Source: Sulfurospirillum arcachonense DSM 9755 (GTDB taxonomy: Bacteria > Campylobacterota > Campylobacteria > Campylobacterales > Sulfurospirillaceae). From it: a DNA stretch of 64,000 nt. Shown here piece after piece: positions 1 through 64,000 of this stretch. The first letter of the stretch is position 1, and each line of letters starts with the position of its first letter. The stretch lies in assembly GCF_000597725.1 (NCBI RefSeq), contig NZ_JFBL01000006.1:1-64000 (forward strand), read 5' to 3'. The notes under the pieces were generated by a model that worked only from the letters and a program-made list of their open reading frames with translations, was not told where the DNA came from and did no database searches. Made by a program: the position numbers and the translations under genes.

Positions 1-1451
1 ACTGATTTTCCTGCTGATCCTACTGCTGATTCTAATACTCCAACTACATTTTGAATAACAATTTGTAGTTCTGCTGATATATTTGTTAACTCTTCTACTT
101 TTTTTGCATTAGTATTTATCTCATCTGTACTTTCCATAACACTTTGAACAACTAAATTTGTTGTAGCATCAATCTCACCTAAAGATTTTTGTGTACGCTC
201 AGCCAAAGCTCTAACTTCATCAGCAACAACTGCAAATCCTCGTCCATGTTCACCTGCACGAGCAGCTTCAATAGCAGCATTGAGTGCAAGTAAATTTGTT
301 TGGTCTGCTATATCTCTAATGACATCTAAGACATTTTTAACTTCATTTGCATTATCAGAAGCTTGAGATAATTTTGTTTGTAAAGATAATTCACTCTGCA
401 TAGTCTCTGTCATAGCATTTTGTAAGGTATCAACTTTACTTGTCATTTCTGACATTTGCTCATTTGTTCCTAATAACTCTTTTTGTGATTGTTTTGCTTC
501 TTCTACGGAATCTTTTAATTGTTCACTCAATTCTTTACCATTTTGTGCAGTTTTACTTACATATTGACTCTGTTTTTCAGAATTATTTCCTACATGTACA
601 GCAGTAGAAGAAAGTTCACTTGCTATGGCTGAGTTTTCACTTGAAACTTCTTTTGCATTATTGATAATGACTTGAAGCTTTTCTATAAACTTATTTGCAT
701 TATCAACGATAAGTGCAAACTCTTTTTCTAAACCATTTTTTTCTAAACGCATCGACAAATCTGCCTCAGCACTTGCTAGGTTTTCAAATGTATCATTTAA
801 GATACCTGTTGATTTTGTAACAGAACGTCCTAGTAGGAGTGAAAATACAAAAGCTAACAATACACTAATAGAAGCAGAAATTAAAAACTTCTGTTCAGAT
901 GATATTATTAAATCATTTACATCTGTATTTTCCACTTCCATTACTTTATAAGTAAGCTCAGTAAATTCATCTAACTTATCTCTCATTGACTCAAAATTTT
1001 TAGCGTATGAGCTATAATAGAGATTTGAAGCATCATTTAATGCGTCTTTTTTTACTAATGCTACGAGTGTATCTGTATCTTTTTTAGTAGCATCATGCAT
1101 TTTTTTAAAATTTTCAAACCTTTGTTTTTCATTTGGCAAAAAACTAGCAATATTTTTTTGAAATTTGCCAAACCTATCTTTAGTTTGTTGCAAATTATCA
1201 TATGCACTCTTAATCAGCTTAGCTCTATTTTTTTCTTGTCCTTCATTAGTAGATGCTAATAGAGCAACATTTGATTGATACGCATCCCTATCTGCCTCAA
1301 GTAAAAGTGTAATACCATTAAATATTTTACTATTTAACTCAGAGACATGACTTTCAATTTTAGTTAAATTTGAGTATAAAAATACGTTAGTAACAACTAA
1401 AACAAACACAATAACAACATACGAGCCGATAATCTTAGTTTTGAAATTCAT
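1..1451 (-). CDS. methyl-accepting chemotaxis protein, 3' end cut by the window edge
   Basis: Reading the minus strand from an ATG at 1451 gives an open frame of over 480 codons that runs off the left edge. The N-terminus is a transmembrane helix (residues about 7-27) followed by a helical periplasmic sensor region rich in charged residues, a second membrane helix, a HAMP-like segment, and the signalling hairpin with the near-invariant motif [20 protein letters not shown] followed by [16 protein letters not shown]. This is a transducer that controls CheA at the polar receptor array. The sensor looks like a four-helix-bundle type, but the ligand cannot be told. An AGGATG ribosome site lies just upstream of the ATG. 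The C-terminus is missing from the window. Confidence 0.93.
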
Positions 1452-1589
1452 CACACATCCTTTCATTACTTATCAAATATATCTTATTCCTATATAACTT
1501 AAACCCTATACACCTAAAATTTCTACTTTATATACATAAAACTTACTTTATAAATATTTTGGATAAAATAACTCAAAAAAAGGATAACT

Positions 1590-2369
1590 ATGCTTTTAGG
1601 TGTAAATATAGACCATATTGCTGTTTTAAGAGAAGCAAGAAAAATCAATGATCCTGATCCTCTTGATGCAGTATCATTAGTAAAAAGAGCTGGAGCAGAC
1701 CAAATAACTATACACTTAAGAGAAGATAGACGCCATATCAACGATATGGATGCTGTTCGTATTATAGAAAACTCACAACTTCCGATAAACATGGAGTGTG
1801 CAATTGCAGCTGATATTATTGATACTGTTATAGAAATGAATCCTCATAGAGTTACACTTGTTCCTGAAAAAAGAGAAGAAGTTACTACTGAAGGTGGTCT
1901 TGATGTTATTAAAAACTTTCAAGCTATTAAAGATATTTCTACTAGGTTAGAAAAAGCTAATATAGAGTTATCTGTTTTTATTGACCCAGATATACTTCAA
2001 ATCAAAATGGCAAAAAGCATCAATGCGCAGTGGATAGAACTCCATACTGGTCACTATGCAAATGTATATGCAATGCTTTATTCAAACCTTAAAAATACAC
2101 ATCACTCAATCAAAGATTTAGAGTTATCAAGAGAGCAGTTACGTCAAAAACTTGATGATGCAACAAAAGAGATACAAAATGCAGCACAACAAGCAAATGA
2201 TCTTGGTTTAAAAGTAGCTGCTGGACATGGACTGAATTATCAAAATGTAAAACCTATTGCTGATATAAAAGAGATTATAGAACTTAATATCGGACAAAGT
2301 ATCATCGCTCGTAGTGTTTTTACTGGATTTGAGTGTGCAGTAAAAGAGATGATAGATAAAATCAATTAA
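1590..2369 (+). CDS. pdxJ: pyridoxine 5'-phosphate synthase PdxJ
   Basis: 259 residues. PdxJ condenses 1-deoxy-xylulose 5-phosphate with 3-amino-2-oxopropyl phosphate to make pyridoxine 5'-phosphate, the last ring-forming step of the DXP-dependent vitamin B6 route, in the cytoplasm. The family signatures are visible: GVNIDHIAVLREAR at the start, HLREDRRHI near residues 42-50, an MECAIA segment carrying the catalytic glutamate, and AAGHGLN near the C-terminus. Length is slightly above the E. coli enzyme, as expected for this phylum. AAAAAGGA precedes the ATG. pdxA follows 9 bases downstream, so the two pathway genes are co-transcribed. Confidence 0.97.
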   Translation: MLLGVNIDHIAVLREARKINDPDPLDAVSLVKRAGADQITIHLREDRRHINDMDAVRIIENSQLPINMECAIAADIIDTVIEMNPHRVTLVPEKREEVTTEGGLDVIKNFQAIKDISTRLEKANIELSVFIDPDILQIKMAKSINAQWIELHTGHYANVYAMLYSNLKNTHHSIKDLELSREQLRQKLDDATKEIQNAAQQANDLGLKVAAGHGLNYQNVKPIADIKEIIELNIGQSIIARSVFTGFECAVKEMIDKIN

Positions 2370-2378
2370 AGAAGAGAG

Positions 2379-3299
2379 ATGAAAAAATTAGCGATTAGCA
2401 TTGGTGATATTAACGGTATAGGACTTGAAATAGCCCTACGTTCACATGAGCTTATAAAAGAATTTTGTATTCCAATCTATTGCATAAACAAAAATATGCT
2501 TACATGGGGTGCAGCTTGGCTCGGCTTAGATGTTCCTTATGACTTTACATGTAAAGAGTGTGGAGATGTATTTGATATAAAACCTGGAATAAGTAATAAA
2601 GAAGCAGGACAACTCTCTTATGATTCATTTACTACAGCCATTACGCTTGCACAAAAAAAAGAAGTTGAAGGGATTGTTACACTTCCTATAAACAAAGAAT
2701 CATGGTCTAAAGCTGGTATAAAGTACAAAGGACATACTGATGCTTTAAGTGATTTACTTGACTCAAATGCCATAATGATGCTTGGCTGTGAAGAAATGTT
2801 TACGATACTCTATACGCACCACATTCCACTAAAAAGTGTAAGTGAAACTCTTGATACTCATAAATTAAAAAAGTTTCTTATAAAAATCTACGAATCTTTA
2901 CATGTAGATAAAATTGCTGTATTAGGGTTTAATCCCCATGCTGGAGATGGTGGAGTTATAGGCGATGAAGACTTTGTCATCAAAAAAGCAATAAAAAAAG
3001 CAAATAAAAAATTAGATAAAAAAGTTTTTATAGGACCTCTTGTTCCTGATACTGCTTTTACCAAGGCAAATCGTGAAAAATACAAATATTTTGCCTGTAT
3101 GTACCATGATCAAGGTCTGATTCCCTTAAAAGCTTTATACTTTGATGAAAGTATAAATGTAAGCTTAGATGCTGGTATTATAAGAACTTCTGTTGATCAT
3201 GGTACTGCTTTTGATATAGCTTATGAAGATGCTCATCCATCTTGCAAAAGTTATATAAATGCCATACAAGAAGCAGTTAAACTTTCTCTAAGAAAATAA
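2379..3299 (+). CDS. pdxA: 4-hydroxythreonine-4-phosphate dehydrogenase PdxA
   Basis: 306 residues. PdxA oxidises 4-phosphohydroxy-threonine to the aminoketone that PdxJ uses, needing NAD and a divalent metal. Seen: N-terminal SIGDINGIGLEIAL, the KGHTDAL metal/substrate segment near residue 128, MYHDQGLIPLKAL near 245 and HGTAFDIA near 280. GAAGAGAG precedes the ATG. Two copies of the dispersed palindrome fall within it: 2543-2556 (read as FTCK) and 2899-2906 (read as LHV). The first copy supplies one Cys of a Cys-rich stretch, CKECGD. Operon partner of pdxJ and probably also of the nickel transporter genes that follow. Confidence 0.96.
   Translation: MKKLAISIGDINGIGLEIALRSHELIKEFCIPIYCINKNMLTWGAAWLGLDVPYDFTCKECGDVFDIKPGISNKEAGQLSYDSFTTAITLAQKKEVEGIVTLPINKESWSKAGIKYKGHTDALSDLLDSNAIMMLGCEEMFTILYTHHIPLKSVSETLDTHKLKKFLIKIYESLHVDKIAVLGFNPHAGDGGVIGDEDFVIKKAIKKANKKLDKKVFIGPLVPDTAFTKANREKYKYFACMYHDQGLIPLKALYFDESINVSLDAGIIRTSVDHGTAFDIAYEDAHPSCKSYINAIQEAVKLSLRK
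2543..2556. repeat. dispersed palindrome CTTTACATGTAAAG, inside pdxA
   Basis: Perfect 14-base palindrome, read in frame as Phe-Thr-Cys-Lys. One of 31 copies of the TACATGTA core in the window. Confidence 0.85.
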
Positions 3300-3305
3300 G
3301 TGACA

Positions 3306-3330
3306 TAATATGATTTCAAATAAAATATTA
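3306..3330. promoter_or_regulatory. candidate NikR-type operator upstream of nikK
   Basis: TAATAT, 13 bases, ATATTA: a perfectly symmetric inverted repeat spanning 25 bases just before the nickel transporter genes. Helicobacter NikR sites have a similar overall span and AT-rich half-sites, so this is a reasonable but weak candidate given the AT-rich background. No nikR gene is in the window. If real, it puts the nickel genes under their own control within the pdx-nik gene string. Confidence 0.3.
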
Positions 3331-3348
3331 CTAAATAAGGTTAATCTC

Positions 3349-4092
3349 ATGAAATTAATACTACCACTTCTTGTCTTTCTTACTACAGTCTTAAATGCAC
3401 ATTTTCAAATATTAATACCAAAAAATGATGTAGTCACTACTAGTAAAAAACAAACTATTGATTTAGCATTTATGCATCCTTTTGAACAAACTTATATGCA
3501 AATGGAAAAACCAAACTTTTTTGGTTATTTTTTAGATGGTAAAAAAATAGATTTAACAAACAAATTAAAAGCTTCTAAGGTTAAAGATTTTAAGACATGG
3601 TCTTATACACAAAAATTTAAAGAGATGGGGGATTATCAATTTTTTGTTGATCCTAAGCCATATTTTGAACCAAGTGAAGGTAAATTTATCCGCCACTTAA
3701 CAAAAACTATCATTGATGTACACAATGCAGGTGAAGGTTGGGACCAACCAATAGGGGTAAAAGCTGAAATTGTTCCACTAACTCGTCCTTATAGTTTATA
3801 TACAAGTAACATCTTTTCAGCAACAGTTTTATATAAAGGAAAACCTGTTCCTTATGCATATATAGAAGTTGAATATTTAAATACAAACAAGAAAGAAGCA
3901 CCAACAGATGGTCATATAACACAGGTTATTAAAGCTGATGCTAATGGAGTATTTCATTTTGCTATGCCAAAAACAGGATGGTGGGGATTTGCTGCTTTGA
4001 TTGATGATGATGTGACTATTAATAAAGATGGTAAAGAATATCCTGTTGAGCTTGGGGCCTTAATCTGGGTAAAAACCTACGAGATGAAATAA
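3349..4092 (+). CDS. nikK: periplasmic DUF4198 component of nickel ECF transporter (NikK)
   Basis: Start chosen at ATG 3349 rather than 3310: it is preceded by AAGG and gives a clean signal peptide (MKLILPLLVFLTTVLNAHF), while the upstream ATG adds 13 unremarkable residues and lies in the intergenic inverted repeat. About 247 residues, DUF4198 family, exported, with a C-terminal carboxypeptidase-regulatory-like beta domain (VPYAYIEVEYLN through the GVFHFAMPKTGWWGF region). In NikKMLQO systems this partner is thought to present or retain nickel in the periplasm. The gene abuts nikM. Its exact biochemical role is not settled in the family. Confidence 0.8.
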   Translation: MKLILPLLVFLTTVLNAHFQILIPKNDVVTTSKKQTIDLAFMHPFEQTYMQMEKPNFFGYFLDGKKIDLTNKLKASKVKDFKTWSYTQKFKEMGDYQFFVDPKPYFEPSEGKFIRHLTKTIIDVHNAGEGWDQPIGVKAEIVPLTRPYSLYTSNIFSATVLYKGKPVPYAYIEVEYLNTNKKEAPTDGHITQVIKADANGVFHFAMPKTGWWGFAALIDDDVTINKDGKEYPVELGALIWVKTYEMK

Positions 4093-4691
4093 TGCACATT
4101 AGTGAAGGTGTATTAAAGCCAGAGATACTGATAGCAGGAGCTATCGTATCTCTAGTTGTTAGTATATATGCTCTTAAAAAACTAAAAAACGAAGAAATTC
4201 CTTTAGTAGCGGTCTTTTCTGCTCTTTTCTTTTTAGCTTCATTTATACATGTTCCCATTGGTCCAACTTCTGTTCATCTTATACTTAACGGTATCATTGG
4301 TGCTATATTAGGTACGAGAGCCTTTATTGCTATACTTATAGCCCTTCTTTTGCAAGGTTTGCTTTTTGGCTATGGTGGAGTAAGCACCCTTGGCATCAAT
4401 ACTTTAAACCTTGCTTTACCTTCGCTACTTGGTTTTGCTATAATATCTTTACATGTTGATAATGCAATTTTGAAAAAGATACAATATTTTTTAATAGGAT
4501 TTTTACCTATATCTTTATCGGCTCTATTTTTATCTACTACTTTAGCTTTAAATGGAGAATCCTTTATGGTAGCAGCAGAGATAGCATTTATGGCACATGT
4601 TCCTATTATGTTTTTAGAAGGTTTTATTACTATGTTTGCCCTACTTTTTTTAGAAAAAGTTTATCCTAAAATTTTAAAGCAGATAAAATGA
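4092..4691 (+). CDS. nikM: nickel ECF transporter substrate-binding membrane subunit NikM (CbiM family)
   Basis: 199 residues, six or seven hydrophobic helices. The mature N-terminus begins Met-His-Ile-Ser-Glu-Gly; in CbiM/NikM proteins the free amine, His2 and further histidines coordinate Ni or Co. Other conserved His residues are seen in FIHVPIGPTSVHLILNG (near residues 56-74). This is the S component, which captures the metal and hands it through the complex to NikQO. The start codon overlaps the nikK stop by one base (TAATG), indicating translational coupling. Nickel rather than cobalt is inferred from the NikK and NikL neighbours. Confidence 0.88.
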   Translation: MHISEGVLKPEILIAGAIVSLVVSIYALKKLKNEEIPLVAVFSALFFLASFIHVPIGPTSVHLILNGIIGAILGTRAFIAILIALLLQGLLFGYGGVSTLGINTLNLALPSLLGFAIISLHVDNAILKKIQYFLIGFLPISLSALFLSTTLALNGESFMVAAEIAFMAHVPIMFLEGFITMFALLFLEKVYPKILKQIK

Positions 4692-5077
4692 AAATACTAT
4701 TTTTAAGTATTCTATTACTTTCATCTGTTTTTGGGCATAGGCTTTATATACTTGCAGATGATGATGGAAAACTCTTGCATGTTAAAAGTTATTTTAATAA
4801 AAGTGATACATGTCAAAATTGTGAAGTCAAAGTTATGAATGCAAACAATGTAGTGATTAATAGCGGAAAAACGGATTCCAATGGAACCATCAGTTTTCCA
4901 TTTACTTCAAAAAAAGTTAATATTGAAGTTACCGCTTCAATGGGACATAAAAATAAAATTTCTTATGAAAGTGATAATGAAATCACTGAAGAGAAAAATG
5001 TAACTTTTATGAAAATGTTCCTAGCGTTAGGAATCATTCTTTTAATGTTTTTATTTTTAAAAGTAATCAAAAAGTGA
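4688..5077 (+). CDS. nikL: small membrane-anchored partner of nickel ECF transporter (NikL)
   Basis: 129 residues with an N-terminal signal or anchor helix, a small beta-rich periplasmic domain (residues about 17-90) carrying a CQNC pair and several His, and a C-terminal transmembrane helix (about 107-126). This layout, two helices flanking a periplasmic carboxypeptidase-regulatory-like domain, matches NikL, which substitutes for NikN/CbiN. It overlaps nikM by four bases and nikQ by four bases (GTGA), so it sits firmly in the operon. The CxxC could bind metal, which is my inference. Confidence 0.75.
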   Translation: MKILFLSILLLSSVFGHRLYILADDDGKLLHVKSYFNKSDTCQNCEVKVMNANNVVINSGKTDSNGTISFPFTSKKVNIEVTASMGHKNKISYESDNEITEEKNVTFMKMFLALGIILLMFLFLKVIKK

Positions 5078-5727
5078 TATCAGCCTCATTTGGACTTATA
5101 ACAACTACAATATATAGTTTTGGATTATCTTTTTTTGATACGATTTATATAAGTATGTTTTTGCCATCTTTGTTATTAATGTTACTTCAACGAAAAGCTA
5201 TTTTTGAAACATTAAAAAGATTATTATTATTAAATGTTTTCATTGTTATGGTAAGTGCTAGTGCCCTATTAAATCAAGACTATGAATTAGCTCTTTTAGT
5301 TTTTCTTCGCTCAAATGCCCTTCTACTTTTTACATTACTTATTTTTTGGAATAAAAGTATATTTGATATCGCTATATCATTACAAACACTAAGAGTCCCC
5401 AATAAACTCTCTAGCCTTTTCTTTTTTGTTGCTAAATTTATAACTATAATAAAAGAAGAATTTGAAATAACTAAAAAAGTAATGAAAATAAGAAATTTTC
5501 AAGCAAAAAGTAATGTATTTAGTTATAAAATATATGCAAATGTAATTGGGATGATGATTGTAAAATGTTTTGATAAAGCAGATAAATTGAAAAATACTAT
5601 GTTGCTAAGAAATTTTCAAGGTAAAGTTTATCAGAGTAAAGTTGATAAGTTTACAAGAATTGATTTTATTATATTTATTTTTGTTATCATATCATTATCT
5701 TTACATGTAGGAGAAATTAAACTATGA
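5074..5727 (+). CDS. nikQ: ECF transporter transmembrane T component NikQ (CbiQ family)
   Basis: 217 residues starting at a GTG that overlaps the nikL stop. Several N-terminal membrane helices are followed by the cytoplasmic coupling-helix region and a last helix before the C-terminus. The Ala-Arg-Gly coupling signatures of canonical T components are not clear here; the corresponding stretches are KIRNFQAKS and LLRNFQGKV (both with RNFQ), a duplicated motif at positions expected for the two coupling helices. Connects NikM to the ATPase NikO. The C-terminus reads SLHVGEIKL because a TACATGTA palindrome sits there. Confidence 0.8.
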   Translation: MISASFGLITTTIYSFGLSFFDTIYISMFLPSLLLMLLQRKAIFETLKRLLLLNVFIVMVSASALLNQDYELALLVFLRSNALLLFTLLIFWNKSIFDIAISLQTLRVPNKLSSLFFFVAKFITIIKEEFEITKKVMKIRNFQAKSNVFSYKIYANVIGMMIVKCFDKADKLKNTMLLRNFQGKVYQSKVDKFTRIDFIIFIFVIISLSLHVGEIKL

Positions 5728-6410
5728 GTTGTTCCGTAACACTAAAAAAACTTTCATATGAAAATGGAGGAAATAATCTTTGTAAAGATATAAATTTAAA
5801 TGTGTCTCATAAAGAAAAAATTGCTATTATTGGTCCTAATGGCTGTGGTAAAACAACTCTTCTTGATATTATTGCAGGTCTTAAACAAAAAGACTCTGGT
5901 TTACTTGAGCTCTTTCATAACAAAATAGAAAATGAAAAAGATTTTAAACCTATGAGAGATTTAATAGGCTACCTTTTTCAAAACTCAGATAACCAATTTT
6001 TAGCACCAATCGTTATAGATGATGTTGCCTTTTCTTTACTGAGTGCTGGTATTAAAAAAGAAAAAGCTCTTTTAAAAGCCAATATGATGTTAGATGATTT
6101 AGGAATTATTCACTTAAAAGAAAAGATAGTTTATAATCTCTCTGGTGGTGAAAAAAAACTTGTTGCACTTGCAGGTGTTCTTGTCACTGAACCTCGTCTT
6201 ATGCTACTAGATGAGCCTACAAATGGACTAGATTATAAAATGCAACTAAAACTTGTTGAAATTTTAAAAAAAATAGATAAAAGTATCATTATTGTATCTC
6301 ATAATAGAGAATTTATAGACTCAATTGTTGATAAAATTTATGAAATTACCCCAAATGGTTTAGTTCTAATTGAATCTCTTTCAGACAGGATAAAGCCTCA
6401 CTCTCATTAG
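5724..6410 (+). CDS. nikO: ECF transporter ATP-binding subunit NikO (CbiO family)
   Basis: 228 residues. ABC ATPase with Walker A GPNGCGKTT (about residue 37), Q-loop LFQNSDNQF, signature LSGGEKK, Walker B LMLLDEPTNGLD and switch His in IIVSHNRE. The DNQF after the Q-loop is typical of ECF ATPases. It powers nickel uptake through NikQ. Overlaps nikQ by four bases. Its last 65 bases run through the end of mnmH on the other strand, so the two coding regions overlap tail to tail. Confidence 0.92.
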   Translation: MSCSVTLKKLSYENGGNNLCKDINLNVSHKEKIAIIGPNGCGKTTLLDIIAGLKQKDSGLLELFHNKIENEKDFKPMRDLIGYLFQNSDNQFLAPIVIDDVAFSLLSAGIKKEKALLKANMMLDDLGIIHLKEKIVYNLSGGEKKLVALAGVLVTEPRLMLLDEPTNGLDYKMQLKLVEILKKIDKSIIIVSHNREFIDSIVDKIYEITPNGLVLIESLSDRIKPHSH

Positions 6411-7362
6411 TATTGTCCACTATATACTTTATATTCTTTGGTTTTCTATAAACTTGATCATAATAATCAACTAATAAGATTTCAGCAACTTTTGCTAGAT
6501 CTCTATTTTCATAACTTTTAATAGCCTCTTTTTTTGAACTTTTTCTTATATAGGGAGTTATAATATTCATTGAGTTAAAAAAGTATTCATCATCAATATT
6601 TATATAATCTTTAAGTATTCTTTGCACTCTTTGTTCTAATGGAGCAGTTACCTCAATGCGTATACTTTCTTGAAATCTTTTATAGAGTAAATCAGGCTGA
6701 ATAATTGAGCCTATTCTTTTACTTTCCCCTTCTATAAAAATCCAAGAATTTTCATCTATATTTCCTAGTTTATAAACTAGTTCATTTTCAAAAGCTTTTT
6801 GACTTGGCTGTGCACCATTCATCAATCCAAAAGTTGAGCCAAAATGATTTGCTAAATTTTCTAAATCAATAGAAGGAGTTAACTTCTGAATAAGTTCACT
6901 TTTACCACAACCCGTATTGCCTCCAAGAACTAAAAAATTTTTATGCCTAAAATTTTCTAAATATTTTAAAACATATGATCTATAATCTTTATAACCCCGC
7001 TCAATTTTATATACACGATACCCTGTAAAAGAAAGAATTGTAGCTAATGAAGTTGAACGTAAACCACCTTTTGCACAATATATGCCTATTTTACTTCCAA
7101 TTTGACATTTTTGATATATTGTTTTTAAGTGCTCTGCTGCATTATGACAGATATAACTAGCTCCTAATACTTTTGCATCAGGTTTAGACTTTTGTACATA
7201 CATCTCACCTATTTCATGATGCTCTTTATCACTAAGCGCGTAAAAATTGATTGCTGTTGGTAAATGAGATTCTTTAAACTCTTTAGGACTTCTTGCATCA
7301 ATAATTAATTCATAAGTATTGATATCATTACAAAATTCATCAATATTTTGTTCTATTAACAT
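6346..7362 (-). CDS. mnmH: tRNA 2-selenouridine synthase
   Basis: 338 residues. MnmH (SelU) replaces the sulfur of 2-thiouridine at the wobble position of Lys, Glu and Gln tRNAs with selenium from selenophosphate, through a geranylated intermediate. An N-terminal rhodanese domain has its catalytic Cys at residue 96 (YCAKGGLRS), and a P-loop domain starts at 147 (GGNTGCGKS). Usual family length. The family residue before GG is normally Trp-Arg, here Ala-Lys. No selD is in the window. The 3' end overlaps nikO by 65 bases on the opposite strand. Confidence 0.93.
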   Translation of the reverse strand: MLIEQNIDEFCNDINTYELIIDARSPKEFKESHLPTAINFYALSDKEHHEIGEMYVQKSKPDAKVLGASYICHNAAEHLKTIYQKCQIGSKIGIYCAKGGLRSTSLATILSFTGYRVYKIERGYKDYRSYVLKYLENFRHKNFLVLGGNTGCGKSELIQKLTPSIDLENLANHFGSTFGLMNGAQPSQKAFENELVYKLGNIDENSWIFIEGESKRIGSIIQPDLLYKRFQESIRIEVTAPLEQRVQRILKDYINIDDEYFFNSMNIITPYIRKSSKKEAIKSYENRDLAKVAEILLVDYYDQVYRKPKNIKYIVDNTNESEALSCLKEIQLELNHLG

Positions 7363-7388
7363 AAAGATTTATGCCTATTACTCATGAA

Positions 7389-7874
7389 TTAAAACTTTTC
7401 GTTTATAATATCTTTAAGCTTTTTATAAATTTTGTTAGAATCAGTAGAAAAGACTCTCGTTTCACCAATAGTAGTTATAAAGTTTGTGTCTCTTGGCCAA
7501 CGAGGTACTAAATGATAATGTACATGATCAGGGATTCCTGCACCTCCACATTCACCTAAATTCATGCCAATATTTATGCCATGTGCCCCCAAGTCTTCTT
7601 TTAATATTTTTACAGATTTTTGCACAAGATTACTCATCTCTAACCAAATATCACCATCAAGAAGTTCAATTGACTCTACATGTATATTAGGGATAACCAT
7701 AAAATGTCCAGATGTATATGGATATTTATTCATAACTAAAAAACAATTTTCTGAGCGATATAGGACTTGACACTCTTCATCTTTTTCAGGATTATCAACG
7801 ATATAACAAAAAGGACACCCTTTTTGTTCTTTTTTAATATACTCATCTCTCCAAGGGGCATAAAGATAATCCAT
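7389..7874 (-). CDS. HIT-family nucleotide hydrolase/phosphorylase
   Basis: 161 residues. The histidine triad HVHYH lies at residues 117-121 followed by LVPRW, and a CPFC pair at 20-23 suggests a zinc site as in Ap4A phosphorylase-like HIT proteins. These proteins cleave or transfer nucleotide phosphates such as Ap4A or AMP-amidates; the true substrate cannot be read from sequence. It lies in the minus-strand run between mnmH and trpC, 13 bases from trpC, so it is probably co-transcribed with trpC. Confidence 0.9.
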   Translation of the reverse strand: MDYLYAPWRDEYIKKEQKGCPFCYIVDNPEKDEECQVLYRSENCFLVMNKYPYTSGHFMVIPNIHVESIELLDGDIWLEMSNLVQKSVKILKEDLGAHGINIGMNLGECGGAGIPDHVHYHLVPRWPRDTNFITTIGETRVFSTDSNKIYKKLKDIINEKF

Positions 7875-7887
7875 GCTATTTTTTCCT

Positions 7888-8673
7888 TTAAACTTTTTTT
7901 ATTTCTTTTAATGACTCGCTAATATTCTCTTCTCTCATAAAATGTTCACCAATCAAAAAGGCATCTGCTCCAACTTTACTTAAATGCTCAATGACTGCCT
8001 TATTATTAAGTCCACTCTCTGCTACTATAATCTTTCCATTTGGAATTAAAGGCATAAGTTTTTCAGTCAAATCCATATCCATTTCAAAAGTATCAAGATT
8101 TCTGTGATTCACACCTATTATATTTGCTCCTGCAAAAATAGCTTTAGTTAAATCTTCTTTATCATGGATTTCCACTAACGCTTCCATACCAAGCCTCCAA
8201 GTATACTCCAATAAAGCCTTTAATTCTTTTTTACTCAAAGCTTTTGCAATAAGTAAAACAAAATCTGCTCCATAAACAACTGCTTCAAGAATCTGATACT
8301 CATCAACTATAAAATCTTTTCTTAACAGTGGAGTTGCTACATACCTTCTTATTTGTGTCAAATACTCAATATTACCTTTAAAATAATGAGGTTCAGTTAA
8401 AACAGAAATTGCACTTGCACCACCATTTTCATACTCTTTTGCAATTAGAAGGGGATCAAAATCTTCTTTTATAATACCCTTACTAGGACTTGCTTTTTTG
8501 ACTTCTGCAATAATTCTATAAGGATCTTCTTTTGTAGCCGTTAAATATGGTTTAATATCTCTTGGGGCATAAGGATTAAAAGCTAAACTACGACCTAACC
8601 AGTCCATAGTAAACTCTTTTTTTCTTTTTTCTAAGTCATCTTTTGTTTTTAAAATTATCTCATCTAATATCAT
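7888..8673 (-). CDS. trpC: indole-3-glycerol phosphate synthase
   Basis: 261 residues, monofunctional TrpC (not fused to TrpF). It closes the indole ring from CdRP in tryptophan synthesis. Seen: [10 protein letters not shown] near residue 58 with the catalytic lysines, the [13 protein letters not shown] segment near 113, [15 protein letters not shown] near 180 and VAESGL near 212. The gene is separated from trpD (34396-35382), so the trp genes are dispersed here. Its ATG overlaps the stop of the upstream lipoprotein gene (ATGA). Confidence 0.96.
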
Positions 8674-9938
8674 TTACTTTTACCCTTAACACATTTATCT
8701 ATTTTTATCGAATGTTCTATCAACTCTTTTTCTGTACTATTTTTTATAAGCTTATCCATAATCACTTTTGCTTTTTTGCAACGTCCTAATTTATAATAAC
8801 CCCAAGCCAATGAATCTAAATAAAATGGCGAATTAGGTTCTTTTAAAAGTGCTTCTTGTACAAGCCCTATTCCTTTTTTTATATTTATATCATGTTCAAT
8901 TAAAAGATAACCATAATAATTGAGATACAAAGGATCATGTAGTTTTGAAACAACTTTTTCAAATTTCTTTGAGACTGATTTTAAAACTTTTTTACTTATT
9001 TTATTTTTATTTAATTCATACTCATATATTGCCATTTTGCCTAAATAATTAATATTTTTAGTTTTTTTATAAAGTCTTTCAGCGATTTTAAAAGCTCCTT
9101 TAAAATCATGAGAAGAGACATAAATATTTAGTAGCATCTCTTGACTATAACCACTTTCATCTAAAAATTTTATAGCACCTTTTTTATTTTTAGTGTACAC
9201 AAGTAACTCTATCACTTTTTTAGCATACTCTTCACTTTTAAATCTTGAATATAATTTTTTATAAGTAGAAATAATTCCATTAATATTTTTTTCTTTACCA
9301 TAAATCTCTATAAGTTTAAAGCACGTATTAATCTCACAAGACTGCATTCTAATATGTGTTTCTAATAAAGCTATTGCTTCATCTTTTTTATCCACATAGT
9401 TATACTCAATATCAATTACATTTAAAAGTGAATTTTCATCATTGTCTTCTTTATAAGCACTTTCAAAATATTTTAAAGCCAAATCATAAGATTTTTTTTG
9501 AAAATATATTGAACCTGCTATTTTGAGGTTTTTTACACTTTTATCTACTTTTAAAAGTTCTAATATCTTATTTTCTGCATCTTTATATTTTTCTTCTTTT
9601 ACTAAATAAACTATTTCTAAACGTTTTAATATTTTATTATTTGGAGCTTCTTTAAGTCCTTCTTCAAGAAGATTTTTCATTTCATTACTATTTTTTAAAG
9701 AATAAGATATTTTTGTTGCTTCTATGAGGTAATTTAATTTTTTACTTTTTTCATATAGTATCTTGTACATTTCCATAGCACTTTGTTTATTTCCTACTCT
9801 TTGCTGTTCTAATGCAACAAGAATCATATAGTCTTCATTGTCAAAAGATTTTTTCCCTACTTCATTTGGTCCTTGGAGTGAACATCCGGCCAATAAAAAA
9901 ACTATAAAAATTACTATAACTTGCAAATACCTGGACAC
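8670..9938 (-). CDS. TPR-rich outer-membrane-type lipoprotein of unknown role
   Basis: 422 residues. Signal peptide with lipobox LAGC (Cys at about residue 19), so a lipoprotein. The rest is almost all helical repeats of TPR type, with recognisable A-x-x-x-Y/F patterns such as [15 protein letters not shown] and a C-terminal [21 protein letters not shown], which resembles the last TPRs of NlpI/BepA-like assembly factors. It probably acts as a protein-protein scaffold at the outer membrane. It overlaps trpC by four bases and the upstream cysteine-cluster gene by 25 bases. Function not recognised. Confidence 0.82.
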
Positions 9939-10294
9939 TCTTTTTCTACCTCTCTTATATTGTTTTTAAAATAATCCCAAAAAGGAAATGTGCGACATTG
10001 CGCTGGTCTCGCTTCATAAACACTACACATTTGCTTTTTAGTATCAAAAAATATACATTTAAAACCATCATTAAAAACTAATTCTTTAATACTATAACGA
10101 TACCCTATTTTTAATAAATACTTATTGATAAACTCATCTCTATTTATATTTAATTTTTCTGCCAATCTTGTTATCTCTTTTGGGTTCAGCCAAATATAAC
10201 CACTCTCACCAATGCAACAGCGACCTTTACACTCAGAACAAGCACTAGAGTCAAAAGAGTAAGGGAAACCCTCTTGCGTTATTAATTCTCCCAT
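9914..10294 (-). CDS. YkgJ-family cysteine cluster protein
   Basis: 126 residues. The zinc/iron-chelating cysteine cluster pattern of UPF0153/YkgJ proteins is clear: SACSECKGRCCIGES near residues 17-31, CIFFDTKKQMCSVYEARPAQC near 79-99, then CPGIC at the end. The cofactor and function of this family are unknown; a metal-binding role is inferred from the spaced cysteines. The gene overlaps trmN6 upstream by 13 bases and the lipoprotein downstream by 25 bases, so it belongs to a tightly packed operon. Confidence 0.85.
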   Translation of the reverse strand: MGELITQEGFPYSFDSSACSECKGRCCIGESGYIWLNPKEITRLAEKLNINRDEFINKYLLKIGYRYSIKELVFNDGFKCIFFDTKKQMCSVYEARPAQCRTFPFWDYFKNNIREVEKECPGICKL

Positions 10295-10980
10295 AAAATA
10301 CTCTTCGTTTTTGATTTATCATAAATACTTTTCACTTCTTTACTACCCATATAAAGTGGTGGTAAAATTTTACATAAAGATTTTGAACTTTTTTTAGCAT
10401 GTATCAATACCAATGAAGCATCATTAGTCTCTTTTGTATGTACAAAGCGTAAATCATTTACTTTAAATTTTGATTGAAATAAGATAGCCATTAAAGTATC
10501 AATCTGTTTTGCGTCATAACAAAATACAAATGCCCCTCTAGGTTTCAAATTTGACGATACTGCTTTTACCAGTTCTTCAAAAGGAAGCGCATCACTGTGT
10601 CTACTTATCTTTAGAGATTCATTTTCACTCTTTTGGGTGCCCGTATGATAAAATGGTGGATTAGAAATTATCATATCAAACTTTTTATCAAAAGCATGAG
10701 TTCTAATGTCTCCTAAAAAAACCTCTGTATCTAAGCTATTGTGCTGAGCACTTTTAGAAGTAAGACTAACATGAGTATCTTGAACATCTATTTGAGATAA
10801 TTCAATATGAGGAAAATCACGTTTAATTAATAACCCTAAAATTCCACTCCCACTTCCAACATCTAAAACTGAGCCATTTGGTTTTAGCTTTATTATAAAA
10901 TCATATAACAACAAAGAATCACTATTGTACCTATATCCTTCTTTATACTGAAAAAGATATAAAGTATTATCTATAGACAC
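10282..10980 (-). CDS. trmN6: tRNA1(Val) adenine-N6 methyltransferase-like protein
   Basis: 232 residues. Class I SAM-dependent methyltransferase: motif I VLDVGSGSGILGLL (about residues 38-51) and catalytic NPPFY (near 109-113), the N6-adenine hallmark. The N-terminus with FQYKEGYRYNSDSLLL is typical of the YfiC/TrmN6 group, which methylates A37 of tRNA-Val. The tRNA substrate is inferred from family. Overlaps both neighbours (13-14 bases), consistent with co-translation. Confidence 0.85.
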   Translation of the reverse strand: MSIDNTLYLFQYKEGYRYNSDSLLLYDFIIKLKPNGSVLDVGSGSGILGLLIKRDFPHIELSQIDVQDTHVSLTSKSAQHNSLDTEVFLGDIRTHAFDKKFDMIISNPPFYHTGTQKSENESLKISRHSDALPFEELVKAVSSNLKPRGAFVFCYDAKQIDTLMAILFQSKFKVNDLRFVHTKETNDASLVLIHAKKSSKSLCKILPPLYMGSKEVKSIYDKSKTKSILWEN

Positions 10981-13225
10981 GTATTACAAAACCTCGCTTA
11001 TTCTTAGCTTCTATATTATAAACTGTATAACTGATTTTTGCATTATCACCAAATTTTTCACGAATTAACCAACCGCCCTCTTTTGCACGGTGTTTTCCTA
11101 ACCCTAAATTTGCTAATTTTGTTAATCTTTCAATTTCTTTATCTTCAATACCTAATTTACTTTTTCTTTTAATAAGATTTAAAGATGCAAAACCACCCGT
11201 TCCAACTATTGGAATAACTTCAAAGTAATTTGAAGTATCATAATTACTTAAAAACTTACTTACCTTAGCTTTACATGTAGAAGATATTTTAAAGTTACCA
11301 GAATTCATATCATCACACTCAACTTTTCCTATTCTCTCTAGTTTCCTCTTTTTATCCGAGATAGGAACAGTTGTTTTGCCTTTTTCACTTAATGTTTTAA
11401 TAGTATTTTTTAGTGAAGTAATTTCTCTTACATACTCATCTAATTTATTTTTATCTTTTGATATAACTTCATTATCTTTAGCAACAACTTTTTCTTTTAA
11501 CTCTTGAATAAGGATTTCATATTCTTTTTCTCTTTTAAGAACACTTGTTTGCAATTCATCAAAAGATTTCCTTATTTTTAATAGTTTTTCATGTTCATTT
11601 AATTCAAGTTCATTTTTTTTCTTTGTTATACTCGCTATAGTATTTTGCAAATCACTTATATTTTCACTTTTTTTATTGTTTTCACTAATCAAATCATTTA
11701 GCTGCGTATGTAAATCTGTTTTTTCGTTAGTCAGTTTTTTAAGAAGACTATTATTTTCTTTTTGTTTAAATTTTATATCTTTTTCTAAATTAGCAATTCT
11801 TTGATTTAAGATTTTATAATTTTTATTATGTTTTTCTTCATTTATTTTTACAAGTTCATTAACTTCAGTATCTACATTTTTTTCTTTGTTTTCTAAAACA
11901 TTTATCTTGTCTTGTAATTGTAAAATCGTATCATTACTCTTATAAGTTGCAACTTTTTGAGTTTCTAATGTAGATAATAAATTTTTATTTTCACTTAAAA
12001 GTTGATTTACTTGATTGGATAAATTACTATTATCATTTTTAATTTTTTCTAATTTTGTTCCATATGTTTGAATTATTTTTTTTGATTCTTCATTGAATTT
12101 TTTACCTTGAAGCAATATTTCTTTTTCTGCATTTTCAAGTATCATTGATGTATTTTCTTTTTGCTTTTCAAGTTTTTGCTCAATTGTAGCTATTGCAACT
12201 TTTTGATCTTCTATTATTTTTTTATATTTTAATTCTAATTTTTTTATAGTTTTTTTGTACTCTTCTTTAATAGCCTCTTTTTGAGCACCACTATTTTTAA
12301 TGATATCATCAAATTCTTCAAGTTTTTTACTATTGGCCTTTTCCAATTCTAAAATAGCTTGACTCTTTTTTGTTAAAATTACATTTTTTTCTACCATAAG
12401 TTCATTAATTTTATTTTGCAATAATGTAATTTGCTGATCTTTTTTTCCAATATCTACAATTCTACTGCTTCTTTGCTCTTTTAAAGTATTGTTAATTTCT
12501 TTTAATTTTACATGTAAGAGTTTATTTTCATTACTAATAGCAGAAAATTTTAATTTATTCGCTTCAATAACTTCTAATTCATGCTTTTTTGCTAATTTTT
12601 TTTCATCTTCAATTTTTGTTTTTAATTTATCAATTTCTAATTTTGAAAGATCATTCTTTCCATTAATTTGTTGCGATAATCTAATATTTTCTCGTTGTAA
12701 ATCATTAATCTTTTGAGTTAATTCACTAATATTTTTATAATGCTGTTGTTCCGCTTCATTTATTTTTTCTAAGTTATTTGTTAATAAAGTCTTTTGATCA
12801 GTATTGTTTTTTGCTTTTTCATGTTGAACAATTTTTAAAAGTTCTTCTTTATCATTAGAAAGAAATATATTCTCTTTTTCTAAAAAAACTACTCTATCTT
12901 GTAAAGATTTAACAATTTCCCTAAAATCATCTATATCTTCAGCTTCTATAACTAAAGGATTGCCCTCATTATCAAAAGCTTTTGTAATACTAGCATTTGA
13001 AACACTTCTATTTTCTATTTTATTTCTACTTATATATTTTGTTTGAATATTTTTTGGTAAATCAGCAAAACTTAATTCACTTTTTAACCGATAATTAGCA
13101 TTAAGATCTTTTAAACTAATACCATCAAAATTCCCAAAAAAGTAGGTAAATACCAGGCTACCTAAAAAAAGTAAACCCAACACTATATTTAAAAAAATAG
13201 AAAAAGAATTGTTTGTATTATTCAT
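10967..13225 (-). CDS. membrane-anchored long coiled-coil protein of unknown function
   Basis: 752 residues. One transmembrane helix near the N-terminus (about 10-29), then roughly 550 residues of Lys/Glu/Asn-rich coiled coil (about 85-625), then a globular C-terminal domain of about 120 residues that ends GFVIRVYR. The final domain has alternating strand/helix character reminiscent of OmpA-like folds, but I cannot confirm this and the usual peptidoglycan-binding residues are not evident. With the coiled coil outside the inner membrane it could span the periplasm. Third base of the operon downstream is trmN6 (overlap 14 bases). Related proteins may exist only in this phylum. Confidence 0.75.
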   Translation of the reverse strand: MNNTNNSFSIFLNIVLGLLFLGSLVFTYFFGNFDGISLKDLNANYRLKSELSFADLPKNIQTKYISRNKIENRSVSNASITKAFDNEGNPLVIEAEDIDDFREIVKSLQDRVVFLEKENIFLSNDKEELLKIVQHEKAKNNTDQKTLLTNNLEKINEAEQQHYKNISELTQKINDLQRENIRLSQQINGKNDLSKLEIDKLKTKIEDEKKLAKKHELEVIEANKLKFSAISNENKLLHVKLKEINNTLKEQRSSRIVDIGKKDQQITLLQNKINELMVEKNVILTKKSQAILELEKANSKKLEEFDDIIKNSGAQKEAIKEEYKKTIKKLELKYKKIIEDQKVAIATIEQKLEKQKENTSMILENAEKEILLQGKKFNEESKKIIQTYGTKLEKIKNDNSNLSNQVNQLLSENKNLLSTLETQKVATYKSNDTILQLQDKINVLENKEKNVDTEVNELVKINEEKHNKNYKILNQRIANLEKDIKFKQKENNSLLKKLTNEKTDLHTQLNDLISENNKKSENISDLQNTIASITKKKNELELNEHEKLLKIRKSFDELQTSVLKREKEYEILIQELKEKVVAKDNEVISKDKNKLDEYVREITSLKNTIKTLSEKGKTTVPISDKKRKLERIGKVECDDMNSGNFKISSTCKAKVSKFLSNYDTSNYFEVIPIVGTGGFASLNLIKRKSKLGIEDKEIERLTKLANLGLGKHRAKEGGWLIREKFGDNAKISYTVYNIEAKNKRGFVIRVYR

Positions 13226-13233
13226 TTATATAT

Positions 13234-14190
13234 TTACTTCTTTGTACTTAGAATATGTTCAATTATATGATGTGCATGATTAAGTGCTAATGCGATTGAA
13301 CCACCACTTCTAACAGCGATATCCCCTGCTAAATAAAGACCTTTAGTTTTAGTTTCATAGTTTTCATCAAACTCTGCTTTATTATTTTCATCAAAAGTTA
13401 TTCCACAATTTCTTAAAAAATCAATAGGAGTAGTACCACCTATTGCATAAATAACCCGATCATAAACAGTGTGATAACCATCTGTATAATTCACTTTAAC
13501 TAATCCATTCTCATTTTCTAAAGATTCTATATCTACACCCATTCTTAAACGTAATTTTTCTTCACCATTAAATTCTAAAATCATTTTTTCATTAATATCA
13601 TTCAATCTTGTAAATTTATCTCTTCTATAATTAAGAGTAACTGTATTTGTTTTTGAAAGCTCTATAGCATATTCTGCAGCAGAATTTCCACCACCGACAA
13701 GTAAAAGTTTTTCACCCTCAGAACATTTATCTAGGTTGAAATTTACTCTGCTTTTTAATGAAAGAGGTATTTTATAGCTAGGTTTATTAGGTTTTCCCAT
13801 AGTCCCTATAGCAACAATAACATTTTTAGATGCATAACCAGCTGTTGTAGTGATGATTTGAAATATATCACCATCTTTTTTTATTTTTTCAACTTCAGAA
13901 TTAAATACAGCATCAAGCTCATCATTATCTAAAAGTGAGTCAAAATAATTTAATGTACTCTCTTTTGTTCCATCTTTAAAATCAACATGACCTGCAAGTT
14001 CAATTACTTGTCCTTTATAATCTTTATCAACTCGTTTATTATCTTTATAAAATCTTCTAATGGTTTGAGAATGGTTATCCCCTTTTTCAATCATCAAAAT
14101 TTTATCCAAACCTAAAATTTTAGATTCTACAGCTGCACCAATACCGCCAGGTCCTCCACCAATGATAACCATGTCATAAATTTCTTGCAT
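13234..14190 (-). CDS. FAD/NAD(P)-dependent oxidoreductase of the thioredoxin-reductase fold without CxxC
   Basis: 318 residues. FAD-binding IIGGGPGGIGAAVE at residues 8-21, NAD(P)-binding LLVGGGNSAAEYAIEL near 160-175, and the C-terminal GLYLAGDIAVRSGGSIALALNHAHHII flavin segment. The two-domain plan is that of thioredoxin reductase, but there is no redox CxxC: the only cysteines are isolated. That places it with YpdA-like or ferredoxin/flavodoxin reductase-like members. An equivalent gene near proA is found in Campylobacter, as I recall. The electron acceptor is unknown. The gene precedes the coiled-coil gene by 8 bases. Confidence 0.82.
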   Translation of the reverse strand: MQEIYDMVIIGGGPGGIGAAVESKILGLDKILMIEKGDNHSQTIRRFYKDNKRVDKDYKGQVIELAGHVDFKDGTKESTLNYFDSLLDNDELDAVFNSEVEKIKKDGDIFQIITTTAGYASKNVIVAIGTMGKPNKPSYKIPLSLKSRVNFNLDKCSEGEKLLLVGGGNSAAEYAIELSKTNTVTLNYRRDKFTRLNDINEKMILEFNGEEKLRLRMGVDIESLENENGLVKVNYTDGYHTVYDRVIYAIGGTTPIDFLRNCGITFDENNKAEFDENYETKTKGLYLAGDIAVRSGGSIALALNHAHHIIEHILSTKK

Positions 14191-14392
14191 TGTTTTTCCA
14201 TTATTTTAATATTTATAAGCATTATACCTTGTTGTCATAAATTATCTTTTAAATAAAGCCTATTTTATATACAAATTATAATACTTTTAGAAAAATCACT
14301 CTTTTTATATCTACTTTTTTATTATTAATTTAAAATTTACAAAAATATATTATACTGCATACTTTAAGACTAAATATTCAAGGTAAAAATAA

Positions 14393-15265
14393 ATGAAAAT
14401 TAATAGAAGAAAATTCACTTACTTAGCAGGACTAGCCACAATTCTAACGGCTCTACCTTCATGGGCAACAAATACAAAAGAAAAAAATCGAGCTCCTGCA
14501 TTATTTATAGGACATGGAACACCAATGAATGCATTTACTACAAATGAATTTACTAAAGAGTGGGATATCTTAGCAAAAAATATTCATAAACCAAAAGCAA
14601 TTTTAGTTGTTTCTGCACATTGGGAAACTATATTTCCAACAGTATCAACAAGTATCCAACCGCCTATGATTTATGATTTTTATGGTTTTCCAGATTATAT
14701 GTATGAAAAAAAATATCCAGCTCCAGGTGCTCCTATAATTGCACAAAATTTAAGTCATAACTTAAATGACAAAATATTGATGGATAATAATCAAGGATTA
14801 GACCATGGAGCATGGAGTGTTTTATCAAGACTATTTCCAAAAGCAGATGTTCCTGTTTTCCAATTTAGTTTAGCACGTTCTCTTACACCGATGGATCATT
14901 ATTTATTGGCTCAAGAAATACGTCATTTAAGAGATGAAGGAGTTATGATTATTGGTTCAGGAAATATCACACATAATATTCCAAGTGCAAGACAAGATAG
15001 CCAACTAGGTACGAGAAATATTGTTCATGAATGGGCTCAAAATTTTGATGATAGTGTTGTTTCTAAAATAAATAGTGGTGACTTTAAAGCTTTAGCAAAC
15101 TATGAAAAAATGGGTAAAGATGCTAAGATGTCAGTACCAACACCAGAGCATTTTTTACCTCTTTTATATGTATTAGGCAGTGTAAAAGAGGAAGAAAAAG
15201 CTAACTACTATGCTCAAGGTTTTCAATCTGGTTCATTTTCTATGCGTTCTGTTCTTTTTTCCTAA
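14393..15265 (+). CDS. class III extradiol dioxygenase, LigB/YgiD family, with Tat-type signal
   Basis: 290 residues. The body matches the DOPA 4,5-dioxygenase (YgiD) family: LFIGHGTPMNAF (metal His near residue 42), VVSAHWE near 79, the YDFYGFPDYMYEKKYPAPGAP segment, LDHGAWSVL near 142, and IIGSGNITHNI near 195. The conserved histidines bind a divalent metal. Unusually, the protein begins with NRRKF followed by a hydrophobic stretch ending SWA, a twin-arginine signal, so the folded metalloenzyme is probably exported to the periplasm. It stands alone: 202 bases upstream with no gene, 60 bases before proA. Substrate unknown. Confidence 0.85.
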   Translation: MKINRRKFTYLAGLATILTALPSWATNTKEKNRAPALFIGHGTPMNAFTTNEFTKEWDILAKNIHKPKAILVVSAHWETIFPTVSTSIQPPMIYDFYGFPDYMYEKKYPAPGAPIIAQNLSHNLNDKILMDNNQGLDHGAWSVLSRLFPKADVPVFQFSLARSLTPMDHYLLAQEIRHLRDEGVMIIGSGNITHNIPSARQDSQLGTRNIVHEWAQNFDDSVVSKINSGDFKALANYEKMGKDAKMSVPTPEHFLPLLYVLGSVKEEEKANYYAQGFQSGSFSMRSVLFS

Positions 15266-15325
15266 AATATAGTATATTAAGAGAAAAAAATGTACACTAA
15301 TATAATTAAAAAATGGAGCTAATGA

Positions 15326-16561
15326 GTGGAACAATTTCTAAAAAACTTAAAAAATTCAACAAAAACAATTGCTTTATTAGAACCAAGTGTTAAAACTGAT
15401 ATTCTTAACCAAATGGCAAAAGCACTAAGAAAAAATTTCCAAATAATAATCAATGAAAATAAAAAAGATTTAATTGAAGGGAAAAGCAGTAATTTAAGTT
15501 CCGCTTTACTAGATAGACTTCTTTTAGATAAATCTAGAGTAGAAGCTATGGCAACGGCTATAAATGAAATAGCTATATTAAAAGAACCAGTAGGAAGGAT
15601 ACTTGATGGTTGGGTAGTTCCAAGTGGACTTCGTATAGAAAAAGTCTCTATTCCAATTGGCGTTATTGCTATTATTTATGAAAGTCGTCCAAATGTTACA
15701 AGTGATACTGCAGCACTGTGTTTTAAAAGTGGTAATGTCTGTGTTCTAAAAGGTGGAAAAGAAGCAGCTCATAGTAATAAAATTATTGCTGAAATTTTAC
15801 AAGAAGTTTTAACTAAAAACAATTTACCAAAAGAGATAATTTCACTTATTCCAGATAATTCAAGAGAAGCAGTAGCTAAACTTATAAAAATGGATAAATA
15901 TATAGATTTAGTTATCCCTCGTGGGGGTGAAGGACTTATAAAATATATAAGTGCAAATTCTAGTGTACCTGTTATTAAACATGATAAAGGATTGTGTCAC
16001 ACATATATAGATAAAGATGCAAATATAAAAGATGCTATAAAAATAGCTGTAAATGCAAAGTGTCAAAGAACAGGAGTATGTAATGCAATGGAAACATTGC
16101 TTGTACATGTAGATATAGCAGATGAAGTTTTAAAACGTTTAAAAGAGGTCTATGATTCTCATGGGACGGAGCTTAGAGGATGTCAAAACACTATAGAAGT
16201 TATAGATATTAAATTAGCAAATGAAGAAGATTTTAATACTGAATATCTTGATAATATACTTTCTATAAAAATAGTTAAAGATGTTAATGAAGCAATTGAG
16301 CATATAAATGATTATGGTTCAGGTCATTCTGAAGCGATAATTACTGAAAACTATACAACAGGTGAGCATTTTTTAAATAGTGTTGATTCTGCGTGTGTAT
16401 ACATAAATGCTAGTACAAGATTTACTGATGGCGCGGAGTTTGGATTTGGTGCTGAAGTTGGCATAAGTACTAATAAACTTCATTCTCGTGGACCTATGGG
16501 TATCAATGACTTGACTACATATAAATTTAAAATTTATGGGAAAGGTAATGCAAGAGCATAA
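15326..16561 (+). CDS. proA: gamma-glutamyl phosphate reductase ProA
   Basis: 411 residues. Reduces gamma-glutamyl phosphate to glutamate semialdehyde with NADPH in proline synthesis. Seen: IYESRPNVTSDTAALCFKSG near residue 115, the GGKEAAHSN segment, RGGEGLI near 200, and the catalytic Cys in KCQRTGVCNAMETLLV near 255. The start is a GTG at 15326 with GGAG eight bases upstream; an ATG four bases earlier is in another frame and stops within 25 codons. No proB lies next to it. Confidence 0.95.
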   Translation: MEQFLKNLKNSTKTIALLEPSVKTDILNQMAKALRKNFQIIINENKKDLIEGKSSNLSSALLDRLLLDKSRVEAMATAINEIAILKEPVGRILDGWVVPSGLRIEKVSIPIGVIAIIYESRPNVTSDTAALCFKSGNVCVLKGGKEAAHSNKIIAEILQEVLTKNNLPKEIISLIPDNSREAVAKLIKMDKYIDLVIPRGGEGLIKYISANSSVPVIKHDKGLCHTYIDKDANIKDAIKIAVNAKCQRTGVCNAMETLLVHVDIADEVLKRLKEVYDSHGTELRGCQNTIEVIDIKLANEEDFNTEYLDNILSIKIVKDVNEAIEHINDYGSGHSEAIITENYTTGEHFLNSVDSACVYINASTRFTDGAEFGFGAEVGISTNKLHSRGPMGINDLTTYKFKIYGKGNARA

Positions 16562-17153
16562 CAATAGAGTTTTACATATAGAAAATCTTTCCTTTGGATA
16601 CAAAAACTCTAAAACTTTATATGAAAATTTATCTTTACATGTAGATATTGGTGAAGTTCTATGTATCCTTGGAGCAAGTGGATCAGGAAAAAGTACTTTA
16701 TTTGAACTCATTACTAAAAACTTGGCTCCAACTAAAGGCTCCATTCAAAGTAGTAAAATCTCACAAATTTTTCAAGATCCTTATACATCATTTCATCCTA
16801 CATATAGCATTAAAAATCAAATAGAAGATATAACTACATTGGAGGGATATAAAGAAATTTGTAAAGATTTAGAACTTGACGTTAAACTACTTGAGAAAAA
16901 ACCTCATGAACTTAGTGGAGGTCAACTGCAACGTTGTTCTATTTTAAGAGCACTTCTCATGAAGCCTAAACTACTTTTAGCAGACGAGCCTACAAGTGCT
17001 CTTGATAATGTTACCCAACTTGAAGTCATGAAACTCTTAGTAAAGTTTTTAGATAGAGTTGGAATCCTTCTTATCACTCATGATGAACACCTTGCAAACT
17101 GGTGTAGCGATAGGATTATATATTTAGATGCACTAGACTCTACCTACATGTAA
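16548..17153 (+). CDS. orphan ABC transporter ATP-binding protein of peptide/nickel type
   Basis: About 201 residues from ATG 16548, preferred over 16536 because GGGAAAGG precedes it. Walker A GASGSGKST, Q-loop IFQDPYTSFHP (typical of DppF/OppF/NikE), signature LSGGQLQR, Walker [13 protein letters not shown], switch His LLITHDE. About 60 residues shorter than normal DppF-like subunits, because the C-terminal oligopeptide-binding extension is missing. No permease, second ATPase or binding protein is adjacent. The gene overlaps proA by 14 bases. The last codons, Tyr-Met-stop, are supplied by the palindrome at 17144. Cognate transporter unknown. Confidence 0.82.
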   Translation: MQEHNNRVLHIENLSFGYKNSKTLYENLSLHVDIGEVLCILGASGSGKSTLFELITKNLAPTKGSIQSSKISQIFQDPYTSFHPTYSIKNQIEDITTLEGYKEICKDLELDVKLLEKKPHELSGGQLQRCSILRALLMKPKLLLADEPTSALDNVTQLEVMKLLVKFLDRVGILLITHDEHLANWCSDRIIYLDALDSTYM

Positions 17154-17175
17154 AGATAAATTTCTTTACATGTAG
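17144..17175. terminator. perfect 12-bp hairpin made from two TACATGTA palindromes
   Basis: CTACATGTAAAG, an 8-base loop, then CTTTACATGTAG: perfect inverted arms, each arm itself containing the dispersed palindrome. It lies between two convergent genes and includes the stop codon of the upstream ABC gene, so it is placed like a bidirectional terminator. It lacks a strong U-tract on either strand, so termination is inferred from position. Confidence 0.6.
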
Positions 17176-17186
17176 ATATTTAGAAA

Positions 17187-19136
17187 TTATGTGCGGAAAG
17201 TTGCAAGTTTTATGTTTAACTCATTTGTTAAAGTATTTAAATGCTCAGCAGCTCCTGCAATCTCTTCTACACTTCTTGCATTAGTAGATGAAATTTCATT
17301 TATTTCTTCTACTTTGCCTACAATATTTTCTACATTTTCTCCCGTATTTTCAAAGTCTTTTACAGTTCTATCATTTGCATGTACTGCTTTATCTACTATT
17401 TTTACAGTAGAATTAATTCTATCTTCTACCCCTTGTGCAATATCTACTAGTTTTTGAATTTCAGCAGAATTGCTACTCATTTGTGTTGAAGCATTATTAA
17501 TAGACTGAACAACAACATTAATAGTCGCATTTATCTCTGTTAATGTCTTTTGTGTTCTCTCTGCTAATTTTCTAACTTCATCTGCAACAACAGCAAACCC
17601 TCTACCATGCTCTCCCGCACGTGCTGCTTCAATTGCTGCATTTAAAGCTAAAAGATTGGTCTGATCAGCAATATCTCCAATGATTACTAAAACGTTTTTA
17701 ACTTCATTGGTATCTTTTGAAACTAACTCCATATTTTGAGCAAGTTCAGATTCTGTTGCAGCTGTTTCATGAACTTTGGAACTTAAAGAAATAATCTCTT
17801 CTCGTGCAATTCCTAAGTTTTCATTTGCGCTACGAATATTTTCTTTTGATTCTAGTGAAGCTGAAATTGAAGTAGAAATTTCATCTTTAATTGAATTTGC
17901 TTGTTTAGTTGTTTCTGCTACCATAGTTACAGAATTTTCAACATTTTTACCAACAGACAATGCCGTTGTTGAAAGCTCATGCGATATAGATGCATTTTCA
18001 TTACTTGTTTGTTTTACTGAATTGAGGGTAGCTTGAATTTCTTGTAAAAATAAGTTTATATAATTTGAGACTGTAGCAATCTCATCCTTACCTTCTACTA
18101 CCAACCTTTTTGTTAAATCTCCTTCTCCATTAGTTAAACTTTTAGCAATACCTTCTAAAAAATTTGTGGGTTTCATAAGAGCTAAAATATTTTTTATCAT
18201 AAAAACACTTACAAAAATTATAAGTAACAGTATAGCAATACCAACTATAATTGAAAGTTTTTTGATTGATGCATTTTGACTAGCAACCATAGGTCCAATA
18301 GTATCTTGGTCTTTTTTAATAGAGAGTTTTACCTCTTCAGCAAGTTTAGCTATTTCTGGACCAAGTACATTTAATTTGTTATTTATAAGAGCATTTCTTT
18401 TTTTAATGATAGAGCCAATTTGTTTGACTCCATCTTCATATGTTTTAATCAAACTTATTGCATTTTCTAAGTTTTCTATTCGTGTTTTATTTTCTAAACT
18501 ATTCTTCGTTTTAATTAACTCTTCACTTAAGTAAATAAACTCTTTATGAACTCTATCAAAATCATTTTGTGAATTTGAAATAAGAAATTTAGCTGTATAA
18601 AGCCTTGCAAGGAGTAGTATTCTTATGCTTTTGGCCGTATCTAATGCTGATTTAGCATCTCCATCTAAATCTGCACTTTTCATTACAGATGTTAATAATT
18701 GCTCTATTTTTTTACCATTAATGTCTAAAGGACCGCTAACTAAAGAATTTCTTTGTTTAATGTATTGTACAACTTGAAAAAAATATTTTTTGTACTCCTC
18801 TAAATCTTTATCCATCTTTTTAACTTTTGGTACTCTTGATGGTTTTTTTATTTCAATTAATGCTTCATCTATATACTTCATTGTAATATCATAATAGTGT
18901 TTGAATTCATCAATATCTTTTTTTGAATTCGTTTTTAAATAATCTTTTACATTCATCCTAACCATAAGCATATTTGCTTGTACCCGACTAGCTAAAACTG
19001 TATCTTTTGCCATTGCTCTATACTTTGTAAAGCCATCATCAGATTTACCCATACTACTGATTACAAAAACAACTAAACCTCCAACAAGAACCCCAATACT
19101 TACAAATGCAAGTATGAACTTTACTTTTATACTCAT
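17187..19136 (-). CDS. methyl-accepting chemotaxis protein with HBM-like sensor
   Basis: 649 residues from the second of two adjacent ATGs, which is better spaced from AGGAGG. Transmembrane helices at about 6-27 and 295-315 flank a long, purely helical periplasmic domain of about 260 residues, which by length and content resembles a helical bimodular (HBM) sensor; HBM domains sense small organic acids in other bacteria. HAMP follows, then the signalling hairpin with [20 protein letters not shown] and VRKLAERT. No CheR-tether pentapeptide is seen at the end (LATFRT). Monocistronic, convergent with the ABC gene. Confidence 0.92.
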
Positions 19137-19139
19137 CAT

Positions 19140-19391
19140 ATCCTCCTTGTAAGATTATACTATCACAAAAATGTCATTTTACTATTGAATATAGTAACTT
19201 ATCTACTTATAGTTATTTTATAAAGTTACGAATAGTAATCTTTATATTTTATTAATACAACAAACTAATTAGTATATTTTATTGTTTAATTATAATTATT
19301 AAAATGTTTGATAATAATTATTAAGATATTTAATTATTAAGGAATAAAAATTATAGAAGTATATTTAGAAAATTTGTAGTATATAAATTAA
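19140..19391. other. AT-rich gene-free stretch upstream of the chemoreceptor
   Basis: About 250 bases with no open frame of note. It must hold the promoter of the minus-strand chemoreceptor. One 7-1-7 inverted repeat, TGATAAT-A-ATTATTA at 19309-19323, resembles a Fur-type box, but the stretch is so AT-rich that chance is likely. I see no convincing sigma-28 or sigma-54 site. Confidence 0.4.
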
Positions 19392-19424
19392 TCTACATGT
19401 AAAGAGATTTTCTTTACATGTAGA
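19392..19424. terminator. second perfect hairpin made from two TACATGTA palindromes
   Basis: Arms CTACATGTAAAG (19393-19404) and CTTTACATGTAG (19412-19423) with a 7-base loop, extended by one T-A pair to 13 bp. The arms are identical in sequence to those of the hairpin at 17144-17175. It lies 14 bases past the stop codon of the DAHP synthase gene, the position of a terminator. No U-run follows on the minus strand. Confidence 0.6.
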
Positions 19425-19437
19425 CTGAAGAAAGGGC

Positions 19438-20805
19438 TTATCTATCTTCTCTATGATTATTTCTAGCTTCTTTTAAAGACTCTGCAATTAAAAATGCAAG
19501 TTCAAGTGCTTGATCAGCATTAAGTCTTGGATCACAATGAGTATGATAACGAGCCTCTAAATCTTTTTCTGTTATATCTCCAGAGCCACCTATACACTCT
19601 GTTACGTCTTGTCCTGTCATTTCTAAGTGAACACCACCAGGAAAAGTTCCCTCTTCTTTATGTACTTTAAAAAAGCCTTTTACTTCTCTTAATACTTCTT
19701 CAAAGTCTCTTGTTTTATAATTATTAGATGTTTTAATAGTATTGCCATGCATTGGATCTATACTCCAAATAACATTTTTACCAGCTGCTTTTACTGCTCG
19801 AAGAAGTTTTGGAAACTCTTCTTCTATTTTTTGAGCACCCATTCTTACTATAATATTTAATCTTCCTTCTTCATTCTCAGGATTCACTTTTTCAATAAGT
19901 TCAAGAAGATTTTCAGGAGTCATTGTCGGTCCCGCTTTTATACCAATAGGGTTTTTAACACCTCTTAAAAACTCAACATGAGCATCATTTACATCTCTAG
20001 TTCTATCGCCAATCCAAAGCATATGAGCGGAACAATCATACCAACCACCCGTTAAACTATCTTCTCTTGTAAGTGCCTCTTCATAATTCATTAATAATGC
20101 TTCATGCGAAGTATATAGTGTCGTTTCATTAATAGTAGGAGTGTTTACTGATGTAATACCACACGCTTCCATAAAATCTAATGTTTCAGTAATCTTGTCT
20201 GCAAGGTTTTGATATTTTTCACCAAGTGAGCCATCTTTTATAAAATCTAAATTCCATTTGTGTACCTTATGAAGATCTGCCAAACCACCACGAGCAAACG
20301 CACGCAGTAAATTCATTGTTGCACTTGATTGATTATATGCTTTTACCATTCTATCTGGATCTGGTATTCGTGAGCTTTCAGTAAAATCATTATCATTTAT
20401 AATATCACCCCTATAACTTGGAAGTGATACGCCATTGAACTCTTCAAAATCAGAAGAACGAGGTTTTGCAAATTGTCCAGCCAAACGTCCAACTTTTACA
20501 ATAGGACAACCACCAGCAAATGTCAATACAACTGCCATTTGCATCATGACTTTAAACATATCTCTTATATTATCAGCATTAAATTCACTAAAACTTTCTG
20601 CACAATCACCACCTTGAAGTAAGAATGCTTCTCCACGGTTTACTTTAGATAACTCTTCTTTTAGCTTTCTAACTTCACCTGCAAAAACAAGTGGTGGAAA
20701 ATTATTTAACTCTTTTTCAACTTCATTCAGTTTGTTGATGTCGTTATAAGTTGGTTGTTGCTTTATATTAAAATTTCTCCAAGAAGTTCTTGTCCACTTA
20801 CTCAT
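19438..20805 (-). CDS. class II 3-deoxy-7-phosphoheptulonate (DAHP) synthase
   Basis: 455 residues from ATG 20805 ([11 protein letters not shown]), chosen because AAAGG lies upstream and class II enzymes begin here; a further upstream ATG would add ten residues. The enzyme condenses PEP with erythrose 4-phosphate to start the shikimate pathway. Class II features: QGGDCAESF near residue 61, [14 protein letters not shown] near 100, the [15 protein letters not shown] segment, [10 protein letters not shown] near 345 and [15 protein letters not shown] near 385. A plausible -10 TATAAT lies at 20834-20839 on the minus strand. Divergent from rarD. Confidence 0.95.
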
Positions 20806-20833
20806 TTTTATACCTTTTTTAAAAAATTTTATC

Positions 20834-20839
20834 ATTATA
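20834..20839 (-). promoter_or_regulatory. -10 box of the DAHP synthase promoter
   Basis: GGTATAAT on the minus strand, about 29 bases upstream of the chosen ATG at 20805. No clear -35, as is usual in this phylum. Its position would place the alternative longer start at 20835 inside the promoter, which supports the shorter protein. Confidence 0.45.
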
Positions 20840-20914
20840 CCAAAAATACTCTATATATTGCATATTTTTTAAGATACAATGCTACTCTTATATAACTAAA
20901 TCAAGGAATATCGT

Positions 20915-21793
20915 TTGAAAAACTTCTCACAAGAGATACAAGGTACAATATACGCAATTATGGCATTCTCATTTTGGGGTCTTGTTCCTATCTATTTTAA
21001 GATGGTAAGTCATGTTAATCCTTCTGAAGTTTTAGTTCATAGAATTTTATGGTCAGTAATATTTTTGATTGTTTTACTTTTCATAACAAAATCTTTTAAA
21101 AACTTAATTATTATTTTAAAAGATACTAAAAAATTAAAAATACTTTTTATTTCAGCACTACTTGTTTCACTCAATTGGCTTACATTTATATGGGCAATTT
21201 CAAATAATAAAATTGTAGAAGCTAGTTTAGGTTACTATATCAACCCTTTATTAAGTGTACTTTTGGGATATATTTTTTTTAAAGAAAGAATGACTAAACT
21301 ACAAACTTGTGCTATTTTCATTGCTTTTATGGCAATTGTTTACCAAGTATACGCTTTAGGGCAGTTACCAATAATCTCTTTAATGCTTGCTTTTAGTTTT
21401 GCTTTATATGGATTAGCAAGAAAAAAAGTACATGTAGAATCAATTTCTGGTTTACTTGTTGAAACTTTTTTAGTATCACCTTTTGCACTTTTTTATCTTA
21501 TCTATTTGTTTACAATTAATCAAAATGCTTTTGTTATTCCTTTAGATATAACTTCTTACCTTTTAATTGCCGCAGGACTCATTACAATTATCCCACTTAT
21601 CTGGTTTAATTCTGCTGCAACAAAAATATCTATGATGAAACTTGGGTTTTTACAATACATTGGCCCTAGTATCTCTTTTTTACTTGCTATTTTTGTATAT
21701 AATGAACCACTAAATACAGATAAACTTATAACGTTCATTATGATATGGTTTGCACTATTTCTATTTTCAATTAAAAGAAAAAGTTATAAATAG
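20915..21793 (+). CDS. rarD: RarD-type EamA family permease
   Basis: 292 residues, ten predicted membrane helices, DMT superfamily. The N-terminus GTIYAIMAFSFWGLVPIYFK, the VNPSEVLVHRILWS segment and the WLTFIWAISNNKIVEASLGYYINPL region are RarD hallmarks. Substrate unknown in this family. Starts at TTG with AAGG eight bases upstream; no in-frame ATG gives a complete first helix. Divergent from the DAHP synthase gene across a 109-base gap. Confidence 0.88.
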   Translation: MKNFSQEIQGTIYAIMAFSFWGLVPIYFKMVSHVNPSEVLVHRILWSVIFLIVLLFITKSFKNLIIILKDTKKLKILFISALLVSLNWLTFIWAISNNKIVEASLGYYINPLLSVLLGYIFFKERMTKLQTCAIFIAFMAIVYQVYALGQLPIISLMLAFSFALYGLARKKVHVESISGLLVETFLVSPFALFYLIYLFTINQNAFVIPLDITSYLLIAAGLITIIPLIWFNSAATKISMMKLGFLQYIGPSISFLLAIFVYNEPLNTDKLITFIMIWFALFLFSIKRKSYK

Positions 21794-21886
21794 TTAAAGA
21801 ATGTTACTTGATGAAACAGATTTAATATTTTTAATCTCTGCCTATTTTTTATACATACATTTTAACTTATACGAGTCATTTTCTAG

Positions 21887-21892
21887 TACAAT
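21887..21892 (+). promoter_or_regulatory. putative -10 box for the amino-acid importer operon
   Basis: TACAAT in the context TAGTACAATGAC, about 62 bases upstream of the aapJ ATG. The intervening leader can form a short CGATT/AATCG hairpin. No good -35. Identified by eye only. Confidence 0.35.
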
Positions 21893-21953
21893 GACATTTT
21901 AGCGATTAATAAATTTTTATAAATCGTAGATATCAAACTTTAAAAGGATTCAC

Positions 21954-22964
21954 ATGACTAAATTAGCTAAGTTATCATTAGCTGCGATTGCTCTTATAGG
22001 TATAAGTGCGACTGCTGGTACATTGGAAGATGTAAAAAAACAAGGATTTGTAAAATGTGGTATTGACGGTGGTCTACCAGGTTTTTCAGAAGTTTTAAGT
22101 GGTGGTGTATATAAAGGTATGGATGTTGATGGTTGTCGTGCAATCGCTGCTGCAACTTTAGGTGATGCTACAAAAGTTAAGTATATTTCTTTAAATGCTA
22201 AAGAAAGATTAGCTGCTCTTCAATCAGGTGAAATTGATGTTTTAGTAAGAAATACAACTTGGACAGAAAGTAGAGATACATCTTTAGGTCTTAACTTTGC
22301 TGGTGTAAACTACTATGATGGTCAAGGCTTTATGGTAAGAAAAAGCTTAGGTGTTAAAAGTGCTAAAGAATTAGATGGTGCTTCTGTTTGTATCCAAACT
22401 GGTACTACAACAGAATTAAATGTTGCGGATTACTTCAGAGCAAATGGTATGAAATATAAAACTGTAGCATATGATACAAATGATCAAGTTGTTGCTAGTT
22501 ATGAAAATGGTAGATGTGATATTCTTACATCTGATGCTTCTCAACTTTATGGCCTAAGAACAAAACTAAAAGATAAATCTAACCATATAGTTCTTCCTGA
22601 AATAATTTCTAAAGAGCCTTTAGGACCTGTTGTAAGACAAGGTGATGATGCTTGGTTTAACATTGTAAAATGGTCTTTTAATGCTATGGTAGCAGCTGAA
22701 GAATCAGGAATCACTAGCAAAAATGCTGACAAAATGAAAACTTCAACTAATCCTACTGTAAAAAGAATCCTAGGAACAGAAGGTAAAATGGGTGCAAATC
22801 TTGGCTTAAGTGCTGATTGGGCATATCAAATTGTTAAACAAGTTGGTAATTATGGTGAAGTATTTGAGAGAAATGTTGGTGTTAATACTCCTTTAAATAT
22901 TAAAAGAGGTATTAATGCTTTATGGACAAAAGGTGGATTACAATACTCTCCTCCATTTAGATAA
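21954..22964 (+). CDS. aapJ: periplasmic general L-amino-acid-binding protein (AapJ/BztA type)
   Basis: 336 residues. Signal peptide with cleavage near ATAG, then GTLEDVKKQGFVKCGIDGGLPGFSE and GMDVDGCRAIAAATLGD, the typical opening of AapJ/BztA proteins with its paired cysteines. Binds amino acids in the periplasm and delivers them to the permease encoded downstream. AAAAGGATT precedes the ATG. It is separated from the permease genes by a strong hairpin (23001-23026), which is a common way to keep the binding protein in excess. Confidence 0.92.
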   Translation: MTKLAKLSLAAIALIGISATAGTLEDVKKQGFVKCGIDGGLPGFSEVLSGGVYKGMDVDGCRAIAAATLGDATKVKYISLNAKERLAALQSGEIDVLVRNTTWTESRDTSLGLNFAGVNYYDGQGFMVRKSLGVKSAKELDGASVCIQTGTTTELNVADYFRANGMKYKTVAYDTNDQVVASYENGRCDILTSDASQLYGLRTKLKDKSNHIVLPEIISKEPLGPVVRQGDDAWFNIVKWSFNAMVAAEESGITSKNADKMKTSTNPTVKRILGTEGKMGANLGLSADWAYQIVKQVGNYGEVFERNVGVNTPLNIKRGINALWTKGGLQYSPPFR

Positions 22965-23000
22965 TAATCACTCAACACAATAAAAATAAAAAACAATCTC

Positions 23001-23026
23001 GAGGTAAGATTTTAAAATCTTACCTC
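23001..23026 (+). terminator. intra-operon hairpin between binding-protein and permease genes
   Basis: A perfect 26-base inverted repeat (GAGGTAAGATTTT and its complement, no spacer), forming a stem of up to about 11 bp with a small loop. An A-run rather than a U-run follows, so it is unlikely to be a full terminator. It is better read as an mRNA-stabilising or processing hairpin protecting the aapJ message. Confidence 0.6.
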
Positions 23027-23042
23027 TAAAAAAAGGATTCAG

Positions 23043-23075
23043 ATGTTAGCACTTTTCGGAGAAGCTAAGCTATGA
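23043..23075 (+). CDS. possible 10-residue leader peptide coupled to aapQ
   Basis: ATG with AAAAAAGGATTC upstream, then MLALFGEAKL and a TGA overlapping the aapQ ATG (ATGATG context). The good ribosome site and the stop-start overlap suggest translational coupling that opens the aapQ start after the upstream hairpin. It could be chance; the aapQ ATG also has its own GGAG at ten bases. Confidence 0.35.
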   Translation: MLALFGEAKL

Positions 23076-24226
23076 TGCATGCTTTAAGAAATCAAAAGGT
23101 TAGAGGAATACTATTTCAGTTATTAACTGTTATAGGTTTAGTTGCTTTTTTGTGGTATATTGGCTCAAATACTATGTCCAATATAGAACAAAGAGGCATT
23201 AAAACTGGTTTTGAATTTTTAAATAGTACAGCTGGTTTTGGAATTGATGAAGCTCCAATTTCATATCAAGAAACAGATACTCATGGTAGAGTCTTTTTTG
23301 TTGGTCTTTCAAATACACTTATTATTGGATTTGTTGGTATCATTTTTTCTACAATATTAGGTCTTATTATTGGTGTTTTAAGACTTTCAAATAACTGGCT
23401 TATTAGAAAAATGTCTGCGGCTTATATAGACATATTTAGAAATATTCCTATACTTCTTCAAATTTTATTTTGGTATAACGTGGTTCTCAAATCATTACCA
23501 GCACCAAGAAAAAGCTTGGAATTTGCTGGTGATATATTTATGAATAACCGTGGTTTATATATACCCCAACCAGATATAAATTCAACAACCTTAACTATTT
23601 TAGCTAGTTTTGTTGTTGCTATTGTAAGTATATTTTTTCTAAATATATGGGGAAATAAAAAACAAGAAGAGACAGGAAAAGATTTTCCTATTATTATAAT
23701 TGGCTTTGCTCTTTTTATTATTCTACCAATTATTGCTTACTTCATTGGCGGAGCAAATTTCAATTTTGATTATCCTTCTTTACAAGGTTTTAACTTTAGA
23801 GGTGGTAAATCTATATCACCAGAATTCTTAGCACTTACTTTTGCTTTAGTAATCTATACTGCTACATTTATAGCAGAAGCTGTGAGAAGTGGTATAGAAG
23901 CTGTGAGTAAAGGTCAAAAAGAAGCTGCTGCTTCGATTGGCTTAAGTCAATATCAAGCTTTAAAACTTGTAGTGTTACCTCAAGCAATTAGAATAGCAAT
24001 TCCTCCAACAATAAATCAGTACTTAAATCTTATAAAAAACTCTTCACTGGCAACTGCTATTGGTTACCCAGAAATTGTAACTGTTTTTTCAGGAACATCC
24101 CTTAATCAAGTAGGTCAAGCTATAGAAATTATTGCTATGACTATGCTTGTTTATTTAACAATTAGTTTAGTTGTCTCAGCAATACTAAACTGGTTTAATC
24201 ACAAAATGAAAATTAAGGAAAGATAA
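23072..24226 (+). CDS. aapQ: amino-acid ABC transporter permease (AapQ/BztB type)
   Basis: 384 residues, hydrophobic with about eight membrane helices. It carries the inner-membrane-permease EAA loop (EAVSKGQKEAAASIGLSQYQALKLVVLPQA near residues 290-315) and the IRNIPILLQILFWY-like segment typical of polar amino-acid permeases. The central stretch RGLYIPQPD is an AapQ family marker. It pairs with AapM as a heterodimer and is driven by AapP. The ATG follows a short possible leader ORF. Two bases separate it from aapM. Confidence 0.9.
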   Translation: MMHALRNQKVRGILFQLLTVIGLVAFLWYIGSNTMSNIEQRGIKTGFEFLNSTAGFGIDEAPISYQETDTHGRVFFVGLSNTLIIGFVGIIFSTILGLIIGVLRLSNNWLIRKMSAAYIDIFRNIPILLQILFWYNVVLKSLPAPRKSLEFAGDIFMNNRGLYIPQPDINSTTLTILASFVVAIVSIFFLNIWGNKKQEETGKDFPIIIIGFALFIILPIIAYFIGGANFNFDYPSLQGFNFRGGKSISPEFLALTFALVIYTATFIAEAVRSGIEAVSKGQKEAAASIGLSQYQALKLVVLPQAIRIAIPPTINQYLNLIKNSSLATAIGYPEIVTVFSGTSLNQVGQAIEIIAMTMLVYLTISLVVSAILNWFNHKMKIKER

Positions 24227-24227
24227 G

Positions 24228-25313
24228 ATGGCAGTATACGAACAAAAATCCGTAAGAGAAGCTCCTAGTTCTTCTAAAGGGGTTATTCACTGGTTGAAAG
24301 ATAATCTATTTTCAACGCCATCTAATGTAATTATGACACTTTTGGGTTTATATCTTCTTTATATAATTATACCTCCATTTGTGCAATGGGCATACACTGA
24401 TGCAAACTTTGTAGGTGATTCAAGAGCACAATGTACTGGTGATGGTGCATGTTGGGTCTTTGTAAAGATGAAAATGGATATGTTTATGTATGGATTTTAT
24501 CCAGAAGATCAAGTATGGAGATTAAATACGGGATTGGGTTTATTTATAGTTCTTATAGCAGCTTTTAAATTTTTAAAAAGCTCAAAATTAAAAATTATAG
24601 CTTTTTTCATCTATTTACTTGCAGCTTTTATCTTAGTAAATGGTGGCTTACTTGGTTTAGATATAATACCTACAGATAAGTGGGGTGGATTGATGCTTAC
24701 TATCGTTGTTGCGGCAGCTGGTATTATTTTTTCATTTCCTATTGGTATAGTAATTGCATTTGGTAGAGCCTCAAATTTACCAATTATTAGAAGTATTTGT
24801 ATTACATATGTAGAATTTATTAGAGGTGTTCCTCTCATTACAATTCTTTTTATGTCATCTGTTATTTTACCTCTATTTTTCCCTGAAGGAATGACTTTTG
24901 ATAAACTACTACGTGCGCTTATAGGTATAACACTTTTCCAAGCAGCATATGTAGCAGAGATTATTAGAGGTGGTCTTCAATCAATCCCTACAGGACAATA
25001 TGAAGCCGCTGATGCAGTTGGATTGTCATATTGGCAAAAAATGCTACTTGTAATATTGCCACAAGCACTTAAAGTTGCTATTCCAAATCTTGTTGGTGCA
25101 TTTATCTCACTTTTCCAAGATACAACACTCGTTCTTATTATTGGATTATTTGACTTACTTGCTATGGTACGTATCACAGCAGCTGATTCAACTTGGCTTG
25201 GGATGGAAACAGAAGGTTATGTTTTTGTAACTTTTGTATTTTGGGCATTTTGTTATGGAATGAGTAGATATTCTCAAAGCTTAGAAGAACAATATAATAC
25301 AAACTTGAAATAG
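24228..25313 (+). CDS. aapM: amino-acid ABC transporter permease (AapM/BztC type)
   Basis: 361 residues. N-terminal membrane helix followed by a periplasmic segment with [12 protein letters not shown], then the permease core with [16 protein letters not shown] and the EAA loop [29 protein letters not shown]-like region near residues 250-280. Partner of AapQ. AAGGAAAGATAAG lies before the ATG. Same operon, two bases after aapQ. Confidence 0.9.
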
Positions 25314-25321
25314 GAAAAAAG

Positions 25322-26065
25322 ATGGAAAATGAAAATATAATAGAAATTAAAAATTTAAATAAATGGTATGGTGATTTTCACGTTTTAAAAGACATCAATT
25401 TAAATGTCAAAAAAGGTGAAATCATTGTTGTATGTGGGCCTTCTGGAAGTGGAAAATCTACAATGATACGGTGTATAAACTACCTTGAACAGTTTCAAGA
25501 AGGCTCAATTACAGTAGATGGTATTCAAGTAATTGATGATATTAAACAAATTAGAGCACTTCGTGAAGATGTTGCTATGGTATTCCAACATTTTAATCTT
25601 TTTCCACATCTTTCAATTAAAGATAATCTCACATTAGCTCCTATTTGGGTAAAAAAGCAACCTAAAAAAATAGCTGCAGCTACAGCTATGAAATTTCTTG
25701 ATAGAGTTGGCATTGCAGATCAGGCAGATAAATATCCAAATCAGTTAAGTGGTGGTCAGCAACAACGTGTTGCAATTGCAAGAAGCCTTTGTAAAGACCC
25801 TAATGTTATGCTTTTTGATGAACCTACAAGTGCACTTGATCCTGAAATGGTTTCAGAAGTTCTCGATGTTATGGTTGAACTTGCAAAAGAAGGTCGTACG
25901 ATGATTTGTGTTACTCATGAAATGGGTTTTGCAAAAAAAGTAGCTGATAGAGTTATTTTTATGGATGCTGGTCAAATTGTTGAAGAAAACACTCCTGATA
26001 AATTTTTTGAAAATCCAGAATCAGATAGATTAAAACTATTTTTAGATCAAATACTTTCTCACTAA
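25322..26065 (+). CDS. aapP: amino-acid ABC transporter ATP-binding protein (AapP type)
   Basis: 247 residues. Walker [10 protein letters not shown] near residue 38, Q-loop [11 protein letters not shown], signature [15 protein letters not shown], Walker [17 protein letters not shown], switch VTHEMGFA. These are the standard motifs of polar amino-acid ABC ATPases. Last gene of the aapJQMP operon; a hairpin overlapping a dispersed palindrome follows. Confidence 0.95.
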
Positions 26066-26068
26066 AAT

Positions 26069-26082
26069 CTTTACATGTAAAG
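26069..26082. repeat. dispersed palindrome CTTTACATGTAAAG, intergenic after aapP
   Basis: Perfect 14-base palindrome immediately after the aapP stop codon. It shares bases with the terminator-like stem at 26078-26105, so the two structures exclude each other in RNA. Confidence 0.8.
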
Positions 26083-26105
26083 GGTTATTATTAATTAGCC
26101 CTTTA
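26078..26105 (+). terminator. terminator-like hairpin after aapP
   Basis: TAAAGGGTTA pairs with the segment ending GCCCTTTA (10 bp with one G-U), loop of 8, followed by CTTTATC. The U-tract is short, so it may be only partly effective. It lies 12 bases after the end of the aap operon. Confidence 0.5.
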
Positions 26106-26116
26106 CTTTATCTCGC

Positions 26117-26122
26117 TATAAT
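26117..26122 (+). promoter_or_regulatory. -10 box upstream of the small-gene/bpt operon
   Basis: TATAAT in GCTATAATTTGAC, 26 bases ahead of the ATG at 26148 and after the aapP hairpin, so a new transcript can begin here. Confidence 0.45.
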
Positions 26123-26147
26123 TTGACAAAAACTAAAAGGCTTTGCA

Positions 26148-26594
26148 ATGGATCAACTATTTCCTGTACTTTTTGTATCAGTATTGATAGCATTTATACT
26201 TATGAAACAAATTAAACATATAACAGGTAACTTAGATGAACGAGGTGATGTTAGTGAGTTTGAACAATATTCAACATTTTCAATTGCTATTCAAAATCAT
26301 ATAAGAGCTATAAAATTAGATATTGATAGCACAAAAAAAATTGAAAATCCAAGATACATATTATTAAATAAAGAAAAAGAAGAAGATTTAATAGAACTAT
26401 TATCTGACTTTTTACGAAAACTAGTCTTTTTTGAAACACTTTTGGCAAAAAGCAAAACTTCATCTGAGATAGAAAGTGAACTTTTTGGAATCTTGAGTCA
26501 ACTCGATACATTTATAAAAGAAAATTGTGAAAATGGGGAACTTTTAGCTGATGAGTTAAGAGATAACCTTTTAGAAGAATATGAAAATTATTAA
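26148..26594 (+). CDS. hypothetical protein with one N-terminal membrane helix
   Basis: 148 residues, not recognised. One hydrophobic helix (about residues 4-19) followed by a charged, helical cytoplasmic part rich in Glu and Lys. TTTGCAATGG precedes; AAAAGG lies about ten bases upstream. It leads a short operon with the 56-residue protein gene and bpt, eight bases apart, so it may be linked to translation or protein turnover by neighbourhood only. Confidence 0.7.
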   Translation: MDQLFPVLFVSVLIAFILMKQIKHITGNLDERGDVSEFEQYSTFSIAIQNHIRAIKLDIDSTKKIENPRYILLNKEKEEDLIELLSDFLRKLVFFETLLAKSKTSSEIESELFGILSQLDTFIKENCENGELLADELRDNLLEEYENY

Positions 26595-26602
26595 GGATAA
26601 TT

Positions 26603-26773
26603 ATGGAAAATTCACTATTTGATGAATTAAAAGATTTAAAAAAAGACTTAGCTCAAACGCAAAAAGAAGCAAATCAAAAACAAGAGAAAACATTAAAAGA
26701 AGAGAAAGAAAAAAAATTACAAAATGACTTTATTTCTTTTATGGAAAAATCAGGAATTACAAAGATAAAATAA
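26603..26773 (+). CDS. small, highly charged helical protein, 56 residues
   Basis: ATG at 26603 with AAGGAT six bases upstream, 56 codons, TAA at 26771. Sequence begins MENSLFDELKDLKKDLAQTQ; about 40 percent is Lys, Glu or Asp, so it is probably a single long helix ending in a small NDFISFMEKSGITKIK tail. The next gene's TTG start directly follows the stop codon, strong evidence that it is translated. It looks like a conserved short protein but I cannot name it. Confidence 0.72.
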   Translation: MENSLFDELKDLKKDLAQTQKEANQKQEKTLKEEKEKKLQNDFISFMEKSGITKIK

Positions 26774-27511
26774 TTGGAACCATTTAGAGTAATAGAGTTT
26801 TCAACACTTCCAGCAAAATGTGCATACCTTGATAATAAACTTATGCGTATGGAATATAAATTTATTGAAAAATGTCCTGAGAGTTTAAATCAAAAGCTTG
26901 TAGAAAGAGGCTGGAGACGTTTTGGGGAGTATTATTCTAGACCTAATTGTGTTGATTGTAAAGACTGTTTATCTCTTCGTATTGATACTATGAATTATAC
27001 ATTTTCAAAAAGTGCAAAAAAAACTATAAGAAAAAATCAAAATACACAATTCATTATTCAAAAACCAACTTTATCAATTGACCATTTAAACCTTTATGAA
27101 AAGTATCATAAATATATGGAAGAAAAAAAAGGTTGGAAGCACTACTCCCTAAATCCTAATAGCTACTATGAACTTTATGCTAGTGGTTCTATGAATTTTG
27201 GTAAAGAAATACTTTATTTCGTAGATGATAAACTTGTAGGTGTTGATTTAGTAGATATCTTAAGTGATGGATTATCATCTATATACTTCTTTTATGATCC
27301 TAACTTTGCACACCTTTCACTTGGTAGGTTTTCTATGTATCAACAAATCATCATAGCTCAAACCTATAATTTACCATGGGTTTATCTTGGTTATTATGTA
27401 GAAAAATGCCCTTCATTAAACTATAAAGCTGATTATAAACCTCACGAAATTATGCAAGGAGAACCTTCTCTAACAGATTTGCCTATATGGCTTAATCCAG
27501 AAGAGCAATAA
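26774..27511 (+). CDS. bpt: aspartate/glutamate leucyl-tRNA-protein transferase
   Basis: 245 residues. Bpt adds leucine from Leu-tRNA to proteins with N-terminal Asp or Glu, marking them for ClpS/ClpAP in the bacterial N-end rule. Seen: CAYLDNKLMRMEYKF near residue 16, GWRRFGEYYSRPNCVDCKDC near 46-65, AKKTIRKNQN, YFFYDPNFAHLSLGRFSMYQQI-like region near 180-200 and YLGYYVEKCPSLNYKADYKP near 203. Starts at TTG immediately after the preceding stop codon. Its end overlaps the convergent thioredoxin-like gene by 20 bases. Confidence 0.93.
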   Translation: MEPFRVIEFSTLPAKCAYLDNKLMRMEYKFIEKCPESLNQKLVERGWRRFGEYYSRPNCVDCKDCLSLRIDTMNYTFSKSAKKTIRKNQNTQFIIQKPTLSIDHLNLYEKYHKYMEEKKGWKHYSLNPNSYYELYASGSMNFGKEILYFVDDKLVGVDLVDILSDGLSSIYFFYDPNFAHLSLGRFSMYQQIIIAQTYNLPWVYLGYYVEKCPSLNYKADYKPHEIMQGEPSLTDLPIWLNPEEQ

Positions 27512-27722
27512 TTTCTTCTTCATTTAAAAGCTTTCCTGTAGATTTCACTATACCATTTACAACTAGACCTGGTGTATTCATAACTCCATATTCCATAATT
27601 TTCGTTATATCTTCCACTTTTTCAACTTGAGCAAAAATACCTTTTTTTGCTACTGCCTTTTTTACTAACTCTTCAAGTGCTTTACACTTTGCACACCCTG
27701 TTCCTAGTACTTCTATTTTCAT
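27492..27722 (-). CDS. small thioredoxin-like protein of the arsenic operon
   Basis: 76 residues, TM0996/MTH895 family: a minimal thioredoxin/glutaredoxin fold with active site CAKC at residues 10-13 and the cis-Pro motif MNTPGLVVNG near 48-57. Genes of this family often sit beside ArsP-type permeases, as here. It probably supplies thiol redox or metalloid transfer to the neighbouring permease or to ArsC. It overlaps the rhodanese gene by four bases. Confidence 0.88.
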   Translation of the reverse strand: MKIEVLGTGCAKCKALEELVKKAVAKKGIFAQVEKVEDITKIMEYGVMNTPGLVVNGIVKSTGKLLNEEEIIALLD

Positions 27723-28159
27723 TTTTTTACTCCTTTATATTCTTCTAAAAATTCTTTTGCATTATCACCTCTTAAAAAATCAGCCGTTTTTAAAAGCCCA
27801 TCATTTAAGTATCTTGCATTGTAACCATTTAGCACTAAAAACATTCTAGCTATATTTGCCCTATCATTATGAGGGCAAGCAGTGATTATAAGTTTATCTT
27901 TGGGAAGTTCATGTAATCTATTTGCTAACTCATTTAAAGGGATATTTTTTGAAAATCCCATATGCCAAGCTTCATACTCTTCTGCAAATCGAATATCTAT
28001 TAAAACTGCTTCACCCTCTTCAACCATAGTAAGCATTTCAACAGTATTGATTTTCATATCTGTTCTAGCTTTATAATCAAAACTCTTCAGATAATTTTCA
28101 AAAGTTTGTGCATTTAAGAAACAAACTAAAACTAAAATAACCAACAAATATCTTTTCAT
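27719..28159 (-). CDS. exported single-domain rhodanese
   Basis: 146 residues with an N-terminal signal peptide ending around NAQ (residues 1-18) and one rhodanese domain: VLIDIRFAEEYEAWHMGFSKNIP (near 53-75) and active-site loop ACPHNDRA with Cys near residue 94. So a periplasmic sulfurtransferase-like protein. Its presence in the arsenic operon suggests a role in periplasmic thiol or thioarsenical chemistry, which is inference. Overlaps the thioredoxin-like gene by four bases. Confidence 0.85.
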   Translation of the reverse strand: MKRYLLVILVLVCFLNAQTFENYLKSFDYKARTDMKINTVEMLTMVEEGEAVLIDIRFAEEYEAWHMGFSKNIPLNELANRLHELPKDKLIITACPHNDRANIARMFLVLNGYNARYLNDGLLKTADFLRGDNAKEFLEEYKGVKK

Positions 28160-28169
28160 CTTTTACCCT

Positions 28170-29114
28170 TTACAAGATAGCATTAAATACATATCCAACA
28201 ACAACTATACCAAGTCCCACTATACCAAAAAACATCCCGATAAGCCTTACATGTAAAATCTTTTTGAGTATCATAGCTTCAGGGAGGCTAAGAGCTGTAA
28301 CTGCCATCATAAAGCTTAAAGCTGTGCCTAATAGCATCCCTTTTGAAGTTAACACTTCTACTAAAGGCATCATCGCTGCTGCACTAGCATACATAGGAAC
28401 ACCCATTAAAACTGCAATTAAAACAGAAAAAGGATTTCCTTCTCCTGTATATTTAGCTACAAAATCTGCTGGTATATATCCATGAAATAGAGCTCCAACA
28501 CCAACGCCTAAAAGTACATAGAGATAAATCTTTTTATAAATATCCCAAGTGTTATTCCATGCTTCTATACTCTTTACATGTAAGGAGTCTTTTACAAGCT
28601 CAGTATTCCCACAACAATTACTTGGTACAACTAGTATGAGTATATCTTCATCTCTTCCAATTTCACCAATAGCATACCCTCCAATGATAGCTGTAAGCAA
28701 ACCAAAAGTTATATATAAAAGTGCTATTTTCCAACCAAACAAACTAAAAAGAAGAGCTATGGCTATCTCATTGTTCATTGGACTACTTATCAAAAATGAA
28801 AATGTCACTCCTTTGGGAATTCTAGCTTGCATAAAACCTAAAAACAAAGGTATAGCAGAACAACTACAAAAAGGAGTTATAACTCCAAATAAGGCGGCTA
28901 AAACATTACCAGTTAATTTTGACTTTCCTTGTAAATAGTCCCTTACATACTCCGTATTAAAATAAGTTCTTAAAAAAGAGACTACATAAATAATAAGCAA
29001 AAGTAAAAACCAAATTTTAATCGTGTCATAAATAAAAAAGTGTAATGCATCTGCAAAACGTCCACTCATCCCAAATAAATCATAAATGAGATAATCTACA
29101 CTATTTTTCCACAT
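28170..29114 (-). CDS. ArsP-like permease (PF03773 family)
   Basis: 314 residues, about eight to ten membrane helices. The family signature FCSCSAIPLFLGF (near residues 82-94) with paired cysteines, SFLISSPMNNEIAI (near 105-118) and the second-half PMYASAAAMMPL repeat are all present. ArsP in Campylobacter exports trivalent organoarsenicals such as roxarsone(III) and is of the same length. The neighbours arsR, arsC and arsB favour that role. One base separates it from arsB. Confidence 0.85.
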   Translation of the reverse strand: MWKNSVDYLIYDLFGMSGRFADALHFFIYDTIKIWFLLLLIIYVVSFLRTYFNTEYVRDYLQGKSKLTGNVLAALFGVITPFCSCSAIPLFLGFMQARIPKGVTFSFLISSPMNNEIAIALLFSLFGWKIALLYITFGLLTAIIGGYAIGEIGRDEDILILVVPSNCCGNTELVKDSLHVKSIEAWNNTWDIYKKIYLYVLLGVGVGALFHGYIPADFVAKYTGEGNPFSVLIAVLMGVPMYASAAAMMPLVEVLTSKGMLLGTALSFMMAVTALSLPEAMILKKILHVRLIGMFFGIVGLGIVVVGYVFNAIL

Positions 29115-29115
29115 T

Positions 29116-30366
29116 TTAAAGTCCTATAAGTGCTATAAAAAGCACTGGAATTGTTACTACTACACCAACTTTCATATACTCGCCCCAACCTATTTTTACA
29201 CCTTTTTTAGCTAGTACATGTAACCAAAGAAGTGTTGCAAGTGAGCCTATCGGAGTCATTTTTGGTCCAAGATTACTTCCTAAAATATTTGCATAAGCTA
29301 AGAAAACATCTCCCGTTTTATCTATAGCTATATCCATTATCATAATTGTTGGCATATTGTTCATAACAGAACTCAAAATAGCACTTATAAATCCTGTTGC
29401 AATGATATAAGTTTGCTCACCCATAGGTTTGATTGAGAGTAAAAGCTCAGCAATAGAATCTGTCAAACCTCCATTTTTAAGTCCATATACAATTACATAA
29501 AGCCCTATACTAAACCATACAACTTGCCATGGAGCAGTTTTTATAACATGCATAGGTTTTACAGCCTTAAAGTAAGTAGCAATCGCTAAAAATACCAAAG
29601 CTCCACCAAGTGCAAACACTGAAATTGGCAAATCATAATAATCCCCTACAAAATAACCAATCATTAAAAATACTAAGAAAAACCAAGAGAGTTTAAACAT
29701 ACCTTCATTTTTGATTACACTCTTTGCTTCAGGTAATTCATCTACGTTTACATGTAAGGGAATTGATTTTCTAAAATAAATAAATAAAACTACTATAGAA
29801 GCGATGATAGAAAGCAGATTTGGTAAAAACATATTTTTTGCATACTCTAAAAATCCAATATCAAAATAATTCGCCGTAACTATATTCGTAAGATTTGAGA
29901 TAACTAAAGGATTTGAAGCACTATCACCTATAAAACCTCCTGCCATCAAAAATGCAAAGATAGCTAACTTATCCATCTTTAAATGTTTCATCTTTGCTAA
30001 AAGTATAGGCGTAAGTATCAATGCTGCTCCATCATTTGCAAACAAAGCTGCAACAAAAGCACCTAAAAGCATAACATAAACAAACATTAGCCTTCCATTT
30101 CCACCACTTAATTTTGCCATTTTTATAGCTGCCCATTCAAAAAATCCTACTTCATCCAAAATCATAGAAAGAATTATAATCCCGATAAAAGCCAAAGTTG
30201 CATCCCAAACAATATTTGTAACAATCAAAACATCAGAAAAACTAACAACACCAACAACAAGTGCCATAACAGCACCTATAAGAGCTGTTGTTCCTATCTG
30301 TAAACCTTTTGGCTGCCAAATAACAAAAACTAATGTTATAAGAAATATGACTGAAGGAAGTATCAT
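29116..30366 (-). CDS. arsB: arsenite efflux permease ArsB
   Basis: 416 residues, about 11-12 membrane helices, ArsB/NhaD ion-transporter superfamily. Seen: FFEWAAIKMAKLSGGNG near residues 84-100, ALFANDGAALILTP near 112-125, GGFIGDSASNPLVISNLTN near 152-170, and the NNMPTIMIM and ANILGSNLGPKMTPIGSLATLLW regions in the C-terminal half. Extrudes arsenite or antimonite by proton exchange. It overlaps arsC by four bases. Confidence 0.93.
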   Translation of the reverse strand: MILPSVIFLITLVFVIWQPKGLQIGTTALIGAVMALVVGVVSFSDVLIVTNIVWDATLAFIGIIILSMILDEVGFFEWAAIKMAKLSGGNGRLMFVYVMLLGAFVAALFANDGAALILTPILLAKMKHLKMDKLAIFAFLMAGGFIGDSASNPLVISNLTNIVTANYFDIGFLEYAKNMFLPNLLSIIASIVVLFIYFRKSIPLHVNVDELPEAKSVIKNEGMFKLSWFFLVFLMIGYFVGDYYDLPISVFALGGALVFLAIATYFKAVKPMHVIKTAPWQVVWFSIGLYVIVYGLKNGGLTDSIAELLLSIKPMGEQTYIIATGFISAILSSVMNNMPTIMIMDIAIDKTGDVFLAYANILGSNLGPKMTPIGSLATLLWLHVLAKKGVKIGWGEYMKVGVVVTIPVLFIALIGL

Positions 30367-30764
30367 GACAATGTCTTTTTAACTTTTGATAATAAAACTT
30401 CTTTTATCTCTTTATATGTTTTCTCAAAAGCTTCATACGGTTGTCCATCAGGATCTTCAAAACCTACATGTAAAATTTTTGTTTTTTTAGGAAACATAGG
30501 ACAAGTTTCATTTGCATGATCACATACAGTCACAACCAAATCAAACTCTACATGTAAAATCTCATCTAAGTGTTTTGAGTGATATTCTTCACTCCAAGCA
30601 TCATTTTGCATCAAAATATTTTTTGCACTTTCATGGACTTTACCACTTGGTTTAACACCACAACTATATGCTGTTACTTCATCTACATACTTATTTATCA
30701 ACGCTTCACCTATGATACTTCGACAACTATTACCTGTACACATAACCAATACTTTTTTATTCAT
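30363..30764 (-). CDS. arsC: arsenate reductase, low-molecular-weight phosphatase type
   Basis: 133 residues. Cys9-x5-Arg15 phosphate loop (CTGNSCRS) at the start and the VTVCDHANETCPMFP segment near residues 71-85 with two further cysteines, the arrangement of the thioredoxin-coupled ArsC family. Reduces arsenate to arsenite for ArsB to export. It contains two TACATGTA palindromes, read as LHV. Overlaps arsR by eight bases. Confidence 0.94.
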   Translation of the reverse strand: MNKKVLVMCTGNSCRSIIGEALINKYVDEVTAYSCGVKPSGKVHESAKNILMQNDAWSEEYHSKHLDEILHVEFDLVVTVCDHANETCPMFPKKTKILHVGFEDPDGQPYEAFEKTYKEIKEVLLSKVKKTLS

Positions 30765-31068
30765 TTTTACAACCTTTATCCAATATTGGTAATTTGATAT
30801 CTAAATATGATATTTCTTCTAAAATATTTTGCCTAAATTTATCTAAAGGAGAACGAATAGAGTAATATGCCCAACGCCCTCGCCTCTCTACTCGTAAAAA
30901 ACCAGCATCTTTTAAGATTTTAAGGTGTCTTGAAATTCGAGATTGGATCATCTCAAAACTCTTTTCAATATCACATACACAGACTTCACCGTTTTTATCT
31001 ATAAACCTAAGAATCTTGACTCTTGTCTCATCATTTATTGCACTAATTGTTGCTAAAAATATTTCCAT
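30757..31068 (-). CDS. arsR: ArsR-family arsenic repressor
   Basis: 103 residues from ATG 31068, which has AAGGA at good spacing. The longer frame to 31113 would place its first codons inside the operator, so it is rejected. Winged-helix fold: NDETRVKILRFI at the N-terminus, metalloid-binding pair VCVCDI (Cys30 and Cys32), recognition helix QSRISRHLKILKDAGF, wing RRGRWAYYSI. Binds the operator at 31105-31128 and releases it on binding As(III), controlling the six-gene operon. Confidence 0.93.
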   Translation of the reverse strand: MEIFLATISAINDETRVKILRFIDKNGEVCVCDIEKSFEMIQSRISRHLKILKDAGFLRVERRGRWAYYSIRSPLDKFRQNILEEISYLDIKLPILDKGCKNE

Positions 31069-31104
31069 TTTTTTCCTTTTATGAATTGTATCATAATATA
31101 TATT

Positions 31105-31128
31105 ATATATCAAGATATATTGATATAT
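31105..31128. promoter_or_regulatory. ArsR operator
   Basis: ATATATCAA, six bases, TTGATATAT: a perfect 9-base inverted repeat matching the ATCAA-N6-TTGAT core known for ArsR/SmtB operators. It lies 36 bases upstream of arsR, where it would cover the promoter, and only five bases from the divergent sigma-54 site. Confidence 0.85.
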
Positions 31129-31131
31129 AAG

Positions 31132-31149
31132 TTGGAACTTTTCTTGCTT
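31132..31149 (+). promoter_or_regulatory. sigma-54 promoter of the J-domain gene
   Basis: TTGGAAC-TTTTC-TTGCTT: GG at 31134-31135 and GC at 31146-31147 with exactly ten bases between, a near-perfect match to the Campylobacter sigma-54 consensus. Expected start of transcription is near 31159, 23 bases ahead of the ATG at 31182. The sigma-54 gene rpoN itself lies just downstream of this gene. Confidence 0.82.
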
Positions 31150-31181
31150 ATGTATTATAAATTTTAGTTTTAGGAGTTTCT

Positions 31182-32012
31182 ATGCAAATCTCATTTTCTC
31201 ATGATATGCTTGCTATTACTATCGAAGACGATGCAAAAACGTTTTATCATATACAAAATATTATAGAAAAAAATTTCTCAAAACGTATTGGTAGAAAAAA
31301 TAAAACTATTGTATTTAAACAAGAGAATGAAAATGTACAAAGAAGATATTTTTTAAAACTTATTAGTAAAATATACAAAAGGAAAAATGAAATTCCAGAT
31401 AAAAATATCGCAAAACAAATTAAAACATCAATTGACAAATCTATAAAAATCACACACTTAAAATCAAATCAACTACAACAACAACTTAAAATTATAATGA
31501 AAATTGAAGACAACTATGCTATTAATTTTAATTTAGGCTCAAAAAATTCTATTTTAGTGAGTTATCTTAGAAACTATTTTAAAGACCATCTTGTAAAATA
31601 TAAACTAAAAACTGATACTGTTGTTATTTATCCAGTATCTGAAATAACTTCAAAACTATTAGAAAAGCTTCTTACTAGAAAAGAAATTATTGGGTGTTAT
31701 GTTGATTTTGTTTATGACATCGATGAATTTTTAACATATCAAAATATTTTAACTAAAAAAATGGAAAGAAAAAGAAAGTATAATGCTCTTTTTTCCCTAC
31801 TTGAAGAGTATTATGAAGTTCTTGAGTGTAAGGCTGAAGATAGCTTTGATACAATTAGAAAAAATTATCTTAAACTAGTAAAACAGTATCATCCAGATAC
31901 TATTTCATATACTGACCCTTCACTTGCCTCTCATTATAGTAATAAATTCCAAACCATACAAAATGCTTATGAGATGATAAAAATACATTATGAACATGAA
32001 AAAACTGCTTAG
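31182..32012 (+). CDS. J-domain protein with novel N-terminal region, sigma-54 dependent
   Basis: 276 residues. The C-terminal 70 residues are a J domain with HPD at 237-239 (YYEVLECKAED ... KQYHPDT), so it should recruit and stimulate DnaK. The first 200 residues match nothing I know; they are lysine-rich and mixed alpha/beta, with no signal peptide. AGGAG precedes the ATG. A strong sigma-54 promoter drives it, and in this phylum sigma-54 mainly controls flagellar rod and hook genes, so a chaperone role in flagellar assembly is a reasonable guess. It overlaps the rpoN end by four bases, convergently. Confidence 0.85.
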   Translation: MQISFSHDMLAITIEDDAKTFYHIQNIIEKNFSKRIGRKNKTIVFKQENENVQRRYFLKLISKIYKRKNEIPDKNIAKQIKTSIDKSIKITHLKSNQLQQQLKIIMKIEDNYAINFNLGSKNSILVSYLRNYFKDHLVKYKLKTDTVVIYPVSEITSKLLEKLLTRKEIIGCYVDFVYDIDEFLTYQNILTKKMERKRKYNALFSLLEEYYEVLECKAEDSFDTIRKNYLKLVKQYHPDTISYTDPSLASHYSNKFQTIQNAYEMIKIHYEHEKTA

Positions 32013-33280
32013 TAGGAACACATGAGGGCATAAAGCTTTTTTCTTTCACTTGAACCAGCTATATTAAACTCTTTCCTATATTTTGTAATAGTTCTACGTA
32101 CCATTTTTACAGCAAATTTTTGCTCAATTAAATTTAAAATCTTCACATCACTAAGTGGTTTTTTATGCTCTTCATTTTTAATAAGCTCACACATATACTC
32201 TTTTATTGCACTATTTGAAATATTTTCTTCTACAGCAGTTGCAAAAAACTGTTTTAGCGGAATTATACCCCGACTGCAAGAGAGATATTTACCTGAAATA
32301 GCCCGAGAAATTGTTGAAGGATTTCTTTGTAAATCATCGGCTAAATCTTTTAATTTCATAGGTTTAATTGCATGTCCAAAGAAAAAATCATATTGATACT
32401 CTACTATCATTAAACCTATTTTATAAAGTGTTGCTTTTCTCATTTCTAACGCGTCAACTAAATCTTTTGCATCCTTAATTTTTTCTGCAACAAAAGAGTG
32501 TCCTTCATCTAAGTTATCAGTCTCTATAATAATTTCTGGATAGTATGCATCGTTTAAGGCAACTTCAATTGTTCCTTTTGAATCATATACAAAAATATCA
32601 GGTATGACTTGTATTTCATCTTCTAAAAAGTCAATTGCAGGGGGATTTCTAAACTTTTTTATAACTTTTAGTGCTTCGTTAAATTGTTCTTCTTTATTAT
32701 AATTCTCTATCAATTCGAAATTTAGAATCAATTTTCTTACATACTTACATAAGTCTTCTTCTACTTCAGTATTATCAAGTTGAAATAAAAATGCTTCTTT
32801 AAAATCAATAGCTCCAATACCAACTGGCTCAAGATATGAAAATCTTTGCCTGATCTTTTCTACTTGCTCAGATTCAATATGCATTTTTTTCACTATTTCT
32901 AAAATAGAATTTTTATCAAAATAACCTTCGTGATTTATATTTTCTATAATTTCATAAGCTATATCTTGAGATTTTTTTGTGGGAAACAGTGGAGGATTTA
33001 TCTGCTCATATAAAGTTTGATATAAAGATTTTTTATTTATTGTTAAAGCTTCAATAGTGCTTGAGACACTATTTTTGCTAAGTTCAGAAAAAAAACCTTT
33101 TTTTGCAAATCTTTTATCTACTTTTTCATTTCCAGCACGAACCTGTATAAATGGATTTGCTTGAACAAAAGGTTCAATAGCTTCAGGCAACGAGTCCAAA
33201 TCAGATTGTAAAATTGGTAACCAACCACGAAGGGTTGATGAAAGTTTCTGCTTTTGACTCTGAGAAGCTCTTAATTTCAT
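32009..33280 (-). CDS. rpoN: RNA polymerase sigma-54 factor
   Basis: 423 residues from ATG 33280, where the protein reads MKLRASQSQKQKLSSTLRGW, the expected activator-interacting region I; TTG/GTG starts further upstream would run into lptB. The core-binding region and the helix-turn-helix (LADDLQRNPSTISRAISGKYL near residues 330-350) are present, and the RpoN box appears near the end as VRRTITKYRKEF, a small variation of ARRTVAKYRE. Three sigma-54 promoters are seen in this same window. It follows lptB by four bases. Confidence 0.95.
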   Translation of the reverse strand: MKLRASQSQKQKLSSTLRGWLPILQSDLDSLPEAIEPFVQANPFIQVRAGNEKVDKRFAKKGFFSELSKNSVSSTIEALTINKKSLYQTLYEQINPPLFPTKKSQDIAYEIIENINHEGYFDKNSILEIVKKMHIESEQVEKIRQRFSYLEPVGIGAIDFKEAFLFQLDNTEVEEDLCKYVRKLILNFELIENYNKEEQFNEALKVIKKFRNPPAIDFLEDEIQVIPDIFVYDSKGTIEVALNDAYYPEIIIETDNLDEGHSFVAEKIKDAKDLVDALEMRKATLYKIGLMIVEYQYDFFFGHAIKPMKLKDLADDLQRNPSTISRAISGKYLSCSRGIIPLKQFFATAVEENISNSAIKEYMCELIKNEEHKKPLSDVKILNLIEQKFAVKMVRRTITKYRKEFNIAGSSERKKLYALMCSY

Positions 33281-33284
33281 TATC

Positions 33285-34007
33285 TTAAAGCTTGAAATCT
33301 TCACCAAGATAATAAGTTCTTACTGATTTATCTTGAGCTACTTGTGCACTTGTACCACTTGCAAGAAGTGAACCATTTTTAATAACATATGCTCTATCAC
33401 ATATATCTAATGTCTCTCTTACATTATGATCTGTTATTAAAACTCCAATATTAAGTTTTATTAAATCTCTTACTATATTTTGTATATCAGCAACAGCAAT
33501 AGGATCAACACCAGCAAAAGGCTCATCTAGTAATAAAAATTTTGGCTGGATTGCAAGTGAACGTGCTATTTCACATCTACGTCTTTCTCCACCACTTAAA
33601 CTTAAACCTTTTCTTTGACGAATTGGCTCAATATTTAGAAGGTTTAAAAGCTCTTCAACCCTTCTTTCTCTATCTTCTTGTTTATCATAAATTATCTCAG
33701 CAGCTAGCATTAAATTTTCTTCAACACTTAGCTCTTTAAAGATACTTGATTCTTGAGGAAGATAACCAATACCAAGTTTTGAGCGTTTATGTAAAGGCAT
33801 ACTTGTTATTTTTTGGTTATCAAGATACACTTCACCTTTTGTAGGTTGAATAAGACCACATATCATATAAAAAGTAGTCGTTTTACCAGCACCATTAGGG
33901 CCAAGTAATCCTATTATTTCTCCACTCTTTACATGTAAAGATATATCTGTAATAATTGTCGTTTTTTTTATCGTTTTTACCAGTTTTTCTACTTTGAGTG
34001 TGTGCAT
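33285..34007 (-). CDS. lptB: LPS export ABC transporter ATP-binding protein LptB
   Basis: 240 residues. Walker A GPNGAGKTT near residue 36, Q-loop GYLPQESSIF (the PQE form typical of LptB), signature LSGGERRRCEIARSL, Walker B FLLLDEPFAGVDPIAV, and switch ITDHNVRETL. Drives LPS extraction with LptFG. As in many proteobacteria it is next to rpoN. It overlaps tsaE by 19 bases. Contains a perfect CTTTACATGTAAAG palindrome read as SLHVK. Confidence 0.95.
   Translation of the reverse strand: MHTLKVEKLVKTIKKTTIITDISLHVKSGEIIGLLGPNGAGKTTTFYMICGLIQPTKGEVYLDNQKITSMPLHKRSKLGIGYLPQESSIFKELSVEENLMLAAEIIYDKQEDRERRVEELLNLLNIEPIRQRKGLSLSGGERRRCEIARSLAIQPKFLLLDEPFAGVDPIAVADIQNIVRDLIKLNIGVLITDHNVRETLDICDRAYVIKNGSLLASGTSAQVAQDKSVRTYYLGEDFKL
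33927..33940. repeat. dispersed palindrome CTTTACATGTAAAG, inside lptB
   Basis: Perfect 14-base palindrome, read on the minus strand as Ser-Leu-His-Val-Lys. Confidence 0.85.
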
Positions 34008-34399
34008 ATATACCCTCTTTTATCATTCACTGTTTTTATTTCAATCTTCATATAATCATATCCCATTTTTTGTAAAATTTTTTCTAATTTTTCATCAGCC
34101 CACTCTATCAAATGGTACTTTGGTTCATCTAACTTTTCAAATAAACCACTTTGTAAAAAACCATCTATTCCATTTTGATATATATCATAATGGCAAACAC
34201 TATCTTCATATTCATTCATTATTGAAAATGTAGGAGAAGAGACTTTAACTTGTATTCCTAATACTTTCACAAACTCTTTTACAAAGGTAGTTTTACCCGC
34301 TGCTAAATCTCCTTTTAAAAGAATAATACCATGACTGCCAACTTCTTTTAAAATCTCTTTTATTAAATCCTTTATCTCTTCAACTTTACAAATTTTCAT
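33989..34399 (-). CDS. tsaE: tRNA threonylcarbamoyladenosine synthesis ATPase TsaE
   Basis: 136 residues. P-loop LKGDLAAGKTTFVKEF near residues 28-43 (usually GDLGAGKT), the SSPTFSIMNEY segment near 54-64 and LIEWADE near 97-103. TsaE works with TsaB and TsaD to make t6A at position 37 of ANN-decoding tRNAs. Its ends overlap lptB (19 bases) and trpD (4 bases). Confidence 0.93.
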   Translation of the reverse strand: MKICKVEEIKDLIKEILKEVGSHGIILLKGDLAAGKTTFVKEFVKVLGIQVKVSSPTFSIMNEYEDSVCHYDIYQNGIDGFLQSGLFEKLDEPKYHLIEWADEKLEKILQKMGYDYMKIEIKTVNDKRGYICTHSK

Positions 34400-35382
34400 A
34401 AACTATTGGATACCTTTATAATATCTTTTAGTTTCTCTTTTGCTTTATTGCTATTTATAGTATCCCTTGCAATCTCTAAACCATCTTGGAAATCTCTTGC
34501 TATACCATCTACTACTAGTGCAGCAGCTGTATTTATTAGAACAATATCTCTTTGAGCATCACTTGCCGTGTTAGAAAATATGTTATGAACTAAAGATGCA
34601 TTAAATTCAGCATCTCCACCAATTACCGATTCAAGGGGTGCTTTTTTTATACCAAATACTTCAGGATCAATTACAAACTCTTCAATATGATTATGTAAAA
34701 CTCTCGCAGCATATGTAACATCACTAATACTTATTTCATCCATATTTTCCTCTGAACTTACTACAAGTGCAGATTTTGTGTTATTAATAACTAAAGCTTC
34801 CGCAATTTTAGGCACAAAAGCTTTATGAAAAACACCTAACATAGTTTTACTTACGTGTGCTGGATTAGTTAAAGGACCTAAAATATTAAAAATTGTTTTT
34901 GTGCTAATTGACTTTCTAACAGGCATAATAAACTTCATAGCAGGATGATGATTTCTTGCAAACATAAAAGTAAATCCAGTCTCTTCTAAAAGTTTAGCTG
35001 AATTTTCTATACTTAAATCTAATCTCACACCAAGTTTTTCAAACATATCAGCACTACCTGATTTACTAGTAACTGAACGACTTCCATGTTTTGCCACAAA
35101 ACACCCTGCTGCTGCACATAGAAGAGAAACTGTTGAAGATATATTAAAACTCCCTATTTTATCCCCACCTGTTCCTACAATATCTAATAGTTTTGGTCTT
35201 AATTCATCACTTACAGGTAACAAAATTGCATGAGAGCGCATAACACTTGCTGCAGCTGCAATAGATTCTACAGATGTTGTTTCATCTAAAGGTAATGCCA
35301 TCAAAAAATCTCTAATTTGCTCATCACTCATTTCATGTTGAAATAACGATTCAAATATCTCTTGTGTTTCTTTAAAATTCAT
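34396..35382 (-). CDS. trpD: anthranilate phosphoribosyltransferase
   Basis: 328 residues, monofunctional TrpD. Motifs: DIVGTGGDKIGSFNISST near residues 68-85, KHGSRSVTSKSGSADMFEKLG near 98-118, RNHHPAMKFIMPVRK near 152, and the ILGPLTNPA segment near 175. Transfers phosphoribose from PRPP to anthranilate. Not next to other trp genes; its ATG overlaps the S4 gene stop by four bases and its end overlaps tsaE by four. Confidence 0.96.
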   Translation of the reverse strand: MNFKETQEIFESLFQHEMSDEQIRDFLMALPLDETTSVESIAAAASVMRSHAILLPVSDELRPKLLDIVGTGGDKIGSFNISSTVSLLCAAAGCFVAKHGSRSVTSKSGSADMFEKLGVRLDLSIENSAKLLEETGFTFMFARNHHPAMKFIMPVRKSISTKTIFNILGPLTNPAHVSKTMLGVFHKAFVPKIAEALVINNTKSALVVSSEENMDEISISDVTYAARVLHNHIEEFVIDPEVFGIKKAPLESVIGGDAEFNASLVHNIFSNTASDAQRDIVLINTAAALVVDGIARDFQDGLEIARDTINSNKAKEKLKDIIKVSNSL

Positions 35383-35627
35383 GATACTTCCTTGACGTAT
35401 TCATCTTGTTTTGTTTTTGGAATTGTTTTTGTCTCAGGAATCTGCAGTACTTCATAACTAACAGTTTTTTGAAGATAATTTATTTCTATTTTATCACCAA
35501 CTTTTACATCCTTAGCTGGTTTTACAACTTTTCCATTAATCGTAACAACACCATTTTTACACATATCTTCAGATATTGCTCGACGTTTTGTAATATTTAC
35601 AGAATTTAAAAATTTATCTATTCTCAA
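35379..35627 (-). CDS. S4-domain RNA-binding protein
   Basis: 82 residues made almost wholly of an S4 domain: MRIDKFLNSVNITKRRAISED then GVVTINGKVVKPAKDVKVGDKIEI. Similar in size to RqcP/Hsp15 proteins, which act on the 50S subunit with peptidyl-tRNA during ribosome quality control; which of these it is cannot be told. First gene of the minus-strand run S4-trpD-tsaE-lptB-rpoN. Confidence 0.88.
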   Translation of the reverse strand: MRIDKFLNSVNITKRRAISEDMCKNGVVTINGKVVKPAKDVKVGDKIEINYLQKTVSYEVLQIPETKTIPKTKQDEYVKEVS

Positions 35628-35685
35628 AATAATCCTTTTAACTTTGTAAGTATTCTAACAAAATCTTTTTTAAATATACTTTTTA

Positions 35686-35702
35686 TGGAACACTTTTTGC
35701 GG
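35686..35702 (+). promoter_or_regulatory. sigma-54 promoter upstream of argG leader
   Basis: TGGAAC-ACTTT-TTGCGG: GG at 35687-35688, ten bases, GC at 35699-35700. Same core as the flgH and J-domain promoters. Expected start near 35712, about 170 bases ahead of argG. No flagellar or other typical sigma-54 gene lies downstream. Confidence 0.7.
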
Positions 35703-35718
35703 TTAAAAAAACTTTTTC

Positions 35719-35740
35719 CTAAAATAAGCAAATATTTTAG
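35719..35740 (+). terminator. hairpin just downstream of the sigma-54 start
   Basis: CTAAAATA, loop AGCAAA, TATTTTAG: a perfect 8-bp stem followed by TTACTTTTGTT. It could end a very short transcript, act as an attenuator, or be an operator. AT-only pairs make it weak. Confidence 0.35.
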
Positions 35741-35789
35741 TTACTTTTGTTAGAATAATCAAATTTAATAAACTAAACTAATGATTTCT

Positions 35790-35803
35790 CTTTACATGTA
35801 AAG
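35790..35803. repeat. dispersed palindrome CTTTACATGTAAAG, intergenic ahead of argG
   Basis: Perfect 14-base palindrome seven bases upstream of the structured argG leader. Confidence 0.85.
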
Positions 35804-35809
35804 ATTACA

Positions 35810-35872
35810 GAAGTTAAGCTTCGTACTTTAGTAAGAGAAATTTTTACTGTGCTTTGACTCAGTAAAAAGGAG
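35810..35872 (+). promoter_or_regulatory. structured leader element of argG, shared with rplI
   Basis: A small hairpin (GAAG/CTTC, 35810-35822) is followed by AGTAAGAGAA and a long stem: TTTTTACTG (35841-35849) pairs perfectly with CAGTAAAAA (35860-35868) around a 10-base loop containing CTTTG. The GGAG ribosome site (35869-35872) abuts the stem. A close relative lies ahead of rplI. It may control translation initiation; ligand or partner unknown. Confidence 0.65.
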
Positions 35873-35880
35873 CAATAAAT

Positions 35881-37110
35881 ATGAAACAAAACGTAAAAAA
35901 AGTAGTGCTAGCATACTCTGGTGGACTAGATACAAGTATAATTTTAAAATGGTTACAAGATGAGTTTAATTGTGAAGTTGTTACTTTTACAGCCGATATT
36001 GGACAAGGTGAAGAGCTAGAACCTGCAAGAAAAAAAGCAATTGAACTTGGTATAAAACCTGAAAATATTTTCATCGAAGATTTAAGAGAAGAATTCGTTA
36101 GAGATTATGTTTTCCCAATGTTTCGAGCAAATGCTATTTACGAAGGTGAATATTTATTAGGAACTTCAATCGCACGTCCACTTATAGCAAAACGTCAAGC
36201 TGAAATTGCTGCACTTACAGGAGCAGATGCTGTTAGTCATGGAGCTACAGGAAAAGGAAATGACCAAGTAAGATTTGAACTTGGGTACTTAGGAATAAAC
36301 TCTGATTTAACAATTATTGCTCCATGGAGAGAATGGGATTTAAACTCTAGAGAAAAACTACTTGCTTATGCAGAAAAACATGGAATAAGCATCGAAAAGA
36401 AAGTTGGAAAATCTCCATACTCTATGGATGCAAATTTACTTCATATCTCTTACGAGGGATTAGTATTGGAAGATCCAAATGCTGAACCAGAAAATGATAT
36501 GTGGAGATGGTCAGTAAGTCCAGAAGATGCACCTGATGAGGCTGAAAAAATTGAATTAGAATATAAAAATGGAGACCCTATTGCGTTAAATGGCGAAAAA
36601 TTGAGCCCAGCTAAAATGCTAGAAACACTTAATGCTCTTGGTAATAAACATGGTATTGGTCGTATTGATATTGTTGAAAATCGTTTTGTTGGTATGAAAA
36701 GTCGTGGATGTTATGAAACTCCAGGTGGTACAATTATGCTCAAAGCGCACCGTGCAATTGAGAGTATAACACTTGACCGTGAAGCTGCTCATTTTAAAGA
36801 TGAATTAATGCCAAAATATGCAAAAGCTATTTATAACGGTTTTTGGTTTGCACCAGAGAGAGAAATGATGCAAGCAGCAATTGATAAATCACAAGAAAGC
36901 GTTAATGGGACAGTTAAACTAAAACTTTACAAAGGTAATGTTATGGTTGTTGGACGTAATTCTGAAAAAAACAATCTTTTTAGTGAAGAGTATTGTACAT
37001 TTGAAGAAGATGAAGTTTATAACCAAAAAGATGCTGAAGGTTTTATCAAACTCAATGCTTTAAGATTTATTATTAGTGGAAAAAATAAAAAGTTTTATGG
37101 AAATAAATAA
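35881..37110 (+). CDS. argG: argininosuccinate synthase
   Basis: 409 residues. [17 protein letters not shown] near residues 9-25 is the ATP-pyrophosphatase loop; [13 protein letters not shown] near 120 binds citrulline/aspartate. Joins citrulline and aspartate in arginine synthesis. The ATG is eight bases from GGAG at the foot of the leader hairpin. The rhodanese gene starts with no gap after its stop. argH is not in the window. Confidence 0.97.
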
Positions 37111-37536
37111 ATGGACAAAAGCTTTACATGTAAAGAGTTTTTAGAACAAAACATAAAGCGTATAGCTAAAACTGGTCAAACCAGTGATGCTGAGCTTAAA
37201 AGTTTACTTACATGTAGAGCAAATGGTGAGTTTGATTTTATACTCATTGATATAAGAGAGATGTTTGAATATAGTGATGCTAGTATAAAAGGATGTGATA
37301 TGTTACTTCCTACTAGCAGTATTCATATGAATATGGATAAATTGGACAATATAAAAGACAAGTTTATAGTTCTTTACTGCCGAACTGGTAATCGGACTGA
37401 TCAAATGCTTTTTATATTAAGAAGAATGGGATTTAAAAAGATATCACATTTAACTGAAGGAATTGTTCAATATAGTGGGGAAAAATTAAAAAATGCCCCT
37501 ATTCCCGAAAACAAAAACAGTAAAAGTTCTTTGTGA
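37111..37536 (+). CDS. cytoplasmic rhodanese-like protein
   Basis: 141 residues, no signal peptide. One rhodanese domain with ILIDIREMFEYSDASIKG near residues 48-65 and active-site loop YCRTGNRT with Cys near 90. A 40-residue N-terminal extension contains two of the dispersed palindromes (FTCK at 37122-37135 and LTCR at 37209-37216), which put two cysteines into it. Starts directly after the argG stop. The stop codon forms the 5' edge of the rplI leader element. Sulfur-transfer partner unknown. Confidence 0.85.
   Translation: MDKSFTCKEFLEQNIKRIAKTGQTSDAELKSLLTCRANGEFDFILIDIREMFEYSDASIKGCDMLLPTSSIHMNMDKLDNIKDKFIVLYCRTGNRTDQMLFILRRMGFKKISHLTEGIVQYSGEKLKNAPIPENKNSKSSL
37122..37135. repeat. dispersed palindrome CTTTACATGTAAAG, inside rhodanese gene
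   Basis: Perfect 14-base palindrome at codons 4-8, read as Ser-Phe-Thr-Cys-Lys. Confidence 0.85.
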
Positions 37537-37590
37537 AGCAAAAGCTTCAGTGAGAGGAATTTTTGCTGGACTTTGTTCAGTAAAAAGGAG
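37535..37590 (+). promoter_or_regulatory. structured leader element of rplI, shared with argG
   Basis: GAAGC-AAAA-GCTTC hairpin (37535-37548), then AGTGAGAGGAA, then TTTTTGCTG pairing with CAGTAAAAA (one G-U where the argG copy has A-U) and GGAG directly after. The linker between the two hairpins is seven bases shorter than in the argG copy. The base change in the stem keeps pairing, which favours a structured RNA. Confidence 0.65.
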
Positions 37591-37598
37591 AAATAAAA

Positions 37599-38045
37599 AT
37601 GAAAGTATTATTAACAAAAGATGTAAAAGGTTTAGGAAAAGCTGGTGAAGTAAAAGAAGTAAAAGATGGTTATGGTAAAAACTTTTTAATTGGAAAAGGT
37701 TTAGCACTGCATGCCACGAATGAAGTAATGAGAAAATATGAAGCAAATCAAAAGAAAAAAGCTGAAGATGAAGCTGCTGAGATGGAAAGACTAAAAGAAG
37801 TTGAAAAACAACTTGGAAAAATTGAATTAAAAGTTAAAAGAAAACTTGGTGCAAATGGTAGTCTTTTTGGAGCAGTAACTAAAGATGAAATTGCGCATGA
37901 ATTACTAGAGCAACATAAAATAGAGATTGATAAAAAAACAATAGAAATAAAAAATGCTATTAAAGCAACTGGTGTTTTTGATATAACTATCAAGCTAGGA
38001 CATGGTATTCATGCTCCATTAAAGCTAGAAATTATTGGAGAATAG
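37599..38045 (+). CDS. rplI: 50S ribosomal protein L9
   Basis: 148 residues. [36 protein letters not shown] is the conserved N-terminal 23S-binding domain (split here: residues 1-20 and 21-36), followed by the long connecting helix rich in Lys/Glu and a C-terminal domain with [16 protein letters not shown]. Unusually placed in the hslVU operon, as in Campylobacter, rather than beside rpsF-rpsR. Translation probably depends on the hairpin that touches its GGAG. hslV begins with no gap. Confidence 0.96.
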
Positions 38046-38588
38046 ATGTTTGATGCAACAACCATACTTGGATATAAAGGTGATGGTAAAGCTATCATTG
38101 GTGGAGATGGACAAGTTACGTTTGGAAATGCCATATTAAAAGGGAATGCTACAAAAATAAGAAAACTTTACCATGGTAAAATTCTTGCTGGATTTGCTGG
38201 AAGTACCGCTGATGCATTTAATCTTTTTGATATGTTTGAAGGAATTTTAGAGCAAAAAAAAGGTGATCTTTTTAAATCAGTTATAGAATTTTCAAAAGAG
38301 TGGCGCAAAGATAAGATGCTTAGACGTTTAGAAGCTATGATGATTGTACTTGATTGTGAACACATCTATATTCTTAGTGGAACTGGTGATGTTGTTGAGC
38401 CTGAAGATGGAAAGTTAGCTGCAATTGGAAGTGGTGGAAACTTTGCTATTTCTGCAGCTAGGGCACTAGACAAACATGCAAATCTTGACCCAGAAGATTT
38501 AGTAAAAGAGAGTCTTCAAATAGCAGGTGAACTTTGCATATATACAAATACTAATATAAAAACTTTTGTTTTAGAAGAGGAAAAATAA
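38046..38588 (+). CDS. hslV: ATP-dependent protease proteolytic subunit HslV
   Basis: 180 residues. N-terminus [20 protein letters not shown]; the catalytic threonine should be one of the ATT threonines, so four or five residues must be removed, unlike the single Met in E. coli. [14 protein letters not shown] near residues 50-64 and [19 protein letters not shown] near 118-136 are family markers. Forms dodecamers with HslU for protein degradation. Starts directly after rplI. Confidence 0.95.
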
Positions 38589-38591
38589 AGA

Positions 38592-39917
38592 ATGAATATG
38601 ACACCAAAAGAGATTGTATCTTATTTAGATGAATATATCATAGGTCAATTTAACGCTAAAAAAGCAATCGCAATCGCACTTCGTAATCGTTATAGAAGAT
38701 TGAAATTAAATGATGAAATGCAAGATGAAGTAATGCCTAAAAATATTTTAATGATTGGTAGTACTGGTGTTGGAAAAACTGAAATAGCAAGAAGATTAGC
38801 TAAGATGATGAATCTACCTTTTGTAAAAGTTGAAGCTAGTAAATATACCGAAGTTGGTTTTGTTGGTCGTGATGTTGAATCGATGGTAAGAGATTTAGTT
38901 ATGGCATCAATCAACTTAGTTAGAAATGAACATAGAGAAAAAAACATAGATTCTATTGATGCTCATGTTGAAAAAACTATTATAGAAAAACTTTTACCAC
39001 CTTTACCAAAAGGTGCAAGTGACGAGAAAAAAGAAGACTATAAAAAAAGCTATCATCGCATGGAAGAAAAACTAAAAAATGGAGAGTTAAACGAACTTAG
39101 TATTGAAGTTGAAATAACTGGGGGAGGAACTGATATGTCAGATTCTTCACTACCACCTGAAATGATAAAAGTACAAGAATCATTTATAAAAATACTTGGT
39201 ACTGGAAAAGATAGCATAAAAAAAGAGTTAAAAGTTAAAGATGCAAAAGAGGCATTAAAACATGATGCTAGTGAAAAACTTCTTGATTTTGAAGCTATTA
39301 AAGTAGAAGCATTAGATAGAGCTCAAAATGGTGGTATTATCTTTTTAGATGAGATAGATAAAGTTGCGGTGAGTGCAAGTGCAAGTCATAGAAGTGACCC
39401 TAGTAAAGAAGGAGTTCAGAGAGATTTACTTCCTATTGTAGAAGGAAGCGATGTAAATACAAAACATGGTATGGTTAAAACTGATCATATTCTTTTTATT
39501 GCAGCTGGTGCATTTCATCTTAGTAAACCAAGCGATTTGATACCTGAGCTTCAAGGAAGATTTCCTTTAAGAGTTGAGCTTGACTCACTAACAGAAGATG
39601 TTTTATACCAAATATTGACTCAAGCTAAAAATTCACTATTACGTCAGTATGAAGCATTGTTAAAAACAGAAAAAGTAGAATTAGTATTTGAAGATGATGC
39701 AATCAAAGCAATAGCAAAAATTTCACAAATGTCAAATGAAAAGATGGAAGATATTGGAGCGAGAAGACTTCATACCGTTATTGAAAAAGTAATAGAAGAG
39801 ATAAGTTATAGTGCAGATGAACATGCAAATGAGAAAATAATTGTAACTAAAGAGTTAGTCCATGAGAGACTTGATGAAATAGCTGAAGATGAAGATGTCA
39901 GCAGATATATATTATAA
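38592..39917 (+). CDS. hslU: HslU ATPase subunit of HslVU protease
   Basis: 441 residues. Starts MNMTPKEIVSYLDEYIIGQ, Walker A GSTGVGKTEIARRLA near 55, VGRDVESMVRDL near 92 (the pore GYVG-like loop reads VGFVG), Walker B IIFLDEIDKV near 250, and the C-terminus ends DVSRYIL, the tail that inserts into HslV. Unfolds substrates. Four bases after hslV. Confidence 0.96.
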   Translation: MNMTPKEIVSYLDEYIIGQFNAKKAIAIALRNRYRRLKLNDEMQDEVMPKNILMIGSTGVGKTEIARRLAKMMNLPFVKVEASKYTEVGFVGRDVESMVRDLVMASINLVRNEHREKNIDSIDAHVEKTIIEKLLPPLPKGASDEKKEDYKKSYHRMEEKLKNGELNELSIEVEITGGGTDMSDSSLPPEMIKVQESFIKILGTGKDSIKKELKVKDAKEALKHDASEKLLDFEAIKVEALDRAQNGGIIFLDEIDKVAVSASASHRSDPSKEGVQRDLLPIVEGSDVNTKHGMVKTDHILFIAAGAFHLSKPSDLIPELQGRFPLRVELDSLTEDVLYQILTQAKNSLLRQYEALLKTEKVELVFEDDAIKAIAKISQMSNEKMEDIGARRLHTVIEKVIEEISYSADEHANEKIIVTKELVHERLDEIAEDEDVSRYIL

Positions 39918-39926
39918 AGGTACATA

Positions 39927-40820
39927 TTGGATAAAATAGATACAAAAGCTGGCTTTGTTTCAGTAATAGGAAGACCAAATGCAGGTAAAAGTTCCCTACT
40001 TAATTGGTTAATAGGTGAAAAAATAGCTATGGTTTCTCACAAAGCAAATGCAACAAGAAAACGGTCAAACATTATAGCTATGCATAAAAATGCACAAATT
40101 ATATTTGTAGATACCCCAGGTATTCATGAAAAAGAGAGACTTTTAAATAAATTCATGATGGATGAAGCTCTTAAAGCTATGGGTGATTGTGACTTAATTC
40201 TATTTTTGGCTCCAGCTTCTGATAATTTAAAAGATTATGAAAAGTTTTTAGAAAGAAACAGCAAAAATATTCCTCATATCCTTTTATTAACAAAAGTAGA
40301 CAATATTAATAAACAAACTCTTTTTAAAAAAATAGAAGAATACTCGCAATACCAAGATAAATTTACAGCACTAATCCCAGTTTCAATAAAAAAAGGGATA
40401 TCTCAATCCTATCTTTTAGATGAAATTTCAAAAGAACTTCCAATTCACCCTTTTCTCTACGATACAGAAATATTAACAACAGATCCAGTTAAAGATTTAT
40501 ACAAAGAGTACATAAGAGAAGCAATTTTTAATAATACAAGTGAAGAAATTCCTTACTTTGCCGATGTATTGGTAGAAAAAGTGGAAGAAAATGATGAAAT
40601 TGACAATATTTATGCTACTATAATAGTAGATAAAAAAAGTCAAAAAGGTATTGTAATAGGTAAAGAGGGTAGAACTTTACAAAGAATTGGCTTTGAAGCT
40701 AGAAAATCTATAGAAAAGTTAATGGGCAAAAAGATTTTCTTAAAATTATTTGTCGTGGTGAAGCAAGGGTGGAGTCAAGACAAAGATTTGTTAAAAAAAA
40801 TAGGTTACATTGTGGAATAA
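39927..40820 (+). CDS. era: GTPase Era
   Basis: 297 residues. G1 GRPNAGKSS near residue 15, G3 DTPGIH, G4 TKVD, and a C-terminal KH domain with VIGKEGRTLQRIG near 250. Needed for 16S rRNA maturation and 30S assembly. It starts at TTG with AAAGG eight bases upstream. Last gene of the argG-to-era run; 53 bases then lead to the pilus cluster. Confidence 0.96.
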   Translation: MDKIDTKAGFVSVIGRPNAGKSSLLNWLIGEKIAMVSHKANATRKRSNIIAMHKNAQIIFVDTPGIHEKERLLNKFMMDEALKAMGDCDLILFLAPASDNLKDYEKFLERNSKNIPHILLLTKVDNINKQTLFKKIEEYSQYQDKFTALIPVSIKKGISQSYLLDEISKELPIHPFLYDTEILTTDPVKDLYKEYIREAIFNNTSEEIPYFADVLVEKVEENDEIDNIYATIIVDKKSQKGIVIGKEGRTLQRIGFEARKSIEKLMGKKIFLKLFVVVKQGWSQDKDLLKKIGYIVE

Positions 40821-40873
40821 GTGTTTAACGAAATAAATATACAATAAGTTTTAATACAAATTTAGGTGGAGAT

Positions 40874-42391
40874 ATGGCTGATAAAAATGTAAAAAATAGT
40901 TTTTCTGAGATTATTTCAATTGACCCGGTATCTTTAGAATCTTATAAATATGCGAAAAATGAAATTCAACCATTTAAGCTGGAAAAGAGTAAAAAGAACT
41001 CTTTTTTTATATCTTATATAAGAAGTAAAGATGTAATTAGTGCTACAGTAGATATTAGTAGAAATATTCCTGAAAGTGATTTACAAGATGCAATAGAAAT
41101 AAAAGCATATGATGATTTAGGGCTTGATTCTGCTGTTGAATACACTATCACATATTTAGAAACAGATACTCAAGATACAAAAAATAGAGTTTTTAATGTT
41201 TTTGTTATTGATACCTCAATAGTGGGGTCTCAACTCTCAGAAATAAGAAAAAAAACAAGCTACATAGATTATGTAACTACTGCTCCATTTTTAATTGCAT
41301 CCTTATACAAAAAAGCTTTATTAGAATCTGATGGAACAGATTGTTTTGTTTATTTTCAAAAAAATGATGCTTTTTTAGCAATATATAAAGGTGGTGAATA
41401 TCTTTATTCAAAATCTCTTCATTACTCCCTCACAGAATTAACAGAAAAATTTTGTGAATTAATTGGTGAAAGAATAGATGAAAAAGACTTTTACAAGTTA
41501 TTAACAACTGAAGGTTTAAAAAGTACTAATATTTCATATCAATCTTTTCTCATGCAACTGTTTGGTGAACTATTTTTATATATTAACGATGTCATTGTTT
41601 TTGCAAAACGTTCATATGAAATAGAAAATATTGACAAAATATATATAGGTTCTGAAGTTGGTATGCTTGTAGGTGTTGATGAATATGCAAAGAGTTATCT
41701 GGGACTTGACTCATTTGAGTTTAACTTTAGCATTGCGATTAATTCACAAGAGTGGTATGTTGATCAAATTCATATATTAATGGCCTTAACTTCACAAGTA
41801 TATTTTGAAAACCAAGATGATGCATTAAACTTTTCTATGTTTAAAAGACCTCCGGCCTTTACTAAAAGACCTGTAGGTAAACTTTTTGGTATAATGGCTG
41901 CAAGTTTAATACTAACTGCTGCATATCCTGCTTACCAGTATGGATATACACAATTCTTACGAGTAAAAACTAGTATAGCTACAAGTGATTATAAAAAACT
42001 TAATATTGAAGCGAATAAAATAAGAAGCAAAATAGCTAAATTAAAAAAAGACAAAGAGAAAATTGATTCTTTATTAAAAAAAGAATCTCAAAAACTACAA
42101 TTTAGAAAAAAACTTTTAACTCAAATAAATAAGAAAAAAACTGCATATTCCATGAAAGCTTCTATTTTAGTTGAGTTAATTGAAATTTCTAATAAATATA
42201 AATCCAAAATTGACATTATCAATTATAATAAAAATGACATGAAATTGTCTATTCAAAATAGAAGTGAAAAAAAGATTACTGAGTTTATTAAAGAGTTGAC
42301 AATGCTCAAAAAATATAAAATAACTACTGATAAGATTGAAAGAGTAGAAAAAGACAATCTTTATCTTAGTCAAATAACAGTAGGACTTTAA
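40874..42391 (+). CDS. mshI: MSHA-type pilus assembly protein MshI-like (PilM-PilN fusion)
   Basis: 505 residues. The N-terminal 330 residues have the actin-like PilM/GspL cytoplasmic domain character, one membrane helix lies near 333-355 (KLFGIMAASLILTAAYPAY), and a coiled coil plus a small ferredoxin-like periplasmic domain follow. That plan equals PilM fused to PilN, as in GspL and MshI. It would link the cytoplasmic ATPase to the periplasmic alignment complex. AGGTGGAGAT precedes the ATG. First gene of the I-J-K-L-M-N-x-E-G cluster; assignment rests partly on gene order. Confidence 0.72.
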   Translation: MADKNVKNSFSEIISIDPVSLESYKYAKNEIQPFKLEKSKKNSFFISYIRSKDVISATVDISRNIPESDLQDAIEIKAYDDLGLDSAVEYTITYLETDTQDTKNRVFNVFVIDTSIVGSQLSEIRKKTSYIDYVTTAPFLIASLYKKALLESDGTDCFVYFQKNDAFLAIYKGGEYLYSKSLHYSLTELTEKFCELIGERIDEKDFYKLLTTEGLKSTNISYQSFLMQLFGELFLYINDVIVFAKRSYEIENIDKIYIGSEVGMLVGVDEYAKSYLGLDSFEFNFSIAINSQEWYVDQIHILMALTSQVYFENQDDALNFSMFKRPPAFTKRPVGKLFGIMAASLILTAAYPAYQYGYTQFLRVKTSIATSDYKKLNIEANKIRSKIAKLKKDKEKIDSLLKKESQKLQFRKKLLTQINKKKTAYSMKASILVELIEISNKYKSKIDIINYNKNDMKLSIQNRSEKKITEFIKELTMLKKYKITTDKIERVEKDNLYLSQITVGL

Positions 42392-42392
42392 T

Positions 42393-43037
42393 ATGGGTGA
42401 AACTAATAGATTAGATAGAATAGATAATTATCTCAAAGAGAAAAAAAGTAGTGAGTTGTCACTTATCTTTTTAATGGTTTTTGTTACTATTGGGTTTGTA
42501 GTGTATTCATTACTTTTTCCTGTTACAGAAAAAATGTTAAAAACAGCTCAAAAGTCACATAAAAATATGAAAACAAAACTCAACCAAGAAAAGTCGTATC
42601 TTAATTCAGTAACAAGAGCTGGGGATAAAAATTTTGTAATTAAAATGATGACAAAAAAAATAAAACAGCAAAAAATCATCCTAGCTGATACAAAATATAC
42701 TAATGCTTATGTTGATACAAAACTAAAAGAATTGTCAAATATTCTTTTTAATGATAAAAACTGGGCAAACTTTCTTGATTCAATTGCATTTGTTGCACAA
42801 GAATATGGTGTGGAACTTTCTCTTATAAGTAATGAATTTTTTGAGCCAAATTTGCAAGAGATAAAACAAGTTTTAACTGTTCAAATAAACTTTAATGGTG
42901 AATTTAAAAATATTATTAAATTCATAAATAAACTTGAAGAAAGTGAACTTGTAGTAGATGTTCATAATCTAGAATTACAAAGTACTGATACAATAAATGG
43001 TACTCTTGATATTGCTGTATGGGGGATGAGATATTGA
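42393..43037 (+). CDS. mshJ: MSHA-type pilus assembly protein MshJ-like (PilO type)
   Basis: 214 residues. One membrane helix near residues 22-42, a coiled coil (about 50-110) and a small alpha/beta periplasmic domain, the PilO/GspM/MshJ layout. It should dimerise with the PilN part of the preceding protein. The ORF begins two bases after mshI. Confidence 0.68.
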   Translation: MGETNRLDRIDNYLKEKKSSELSLIFLMVFVTIGFVVYSLLFPVTEKMLKTAQKSHKNMKTKLNQEKSYLNSVTRAGDKNFVIKMMTKKIKQQKIILADTKYTNAYVDTKLKELSNILFNDKNWANFLDSIAFVAQEYGVELSLISNEFFEPNLQEIKQVLTVQINFNGEFKNIIKFINKLEESELVVDVHNLELQSTDTINGTLDIAVWGMRY

Positions 43038-43453
43038 AAAATAAATTAACACTAATACTACTTCTATCTTTTTCAGCTAATTTATTTGCTGTTCAAAATG
43101 ACAAAATTAAAGAGTATGATAAACTATTTACTCAAATTAGTCAAAAAAGAGTGGGTGTTTCAAGCGAAAAAATCAATATGCTTAGTAGCCCTTTTATTAT
43201 GGAAAAGAAAAACGATATTATTTTAACAGATGCTAATATAACAAATACACAAAAACATACTTTGTTTTTAAATGCTATTTTAGGTAATAAAGTTAAAATA
43301 AATAACAAATGGTATCAGTTAGATAGTGAAATTGGTGATTTTAAATTAGTAAAAATTAAAAACAATAGTGTTATTATAAAAAATGAACACTCTCAAAAAG
43401 AACTTTTTATAAGGAAGAGCGATGTTAGCAAAATTAAATTTTCTTCAAAGTAA
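43034..43453 (+). CDS. mshK: MSHA-type pilus assembly protein MshK-like
   Basis: About 139 residues if started at TTG 43034, preferred because GGGGGATGAG lies upstream and the protein then opens with a clean signal sequence (KNKLTLILLLSFSANLFA). An ATG at 43019 would add five residues without a ribosome site. Small exported beta-rich protein (KINNKWYQLDSEIGDFKLVKI), comparable to MshK/PilP, which bridges PilNO and the secretin. Weak sequence identity; called from position between MshJ and MshL. Confidence 0.58.
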   Translation: MKNKLTLILLLSFSANLFAVQNDKIKEYDKLFTQISQKRVGVSSEKINMLSSPFIMEKKNDIILTDANITNTQKHTLFLNAILGNKVKINNKWYQLDSEIGDFKLVKIKNNSVIIKNEHSQKELFIRKSDVSKIKFSSK

Positions 43454-44933
43454 ATATTACATAGTACTTATAGCACTTATTACTATTTTAGTACAACCTC
43501 TAAGTGCAGCCAAAACAAAGAGTTGTAATTATAGAGTTTTTAACATAAAAACTGTAGAAAAAGTGGCTAGTATTGAACTTTTAACACAAATAGCAGATAG
43601 TTGTGATTTTAGTATTGTAGTTAAAGATAATGTTGCTGCAACATTGTTGCAAAAAGAACTATATGGTATTAATATTAAAAACTTATCATTAAATGAAATT
43701 TTTGAAGTTCTAATTGCTGATAATGATTTATATTATGAATACACTAAAAACTTTTTAAAGATATCTGCTTTAAAAACAAAAACTTTTAAAGTGGACTATA
43801 TAACTTCAATTAGACAAGGAACAGCTAATCTTTCAGCTTCAGTTGATATAAAAATTACAGAAGGTGATACAGGGGGAACCACAACTGCAAATGGTGATAA
43901 CTCTATTAATTCAAATGATACGTTTGATTTTTGGTCAACTATGTTAGCAGAAGTTACTGCTATTTTGAATACAGGAGAAGAAGATTATGTTGCAAAAGCA
44001 CCTATTATCAATGCTAATGCAGGACTTATAACTGTTACAGGAACAAAAAAACAACTTGATCGAGTTGAAAAATACTTAAAAGAATTAGAGGAAAAACTAC
44101 ATAAACAAGTTCTTATTGATGTAAGTATCATATCTGTTGATTTAGAAAAAAATAAAAACACAGGGATTGATTGGTCTAAATTACAATTAGAGTTAAGAAG
44201 TACAGCAAAATTTAATAATAGTAGTAGAAATTCTAGTGGTTCACATAATACTTATACCAATCCTATAGATAGTGGATTGTCATTTGCTAATAATAAATTA
44301 GCCGTTGTTAATGACGCTGTGTTTACAATGACTGGTTTAATTGATTTTTTAAATACAAATGGAGATACTAAAGTCATATCAAATCCAAAAGTTTTAAGTA
44401 TGAATAATCAGCAAGCATTAATTACTATTGGTGATAATATAAATTATAGAATTCCAGAAGACACTAGTGATGGTGATACAGGTGATACTTCTACAACATA
44501 TAAGAACTATTCGATTTTTATTGGCGTTCTTTTAAATATAACTCCACAGATAACAGAAAACAGTGAAATTATATTAAGAATTAATCCATCTGTTAGTAAT
44601 TTCAAATATACAGAAGATGATGGAAAACAAACTAATGCAAGAGAAATCGCTCCTGATACATCAGAAAAAAAACTTTCTACTGTAGTTAAAGTCAAAAATG
44701 GAAATACTATCATTTTAGGTGGATTAATTACTAATTCAGAAAATTCTGATAATTCAAGTGTACCTATTTTAAGTAGTATTCCACTTTTAGGTGAAGCCTT
44801 TAAACATGAAGGTATCTCAAAAACAACGAAAGAATTGATTTTTGTAATTACACCAAGAATAATTGGGCCTAAAGATCATACTAAAGCAACTTTAAAAGAC
44901 TTAGGTTTTTCTAAGAGAATATATGAACAGTAA
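43422..44933 (+). CDS. mshL: MSHA-type secretin MshL
   Basis: 503 residues with an N-terminal signal peptide or anchor (about 12-29). N-domains (about 35-230) with the AKAPIINANAGLITVTGTKKQLDRVEKYL element typical of secretin N1, then the secretin C-domain with QVLIDVSIISVDLEKNKNTGIDW, VISNPKVLSMNNQQALITIGD and TTKELIFVITPRII. Multimerises into the outer-membrane pore through which the pilus passes. AAGGAAGAG precedes the ATG. Overlaps mshK by 32 bases and mshM by 11. Confidence 0.9.
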   Translation: MLAKLNFLQSKYYIVLIALITILVQPLSAAKTKSCNYRVFNIKTVEKVASIELLTQIADSCDFSIVVKDNVAATLLQKELYGINIKNLSLNEIFEVLIADNDLYYEYTKNFLKISALKTKTFKVDYITSIRQGTANLSASVDIKITEGDTGGTTTANGDNSINSNDTFDFWSTMLAEVTAILNTGEEDYVAKAPIINANAGLITVTGTKKQLDRVEKYLKELEEKLHKQVLIDVSIISVDLEKNKNTGIDWSKLQLELRSTAKFNNSSRNSSGSHNTYTNPIDSGLSFANNKLAVVNDAVFTMTGLIDFLNTNGDTKVISNPKVLSMNNQQALITIGDNINYRIPEDTSDGDTGDTSTTYKNYSIFIGVLLNITPQITENSEIILRINPSVSNFKYTEDDGKQTNAREIAPDTSEKKLSTVVKVKNGNTIILGGLITNSENSDNSSVPILSSIPLLGEAFKHEGISKTTKELIFVITPRIIGPKDHTKATLKDLGFSKRIYEQ

Positions 44934-45729
44934 TTATACCGAACTTAAAAATATTTTTGTTGATGGAGAAGTTTTTGATTATATCAATTTAGATAAATCA
45001 ACATTAGCTTATGAAAGGCTTGTACAAACACTTGACAAGCCTCTAAAACTAATTCTTTTTTATGGCAAACCAGGAACTGGTAAAACTTTTCTTTTACAAA
45101 AAATTTATAATGATTTTAAAAATAAAAAAAATATAGTATTTTTTCCAAGACCACATTTTGAAGAAAAAGGCTTTCTTAAAGCTCTTTATGAAGAAGTATT
45201 TGAAGAGAAGTCACCAGAATTTACAAATTATGATATTTTTTTAACAACTGCTATTCAAAAGCTAGGAGATGAGCGTTCTATTACAGTGTTAATAGATGAA
45301 GCACAACTCTATCCACAAGAATTAATAGAAAAAATTCGTCTTATGGCAGACTCAAGAAAATTTAAATTTCTTTTTACTGTACATAAAACTGAGAAAGAAG
45401 ATTTATTAGCCAAAGACTATTTTCAAACTAGAATTTGGGAAACTATTGAATTACATAATTCTTCATTAAATGAAATTAAAACCTATATAGAGAAAAAAAT
45501 GCTTTTTCATAATAAGTTTGAACATTTAGTACTTTTTAAAGATTCGCACTATAAACTTCTTATGAAAATTACTGATGGAAATTTAAGAACTATAAATAAG
45601 CTTTTATATAAATTATTTGAAATACTAGAATATTATGATCTTAATAAACCCTCTGTTATACAAAGAAAATCACTAAAATCCAAATTTTTAGAAATGGCTG
45701 CAATAAATTTAGGAATGATTAATGTTTAG
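44923..45729 (+). CDS. mshM: ExeA/MshM-like AAA+ ATPase
   Basis: 268 residues. Walker A GKPGTGKTF near residue 42, Walker B SITVLIDEAQL near 122, sensor-1 region KFKFLFTVHKTE near 148. ExeA/MshM ATPases help assemble the secretin or remodel peptidoglycan; here there is no peptidoglycan-binding domain and no membrane helix, so it acts in the cytoplasm. Overlaps the secretin gene by 11 bases. Confidence 0.82.
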   Translation: MNSNYTELKNIFVDGEVFDYINLDKSTLAYERLVQTLDKPLKLILFYGKPGTGKTFLLQKIYNDFKNKKNIVFFPRPHFEEKGFLKALYEEVFEEKSPEFTNYDIFLTTAIQKLGDERSITVLIDEAQLYPQELIEKIRLMADSRKFKFLFTVHKTEKEDLLAKDYFQTRIWETIELHNSSLNEIKTYIEKKMLFHNKFEHLVLFKDSHYKLLMKITDGNLRTINKLLYKLFEILEYYDLNKPSVIQRKSLKSKFLEMAAINLGMINV

Positions 45730-46573
45730 CACAGATGATATAATAGAATTAGAAAATAAATGGTTAAAATATAAAATAAAACAAAAAAGTAAGTTTTATA
45801 TTCTTTTAATTTTATTACTTTTTATATTAAGTGTTATTGTATATAACTTTATAAAACCCAAACCAATTAAAGCTCCGGCACAAATAGTTAAACCAAAATT
45901 AGAAAAAATAGTAAAACAGCCTATTATAGAAGAAAATAACGCTACACTAAAATCTTCTAAAGAAAACAATACTACACTAACTCTAGTTTCAACAAAAAAT
46001 GAAAAAAACAATACACAAAAAGAGAAAAATATTACTATAAAAAAAGAAAAAACAAAGCCATATCACTTTCAACTAGAACCAAGAGATCAAGTAAATGAAC
46101 TTTTTTCTTCAAATGGATTTTTAGTTTATAATTCACCTTTTAAAGAAGATAATATAGAACAAGAAAACAATACATACAAAGTTATTGAGCCAATAAGAAA
46201 TATAGAAAAAGAAAAAATTTCTACTCTAGAAAAAACTCAAAAGCATAATATATCAATTGATATGAAAGAAATGGATACTATTGCTTATCTCAAAGAAAAA
46301 TATTACTCTACTTCAAGTATAGTGTTTGCATTAATGCTTTCTGAAGAGTACTATTATGCAGCAAATTATGAAGATTCTTTAAAGTGGGCGTTAACGGCAA
46401 ATGATATTGACTCACAAAATACTAAGACTTGGTATTGGTTTGCAAAGTCAAAAGTAAAACTTAACCAAAAAGAGGATGCAATTAAAGCATTAAAAGCTTA
46501 CTTGGCAAATAATGAATCAAAAAGGCTTAAAACACTATTACAAAAAATTGAACTTGGAGATACTGATGATTAA
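45722..46573 (+). CDS. mshN: MshN-like membrane protein with TPR domain
   Basis: 283 residues. Membrane helix near 25-43, a proline/lysine/asparagine-rich linker (about 45-110, many NNT repeats) and a C-terminal TPR part with YAANYEDSLKWALTANDIDSQNTKTWYWFAKSKVKLN. The architecture and position after the MshM-like gene match MshN. The linker is low complexity. Overlaps mshM by eight bases and the next gene by eight. Confidence 0.65.
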   Translation: MFSTDDIIELENKWLKYKIKQKSKFYILLILLLFILSVIVYNFIKPKPIKAPAQIVKPKLEKIVKQPIIEENNATLKSSKENNTTLTLVSTKNEKNNTQKEKNITIKKEKTKPYHFQLEPRDQVNELFSSNGFLVYNSPFKEDNIEQENNTYKVIEPIRNIEKEKISTLEKTQKHNISIDMKEMDTIAYLKEKYYSTSSIVFALMLSEEYYYAANYEDSLKWALTANDIDSQNTKTWYWFAKSKVKLNQKEDAIKALKAYLANNESKRLKTLLQKIELGDTDD

Positions 46574-47117
46574 AAAAATATTTATATTTTCTATATTTTT
46601 TATAACAATACTCAATGCAGCTACTAAAGAAGATATTATAGAATTATATAAAAATAAAAATTATAGAAAAGCTTGTTTAAAAGCTGGTGATTTATATCAA
46701 AAATATAAAAGTGATGAAGAATTTTTAAATATATACGCTCATTCTTGTTTAGAAGAAGATATGATTAATAGGACAATATTGCCTATTGTTAAACTTTATA
46801 AAACGAAAGAAGCACGAGAAAATGCAGCATATTTTGCTACTATTCTTTATCAAAAAAAATTATTATACTATGCACTGATTGATGATGTGGATATTTCGTA
46901 TATTAATTTACCTAAAACAAAATATATACTTTCTATTATTTTTAATAAATTTGTAAGTGGTGATTATAACTATAAAAATGGTGCATATTGGTTCAATGAT
47001 GATAATAACAATGATATAACATATAAATTATCGGCAGAAGAACATCAACAAGCAAAAAAAATATTTTTAAGAACCTATGAAAATGGTGAAATAATTAAAG
47101 TTCGTACATATTGGTGA
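46566..47117 (+). CDS. exported hypothetical protein of the pilus cluster
   Basis: About 183 residues from ATG 46566 (MIKKIFIFSIFFITILNA), which gives a signal peptide; the longer frame from 46512 would bury it and overlap the previous gene more. The rest is helical with paired helices (YKNKNYRKACLKAGDLY) suggesting one or two TPR-like repeats. No known Msh counterpart at this position, so it may be specific to the phylum. Seven bases before mshE. Confidence 0.65.
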   Translation: MIKKIFIFSIFFITILNAATKEDIIELYKNKNYRKACLKAGDLYQKYKSDEEFLNIYAHSCLEEDMINRTILPIVKLYKTKEARENAAYFATILYQKKLLYYALIDDVDISYINLPKTKYILSIIFNKFVSGDYNYKNGAYWFNDDNNNDITYKLSAEEHQQAKKIFLRTYENGEIIKVRTYW

Positions 47118-47124
47118 TAATAAA

Positions 47125-48873
47125 ATGAGTGATGTAACAAATAATCTTTTAAAGTATCTTATACACAATAGAATTGTTGATGAAAATAGTGCAAGCCAAA
47201 TTTCTCAACAACTAGAAAATTCTAATGATATATTAGGTGATATTCTTATAAAAAACAACTTCTTTGCTAAAGAAGATATGCTAATTTTAGTAATTGAATT
47301 TTACAAAAAAGGCTATTTAACTTTAGAAGAAGTCAATAGTAATTTTGCAATAGATATTGAATTTTTTCTTCAATCACTTGCAAAAAATCTTAAACTTGAA
47401 TATATAGATTTAGATTCTATAGATATAGATTATAGAATGTCTACAAAACTACCTTTTGCTCAACTCAAAAAATTTAATGCTCTGCCTATTAAAGAAGATG
47501 AAATTAACGTTTTTATTGCCCTAAGAGATCCAATGGATATGAATGCTCAAGAAGGTGTTCAACGTATATTTCCAAGAAAACTTGTAAAATATGTTATTTC
47601 AGAGCCTACTCAAATTGAAAAATATATCAATAAAGTTGAAATGAGTGAGAGTATTAAAGGGCTTATTTTAGAAATAAGAAAAGAAATTACTTCAAGTGCG
47701 GCAGAAAATCCACAAGAATCTTCAGGTATCTTGAAACTTATTGAAATGATTTTAAAATCAACTATTCTTTCAGGTGCTAGTGATATTCACATTGAACCTA
47801 CTGAAAACAACTGTATCGTTAGAGGTAGAATTGATGGTATGTTAAACGAAACATTTATCTTTGATAAAGATATATACCCTCCTCTCGCTTCAAGAATGAA
47901 ACTATTATCTAATATGGATATTGCGGAAAAAAGAAAACCTCAAGATGGTCGTTTTTCTGCAACGATTTTAGGTAAAGAATTTGATTTTAGAATATCAACA
48001 CTTCCTATTTTAAATGGGGAATCTATTGTTATTCGTATACTCGATAAATCTAAAGTAATGATTAAAATAGAAGAATTAGGAATGCGTCCAGATAACTATA
48101 GTAAATTTAGTAAAGCTATGCGTGCTCCTTATGGTATTATATTTGTAACAGGCCCAACAGGAAGTGGTAAAACAACAACACTTTATGCTGCGTTAAATGC
48201 AATTAAAAGTATACAAACAAAAATTATTACAGTAGAAGATCCTGTGGAGTATCAATTAAACTTAACGCAACAAGTCCAAGTAAATCAAAAAGCTGGTTTA
48301 ACTTTTGCAAGTGCTCTAAAATCTATCCTTAGACAAGATCCAGATATTATTATGATTGGTGAGGTTAGGGATCAAGAAACACTTAGAATCGCTGTACAAG
48401 CAGCACTTACTGGGCACTTAGTATTTTCAACTTTACATACCAATGATTCAGTAAGTGCAATTACAAGAGTAATGGATATGGGGATTGAACCTTATTTACT
48501 AAGTGGCTCACTTGTTGCTATTGAAGCCCAGAGACTAGTAAGAAAACTTTGTCCACATTGTAAAACAAAAACTACACTTCCTAGAAGTACCTTTGATGAT
48601 ATCAAAAAATATGTTCCTGAAAATTATCAATTCTATAAACATAATGGCTGTGAAAAATGTTCACAAACTGGATACAAAGGTAGAGAAATGCTATCAGAAA
48701 TTCTTCCCGTTAGTGAAAAAATTTCAAGTATGATTGCTCAAGGACAAGGTAAAAAAGAGATACATGACCAAGCTATAAGTGAAGGCTTTACCGATATGTT
48801 CCAAGATGGTGTTATACGAGCAGCAAAAGGTATAACAACCTTAGATGAAATTATAAGGGTTGCAAAATCATGA
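47125..48873 (+). CDS. mshE: MSHA-type assembly ATPase MshE (GspE/PilB family)
   Basis: 582 residues. N-terminal MshEN/GspE_N region with repeated LxxxL segments, core ATPase with Walker A GPTGSGKTTT near residue 344, Asp box (IITVEDPVEYQL), Walker B IIMIGEVRDQET near 410 and HLVFSTLHTNDS, then the tetracysteine zinc motif CPHC ... CEKC. Powers pilus or pseudopilus extension. MshE-type N-domains often bind cyclic di-GMP; the RLGD-type ligand residues are not clearly present. Overlaps mshG by four bases. Confidence 0.93.
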   Translation: MSDVTNNLLKYLIHNRIVDENSASQISQQLENSNDILGDILIKNNFFAKEDMLILVIEFYKKGYLTLEEVNSNFAIDIEFFLQSLAKNLKLEYIDLDSIDIDYRMSTKLPFAQLKKFNALPIKEDEINVFIALRDPMDMNAQEGVQRIFPRKLVKYVISEPTQIEKYINKVEMSESIKGLILEIRKEITSSAAENPQESSGILKLIEMILKSTILSGASDIHIEPTENNCIVRGRIDGMLNETFIFDKDIYPPLASRMKLLSNMDIAEKRKPQDGRFSATILGKEFDFRISTLPILNGESIVIRILDKSKVMIKIEELGMRPDNYSKFSKAMRAPYGIIFVTGPTGSGKTTTLYAALNAIKSIQTKIITVEDPVEYQLNLTQQVQVNQKAGLTFASALKSILRQDPDIIMIGEVRDQETLRIAVQAALTGHLVFSTLHTNDSVSAITRVMDMGIEPYLLSGSLVAIEAQRLVRKLCPHCKTKTTLPRSTFDDIKKYVPENYQFYKHNGCEKCSQTGYKGREMLSEILPVSEKISSMIAQGQGKKEIHDQAISEGFTDMFQDGVIRAAKGITTLDEIIRVAKS

Positions 48874-50111
48874 AATATTATGAAATACATTCTCTCTTTA
48901 AAGGGAAAAAAGTTATCAAAGTTATTAAAGCCCCAAATAAAAATGATGCTATTAGTATGGCAAAATCTAAGGCCTCTGGTATTATTATTAATATTAAAGA
49001 AACTTCTGCCCCTGTTGAGGATCAATTACAAGACTTAAAGGAAAATATATTAGCAGCTATTACAAAAAAAACTATTAAAATGAAAGATCTTATCGCAGCT
49101 ATAAGACAATTAAGTGTTATGACTGATGCTGGTATATCTATTCATGATAGTATTAAAGAAGTATCAAGTGCGACAGTTGATAAAACTTTAAAAAATATAT
49201 TTCAAAAAATTGATGATGATTTAAACTCTGGACTTAGTCTAACTGAAGCAATGATGACTTTTAGATATGAATTAGGCGATGTTACTATTGCTATGGTAGA
49301 ACTTGGGGAAAGTACTGGTAATATGGCTGAATCTCTTGAAAAATTATCAGAAATATTAGAAGAAATAGAAGAAAACCGTCAAAAATTTAAAAAAGCACTT
49401 CGTTATCCTATTACAGTAATTATTGCTATTGGTATTGCTTTTACTATTTTAATGGTTTACGTTGTACCTAAATTTAAAGATATTTTTGCAAAATTAAAAG
49501 CCGATCTTCCTCTTCCTACAAAAATCTTACTTGTTATGGAACATGCTGTAAATAATTATGGTCATCTTTTACTATTAGCTCTTATTGTTACTATTGTTAC
49601 TTTTAAGTACCTTTTAAAAAATAATGAAGAATTTAAAGACAAATACGACCAATATATACTAAAAGTTTATCTTATTGGCAATATTACATTTTATGCAACA
49701 TTAAGTAGGTTTACCCTAGTTTTTACTGAACTGATTCGTGCTGGTATTCCTATATCAGATGCACTAGACACTGCACTTTTAACACTTGAAAATACTTATT
49801 TAAAAAAACAATTAGCAGCTGTTAAAACGTCTGTTAGTCGAGGTATATCTTTAACTGAAGCATTTCGAGATACTAACCTTTTTGAAGGTATGCTTATCCA
49901 AATGATTCATGCTGGTGAGCAAAGTGGTACACTAGATAAAATGCTTGAAAAAGTAACAGATTATTTTAAATCTAAATTTAATGATATTATTGACAACATT
50001 GCTAGTTATATTGAACCTATTTTACTTGCATTTATTGCTGGAATGGTTCTTTTAATGGCTCTTGGTATCTTTATGCCAATGTGGGATATGGCACAAGCTG
50101 TTAAAAACTAA
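48870..50111 (+). CDS. mshG: MSHA-type inner-membrane platform protein MshG (GspF/PilC family)
   Basis: 413 residues with two cytoplasmic GspF domains. IRQLSVMTDAGISIHDSI and TLSRFTLVFTELIRAGIPISDAL are the paired domain starts, ELGESTGNMAESLEKLSE and HAGEQSGTLDKMLEKVTDYF the paired conserved helices; three membrane helices near 175-195, 222-240 and 380-400. Works with MshE to assemble pilin subunits. Last gene of the cluster; a strong terminator follows. No pilins or prepilin peptidase are found in the window. Confidence 0.93.
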   Translation: MKYYEIHSLFKGKKVIKVIKAPNKNDAISMAKSKASGIIINIKETSAPVEDQLQDLKENILAAITKKTIKMKDLIAAIRQLSVMTDAGISIHDSIKEVSSATVDKTLKNIFQKIDDDLNSGLSLTEAMMTFRYELGDVTIAMVELGESTGNMAESLEKLSEILEEIEENRQKFKKALRYPITVIIAIGIAFTILMVYVVPKFKDIFAKLKADLPLPTKILLVMEHAVNNYGHLLLLALIVTIVTFKYLLKNNEEFKDKYDQYILKVYLIGNITFYATLSRFTLVFTELIRAGIPISDALDTALLTLENTYLKKQLAAVKTSVSRGISLTEAFRDTNLFEGMLIQMIHAGEQSGTLDKMLEKVTDYFKSKFNDIIDNIASYIEPILLAFIAGMVLLMALGIFMPMWDMAQAVKN

Positions 50112-50112
50112 T

Positions 50113-50136
50113 AAGTGTCGGTTATTACCGACACTT
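50113..50136. terminator. bidirectional rho-independent terminator between mshG and flgH
   Basis: AAGTGTCGGT, loop TATT, ACCGACACTT: a perfect 10-bp stem with a tetraloop, followed by TTAAA on the plus side. It ends the pilus cluster and touches the flgH stop codon on the other strand, so it serves both convergent transcripts. Confidence 0.8.
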
Positions 50137-50846
50137 TAAAATGGCCATAACGATTCTACCAATTTAGAACCCCATGGTTTTTGTGTTGCCCTATCTATTT
50201 CACCTTCTGTTTTATAAAGTATTTTTGCATCTGCAATATATTTTGAATCTATTGTATTTTTTTGATCAATATCATAAGGTCTTATTACACCACTTATTTG
50301 AACTATTTGTTTTTCACCATTGACAAGAAGTTCACGACTTCCCTCTATAAAGTAATTACCATTTCCCAATATTTTTATAATTCTTGCTGATATAGTTGTT
50401 GTGAAAGATTCATTTCTAGTATTGCTTCCTGTTCCAGTATATGTATTTGTTGAACCTGCTTCAAAACCTATATTCCCATACTTGTTAAAAGTATCTGTAA
50501 TTTTATTAAGAGTTCCACTGCCACCATTATTTGTCATTAATCCAGCACCTAAACTATCTTTATTTTCTTCTGAAATACTTTTCGAACCATCTGAGCTTTG
50601 CACTATCGATTCGCTTATAACAACAGTTACAATGTCATTTGGATGCATTGCTTTTAAATCAGAAAAAAGAGGATTATCTCCTTGTCCAAAAATACTTCCT
50701 GGATTGATGGCAATTTGTTGTTTTGTTTTAGGTGGAATTTGCTGTACGTATACAGGTGGTTTCATCTCAATTGTAGGATCAGTAGGATGTGTTGAACATC
50801 CTACAAATAAAATACTTACTAGAACGACAGAAAAAGGTAATCTCAT
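50136..50846 (-). CDS. flgH: flagellar L-ring protein FlgH
   Basis: 236 residues. Lipoprotein signal with lipobox FVGC (Cys near residue 17). Conserved body: SIFGQGDNPLFSDLKAMHPNDIVTVVISE near residues 52-80, then a Ser/Asn/Gly-rich region, and the C-terminal SGVIRPYDIDQKNTIDSKYIADAKILY. Forms the outer-membrane bushing of the flagellar rod. GGAG precedes the ATG and a sigma-54 promoter lies upstream. Next to ackA-pta, as in Campylobacter. Confidence 0.96.
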   Translation of the reverse strand: MRLPFSVVLVSILFVGCSTHPTDPTIEMKPPVYVQQIPPKTKQQIAINPGSIFGQGDNPLFSDLKAMHPNDIVTVVISESIVQSSDGSKSISEENKDSLGAGLMTNNGGSGTLNKITDTFNKYGNIGFEAGSTNTYTGTGSNTRNESFTTTISARIIKILGNGNYFIEGSRELLVNGEKQIVQISGVIRPYDIDQKNTIDSKYIADAKILYKTEGEIDRATQKPWGSKLVESLWPF

Positions 50847-50880
50847 CTACTCTCCATTATAATTTATATTAACTATTCTT

Positions 50881-50899
50881 AAGCAAATAAGGTTCCTAA
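50881..50899 (-). promoter_or_regulatory. sigma-54 promoter of flgH
   Basis: Minus strand TAGGAAC-CTTAT-TTGCTT: GG at 50896-50895, ten bases, GC at 50884-50883. Expected start near 50871, 25 bases before the flgH ATG, and 20 to 40 bases past the ackA stop. Agrees with sigma-54 control of rod/ring genes in Campylobacter. Confidence 0.85.
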
Positions 50900-50921
50900 A
50901 AATTAGGTAAATATTTTTTAT

Positions 50922-52118
50922 CTATTTCAATAGTTTTTTAGTTTGAATCGCAATTTCTAATTCTTCATTTGTAGGAATAACAAGAATTTTTACATTGCTA
51001 TCTTTCTTTCCTATATTTAATATTTCAGTTGCTTTATAGTTGTTTTTTTGAAAATCTAAATTAATACCTAAATTTTCCAAATCAGCACAACATCTTAGTC
51101 TTGTATCAATATCATTTTCACCAATACCTCCAGTAAAAATAATACAATCAAGTTTACCAATAATAGCGCTATAAGAACCTATATATTTTTTTATCCGATA
51201 TGCAAACATATCAAGTGCTAGCTGTGCTTTTTCATCACCTTCTTCAGCCATTTTTTCAACTTCACGCATATCATTGGATCCACATATGCCTTTTAATCCA
51301 CTTTTTTTATTGAGCATAATATCTAAGTCTTCAATACTCAAATTATTTTTTCTTGCCAAATAAAATAAAATTGCAGGATCTAGATCCCCACTTCTTGTAC
51401 CCATAACCAAGCCTTCAAGTGGAGTTAATCCCATAGAAGTATCAATACATTTACCATTTTTAATTGCAGCCATACTAGCACCATTTCCCAAATGTAAAGT
51501 AATAGCATTAAAAGTGTTAATATCTTGCCCTAAATACTTTGCAGCCTCTTTTGATACAAATTGATGCGAAGTTCCATGAAAACCATACTTTCTTACACCA
51601 TCTTTTTCATAAGCTTCATAAGGGAGTGCATACATGTAAGCATATTCAGGCATTGTAGAATGAAATGCTGTATCAAATACTGCCACTTGTTTTACATTTG
51701 GACATAATTTTTTTATCACTCTTATACCATCTAAATGTGCTTTATTATGAAGAGGTGCTAAAGGTATAATTCTTTCAATTTCGTGTTCTACATTTTCGTC
51801 TATTATTTCAGGTTTTGAGAAAGTTCCACCATGAACAACTCTATGTCCTATACCATCTAATTCATTTAAATCTGTAATTGTTTTAGACTCGATTAAAAGA
51901 GAATTCATAATTTCGAGTGCTTCTAAATGATTCTTTATTTCAGATTTTCTTTTAAGCTCTGATACTTCACCATTTAGATCAATAAATTTTATTTTAATAG
52001 AAGAGTCTAATTCTCCAATTTGTTCTATTACACCACTAGCAATAGATTTATTTTCTTCCATTTTAAAAAGTTGAAATTTTATAGAAGAACTTCCAGAATT
52101 TAATACTAAAATCTTCAT
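50922..52118 (-). CDS. ackA: acetate kinase
   Basis: 398 residues. MKILVLNSGSSSIKFQLF at the start, catalytic Arg in GIGHRVVHGG near residue 89, TLHLGNGASMAAI near 207, GTRSGDLDPAI near 241 and the ATP-site FTGGIGEND near 329. Converts acetyl phosphate and ADP to acetate and ATP, with Pta. Two bases after pta, so one operon. Confidence 0.97.
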   Translation of the reverse strand: MKILVLNSGSSSIKFQLFKMEENKSIASGVIEQIGELDSSIKIKFIDLNGEVSELKRKSEIKNHLEALEIMNSLLIESKTITDLNELDGIGHRVVHGGTFSKPEIIDENVEHEIERIIPLAPLHNKAHLDGIRVIKKLCPNVKQVAVFDTAFHSTMPEYAYMYALPYEAYEKDGVRKYGFHGTSHQFVSKEAAKYLGQDINTFNAITLHLGNGASMAAIKNGKCIDTSMGLTPLEGLVMGTRSGDLDPAILFYLARKNNLSIEDLDIMLNKKSGLKGICGSNDMREVEKMAEEGDEKAQLALDMFAYRIKKYIGSYSAIIGKLDCIIFTGGIGENDIDTRLRCCADLENLGINLDFQKNNYKATEILNIGKKDSNVKILVIPTNEELEIAIQTKKLLK

Positions 52119-52120
52119 TT

Positions 52121-54205
52121 TTATCCCTTATTATTTTCTTGTGCTTGAATAACAGTAATTGCAACTGTATTTATAATATCAGCTACAAGACAACCTCGAC
52201 TTAAATCATTTACTGGTTTATTTAATCCTTGCAATACTGGTCCTATTGCAACTGCATTTGAACTTCTTTGCACTGCTTTATATGTATTATTACCTGTATT
52301 TAAATCAGGAAAAATAAAAATATTTGCTTTACCAGCTATTTCAGAATTAGGCAATTTCTTTTTTCCAACTTTTTCATCAATTGCCGCATCATATTGAATT
52401 GGTCCTTCAATAAGAATATCTGGACGTTTTTCAATTACTACTTTTGTAGCTTCTCTTACTTTTTCTACATCTTCTCCATGTCCAGAACTTCCTGTTGAAT
52501 AAGAGAGCATTGCAACTTTTGGATCAATTCCAAACATTTTTGCTGTATCTGCAGAAGATATAGCAATTTGTGCTAATTCATTTGCATTAGGATCTTGGTT
52601 TACTGCACAATCTCCATAAACAAGTACTTTTGTATCTAAACACATAAAAAACAGACTTGAAACAGTAGATATACCAGGTTTTGTTTTTATTATTTGAAGT
52701 GCTGGTCTAATTGTGTCGCCTGTTGTATGAATAGCACCTGAAACCATACCATCAGCATAACCCATATGAACCATCATCGTTCCAAAATAAGATACATGCG
52801 TCATTGCATCTTTTGCTGCTTCTAGTGTCAATCCTTTTTTACGTCTTAACTCATAAAATTCGTTAATAAATATATTTGTCAATTCTGATTTTTGTGGATT
52901 AATTATTTCTACGTTACTAAGATCTAAACCTAAAGATGCCACTTTATGTTCAATTTCATCTTTATCACCAAGTAAAACTATGTCTACTACATTTCTTCTT
53001 AAAAGTATTTCCGTTGCTCTTAAAATCCTTTCATCATTACTTTCTGGTAAAACAATCTTTTTTCTGTTTGAGCGAGCTCTCTCAAACAGTCCATATTCGA
53101 ACATCATTGGAGTTATTGTAGAAGACGATACAGAAGTAATTTTTTCTTCTATATTTTTTACATCAACATTTTTTGAAAAAAGCCCCATAGCAAGTGCTAT
53201 TTTTCTTTCACTATTTACATTAATTGTCGCAGGAACATCACTTACTCTAACAGCTGTTTGATAAGTGTCTTCATTGACACTTAAAATAGGCATTGGAAAT
53301 TCATTATATCCAGTAAATAAATCTTTTATCACCTTACTTGGAGTCATTCCTCCTGTTAAAAGAAGACATGCAATATTAGGATGATTTCTTGATTGAACTG
53401 TAGCAATAGCACCTACAACAATATCTGCACGATCACCAGGAACTATTATCAAATCTCCATCTTCAATATGCTCTAAAAAATTTTCTAATTTCATCGCTGC
53501 AATTTTACTATGTTTTACAACTCTTTTTAAATCTTTTTGTTCTCCAAGTACTAACATACAATTTAATTTATTCATTATTTCATTAACAGTTGGAGTGTCA
53601 AGTTCTGGTACTTCTGGTAAATAATAAGTAGGAATTATCTGTTTAATTTTTGAGAGTTCATTCAGTACTTTTTCATCTACTCTATTTACAAAATTTGCAA
53701 AATGACTACAACCTGCATTTTTAATAACATCTGTTTCTATTGCAATTTCATCAACTACCTCTTTTAAACTTTTGTCTTTACCTTTAAGAACAACAGCTAA
53801 AGGACTTCCAATATTTTTTGCAATAATAAGATTTATATCAAAATCAAGACTTTGCGTAAAAGAAGCCTGATTTAAACCTTCAATTAAAACAAAATCATAG
53901 TTTTTTTCTAATGCCTTAAATTGTACAATTAAACTTTCTATGAGTTCATTTAGCCTATTGTCTGCTATCATGGTTTCTACTTCATGAACGGTATAGCCAT
54001 ATGATTGAGAATACCTCATATCTAAATCATACTTTTCTAGTACAAAATCAATATCATGGTCTTTCTCTTCTGAATCTGCAATAATCGGTCTGAAAAATGC
54101 TACATTTCCAAGTTTTCTTTTTAAAAGCTCCATCAAGCCCATAGTAACTATGAGACTGCCTGCCGATGGTTCTAACGATGAAATATATAAACTTTTTGTT
54201 TCCAC
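52121..54205 (-). CDS. pta: phosphate acetyltransferase, long form
   Basis: 694 residues in three parts: an N-terminal P-loop-like domain (AGSLIVTMGLMELLKRK start), a middle DRTGG regulatory domain with PGDRADIVVGAI near residue 255, and the C-terminal PTA catalytic domain with LPESNDERILRA near 387, VYGDCAVNQDPNA near 530 and MLSYSTGSSGHGEDVEKV near 565. Interconverts acetyl-CoA and acetyl phosphate. Upstream lies a -10 TATAAT. Operon with ackA. Confidence 0.96.
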   Translation of the reverse strand: METKSLYISSLEPSAGSLIVTMGLMELLKRKLGNVAFFRPIIADSEEKDHDIDFVLEKYDLDMRYSQSYGYTVHEVETMIADNRLNELIESLIVQFKALEKNYDFVLIEGLNQASFTQSLDFDINLIIAKNIGSPLAVVLKGKDKSLKEVVDEIAIETDVIKNAGCSHFANFVNRVDEKVLNELSKIKQIIPTYYLPEVPELDTPTVNEIMNKLNCMLVLGEQKDLKRVVKHSKIAAMKLENFLEHIEDGDLIIVPGDRADIVVGAIATVQSRNHPNIACLLLTGGMTPSKVIKDLFTGYNEFPMPILSVNEDTYQTAVRVSDVPATINVNSERKIALAMGLFSKNVDVKNIEEKITSVSSSTITPMMFEYGLFERARSNRKKIVLPESNDERILRATEILLRRNVVDIVLLGDKDEIEHKVASLGLDLSNVEIINPQKSELTNIFINEFYELRRKKGLTLEAAKDAMTHVSYFGTMMVHMGYADGMVSGAIHTTGDTIRPALQIIKTKPGISTVSSLFFMCLDTKVLVYGDCAVNQDPNANELAQIAISSADTAKMFGIDPKVAMLSYSTGSSGHGEDVEKVREATKVVIEKRPDILIEGPIQYDAAIDEKVGKKKLPNSEIAGKANIFIFPDLNTGNNTYKAVQRSSNAVAIGPVLQGLNKPVNDLSRGCLVADIINTVAITVIQAQENNKG

Positions 54206-54255
54206 TATACTTTTCTCCCTTTTCTAAATGCCCTAGATATTTTCTATATATAAAT

Positions 54256-54261
54256 ATTATA
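54256..54261 (-). promoter_or_regulatory. -10 box of the pta-ackA promoter
   Basis: Extended -10 TTGTATTATAAT on the minus strand, 51 bases upstream of the pta ATG, in a gap of 119 bases between murF and pta. Confidence 0.5.
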
Positions 54262-54324
54262 ATACAAGTGTATAAAAAATATATAACAAAATTTAAATCT
54301 TTATACTTTTGAGTCAAAATAAGC

Positions 54325-55755
54325 TTACATAAAGCTTGGTGTATCATTTGAAAAAAGTATCAAATCTCCCTTACATGTAAACTCTTTTAAAACATCCTCT
54401 ATGGTAGTTTTATCTTCAACTATTACTTTTTCTGCTTTAGTTATATTTTTTGAAAGTATTTCAAGGTTACTTTTTCCAGTTAAAATAACTACATCAAAAA
54501 CTTCATCTATCTTTTTTGCTAATTCTTCGTTTGCAGATTCAGTACTCTCAACGATACCAGGAGTAATGATAACTTTTCTACCCTCATAGGTTGAAGCTAA
54601 ATCATAAGAAGCCACCATGCCTTCAAGGTTGCCATTAAAACTATCATCTAAAATAAGTTTACCACCCACTTCAAGTTTTTGTAGCCTATGATCAACTCCT
54701 TTTAAATTTGCAATTGCATTTTTTATCTCCTCTAAACTCATATGTGATTTTGCAGCATAAATACAAGCCAGTAAGTTCATAGCATTAAATTCACCAAGCA
54801 AAGGTGTATAAAAACTCTCAATCTTTCCATCTAGCTTTACATCAAAATACAATCCATCTAAAGTCGATTTTACATTACTAAGCTCATTTCCAAACTCTAC
54901 TGTTTTTTCATCTGCTTTGATATTTGCACTCACATGAACATAAGCTTGCTTAAGTCTATTAGAGTTTAGCAGTTCCATTTTAGTATTCCTAATATTTTCT
55001 AAAGTTTTAAAATATTCAATATGTTGTTCACCGATTTTTCCAACTATTGCATAATGTGGGTTTATTAACTCCACTATCTCATTTATATCACCCTTTAATC
55101 TTGCTCCTGCTTCAACTATATAGATTTGAGCATCACTAGGTAAATCATCATTTATATCTTTCATAATACCACCAAGAGTATTTACACTTCGTGGTGTCAT
55201 ATAACAATTATATTTTTGAGTGAGTATCTGGTAAAGGTAGTTTTTGATACTTGTTTTTCCAAAACTTGCAGTAATAGCAATAATAGTTAAATCTTTTCTG
55301 TCTTCAAGATTTTTCTTTGCACTTTTTTTAAAACCTATAAAAAGAAGTTTCTCAAATAGCATACTTAAAAATAGAGTTGCAAAAATAGGTAAAATAACAC
55401 CAAATATCATACATACTGATGAGGCTAAACAGAGTAAATTTTGAAAAATTGTTGCTAAAAAAAGAAAAAGAAAAAATCTTTTTACTCTACCTGTAAAAAC
55501 AAGTTTTTTATCTAACTTTCTATACCAAAGATACAGAGTAGGCACCAAAATTAAATATAAATAAATCCAAAAAAAGTTTTGTGCAAGATAATAAACAAAA
55601 ATAGGAATAATAAAGAAAAAGAGATGCCAATCATATCTTTTATAGTGAAAAACTACTCTCTCTAACTTATAACTATACCACTGTAATGCACTAATAACAT
55701 AATATCCAACTACTAAAACAAAAAACAGATGCGATATAAATTCAAATATCTCCAT
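54325..55755 (-). CDS. murF: UDP-MurNAc-tripeptide:D-Ala-D-Ala ligase MurF with membrane-spanning N-terminus
   Basis: 476 residues. The first 145 residues hold four to five hydrophobic helices, then a Mur ligase: P-loop ITASFGKTSIKN near residue 153 (usually GSxGKT), IYIVEAGARLKGDI near 207 and LGEFNAMNLLACIYAA near 320, with HRLQKLEVGGKLILDDSFNGN near 352-372. Adds D-Ala-D-Ala to the UDP-muropeptide. The membrane N-terminus is characteristic of this phylum and lacks an obvious counterpart in E. coli MurF. The usual N-terminal UDP-binding domain is replaced by it. Adjacent to ddl's operon. Confidence 0.88.
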   Translation of the reverse strand: MEIFEFISHLFFVLVVGYYVISALQWYSYKLERVVFHYKRYDWHLFFFIIPIFVYYLAQNFFWIYLYLILVPTLYLWYRKLDKKLVFTGRVKRFFLFLFLATIFQNLLCLASSVCMIFGVILPIFATLFLSMLFEKLLFIGFKKSAKKNLEDRKDLTIIAITASFGKTSIKNYLYQILTQKYNCYMTPRSVNTLGGIMKDINDDLPSDAQIYIVEAGARLKGDINEIVELINPHYAIVGKIGEQHIEYFKTLENIRNTKMELLNSNRLKQAYVHVSANIKADEKTVEFGNELSNVKSTLDGLYFDVKLDGKIESFYTPLLGEFNAMNLLACIYAAKSHMSLEEIKNAIANLKGVDHRLQKLEVGGKLILDDSFNGNLEGMVASYDLASTYEGRKVIITPGIVESTESANEELAKKIDEVFDVVILTGKSNLEILSKNITKAEKVIVEDKTTIEDVLKEFTCKGDLILFSNDTPSFM

Positions 55756-56027
55756 TAAACTCTCTTTTCAAAATTTTCAAAATCTACAAAATCAATTTTT
55801 TGACACTCTATATCAGTTACTTTTGAAAATGTACTTCCTTCATATAACTTACTTATAAAAGATTCCAATTCACTTTGTAAATCTAAATTAACAACTACTT
55901 CAACACTTCCATCTTTTAAGTTTTTAACATATCCTACATAGCCAAGTGCTTTAGCAATTTGCATAACATATTTTCTATACCAAACACCCTGAACTTTACC
56001 AAAAATGATAAATTTATAACTGTTCAT
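55755..56027 (-). CDS. acyP: acylphosphatase
   Basis: 90 residues. FGKVQGVWYRKYVMQIAKALG carries the signature G-x-VQGV-x-[YF]R with catalytic Arg near residue 18, and GYVKNLKDGSVEVVV near 33 has the catalytic Asn. Hydrolyses acyl phosphates. It overlaps the murF start by one base and the hydrolase end by 14 bases. Confidence 0.94.
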   Translation of the reverse strand: MNSYKFIIFGKVQGVWYRKYVMQIAKALGYVGYVKNLKDGSVEVVVNLDLQSELESFISKLYEGSTFSKVTDIECQKIDFVDFENFEKRV

Positions 56028-56730
56028 TTATACTCTTTGAAATAAATTTTGCATTTTTTATAAAAAAGAAATGATCACCCTCTAGTGGATAAAACTTACT
56101 TCCTTTTATAATTTGAGAAATCTGAACACCACTACTCAGAGGTGTAGCACTATCTTCTTTTCCCCAAAAAATAAATGTATTAGATGTAACTTGTGCAAAA
56201 ACTGATCTATAATCTTCGTCAACAACACTTTTAAATATTTCATACATTGTTTGGCTCATTCCCTTTACATCATCAGAAGCAAACAACTTATACATACATT
56301 TTGGAACAATATTTTTAAACATTTTAAATATTTTTATTTTCATTTTTATTTTAAATGCTTTTGGAACAACAATTCCAGCACTACTTAAAAGTATTAGATT
56401 TTTTGGATTTAAAAGTGCTGCAACTTTGCCACCATAGGAGTGTCCAGCTATTATTAAAGGCTTTACATGTAAAGAATCTAAAAAAACACCTATTATATCT
56501 GCATAATCTTGCGTTGTAATAGGAGTATTTATAGACGAACTGCCAAAACCAGGTAAATCTATGTAAATATGCTTATAATTCTCAAATTCATTTCCAAAAG
56601 CTTGTTTCATTATTTCTTTATTACTTCCCCAACCATGTAAAAAAACTATACTTTCTGACATATCTTGATTTGAGATTTCATAACTAATAGAATAATTTTG
56701 GTTGTTATATAAAACATTTCTAATTGCCAT
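56014..56730 (-). CDS. alpha/beta hydrolase
   Basis: 238 residues. Oxyanion segment FLHGWGSNKE near residues 29-38, nucleophile elbow GHSYGGKVA with Ser near 97, likely acid Asp in WGKEDSATPL near 186 and His in LEGDHFFF near 218. A complete catalytic triad. Substrate unknown. An equivalent gene sits between murF and ddl in Campylobacter as I recall. Contains a perfect CTTTACATGTAAAG read as SLHVK. Overlaps the antitoxin-like gene by 11 bases. Confidence 0.88.
   Translation of the reverse strand: MAIRNVLYNNQNYSISYEISNQDMSESIVFLHGWGSNKEIMKQAFGNEFENYKHIYIDLPGFGSSSINTPITTQDYADIIGVFLDSLHVKPLIIAGHSYGGKVAALLNPKNLILLSSAGIVVPKAFKIKMKIKIFKMFKNIVPKCMYKLFASDDVKGMSQTMYEIFKSVVDEDYRSVFAQVTSNTFIFWGKEDSATPLSSGVQISQIIKGSKFYPLEGDHFFFIKNAKFISKSINEQL
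56461..56474. repeat. dispersed palindrome CTTTACATGTAAAG, inside hydrolase gene
   Basis: Perfect 14-base palindrome, read on the minus strand as Ser-Leu-His-Val-Lys. Confidence 0.85.
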
Positions 56731-56950
56731 CAGGTTTTATCTTTGTTTTTTCATATATTTTTTCTAAAATTTTTACAGCTTCACTCATTTTTTCATACTT
56801 TTCCAAGGGAATCATAACTGCTTCAAAACGATTATTTTTTACAATCACAAGTTTTTCTTTTTCTCCACTCGTTAGGCTCTTTAACTCTTGACTAAAATTA
56901 CGTACTACCTCTGTAGCGGAAACTATTTCATCTTGAGTAAATGTAGTCAT
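56720..56950 (-). CDS. orphan Phd/YefM-like antitoxin fold protein
   Basis: 76 residues. SATEVVRNFSQELKSLTSGEKEKLVIVKNNRFEAVMIPLEKYEKM-type pattern (given here in pieces: SATEVVRNF, then KEKLVIVKNNRFEAVMIPL) is the Phd/YefM antitoxin signature, a small DNA-binding beta-hairpin/helix fold. No toxin gene is beside it: upstream is ddl, downstream the hydrolase, both overlapping or abutting. So it is a domesticated regulator or the remnant of a toxin-antitoxin pair. Confidence 0.78.
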   Translation of the reverse strand: MTTFTQDEIVSATEVVRNFSQELKSLTSGEKEKLVIVKNNRFEAVMIPLEKYEKMSEAVKILEKIYEKTKIKPDGN

Positions 56951-57991
56951 TTATTTACCTTTTGCAGCTTGAATAGAATTTATATACTTATACTCTTTAT
57001 TTACATTAACACTTGTAGGTAAAAATTTTGATAAATCTAATATACATGTATTAAAATCATCAAAAAGATAGTTTGCCATACTTCCTGGTACTGGATTAAT
57101 TTCATTTATATATATTTCATTATTTAAAATAAAAAAATCACATCTTATCAGAGCACCAGCAAAAAGTGGCTCATAAAGTTTTATAAAAGCTTCTTGTAAT
57201 TTTTTTACAACTTCGTTACTTAGTTCTGCCTCATTAACTCTTTTGGTTCTTGAAAAGTCTAAATATTTTTTATCAAAATCTAAAAATTCTTCTTTTTGTG
57301 GCTCTTCTACTATAGAAAAATTATATTTATCTGTTTTACAACCTGCTAAATTGTACTCTTTGATACCATCTATAAAAGGTTCAATAATCACTTGTGTATC
57401 AAACTCAAAAGCAACATCAAGTGCATAATCTAACTCTTTTTGACTTTTAACAATACTGATTCCAATAGAACTTCCAAGTCTTGTTGGTTTTATAATCACT
57501 GGATACTCTAACTCAATATCACGAGATGAACTTTTTTCAAGAGTTTTATAATCTAAAGTATTGACTCCAAACTCTTTCGCATACATCTTAGTAAAAAGCT
57601 TGTTGTAACTAATAGCACTAGCTTCTACTCTTGGCCCAATATACGGTACTCCAAAAAAATCAAGCAAAGAAGCTATTTTTCCATCTTCACCATCTTTTCC
57701 ATGAATAACATTTAAAGTCACATCAAAATCTAATTTTTTTTCACTCATAAGTGTTTTTTGAAAAAAACCACCATTTTTAAGTTCTAATTTTTTATCTTTT
57801 TTATACTCACCACTACTAAATCTTTTTGAATTTATTTTATCAGTTGGTATATGATAAAAATTTCTATCATAATCACAAAATATATAAACTATTTCTGCTG
57901 TTAAGACTTTTTTTAACGCTATTGCACTTACAACACTTATTTCATGTTCAAAACTACTTGCCCCAAATAATATACCAATTTTCATAAACAT
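56951..57991 (-). CDS. ddl: D-alanine--D-alanine ligase
   Basis: 346 residues. GILFGASSFEHEISVVSA at the start, HGKDGEDGKIASLLDF near 97, YPVIIKPTRLGSSIGISIV near 167-185, and the C-terminal ATP-grasp metal site RCDFFILNNEIYINEINPVPGS-like region near 290-312. Makes D-Ala-D-Ala for MurF, encoded in the same operon. One base separates it from ruvA and it abuts the antitoxin-like gene. Confidence 0.95.
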   Translation of the reverse strand: MFMKIGILFGASSFEHEISVVSAIALKKVLTAEIVYIFCDYDRNFYHIPTDKINSKRFSSGEYKKDKKLELKNGGFFQKTLMSEKKLDFDVTLNVIHGKDGEDGKIASLLDFFGVPYIGPRVEASAISYNKLFTKMYAKEFGVNTLDYKTLEKSSSRDIELEYPVIIKPTRLGSSIGISIVKSQKELDYALDVAFEFDTQVIIEPFIDGIKEYNLAGCKTDKYNFSIVEEPQKEEFLDFDKKYLDFSRTKRVNEAELSNEVVKKLQEAFIKLYEPLFAGALIRCDFFILNNEIYINEINPVPGSMANYLFDDFNTCILDLSKFLPTSVNVNKEYKYINSIQAAKGK

Positions 57992-58549
57992 TTATCCTAA
58001 TTTTTTTAATGCTTCTTTAATAAGAGAACTTGTATCACTACCTATACATGTAGAAAGTACTTTTTTAATTCTATCCTTTTTGAATCCTAAACTTTCTAAT
58101 GCCATTATAGTTTCATTAACTGCACCATTCGTACTACCCAAATCATCACTTTCGAGTGAGAAGTCACTAAGTTCTACTAAAATTCTTTTAGCACTCTTTG
58201 GTCCAATACCTGGTACTTTTTTAAAAGCTTCAATACTATTTGATGTTAAAGCATTTGCAAACTCACTAGGAGATAAAGTAGAACAAACTGCAAGTGCTGT
58301 TGATGGCCCTACTCCATTTACTTTAACTAAAGTATCAAAAACTTTTTTCTCACTACTATGTTTAAAACCATACAGATTATTTGCATCTTCTCTGATAATT
58401 TGTGTTACATATAAAGATATGTCACCTAACTCTACTTCACTTGAACAAAATAGAGATACATGGACTTTATAAGTAAACCCTGAATTTGTTTTTACATGTA
58501 AAAAAGTGGGTTCTTTTTTTACTATTTTACCTTCTATTGCTATTATCAT
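57992..58549 (-). CDS. ruvA: Holliday junction DNA helicase subunit RuvA
   Basis: 185 residues, a little shorter than E. coli RuvA. N-terminal OB domain (MIIAIEGKIVKKEPTFLHVK), two helix-hairpin-helix motifs (VNGVGPSTALAVCS and VPGIGPKSAKRIL) and a C-terminal domain for RuvB. Binds four-way junctions. It contains the longest copy of the dispersed palindrome, 16 bases at 58489-58504, and a second core copy at 58045. Between ddl and the FapA-like gene with no gaps. Confidence 0.95.
   Translation of the reverse strand: MIIAIEGKIVKKEPTFLHVKTNSGFTYKVHVSLFCSSEVELGDISLYVTQIIREDANNLYGFKHSSEKKVFDTLVKVNGVGPSTALAVCSTLSPSEFANALTSNSIEAFKKVPGIGPKSAKRILVELSDFSLESDDLGSTNGAVNETIMALESLGFKKDRIKKVLSTCIGSDTSSLIKEALKKLG
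58489..58504. repeat. 16-base version of the dispersed palindrome, inside ruvA
   Basis: TTTTTACATGTAAAAA, the longest perfect copy in the window, encoding Phe-Leu-His-Val-Lys in the OB domain of RuvA. Confidence 0.85.
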
Positions 58550-60481
58550 TTAACTACTATACTCACTTGATCTATTAATTTCATACGTACCTTCACTTGT
58601 CTCTTTTAAAGATATTTCTCTTATAATTTCATGTTCTTTCGTATTATAAACTTTTTCAATATCAGGGGAAATGAGTTTAAATTTTATTTCATTATATTCT
58701 TTCCATGGAGAGTGATTTATAATTTTTGCTGAAAAAACTTTCATTTGTACTTGATCTAAATCTTCTTTCAAGTTTTTCAATTTCAATTTATCATCTTTAT
58801 ACTTTTTCAAAAACTCATTATAATCAACAACACTTTTTTGAAACTCTTTTACTTTTGCTAAAAGTGTTGAGGGAGCTTCTTTGCCCTCATTTTTAAGTTC
58901 TATAATTTTTTCTTTTACTAAATTAACTGTTGGCTTATTTTTTCTAACAACTCTTTGTCTCTCTTCTAGTTGTTTTGGTATTATTTTTAACTTTAAAGTT
59001 AAATCTTTTATTTCTCCATTTATCTTAGAAATGTTTTCATTAAACTCTTTTGTCATAGTAGGATCAATCAAAAATTTATTATTGCTTCCTTTTAAATTTT
59101 TTATTTCAATAGTATCAGAAGCCGTAATACTTACATTTGAAGACAACTCTTCAATAATAACATTTTTTCCTATCACTTCACCACCACTAGCTTGTTTTAT
59201 ATTAACAGTATTTCCTATTATTGTTCCCCCTTCAAGTCTTCCAATTTCTACTTCATCAGCAGTAATAGTTCCTCTATGGGTAGCAATAGTAGCCTTTTTA
59301 GATTCCATAATTGACGTTTGATGCGTTTGTCCACCTACTATCAATATTTCTGTTTTTAACTTTGCTCCACTTGCCACGTTCCCTTGAATATTAAGCTCAT
59401 ATGTCTCAACACTCATACCAGGACCAATAGCGTCTTTTAAAGCATCGTCTTCTTTTATATTTATTTTTACATTTGCACTCATCTCTGTTTCAATAGATCC
59501 AGTAGTTTTAAAACTTACTTCATCTACGTCCATATCTTCTTTTATATCATATGAACCTGGAGTATCTTCTGTAACATATCCATTTTTATTTGCAACATAT
59601 TTTATTCTTTCATCATCTTCTTTTTTAATTATACTTTCTGTATGATTAATAAGCATTTCATGATCTGATTCAGGCTCTTCTACTGCTAAGTATTTACCTT
59701 TACAGTTTCTTCCGGCAACTCCAAATTGAGGTTTAGTATACTCAATAATACAATCACCCTTAGATACCGCTAAAATATAACCTCGTTTTGAGTAATCAAC
59801 CCTACCATGTTCATCTTCTTTACTTAAATTCTTTTTGTAGTGAAATTCAAATTTATCATTAATTGGAGGTACGATATCTATACCTTGACAAGCAACAAAA
59901 ACACTGTCTTTATCTAATATACCATTTACTCTTATCTCTGAAACTACTTTTTTAACTTCTTTATACATTTTTTCATCATGTAAACTAATAAGGATACCTG
60001 CTCTTATTTTCTTTTTATTTATCTCTTCTATGATTCTATTTTCTATTTTTGAAAAATATTTAACTTCTAAATCTTTTTTTATAGTCACTATTATTTTAGT
60101 AAGTGATTTATTACCACTTAATACTATTTCAGGAAGTACAGGAGTATGTTCATCTTTTTGTATCTTAAAAATATCAACCTTATAAATTTGTTTGATTTTT
60201 AGGTTACTATCAAGTAAAAAATCTTTATCTTTAAATTGATCAAGTTTTGCTTTGTCAGCTTCAATCCAACCTTCTTCTTTTCCTAAAATATAAGATGTTT
60301 TAATTTTGATAATTTTAAAATCTAGTTCACGAAGTGGAAGGTTATGTGCGATGGCTATACCTTTAATTTCTCTAGGTATATTTTCACTCTCTACTATCAT
60401 AGATTTAAATTCTTCTTGATTATCCTTACTTTTTTCTTCATCAGAATTATTACCCATTATTTTGTCAAATAAACCCATCAC
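58550..60481 (-). CDS. FapA/DUF342 family protein
   Basis: 643 residues (start could be the second ATG, one codon later). Long beta-helical FapA core (about residues 225-480) with repeated Gly/Val patterns such as AVSKGDCIIEYTKPQFGVAG, GRNCKGKYL and IGNTVNIKQASGGEVIGKNV, then a coiled-coil region (about 485-580). DUF342 proteins are often linked to polar flagella, adhesion or cell-shape in other bacteria; function here is unknown. A good -10 TATAAT lies upstream. First gene of the minus operon that runs to murF. Confidence 0.82.
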   Translation of the reverse strand: MMGLFDKIMGNNSDEEKSKDNQEEFKSMIVESENIPREIKGIAIAHNLPLRELDFKIIKIKTSYILGKEEGWIEADKAKLDQFKDKDFLLDSNLKIKQIYKVDIFKIQKDEHTPVLPEIVLSGNKSLTKIIVTIKKDLEVKYFSKIENRIIEEINKKKIRAGILISLHDEKMYKEVKKVVSEIRVNGILDKDSVFVACQGIDIVPPINDKFEFHYKKNLSKEDEHGRVDYSKRGYILAVSKGDCIIEYTKPQFGVAGRNCKGKYLAVEEPESDHEMLINHTESIIKKEDDERIKYVANKNGYVTEDTPGSYDIKEDMDVDEVSFKTTGSIETEMSANVKINIKEDDALKDAIGPGMSVETYELNIQGNVASGAKLKTEILIVGGQTHQTSIMESKKATIATHRGTITADEVEIGRLEGGTIIGNTVNIKQASGGEVIGKNVIIEELSSNVSITASDTIEIKNLKGSNNKFLIDPTMTKEFNENISKINGEIKDLTLKLKIIPKQLEERQRVVRKNKPTVNLVKEKIIELKNEGKEAPSTLLAKVKEFQKSVVDYNEFLKKYKDDKLKLKNLKEDLDQVQMKVFSAKIINHSPWKEYNEIKFKLISPDIEKVYNTKEHEIIREISLKETSEGTYEINRSSEYSS

Positions 60482-60512
60482 TTTAACCTTTAGATATATA
60501 AGAATTAATTGT

Positions 60513-60518
60513 ATTATA
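60513..60518 (-). promoter_or_regulatory. -10 box of the FapA-ruvA-ddl-murF operon
   Basis: TTTTGTATAATAC on the minus strand: a consensus TATAAT with an extended TG, 32 bases upstream of the first ATG, after an A/T run that is common ahead of sigma-70 promoters in this phylum. Confidence 0.6.
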
Positions 60519-60582
60519 CAAAAAAAATATTAATCTAGACAAAAACAGCCCTATTTAACAGTTATTTTGCTAAAATTTTGAC

Positions 60583-61992
60583 ATGATTTTTAAAAACTTT
60601 TTTACTAACAGCATAGGCATACTCATTTCTCGTATCTTCGGTCTTATTCGAGATTTACTCACAGCATCTGTACTGGGAGCAAATATATATAGTGATATTT
60701 TTTTTGTTGCCTTTAAACTACCAAATCTTTTTAGACGTATTTTTGCAGAAGGAGCTTTTACGCAAAGTTTTATTCCCTCTTTTATCAAATCGTCAAATAA
60801 ATCAATATTTACATATAAAACGTTTATAAAATTTCTCTTTTTTCTTCTCTTTTTGTCATTTATAGTGACAATATTTAGCGGTTTTTTTGCAAAACTTATT
60901 GCTCTTGGATTTGATGATGAAACTTTAAAACTTGCATCTCCTCTGGTTGCAATAAATTTCTACTATTTACCACTTATTTTTTCTGTAACATTCTTAGGTT
61001 CACTTTTACAGTACAAAAATCATTTTGCTACAACTGCATTTTCGACTGCACTATTAAATATTGCTTTAATTAGCTCTTTACTACTTACAAATGGAATGGA
61101 CAAAAAAACTATTGTATATGCGATGAGTTATGCCGTTATCATTGGAGGTTGTTTGCAACTTTTTACTCATATCATTGCAATTAAAAATAGAAATTTATTG
61201 AAACTTTTTCAATATGGTTATACAAGTCGTTCCAAAAAACAAGACAAAATAAAAGATGAAGAAAAACTGTTTTTTAAATCATTTTCTCATGCTATTCTAG
61301 GAAATTCAACTCCACAAATATCTGCTTTTTTGGATACGTGGATAGCGAGTTTTTTACTTACTGGGAGTATAAGTTATCTCTATTATGCAAATAGGGTATT
61401 TCAACTTCCCTTAGCACTTTTTGCAATAGCACTGAGTGTAGGAATTTTTCCAAAAATCGCTCGATTAATCAAAAACAATGATATTGATGATGCTCAAATA
61501 CTTTTTAAAAATGGTTTTTGGTTCTTATTTTTTTTACTCTCTTTATCTGCTATTGGTGGATTTATACTTAGTGAAGAGATTATCAAAATTTTATTTCAAA
61601 GAGGTGCATTTAGTTTAGAAGATACAAAAAATAGTGCAGAAGTTTTACAGATGTATCTTATTGGATTAGTGCCTTATGGCCTTTCAAAACTCTTTTCACT
61701 TTGGTTATATGCTTCTCATAAACAAAAAGAAGCTGCCAAAATATCCCTATTTGCATTAAGTGCAAATGTCATTTTATATGCAGTGTTTGTGCAACCACTC
61801 GGAGTAAAAGGTTTGGCACTTGCAAGCTCGTGTGCAGGCTTTGTTTTACTCATTTTTACTATACGTTCATTTAGTATAAAAAAGTTTTTAGATATAATAA
61901 TAGACAAAAAATTAGCTATATTTGTTGGATTGATCTTATTTTACATACCAACACTTCTATATTTCAAGGAAATAATTAATGAATATTTATGA
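60583..61992 (+). CDS. murJ: lipid II flippase MurJ
   Basis: 469 residues, about 12-14 membrane helices. N-terminus MIFKNFFTNSIGILISRIFG, GANIYSDIFFVAFKLPNLFRRIFAEGAFTQSFIPSF-type region (near residues 34-68) with the conserved Arg residues of the central cavity, and the SYLYYANRVFQLPLALFAIALSVGIFP region near 262. Flips lipid II across the inner membrane. Divergent from the FapA gene. Overlaps cysS by 14 bases. Confidence 0.94.
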   Translation: MIFKNFFTNSIGILISRIFGLIRDLLTASVLGANIYSDIFFVAFKLPNLFRRIFAEGAFTQSFIPSFIKSSNKSIFTYKTFIKFLFFLLFLSFIVTIFSGFFAKLIALGFDDETLKLASPLVAINFYYLPLIFSVTFLGSLLQYKNHFATTAFSTALLNIALISSLLLTNGMDKKTIVYAMSYAVIIGGCLQLFTHIIAIKNRNLLKLFQYGYTSRSKKQDKIKDEEKLFFKSFSHAILGNSTPQISAFLDTWIASFLLTGSISYLYYANRVFQLPLALFAIALSVGIFPKIARLIKNNDIDDAQILFKNGFWFLFFLLSLSAIGGFILSEEIIKILFQRGAFSLEDTKNSAEVLQMYLIGLVPYGLSKLFSLWLYASHKQKEAAKISLFALSANVILYAVFVQPLGVKGLALASSCAGFVLLIFTIRSFSIKKFLDIIIDKKLAIFVGLILFYIPTLLYFKEIINEYL

Positions 61993-63370
61993 TTCGGTAC
62001 AAAGGGAAAAAGTACCGTTTATCCCAATTAAAGAGAATCAAGTAAAAATATATGTTTGTGGACCAACTGTTTATGATGATGCCCATTTAGGACATGCAAG
62101 AAGTGCTTTAGCATTTGATTTGCTTAGACGTACTTTTATTGGCTTAAATTATGATGTAACTTTTGTAAAAAACTTCACTGATATTGATGATAAAATCATT
62201 AAAAAGATGAATGAAAGTGGAAAAAGTCTTGAAGAAATAACTTCTTTTTATATTCAAAGATACAAAGATGAGATGCGTACACTTGGGGTAAGTGATGCTG
62301 ATATCGAGCCTAAAGCAACTGAGAGTATTGAAGAAATTGTTAGTTTTATTGAAGCTCTTTTAAAAGAAGATAAAGCATATATTACAAGTGATAGTATCTA
62401 TTTTGATACAACAAAAGATAGTAAATATCTTGGTCTTTCTCATATGAAAATGGATGATACAAGAGCAAGAGTTGAAGCAAATAGTGAAAAAAGAGATCAA
62501 AAAGATTTTGCATTATGGAAGTTTTCAAAACAGGGTGAACCTACCTATCCTGCTCCATTTGGAGATGGTCGTCCTGGTTGGCATATAGAGTGTTCTTGTA
62601 TGATTGAAAAGCATATGAGTTATGATGGAGATTTTCAAATAGATATTCATGCAGGTGGAGCAGATTTACTCTTTCCTCACCATGAAAATGAAGCAAGTCA
62701 AACAAGATGCAAAAGTGGACAAGAGTTGTCAAAATACTGGATGCACAATGGTTTTGTAACTATCAATGGCGAAAAAATGAGTAAGTCTTTGGGAAATAGT
62801 TTTTTCCTCAAAGATGCATTAAAAGTTTATGATGGAGAAATCCTTCGTTTTTATCTTCTCTCAAGCCACTATAGAGCAAATTTTAACTTTTCTGAAGAAG
62901 ATTTACTTGTGAGTAAAAAGCGTTTAGATAAACTCTATCGTCTTAAAAAAAGAGTTTATGAAGGTAAAAAATCTGCTGTAAATAAAGAGTTTAAAAAAGC
63001 TGTTTTAGATTCATTGAGTGAAGATTTAAATATCTCAAAAACTCTTTCACTAGTTGATGAAATGGTTGCAAATGCAAATGAAAAACTTGATTTAAATCCT
63101 AAGGACAAACCTACAAAATTTGAAACAAATTCTAATTTAGTATGGATTGAAGGGATACTTGGCATAGGATATAAAGACCCTTATGAGTATTTTCAAATAG
63201 GCATTAGTGAAAATGAAAAAGAAGAGATAAATGACTTAATAAATCAAAGAGCTGAAGCTAAAAAAACAAAAGATTTTGCCAAAGCAGATGAACTACGAGA
63301 TATCCTTACATGTAAAGGAATTCAACTCATGGACACAGTAAGTGGAACTCAATGGGAAAAGGTTCAATAG
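61979..63370 (+). CDS. cysS: cysteinyl-tRNA synthetase
   Basis: 463 residues, class I synthetase. HIGH motif as HLGH near residue 36 in VYDDAHLGHARSALAFD, zinc ligands CGPT near 27, ECSCM near 207 and HHENE near 232-236, and KMSKSLGNS near 265. A dispersed palindrome adds the C-terminal Cys in LTCKGI. It charges tRNA-Cys. Two bases after it an msbA-type gene begins. Confidence 0.97.
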   Translation: MNIYDSVQREKVPFIPIKENQVKIYVCGPTVYDDAHLGHARSALAFDLLRRTFIGLNYDVTFVKNFTDIDDKIIKKMNESGKSLEEITSFYIQRYKDEMRTLGVSDADIEPKATESIEEIVSFIEALLKEDKAYITSDSIYFDTTKDSKYLGLSHMKMDDTRARVEANSEKRDQKDFALWKFSKQGEPTYPAPFGDGRPGWHIECSCMIEKHMSYDGDFQIDIHAGGADLLFPHHENEASQTRCKSGQELSKYWMHNGFVTINGEKMSKSLGNSFFLKDALKVYDGEILRFYLLSSHYRANFNFSEEDLLVSKKRLDKLYRLKKRVYEGKKSAVNKEFKKAVLDSLSEDLNISKTLSLVDEMVANANEKLDLNPKDKPTKFETNSNLVWIEGILGIGYKDPYEYFQIGISENEKEEINDLINQRAEAKKTKDFAKADELRDILTCKGIQLMDTVSGTQWEKVQ

Positions 63371-63371
63371 T

Positions 63372-64000
63372 ATGGAAGGTCTTAAATTAGTACTTAAACG
63401 ATTTTCTCCTTATTTTAAAGATTATATTTCATACTTTATCCTGGCAATTATAGGTATGATTTTAGCTTCAAGTGGAACTGCTGCTTCTGCATATCTCGTC
63501 AAACCTCTTTTAGACGATATTTTTGTTGCTAAAGATATGGATATGTTAAATCTCCTTCCTTATGCGATTATAGCTGTTTATGTTGCAAAGGAATCTGGTA
63601 GATACATGCAATCTTATTGTACTAGCTATATTGGGCATGATATTATTAGAAGATTTAGAAATAAAATTTTAAATAATTTACTTATTCAAGATATATCTTT
63701 TTTCCACAAATATAGAACAGGTGAGCTTATAAGTAGAAATACAAATGATGTAGAAAGAGTAAGAACTGTTGTTTCAAATATAATTCCTGAGTTTTTTCGA
63801 GATACATTTACCATTGTAGGCCTTGTCTCTGTAGTAATTTATCAAAACTCTACCTTAGCTTTTTATGCACTTGTCGTTTTGCCATTGGCTATTCTTCCTC
63901 TTGGTAAACTAGCAAAAAAAATGAAAAATATTTCAAAAAAATCGCAAGAAAAAATTTCTGATATAACAGCAAAATTAAGTGAAATATTTAATAATATAGA
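63372..64000 (+). CDS. MsbA-type ABC exporter, 5' part only
   Basis: ATG at 63372, one base after the cysS stop codon (TAG-T-ATG); open to the right edge (209 codons). The visible part is an ABC-exporter transmembrane domain: helices near residues 17-38, about 60-80 and 135-175, the elbow SYLVKPLLDDIFV, and the intracellular coupling loop DISFFHKYRTGELISRNTNDVERVR. The ATPase domain lies beyond the window. Gene order murJ-cysS-msbA in Campylobacter, as I recall, supports a lipid A/oligosaccharide flippase. Confidence 0.85.
   Translation, partial: MEGLKLVLKRFSPYFKDYISYFILAIIGMILASSGTAASAYLVKPLLDDIFVAKDMDMLNLLPYAIIAVYVAKESGRYMQSYCTSYIGHDIIRRFRNKILNNLLIQDISFFHKYRTGELISRNTNDVERVRTVVSNIIPEFFRDTFTIVGLVSVVIYQNSTLAFYALVVLPLAILPLGKLAKKMKNISKKSQEKISDITAKLSEIFNNI

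Follow-up and report, generated by a model that had tools for sequence, protein, structure and literature searches.

A candidate flagellar J-domain co-chaperone behind a putative sigma-54 promoter in Campylobacterota

We found that a gene for a protein with a C-terminal J domain (hereafter the J gene) lies behind a conserved, putative sigma-54 promoter in the window, the whole 64,000-nucleotide stretch of Sulfurospirillum arcachonense DNA analysed here, and we consider its product best explained as a specialised Hsp40-type co-chaperone of DnaK that belongs to the FlgR/sigma-54 (rod-hook) class and acts in flagellar assembly, a reading to which we give a probability of about 0.6. In Campylobacterota, the building of flagella passes through a checkpoint at which sigma-54 genes are turned on; if our reading is true, this checkpoint set would include a conserved gene that is not named in the flagellar census we searched and is hidden by a wrong enzyme name. 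Its product would then be the first flagellum-dedicated J protein known to us, and would offer a concrete handle on the involvement of Hsp70 in rod and hook building.

The sigma-54 site and its setting

The site, TTGGAACTTTTCTTGCTT (TTGGAAC-TTTTC-TTGCTT; 31132–31149, forward strand), has its GG at 31134–31135 and its GC at 31146–31147, and the 10 bases between them give the GG-N10-GC spacing of -24/-12 promoters. It stands 33 bases upstream of the J-gene start (ATG at 31182), with a ribosome-binding site (AGGAG, 31172–31176, forward strand) read from the sequence and, judging from the promoter spacing, a predicted transcription start near 31159. The genome also holds rpoN and an AAA+ activator, and control of the J gene by sigma-54 appears supported on these sequence grounds. 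The pattern TTGGNAYN5TTGCWW occurs twice in the window (vs. 0.12 expected), the second copy being inside a permease gene. Across the 2.66-Mb genome of this member of the Campylobacterales it has 15 matches (vs. 2 for the reversed pattern), and GGNAYN5TTGCTW has 49 (vs. 4 for the reversed pattern). Intergenic sites, read in context, precede flgB, flgE, flgH, flgI, a flgF-type rod gene and fliK (identified by NCBIfam or Pfam), as well as probable flgP and flaG genes (identified by eye only); the further intergenic sites belong to the J gene and a few orphans, and the other examined matches lie inside reading frames. Since the intergenic sites stand before flagellar genes, with rod, hook and ring genes behind them, the claim of the original prediction that sigma-54 mainly serves rod and hook genes holds in this genome.

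The promoter that the original prediction had placed before the J gene is likewise backed by conservation in relatives as well as by this genome-wide enrichment. Within the organism's own GTDB family, no other stretch in front of the orthologues is as well conserved as this site, which lies ~50 bases from the start and is kept even where the upstream gene has changed. Across the wider sequence family, counting within 30–90 bp upstream of the start, we found the strict motif at distances of 39–86 bp in 60 of 85 members, from 11 of the 14 GTDB families sampled, against a control rate of 2/411 for the remaining genes of these loci. Family f16 has strict-motif matches at -136 (L093–L095, L097), far from the start and probably in an upstream coding frame, which were left out of the 60. 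The site is absent from f13, f16, f23, the C. jejuni/coli group and H. pylori-type genomes; in the C. jejuni/coli group the J gene sits directly behind bpt.

Downstream, the J gene overlaps by 4 bases the tail-to-tail rpoN gene (32009–33307, reverse strand), a neighbour that is not needed for regulation. The order bpt, J gene, rpoN (tail to tail), lptB is generally kept in the own GTDB family, whereas beyond it the neighbours vary widely, so that persistence of gene order, one of the checks proposed originally, was found close to home only. Linkage to rpoN was retained in the own family and in genus g15 of f11 and not elsewhere, and in distant members with widely differing neighbours the sigma-54 site usually persists. 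The argument that the rpoN neighbourhood supports a functional link is therefore not upheld: the linkage is local, the promoter persists without rpoN as a neighbour, and we rejected adjacency to rpoN as a general functional argument. No member of the family was found in a flagellar cluster, except for one locus (L055) with fliS/fliD-type neighbours.

On its upstream side the J gene is bordered by a divergent arsR and an arsenic operon, an insertion found only in genera g1 and g2 of the own GTDB family. A palindrome, ATATCAA-N6-TTGATAT (31107–31126), ends 5 bases before the sigma-54 site, and an exact copy also occurs in L002; given the divergent arsR gene, it is likely an ArsR-type operator. 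Binding of ArsR beside the sigma-54 promoter could interfere with the promoter where the arsenic operon has been inserted.

Three other genes deserve mention for their sigma-54-like intergenic sites. One such site lies ~109 bases upstream of a gene for a Csd3-type M23 peptidase (L117 211–1392, reverse strand; PF01551, Csd3_N), possibly a peptidoglycan hydrolase in the flagellar regulon. Directly behind two others are orphan genes, L044 1541–1870 (110 residues) and L129 1573–2628 (352 residues), whose proteins had no Pfam match over the cut-off.

A class C J protein with an unusual N-terminal part

The J gene (31182–32012, forward strand) encodes 276 residues, and the C-terminal J domain with an HPD motif at residues 237–239, as originally claimed, is well substantiated: PF00226 matches residues 209–266 (31806–31979; E 6.7e-11, 42.6 bits, over the cut-off of 27.8), the HPD motif (31890–31898) is intact, and Y229, H237, P238 and D239 do not vary among 24 sequences, the most distant at 19% identity. 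A J domain with this motif places the protein among the Hsp40 proteins. Its domain content makes it a class C (type III) J protein, and neither DnaJ/CbpA nor DjlA. Class A and B proteins (DnaJ, CbpA) combine an N-terminal J domain and a Gly/Phe region with zinc-finger or C-terminal substrate domains, whereas here the J domain is C-terminal and no other Pfam domain was found. The likeness to DjlA is confined to a J domain that is C-terminal after an unrelated N-terminal region in both (DjlA model NF006948: residues 195–269, E 7.6e-9, 35.5 bits vs. a cut-off of 162); DjlA differs by its TerB domain, for which the J protein has no Pfam match, having instead tandem alpha/beta modules and sigma-54/FlgR control.

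The N-terminal ~200 residues had been described as unlike anything known. This stands insofar as no Pfam domain matched residues 1–200 and no solved structure was found by Foldseek at E≤0.001 for the N-terminal part; it does not stand insofar as the protein appears to fall into an existing, misnamed NCBIfam family. An aIF1/SUI1-like fold was considered for the N-terminal part and dropped, the Foldseek matches being too weak for use. The structure prediction that had been suggested was run: AlphaFold2 modelled the whole protein with a pLDDT of 87.5 (pTM 0.41) and residues 1–181 alone, from 70 sequences, with a pLDDT of 93.5 (pTM 0.56). The predicted parts are two confidently modelled alpha/beta modules (module 1, residues 1–86, 31182–31439; module 2, residues 87–178, 31440–31715), a long connecting helix (helix 180–213; 31716–31805) and the J domain, all on the forward strand, with uncertain relative placement. 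By alignment, module 1 is retained in short paralogues of the protein and module 2 is absent from them.

The full-length family spans many GTDB families at ~20–30% identity. Named records show the J gene in C. jejuni and C. coli, and relatives also occur in H. pylori-type genomes; judging from gene order, the respective counterparts in C. jejuni and H. pylori are presumably Cj1034c and HP1336. NCBIfam NF006502, NF006503 and NF006504 (PRK08937.3) all give this J-domain family the name adenylosuccinate lyase. The protein resembles them as a full-length sequence family (NF006503: residues 1–274, E 1.8e-99, 332.7 bits vs. a cut-off of 338), whereas the name is contradicted, as a J domain with an intact HPD motif is present and Pfam shows no lyase domain even with hits of E up to 1 included; identity as a lyase was therefore rejected. 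The name is an annotation error that probably hides the J family in genome records.

FlgR, flagella and the distribution of the J gene

Nine genomes with the site (G276, G092, G104, G046, G050, G045, G052, G055 and G049) have one strong PF00158 match each, and this sole activator, with receiver and AAA+ domains and 56–68% identity to the S. arcachonense protein, we take to be FlgR from established knowledge of the phylum. Because the FlgR orthologue is the only sigma-54 activator there, we infer that the J gene in these nine genomes belongs to the flagellar checkpoint (FlgR/sigma-54) regulon. FlgR is thus the only activator available for the family, but not for S. arcachonense itself, whose second sigma-54 activator (L162, G000:C1:62000-65000; ~509 residues) shares 42% identity with FlgR across the AAA+ portion and is without the FlgR receiver region; the FlgR assignment in this genome is accordingly by orthology only.

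With the J gene called present at E≤1e-25, a full-length copy was found in 138 of the 299 Campylobacterales genomes profiled. FlhA was present in 131 of these carriers, RpoN in 131 and both in 128 (raw genome counts, ignoring phylogeny). Eight of the ten carriers lacking FlhA or RpoN are 57–82% complete genomes, the other two being G098 and G110 (f23). Joint absence was seen as well: ten FlhA-negative genomes within carrier families have no J gene (one f11 genus, one f17 genus, and scattered members of f15, f16 and f17). FlgR was found in 16/16 carrier genomes tested, and three genomes that keep RpoN and another activator (G214, G283, G298) are without FlhA, FlgR and the J gene. The gene is absent throughout f9, which is flagellate and has RpoN without FlgR, and throughout f19, which is flagellate without RpoN. 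These patterns, together with FlgR as sole activator in the nine genomes, sustain the flagellar link that had been proposed. The converse fails, however: the J gene is missing from f4, f7 and f22 even though these families are flagellate and possess both RpoN and FlgR, and within carrier families it is also missing from 20 genomes that have flagella and RpoN. Since whole flagellate families equipped with RpoN and FlgR thus do without the J gene, it is not indispensable for flagella.

Proposed role, alternatives and the short paralogue

We reasoned that activated FlgR would open the -24/-12 promoter of the J gene along with those of flgB, flgE, flgH, flgI and fliK, and that FlgR-dependent expression would fall at the hook-basal-body stage. 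The tandem alpha/beta modules, in which no known client-binding domain was recognised, may then take hold of flagellar clients in the cytoplasm, one or a few in number, which the C-terminal J domain would pass to DnaK via its HPD motif; clients could thereby be kept competent for export or assembly, or an export component could be remodelled, during construction of the hook-basal body. A structural or export client is preferred over a regulator client, which is the main rival. In that case the protein, as a partner of DnaK, would target one of the regulators in the flagellar cascade (RpoN, FlgR, FlhF/FlhG or the sigma-28/FlgM step) and, being produced during the sigma-54 stage, would provide feedback; FlgR/sigma-54 control, the tail-to-tail rpoN linkage in two families and the absence of the J gene where RpoN or FlgR is absent are all consistent with this rival, as is the fact that in E. 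coli DnaK and DnaJ act on the flagellar regulator FlhDC; however, we regard such a client as unlikely, since the rpoN linkage is local and families with RpoN and FlgR but without the J protein exist. Less probable again is that the protein works as a co-chaperone in general or stress functions, with sigma-54 simply used for its expression and with a client unconnected with flagella. The J gene does lie outside flagellar genes, is missing from some flagellate families and survives without the site in C. jejuni, H. pylori-type genomes, f13, f16 and f23, but its near-absence from complete non-flagellate genomes and its joint loss with flagella in f11, f16 and f17 argue against a general function, as do FlgR being the sole activator and the sigma-54 regulon being otherwise flagellar.

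Two further alternatives concern the promoter and the name. In AT-rich DNA, and with some relatives lacking the site, the -24/-12 match might be due to chance or be unused, with the J gene expressed from another promoter; the distance is nevertheless constant and conserved while the flanks diverge, the site is kept in unrelated contexts, and the control rate is 2/411, which makes this very improbable. That the protein is adenylosuccinate lyase or a related purine enzyme has in its favour the full-length NF006503 match just below its cut-off and is contradicted by the domain content (no Pfam lyase domain, a clear J domain, and predicted alpha/beta modules), and we give it next to no credence.

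A specialised co-chaperone with a structural or export client in flagellar assembly, the reading we prefer, would differ from known systems. Flagellum synthesis in E. coli requires DnaK-DnaJ-GrpE, and the likeness lies in the use of the Hsp70 machinery in flagellar biogenesis, which there involves the general DnaJ and here would involve a separate J protein in the flagellar regulon. We know of no dedicated flagellar chaperone (FliS, FlgN, FliT, FlgX) that is a J protein; these chaperones are alike in the proposed handling of clients and in expression with the flagellar cascade. FlgX serves as a chaperone for the stators in C. jejuni (PMC6686046). The term 'DnaJ' has no occurrence in a census of Campylobacterota flagellar components (PMC9321776), and the J gene is not named in the text of an RNA-seq paper on a C. 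jejuni rpoN mutant (PMC3353397), as expected from the loss of the site in C. jejuni. A text search of the open literature for a J domain together with flagella and RpoN returned nothing, nor did any open-access paper turn up that deals with the counterparts in C. jejuni or H. pylori, most subscription journals being outside the search.

A second J copy is present in several genomes, and most of these copies have a sigma-54 site to themselves. The one found in the own GTDB family is shortened to 145–177 residues, lies mostly beside cheW-like and response-regulator genes, and has the strict site 40–54 bases upstream in 10/10 intact copies. Alignment shows it to consist of module 1 plus the J domain with module 2 deleted, a loss that may point to different clients for the two modules. 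The short J protein of S. arcachonense (L145 1030–1467, G000:C3:22529-22966; 145 residues) has its own site 49 bases upstream, so this genome holds two J genes with sigma-54-type promoters. It is conceivable, though we advance it only tentatively, that Campylobacterota possess a flagellum-dedicated Hsp70 branch of one or two J proteins, which are induced through the checkpoint of FlgR and sigma-54 and use their alpha/beta modules to bring one particular client, from the hook-basal body or the export machinery, to DnaK. Genus g2 has full-length copies at loci like that of the short paralogue (L051 and L052), which likely represent its ancestral state, and a broken copy in G034 (L160 1507–1821) has an open J domain with module 1 out of a single frame.
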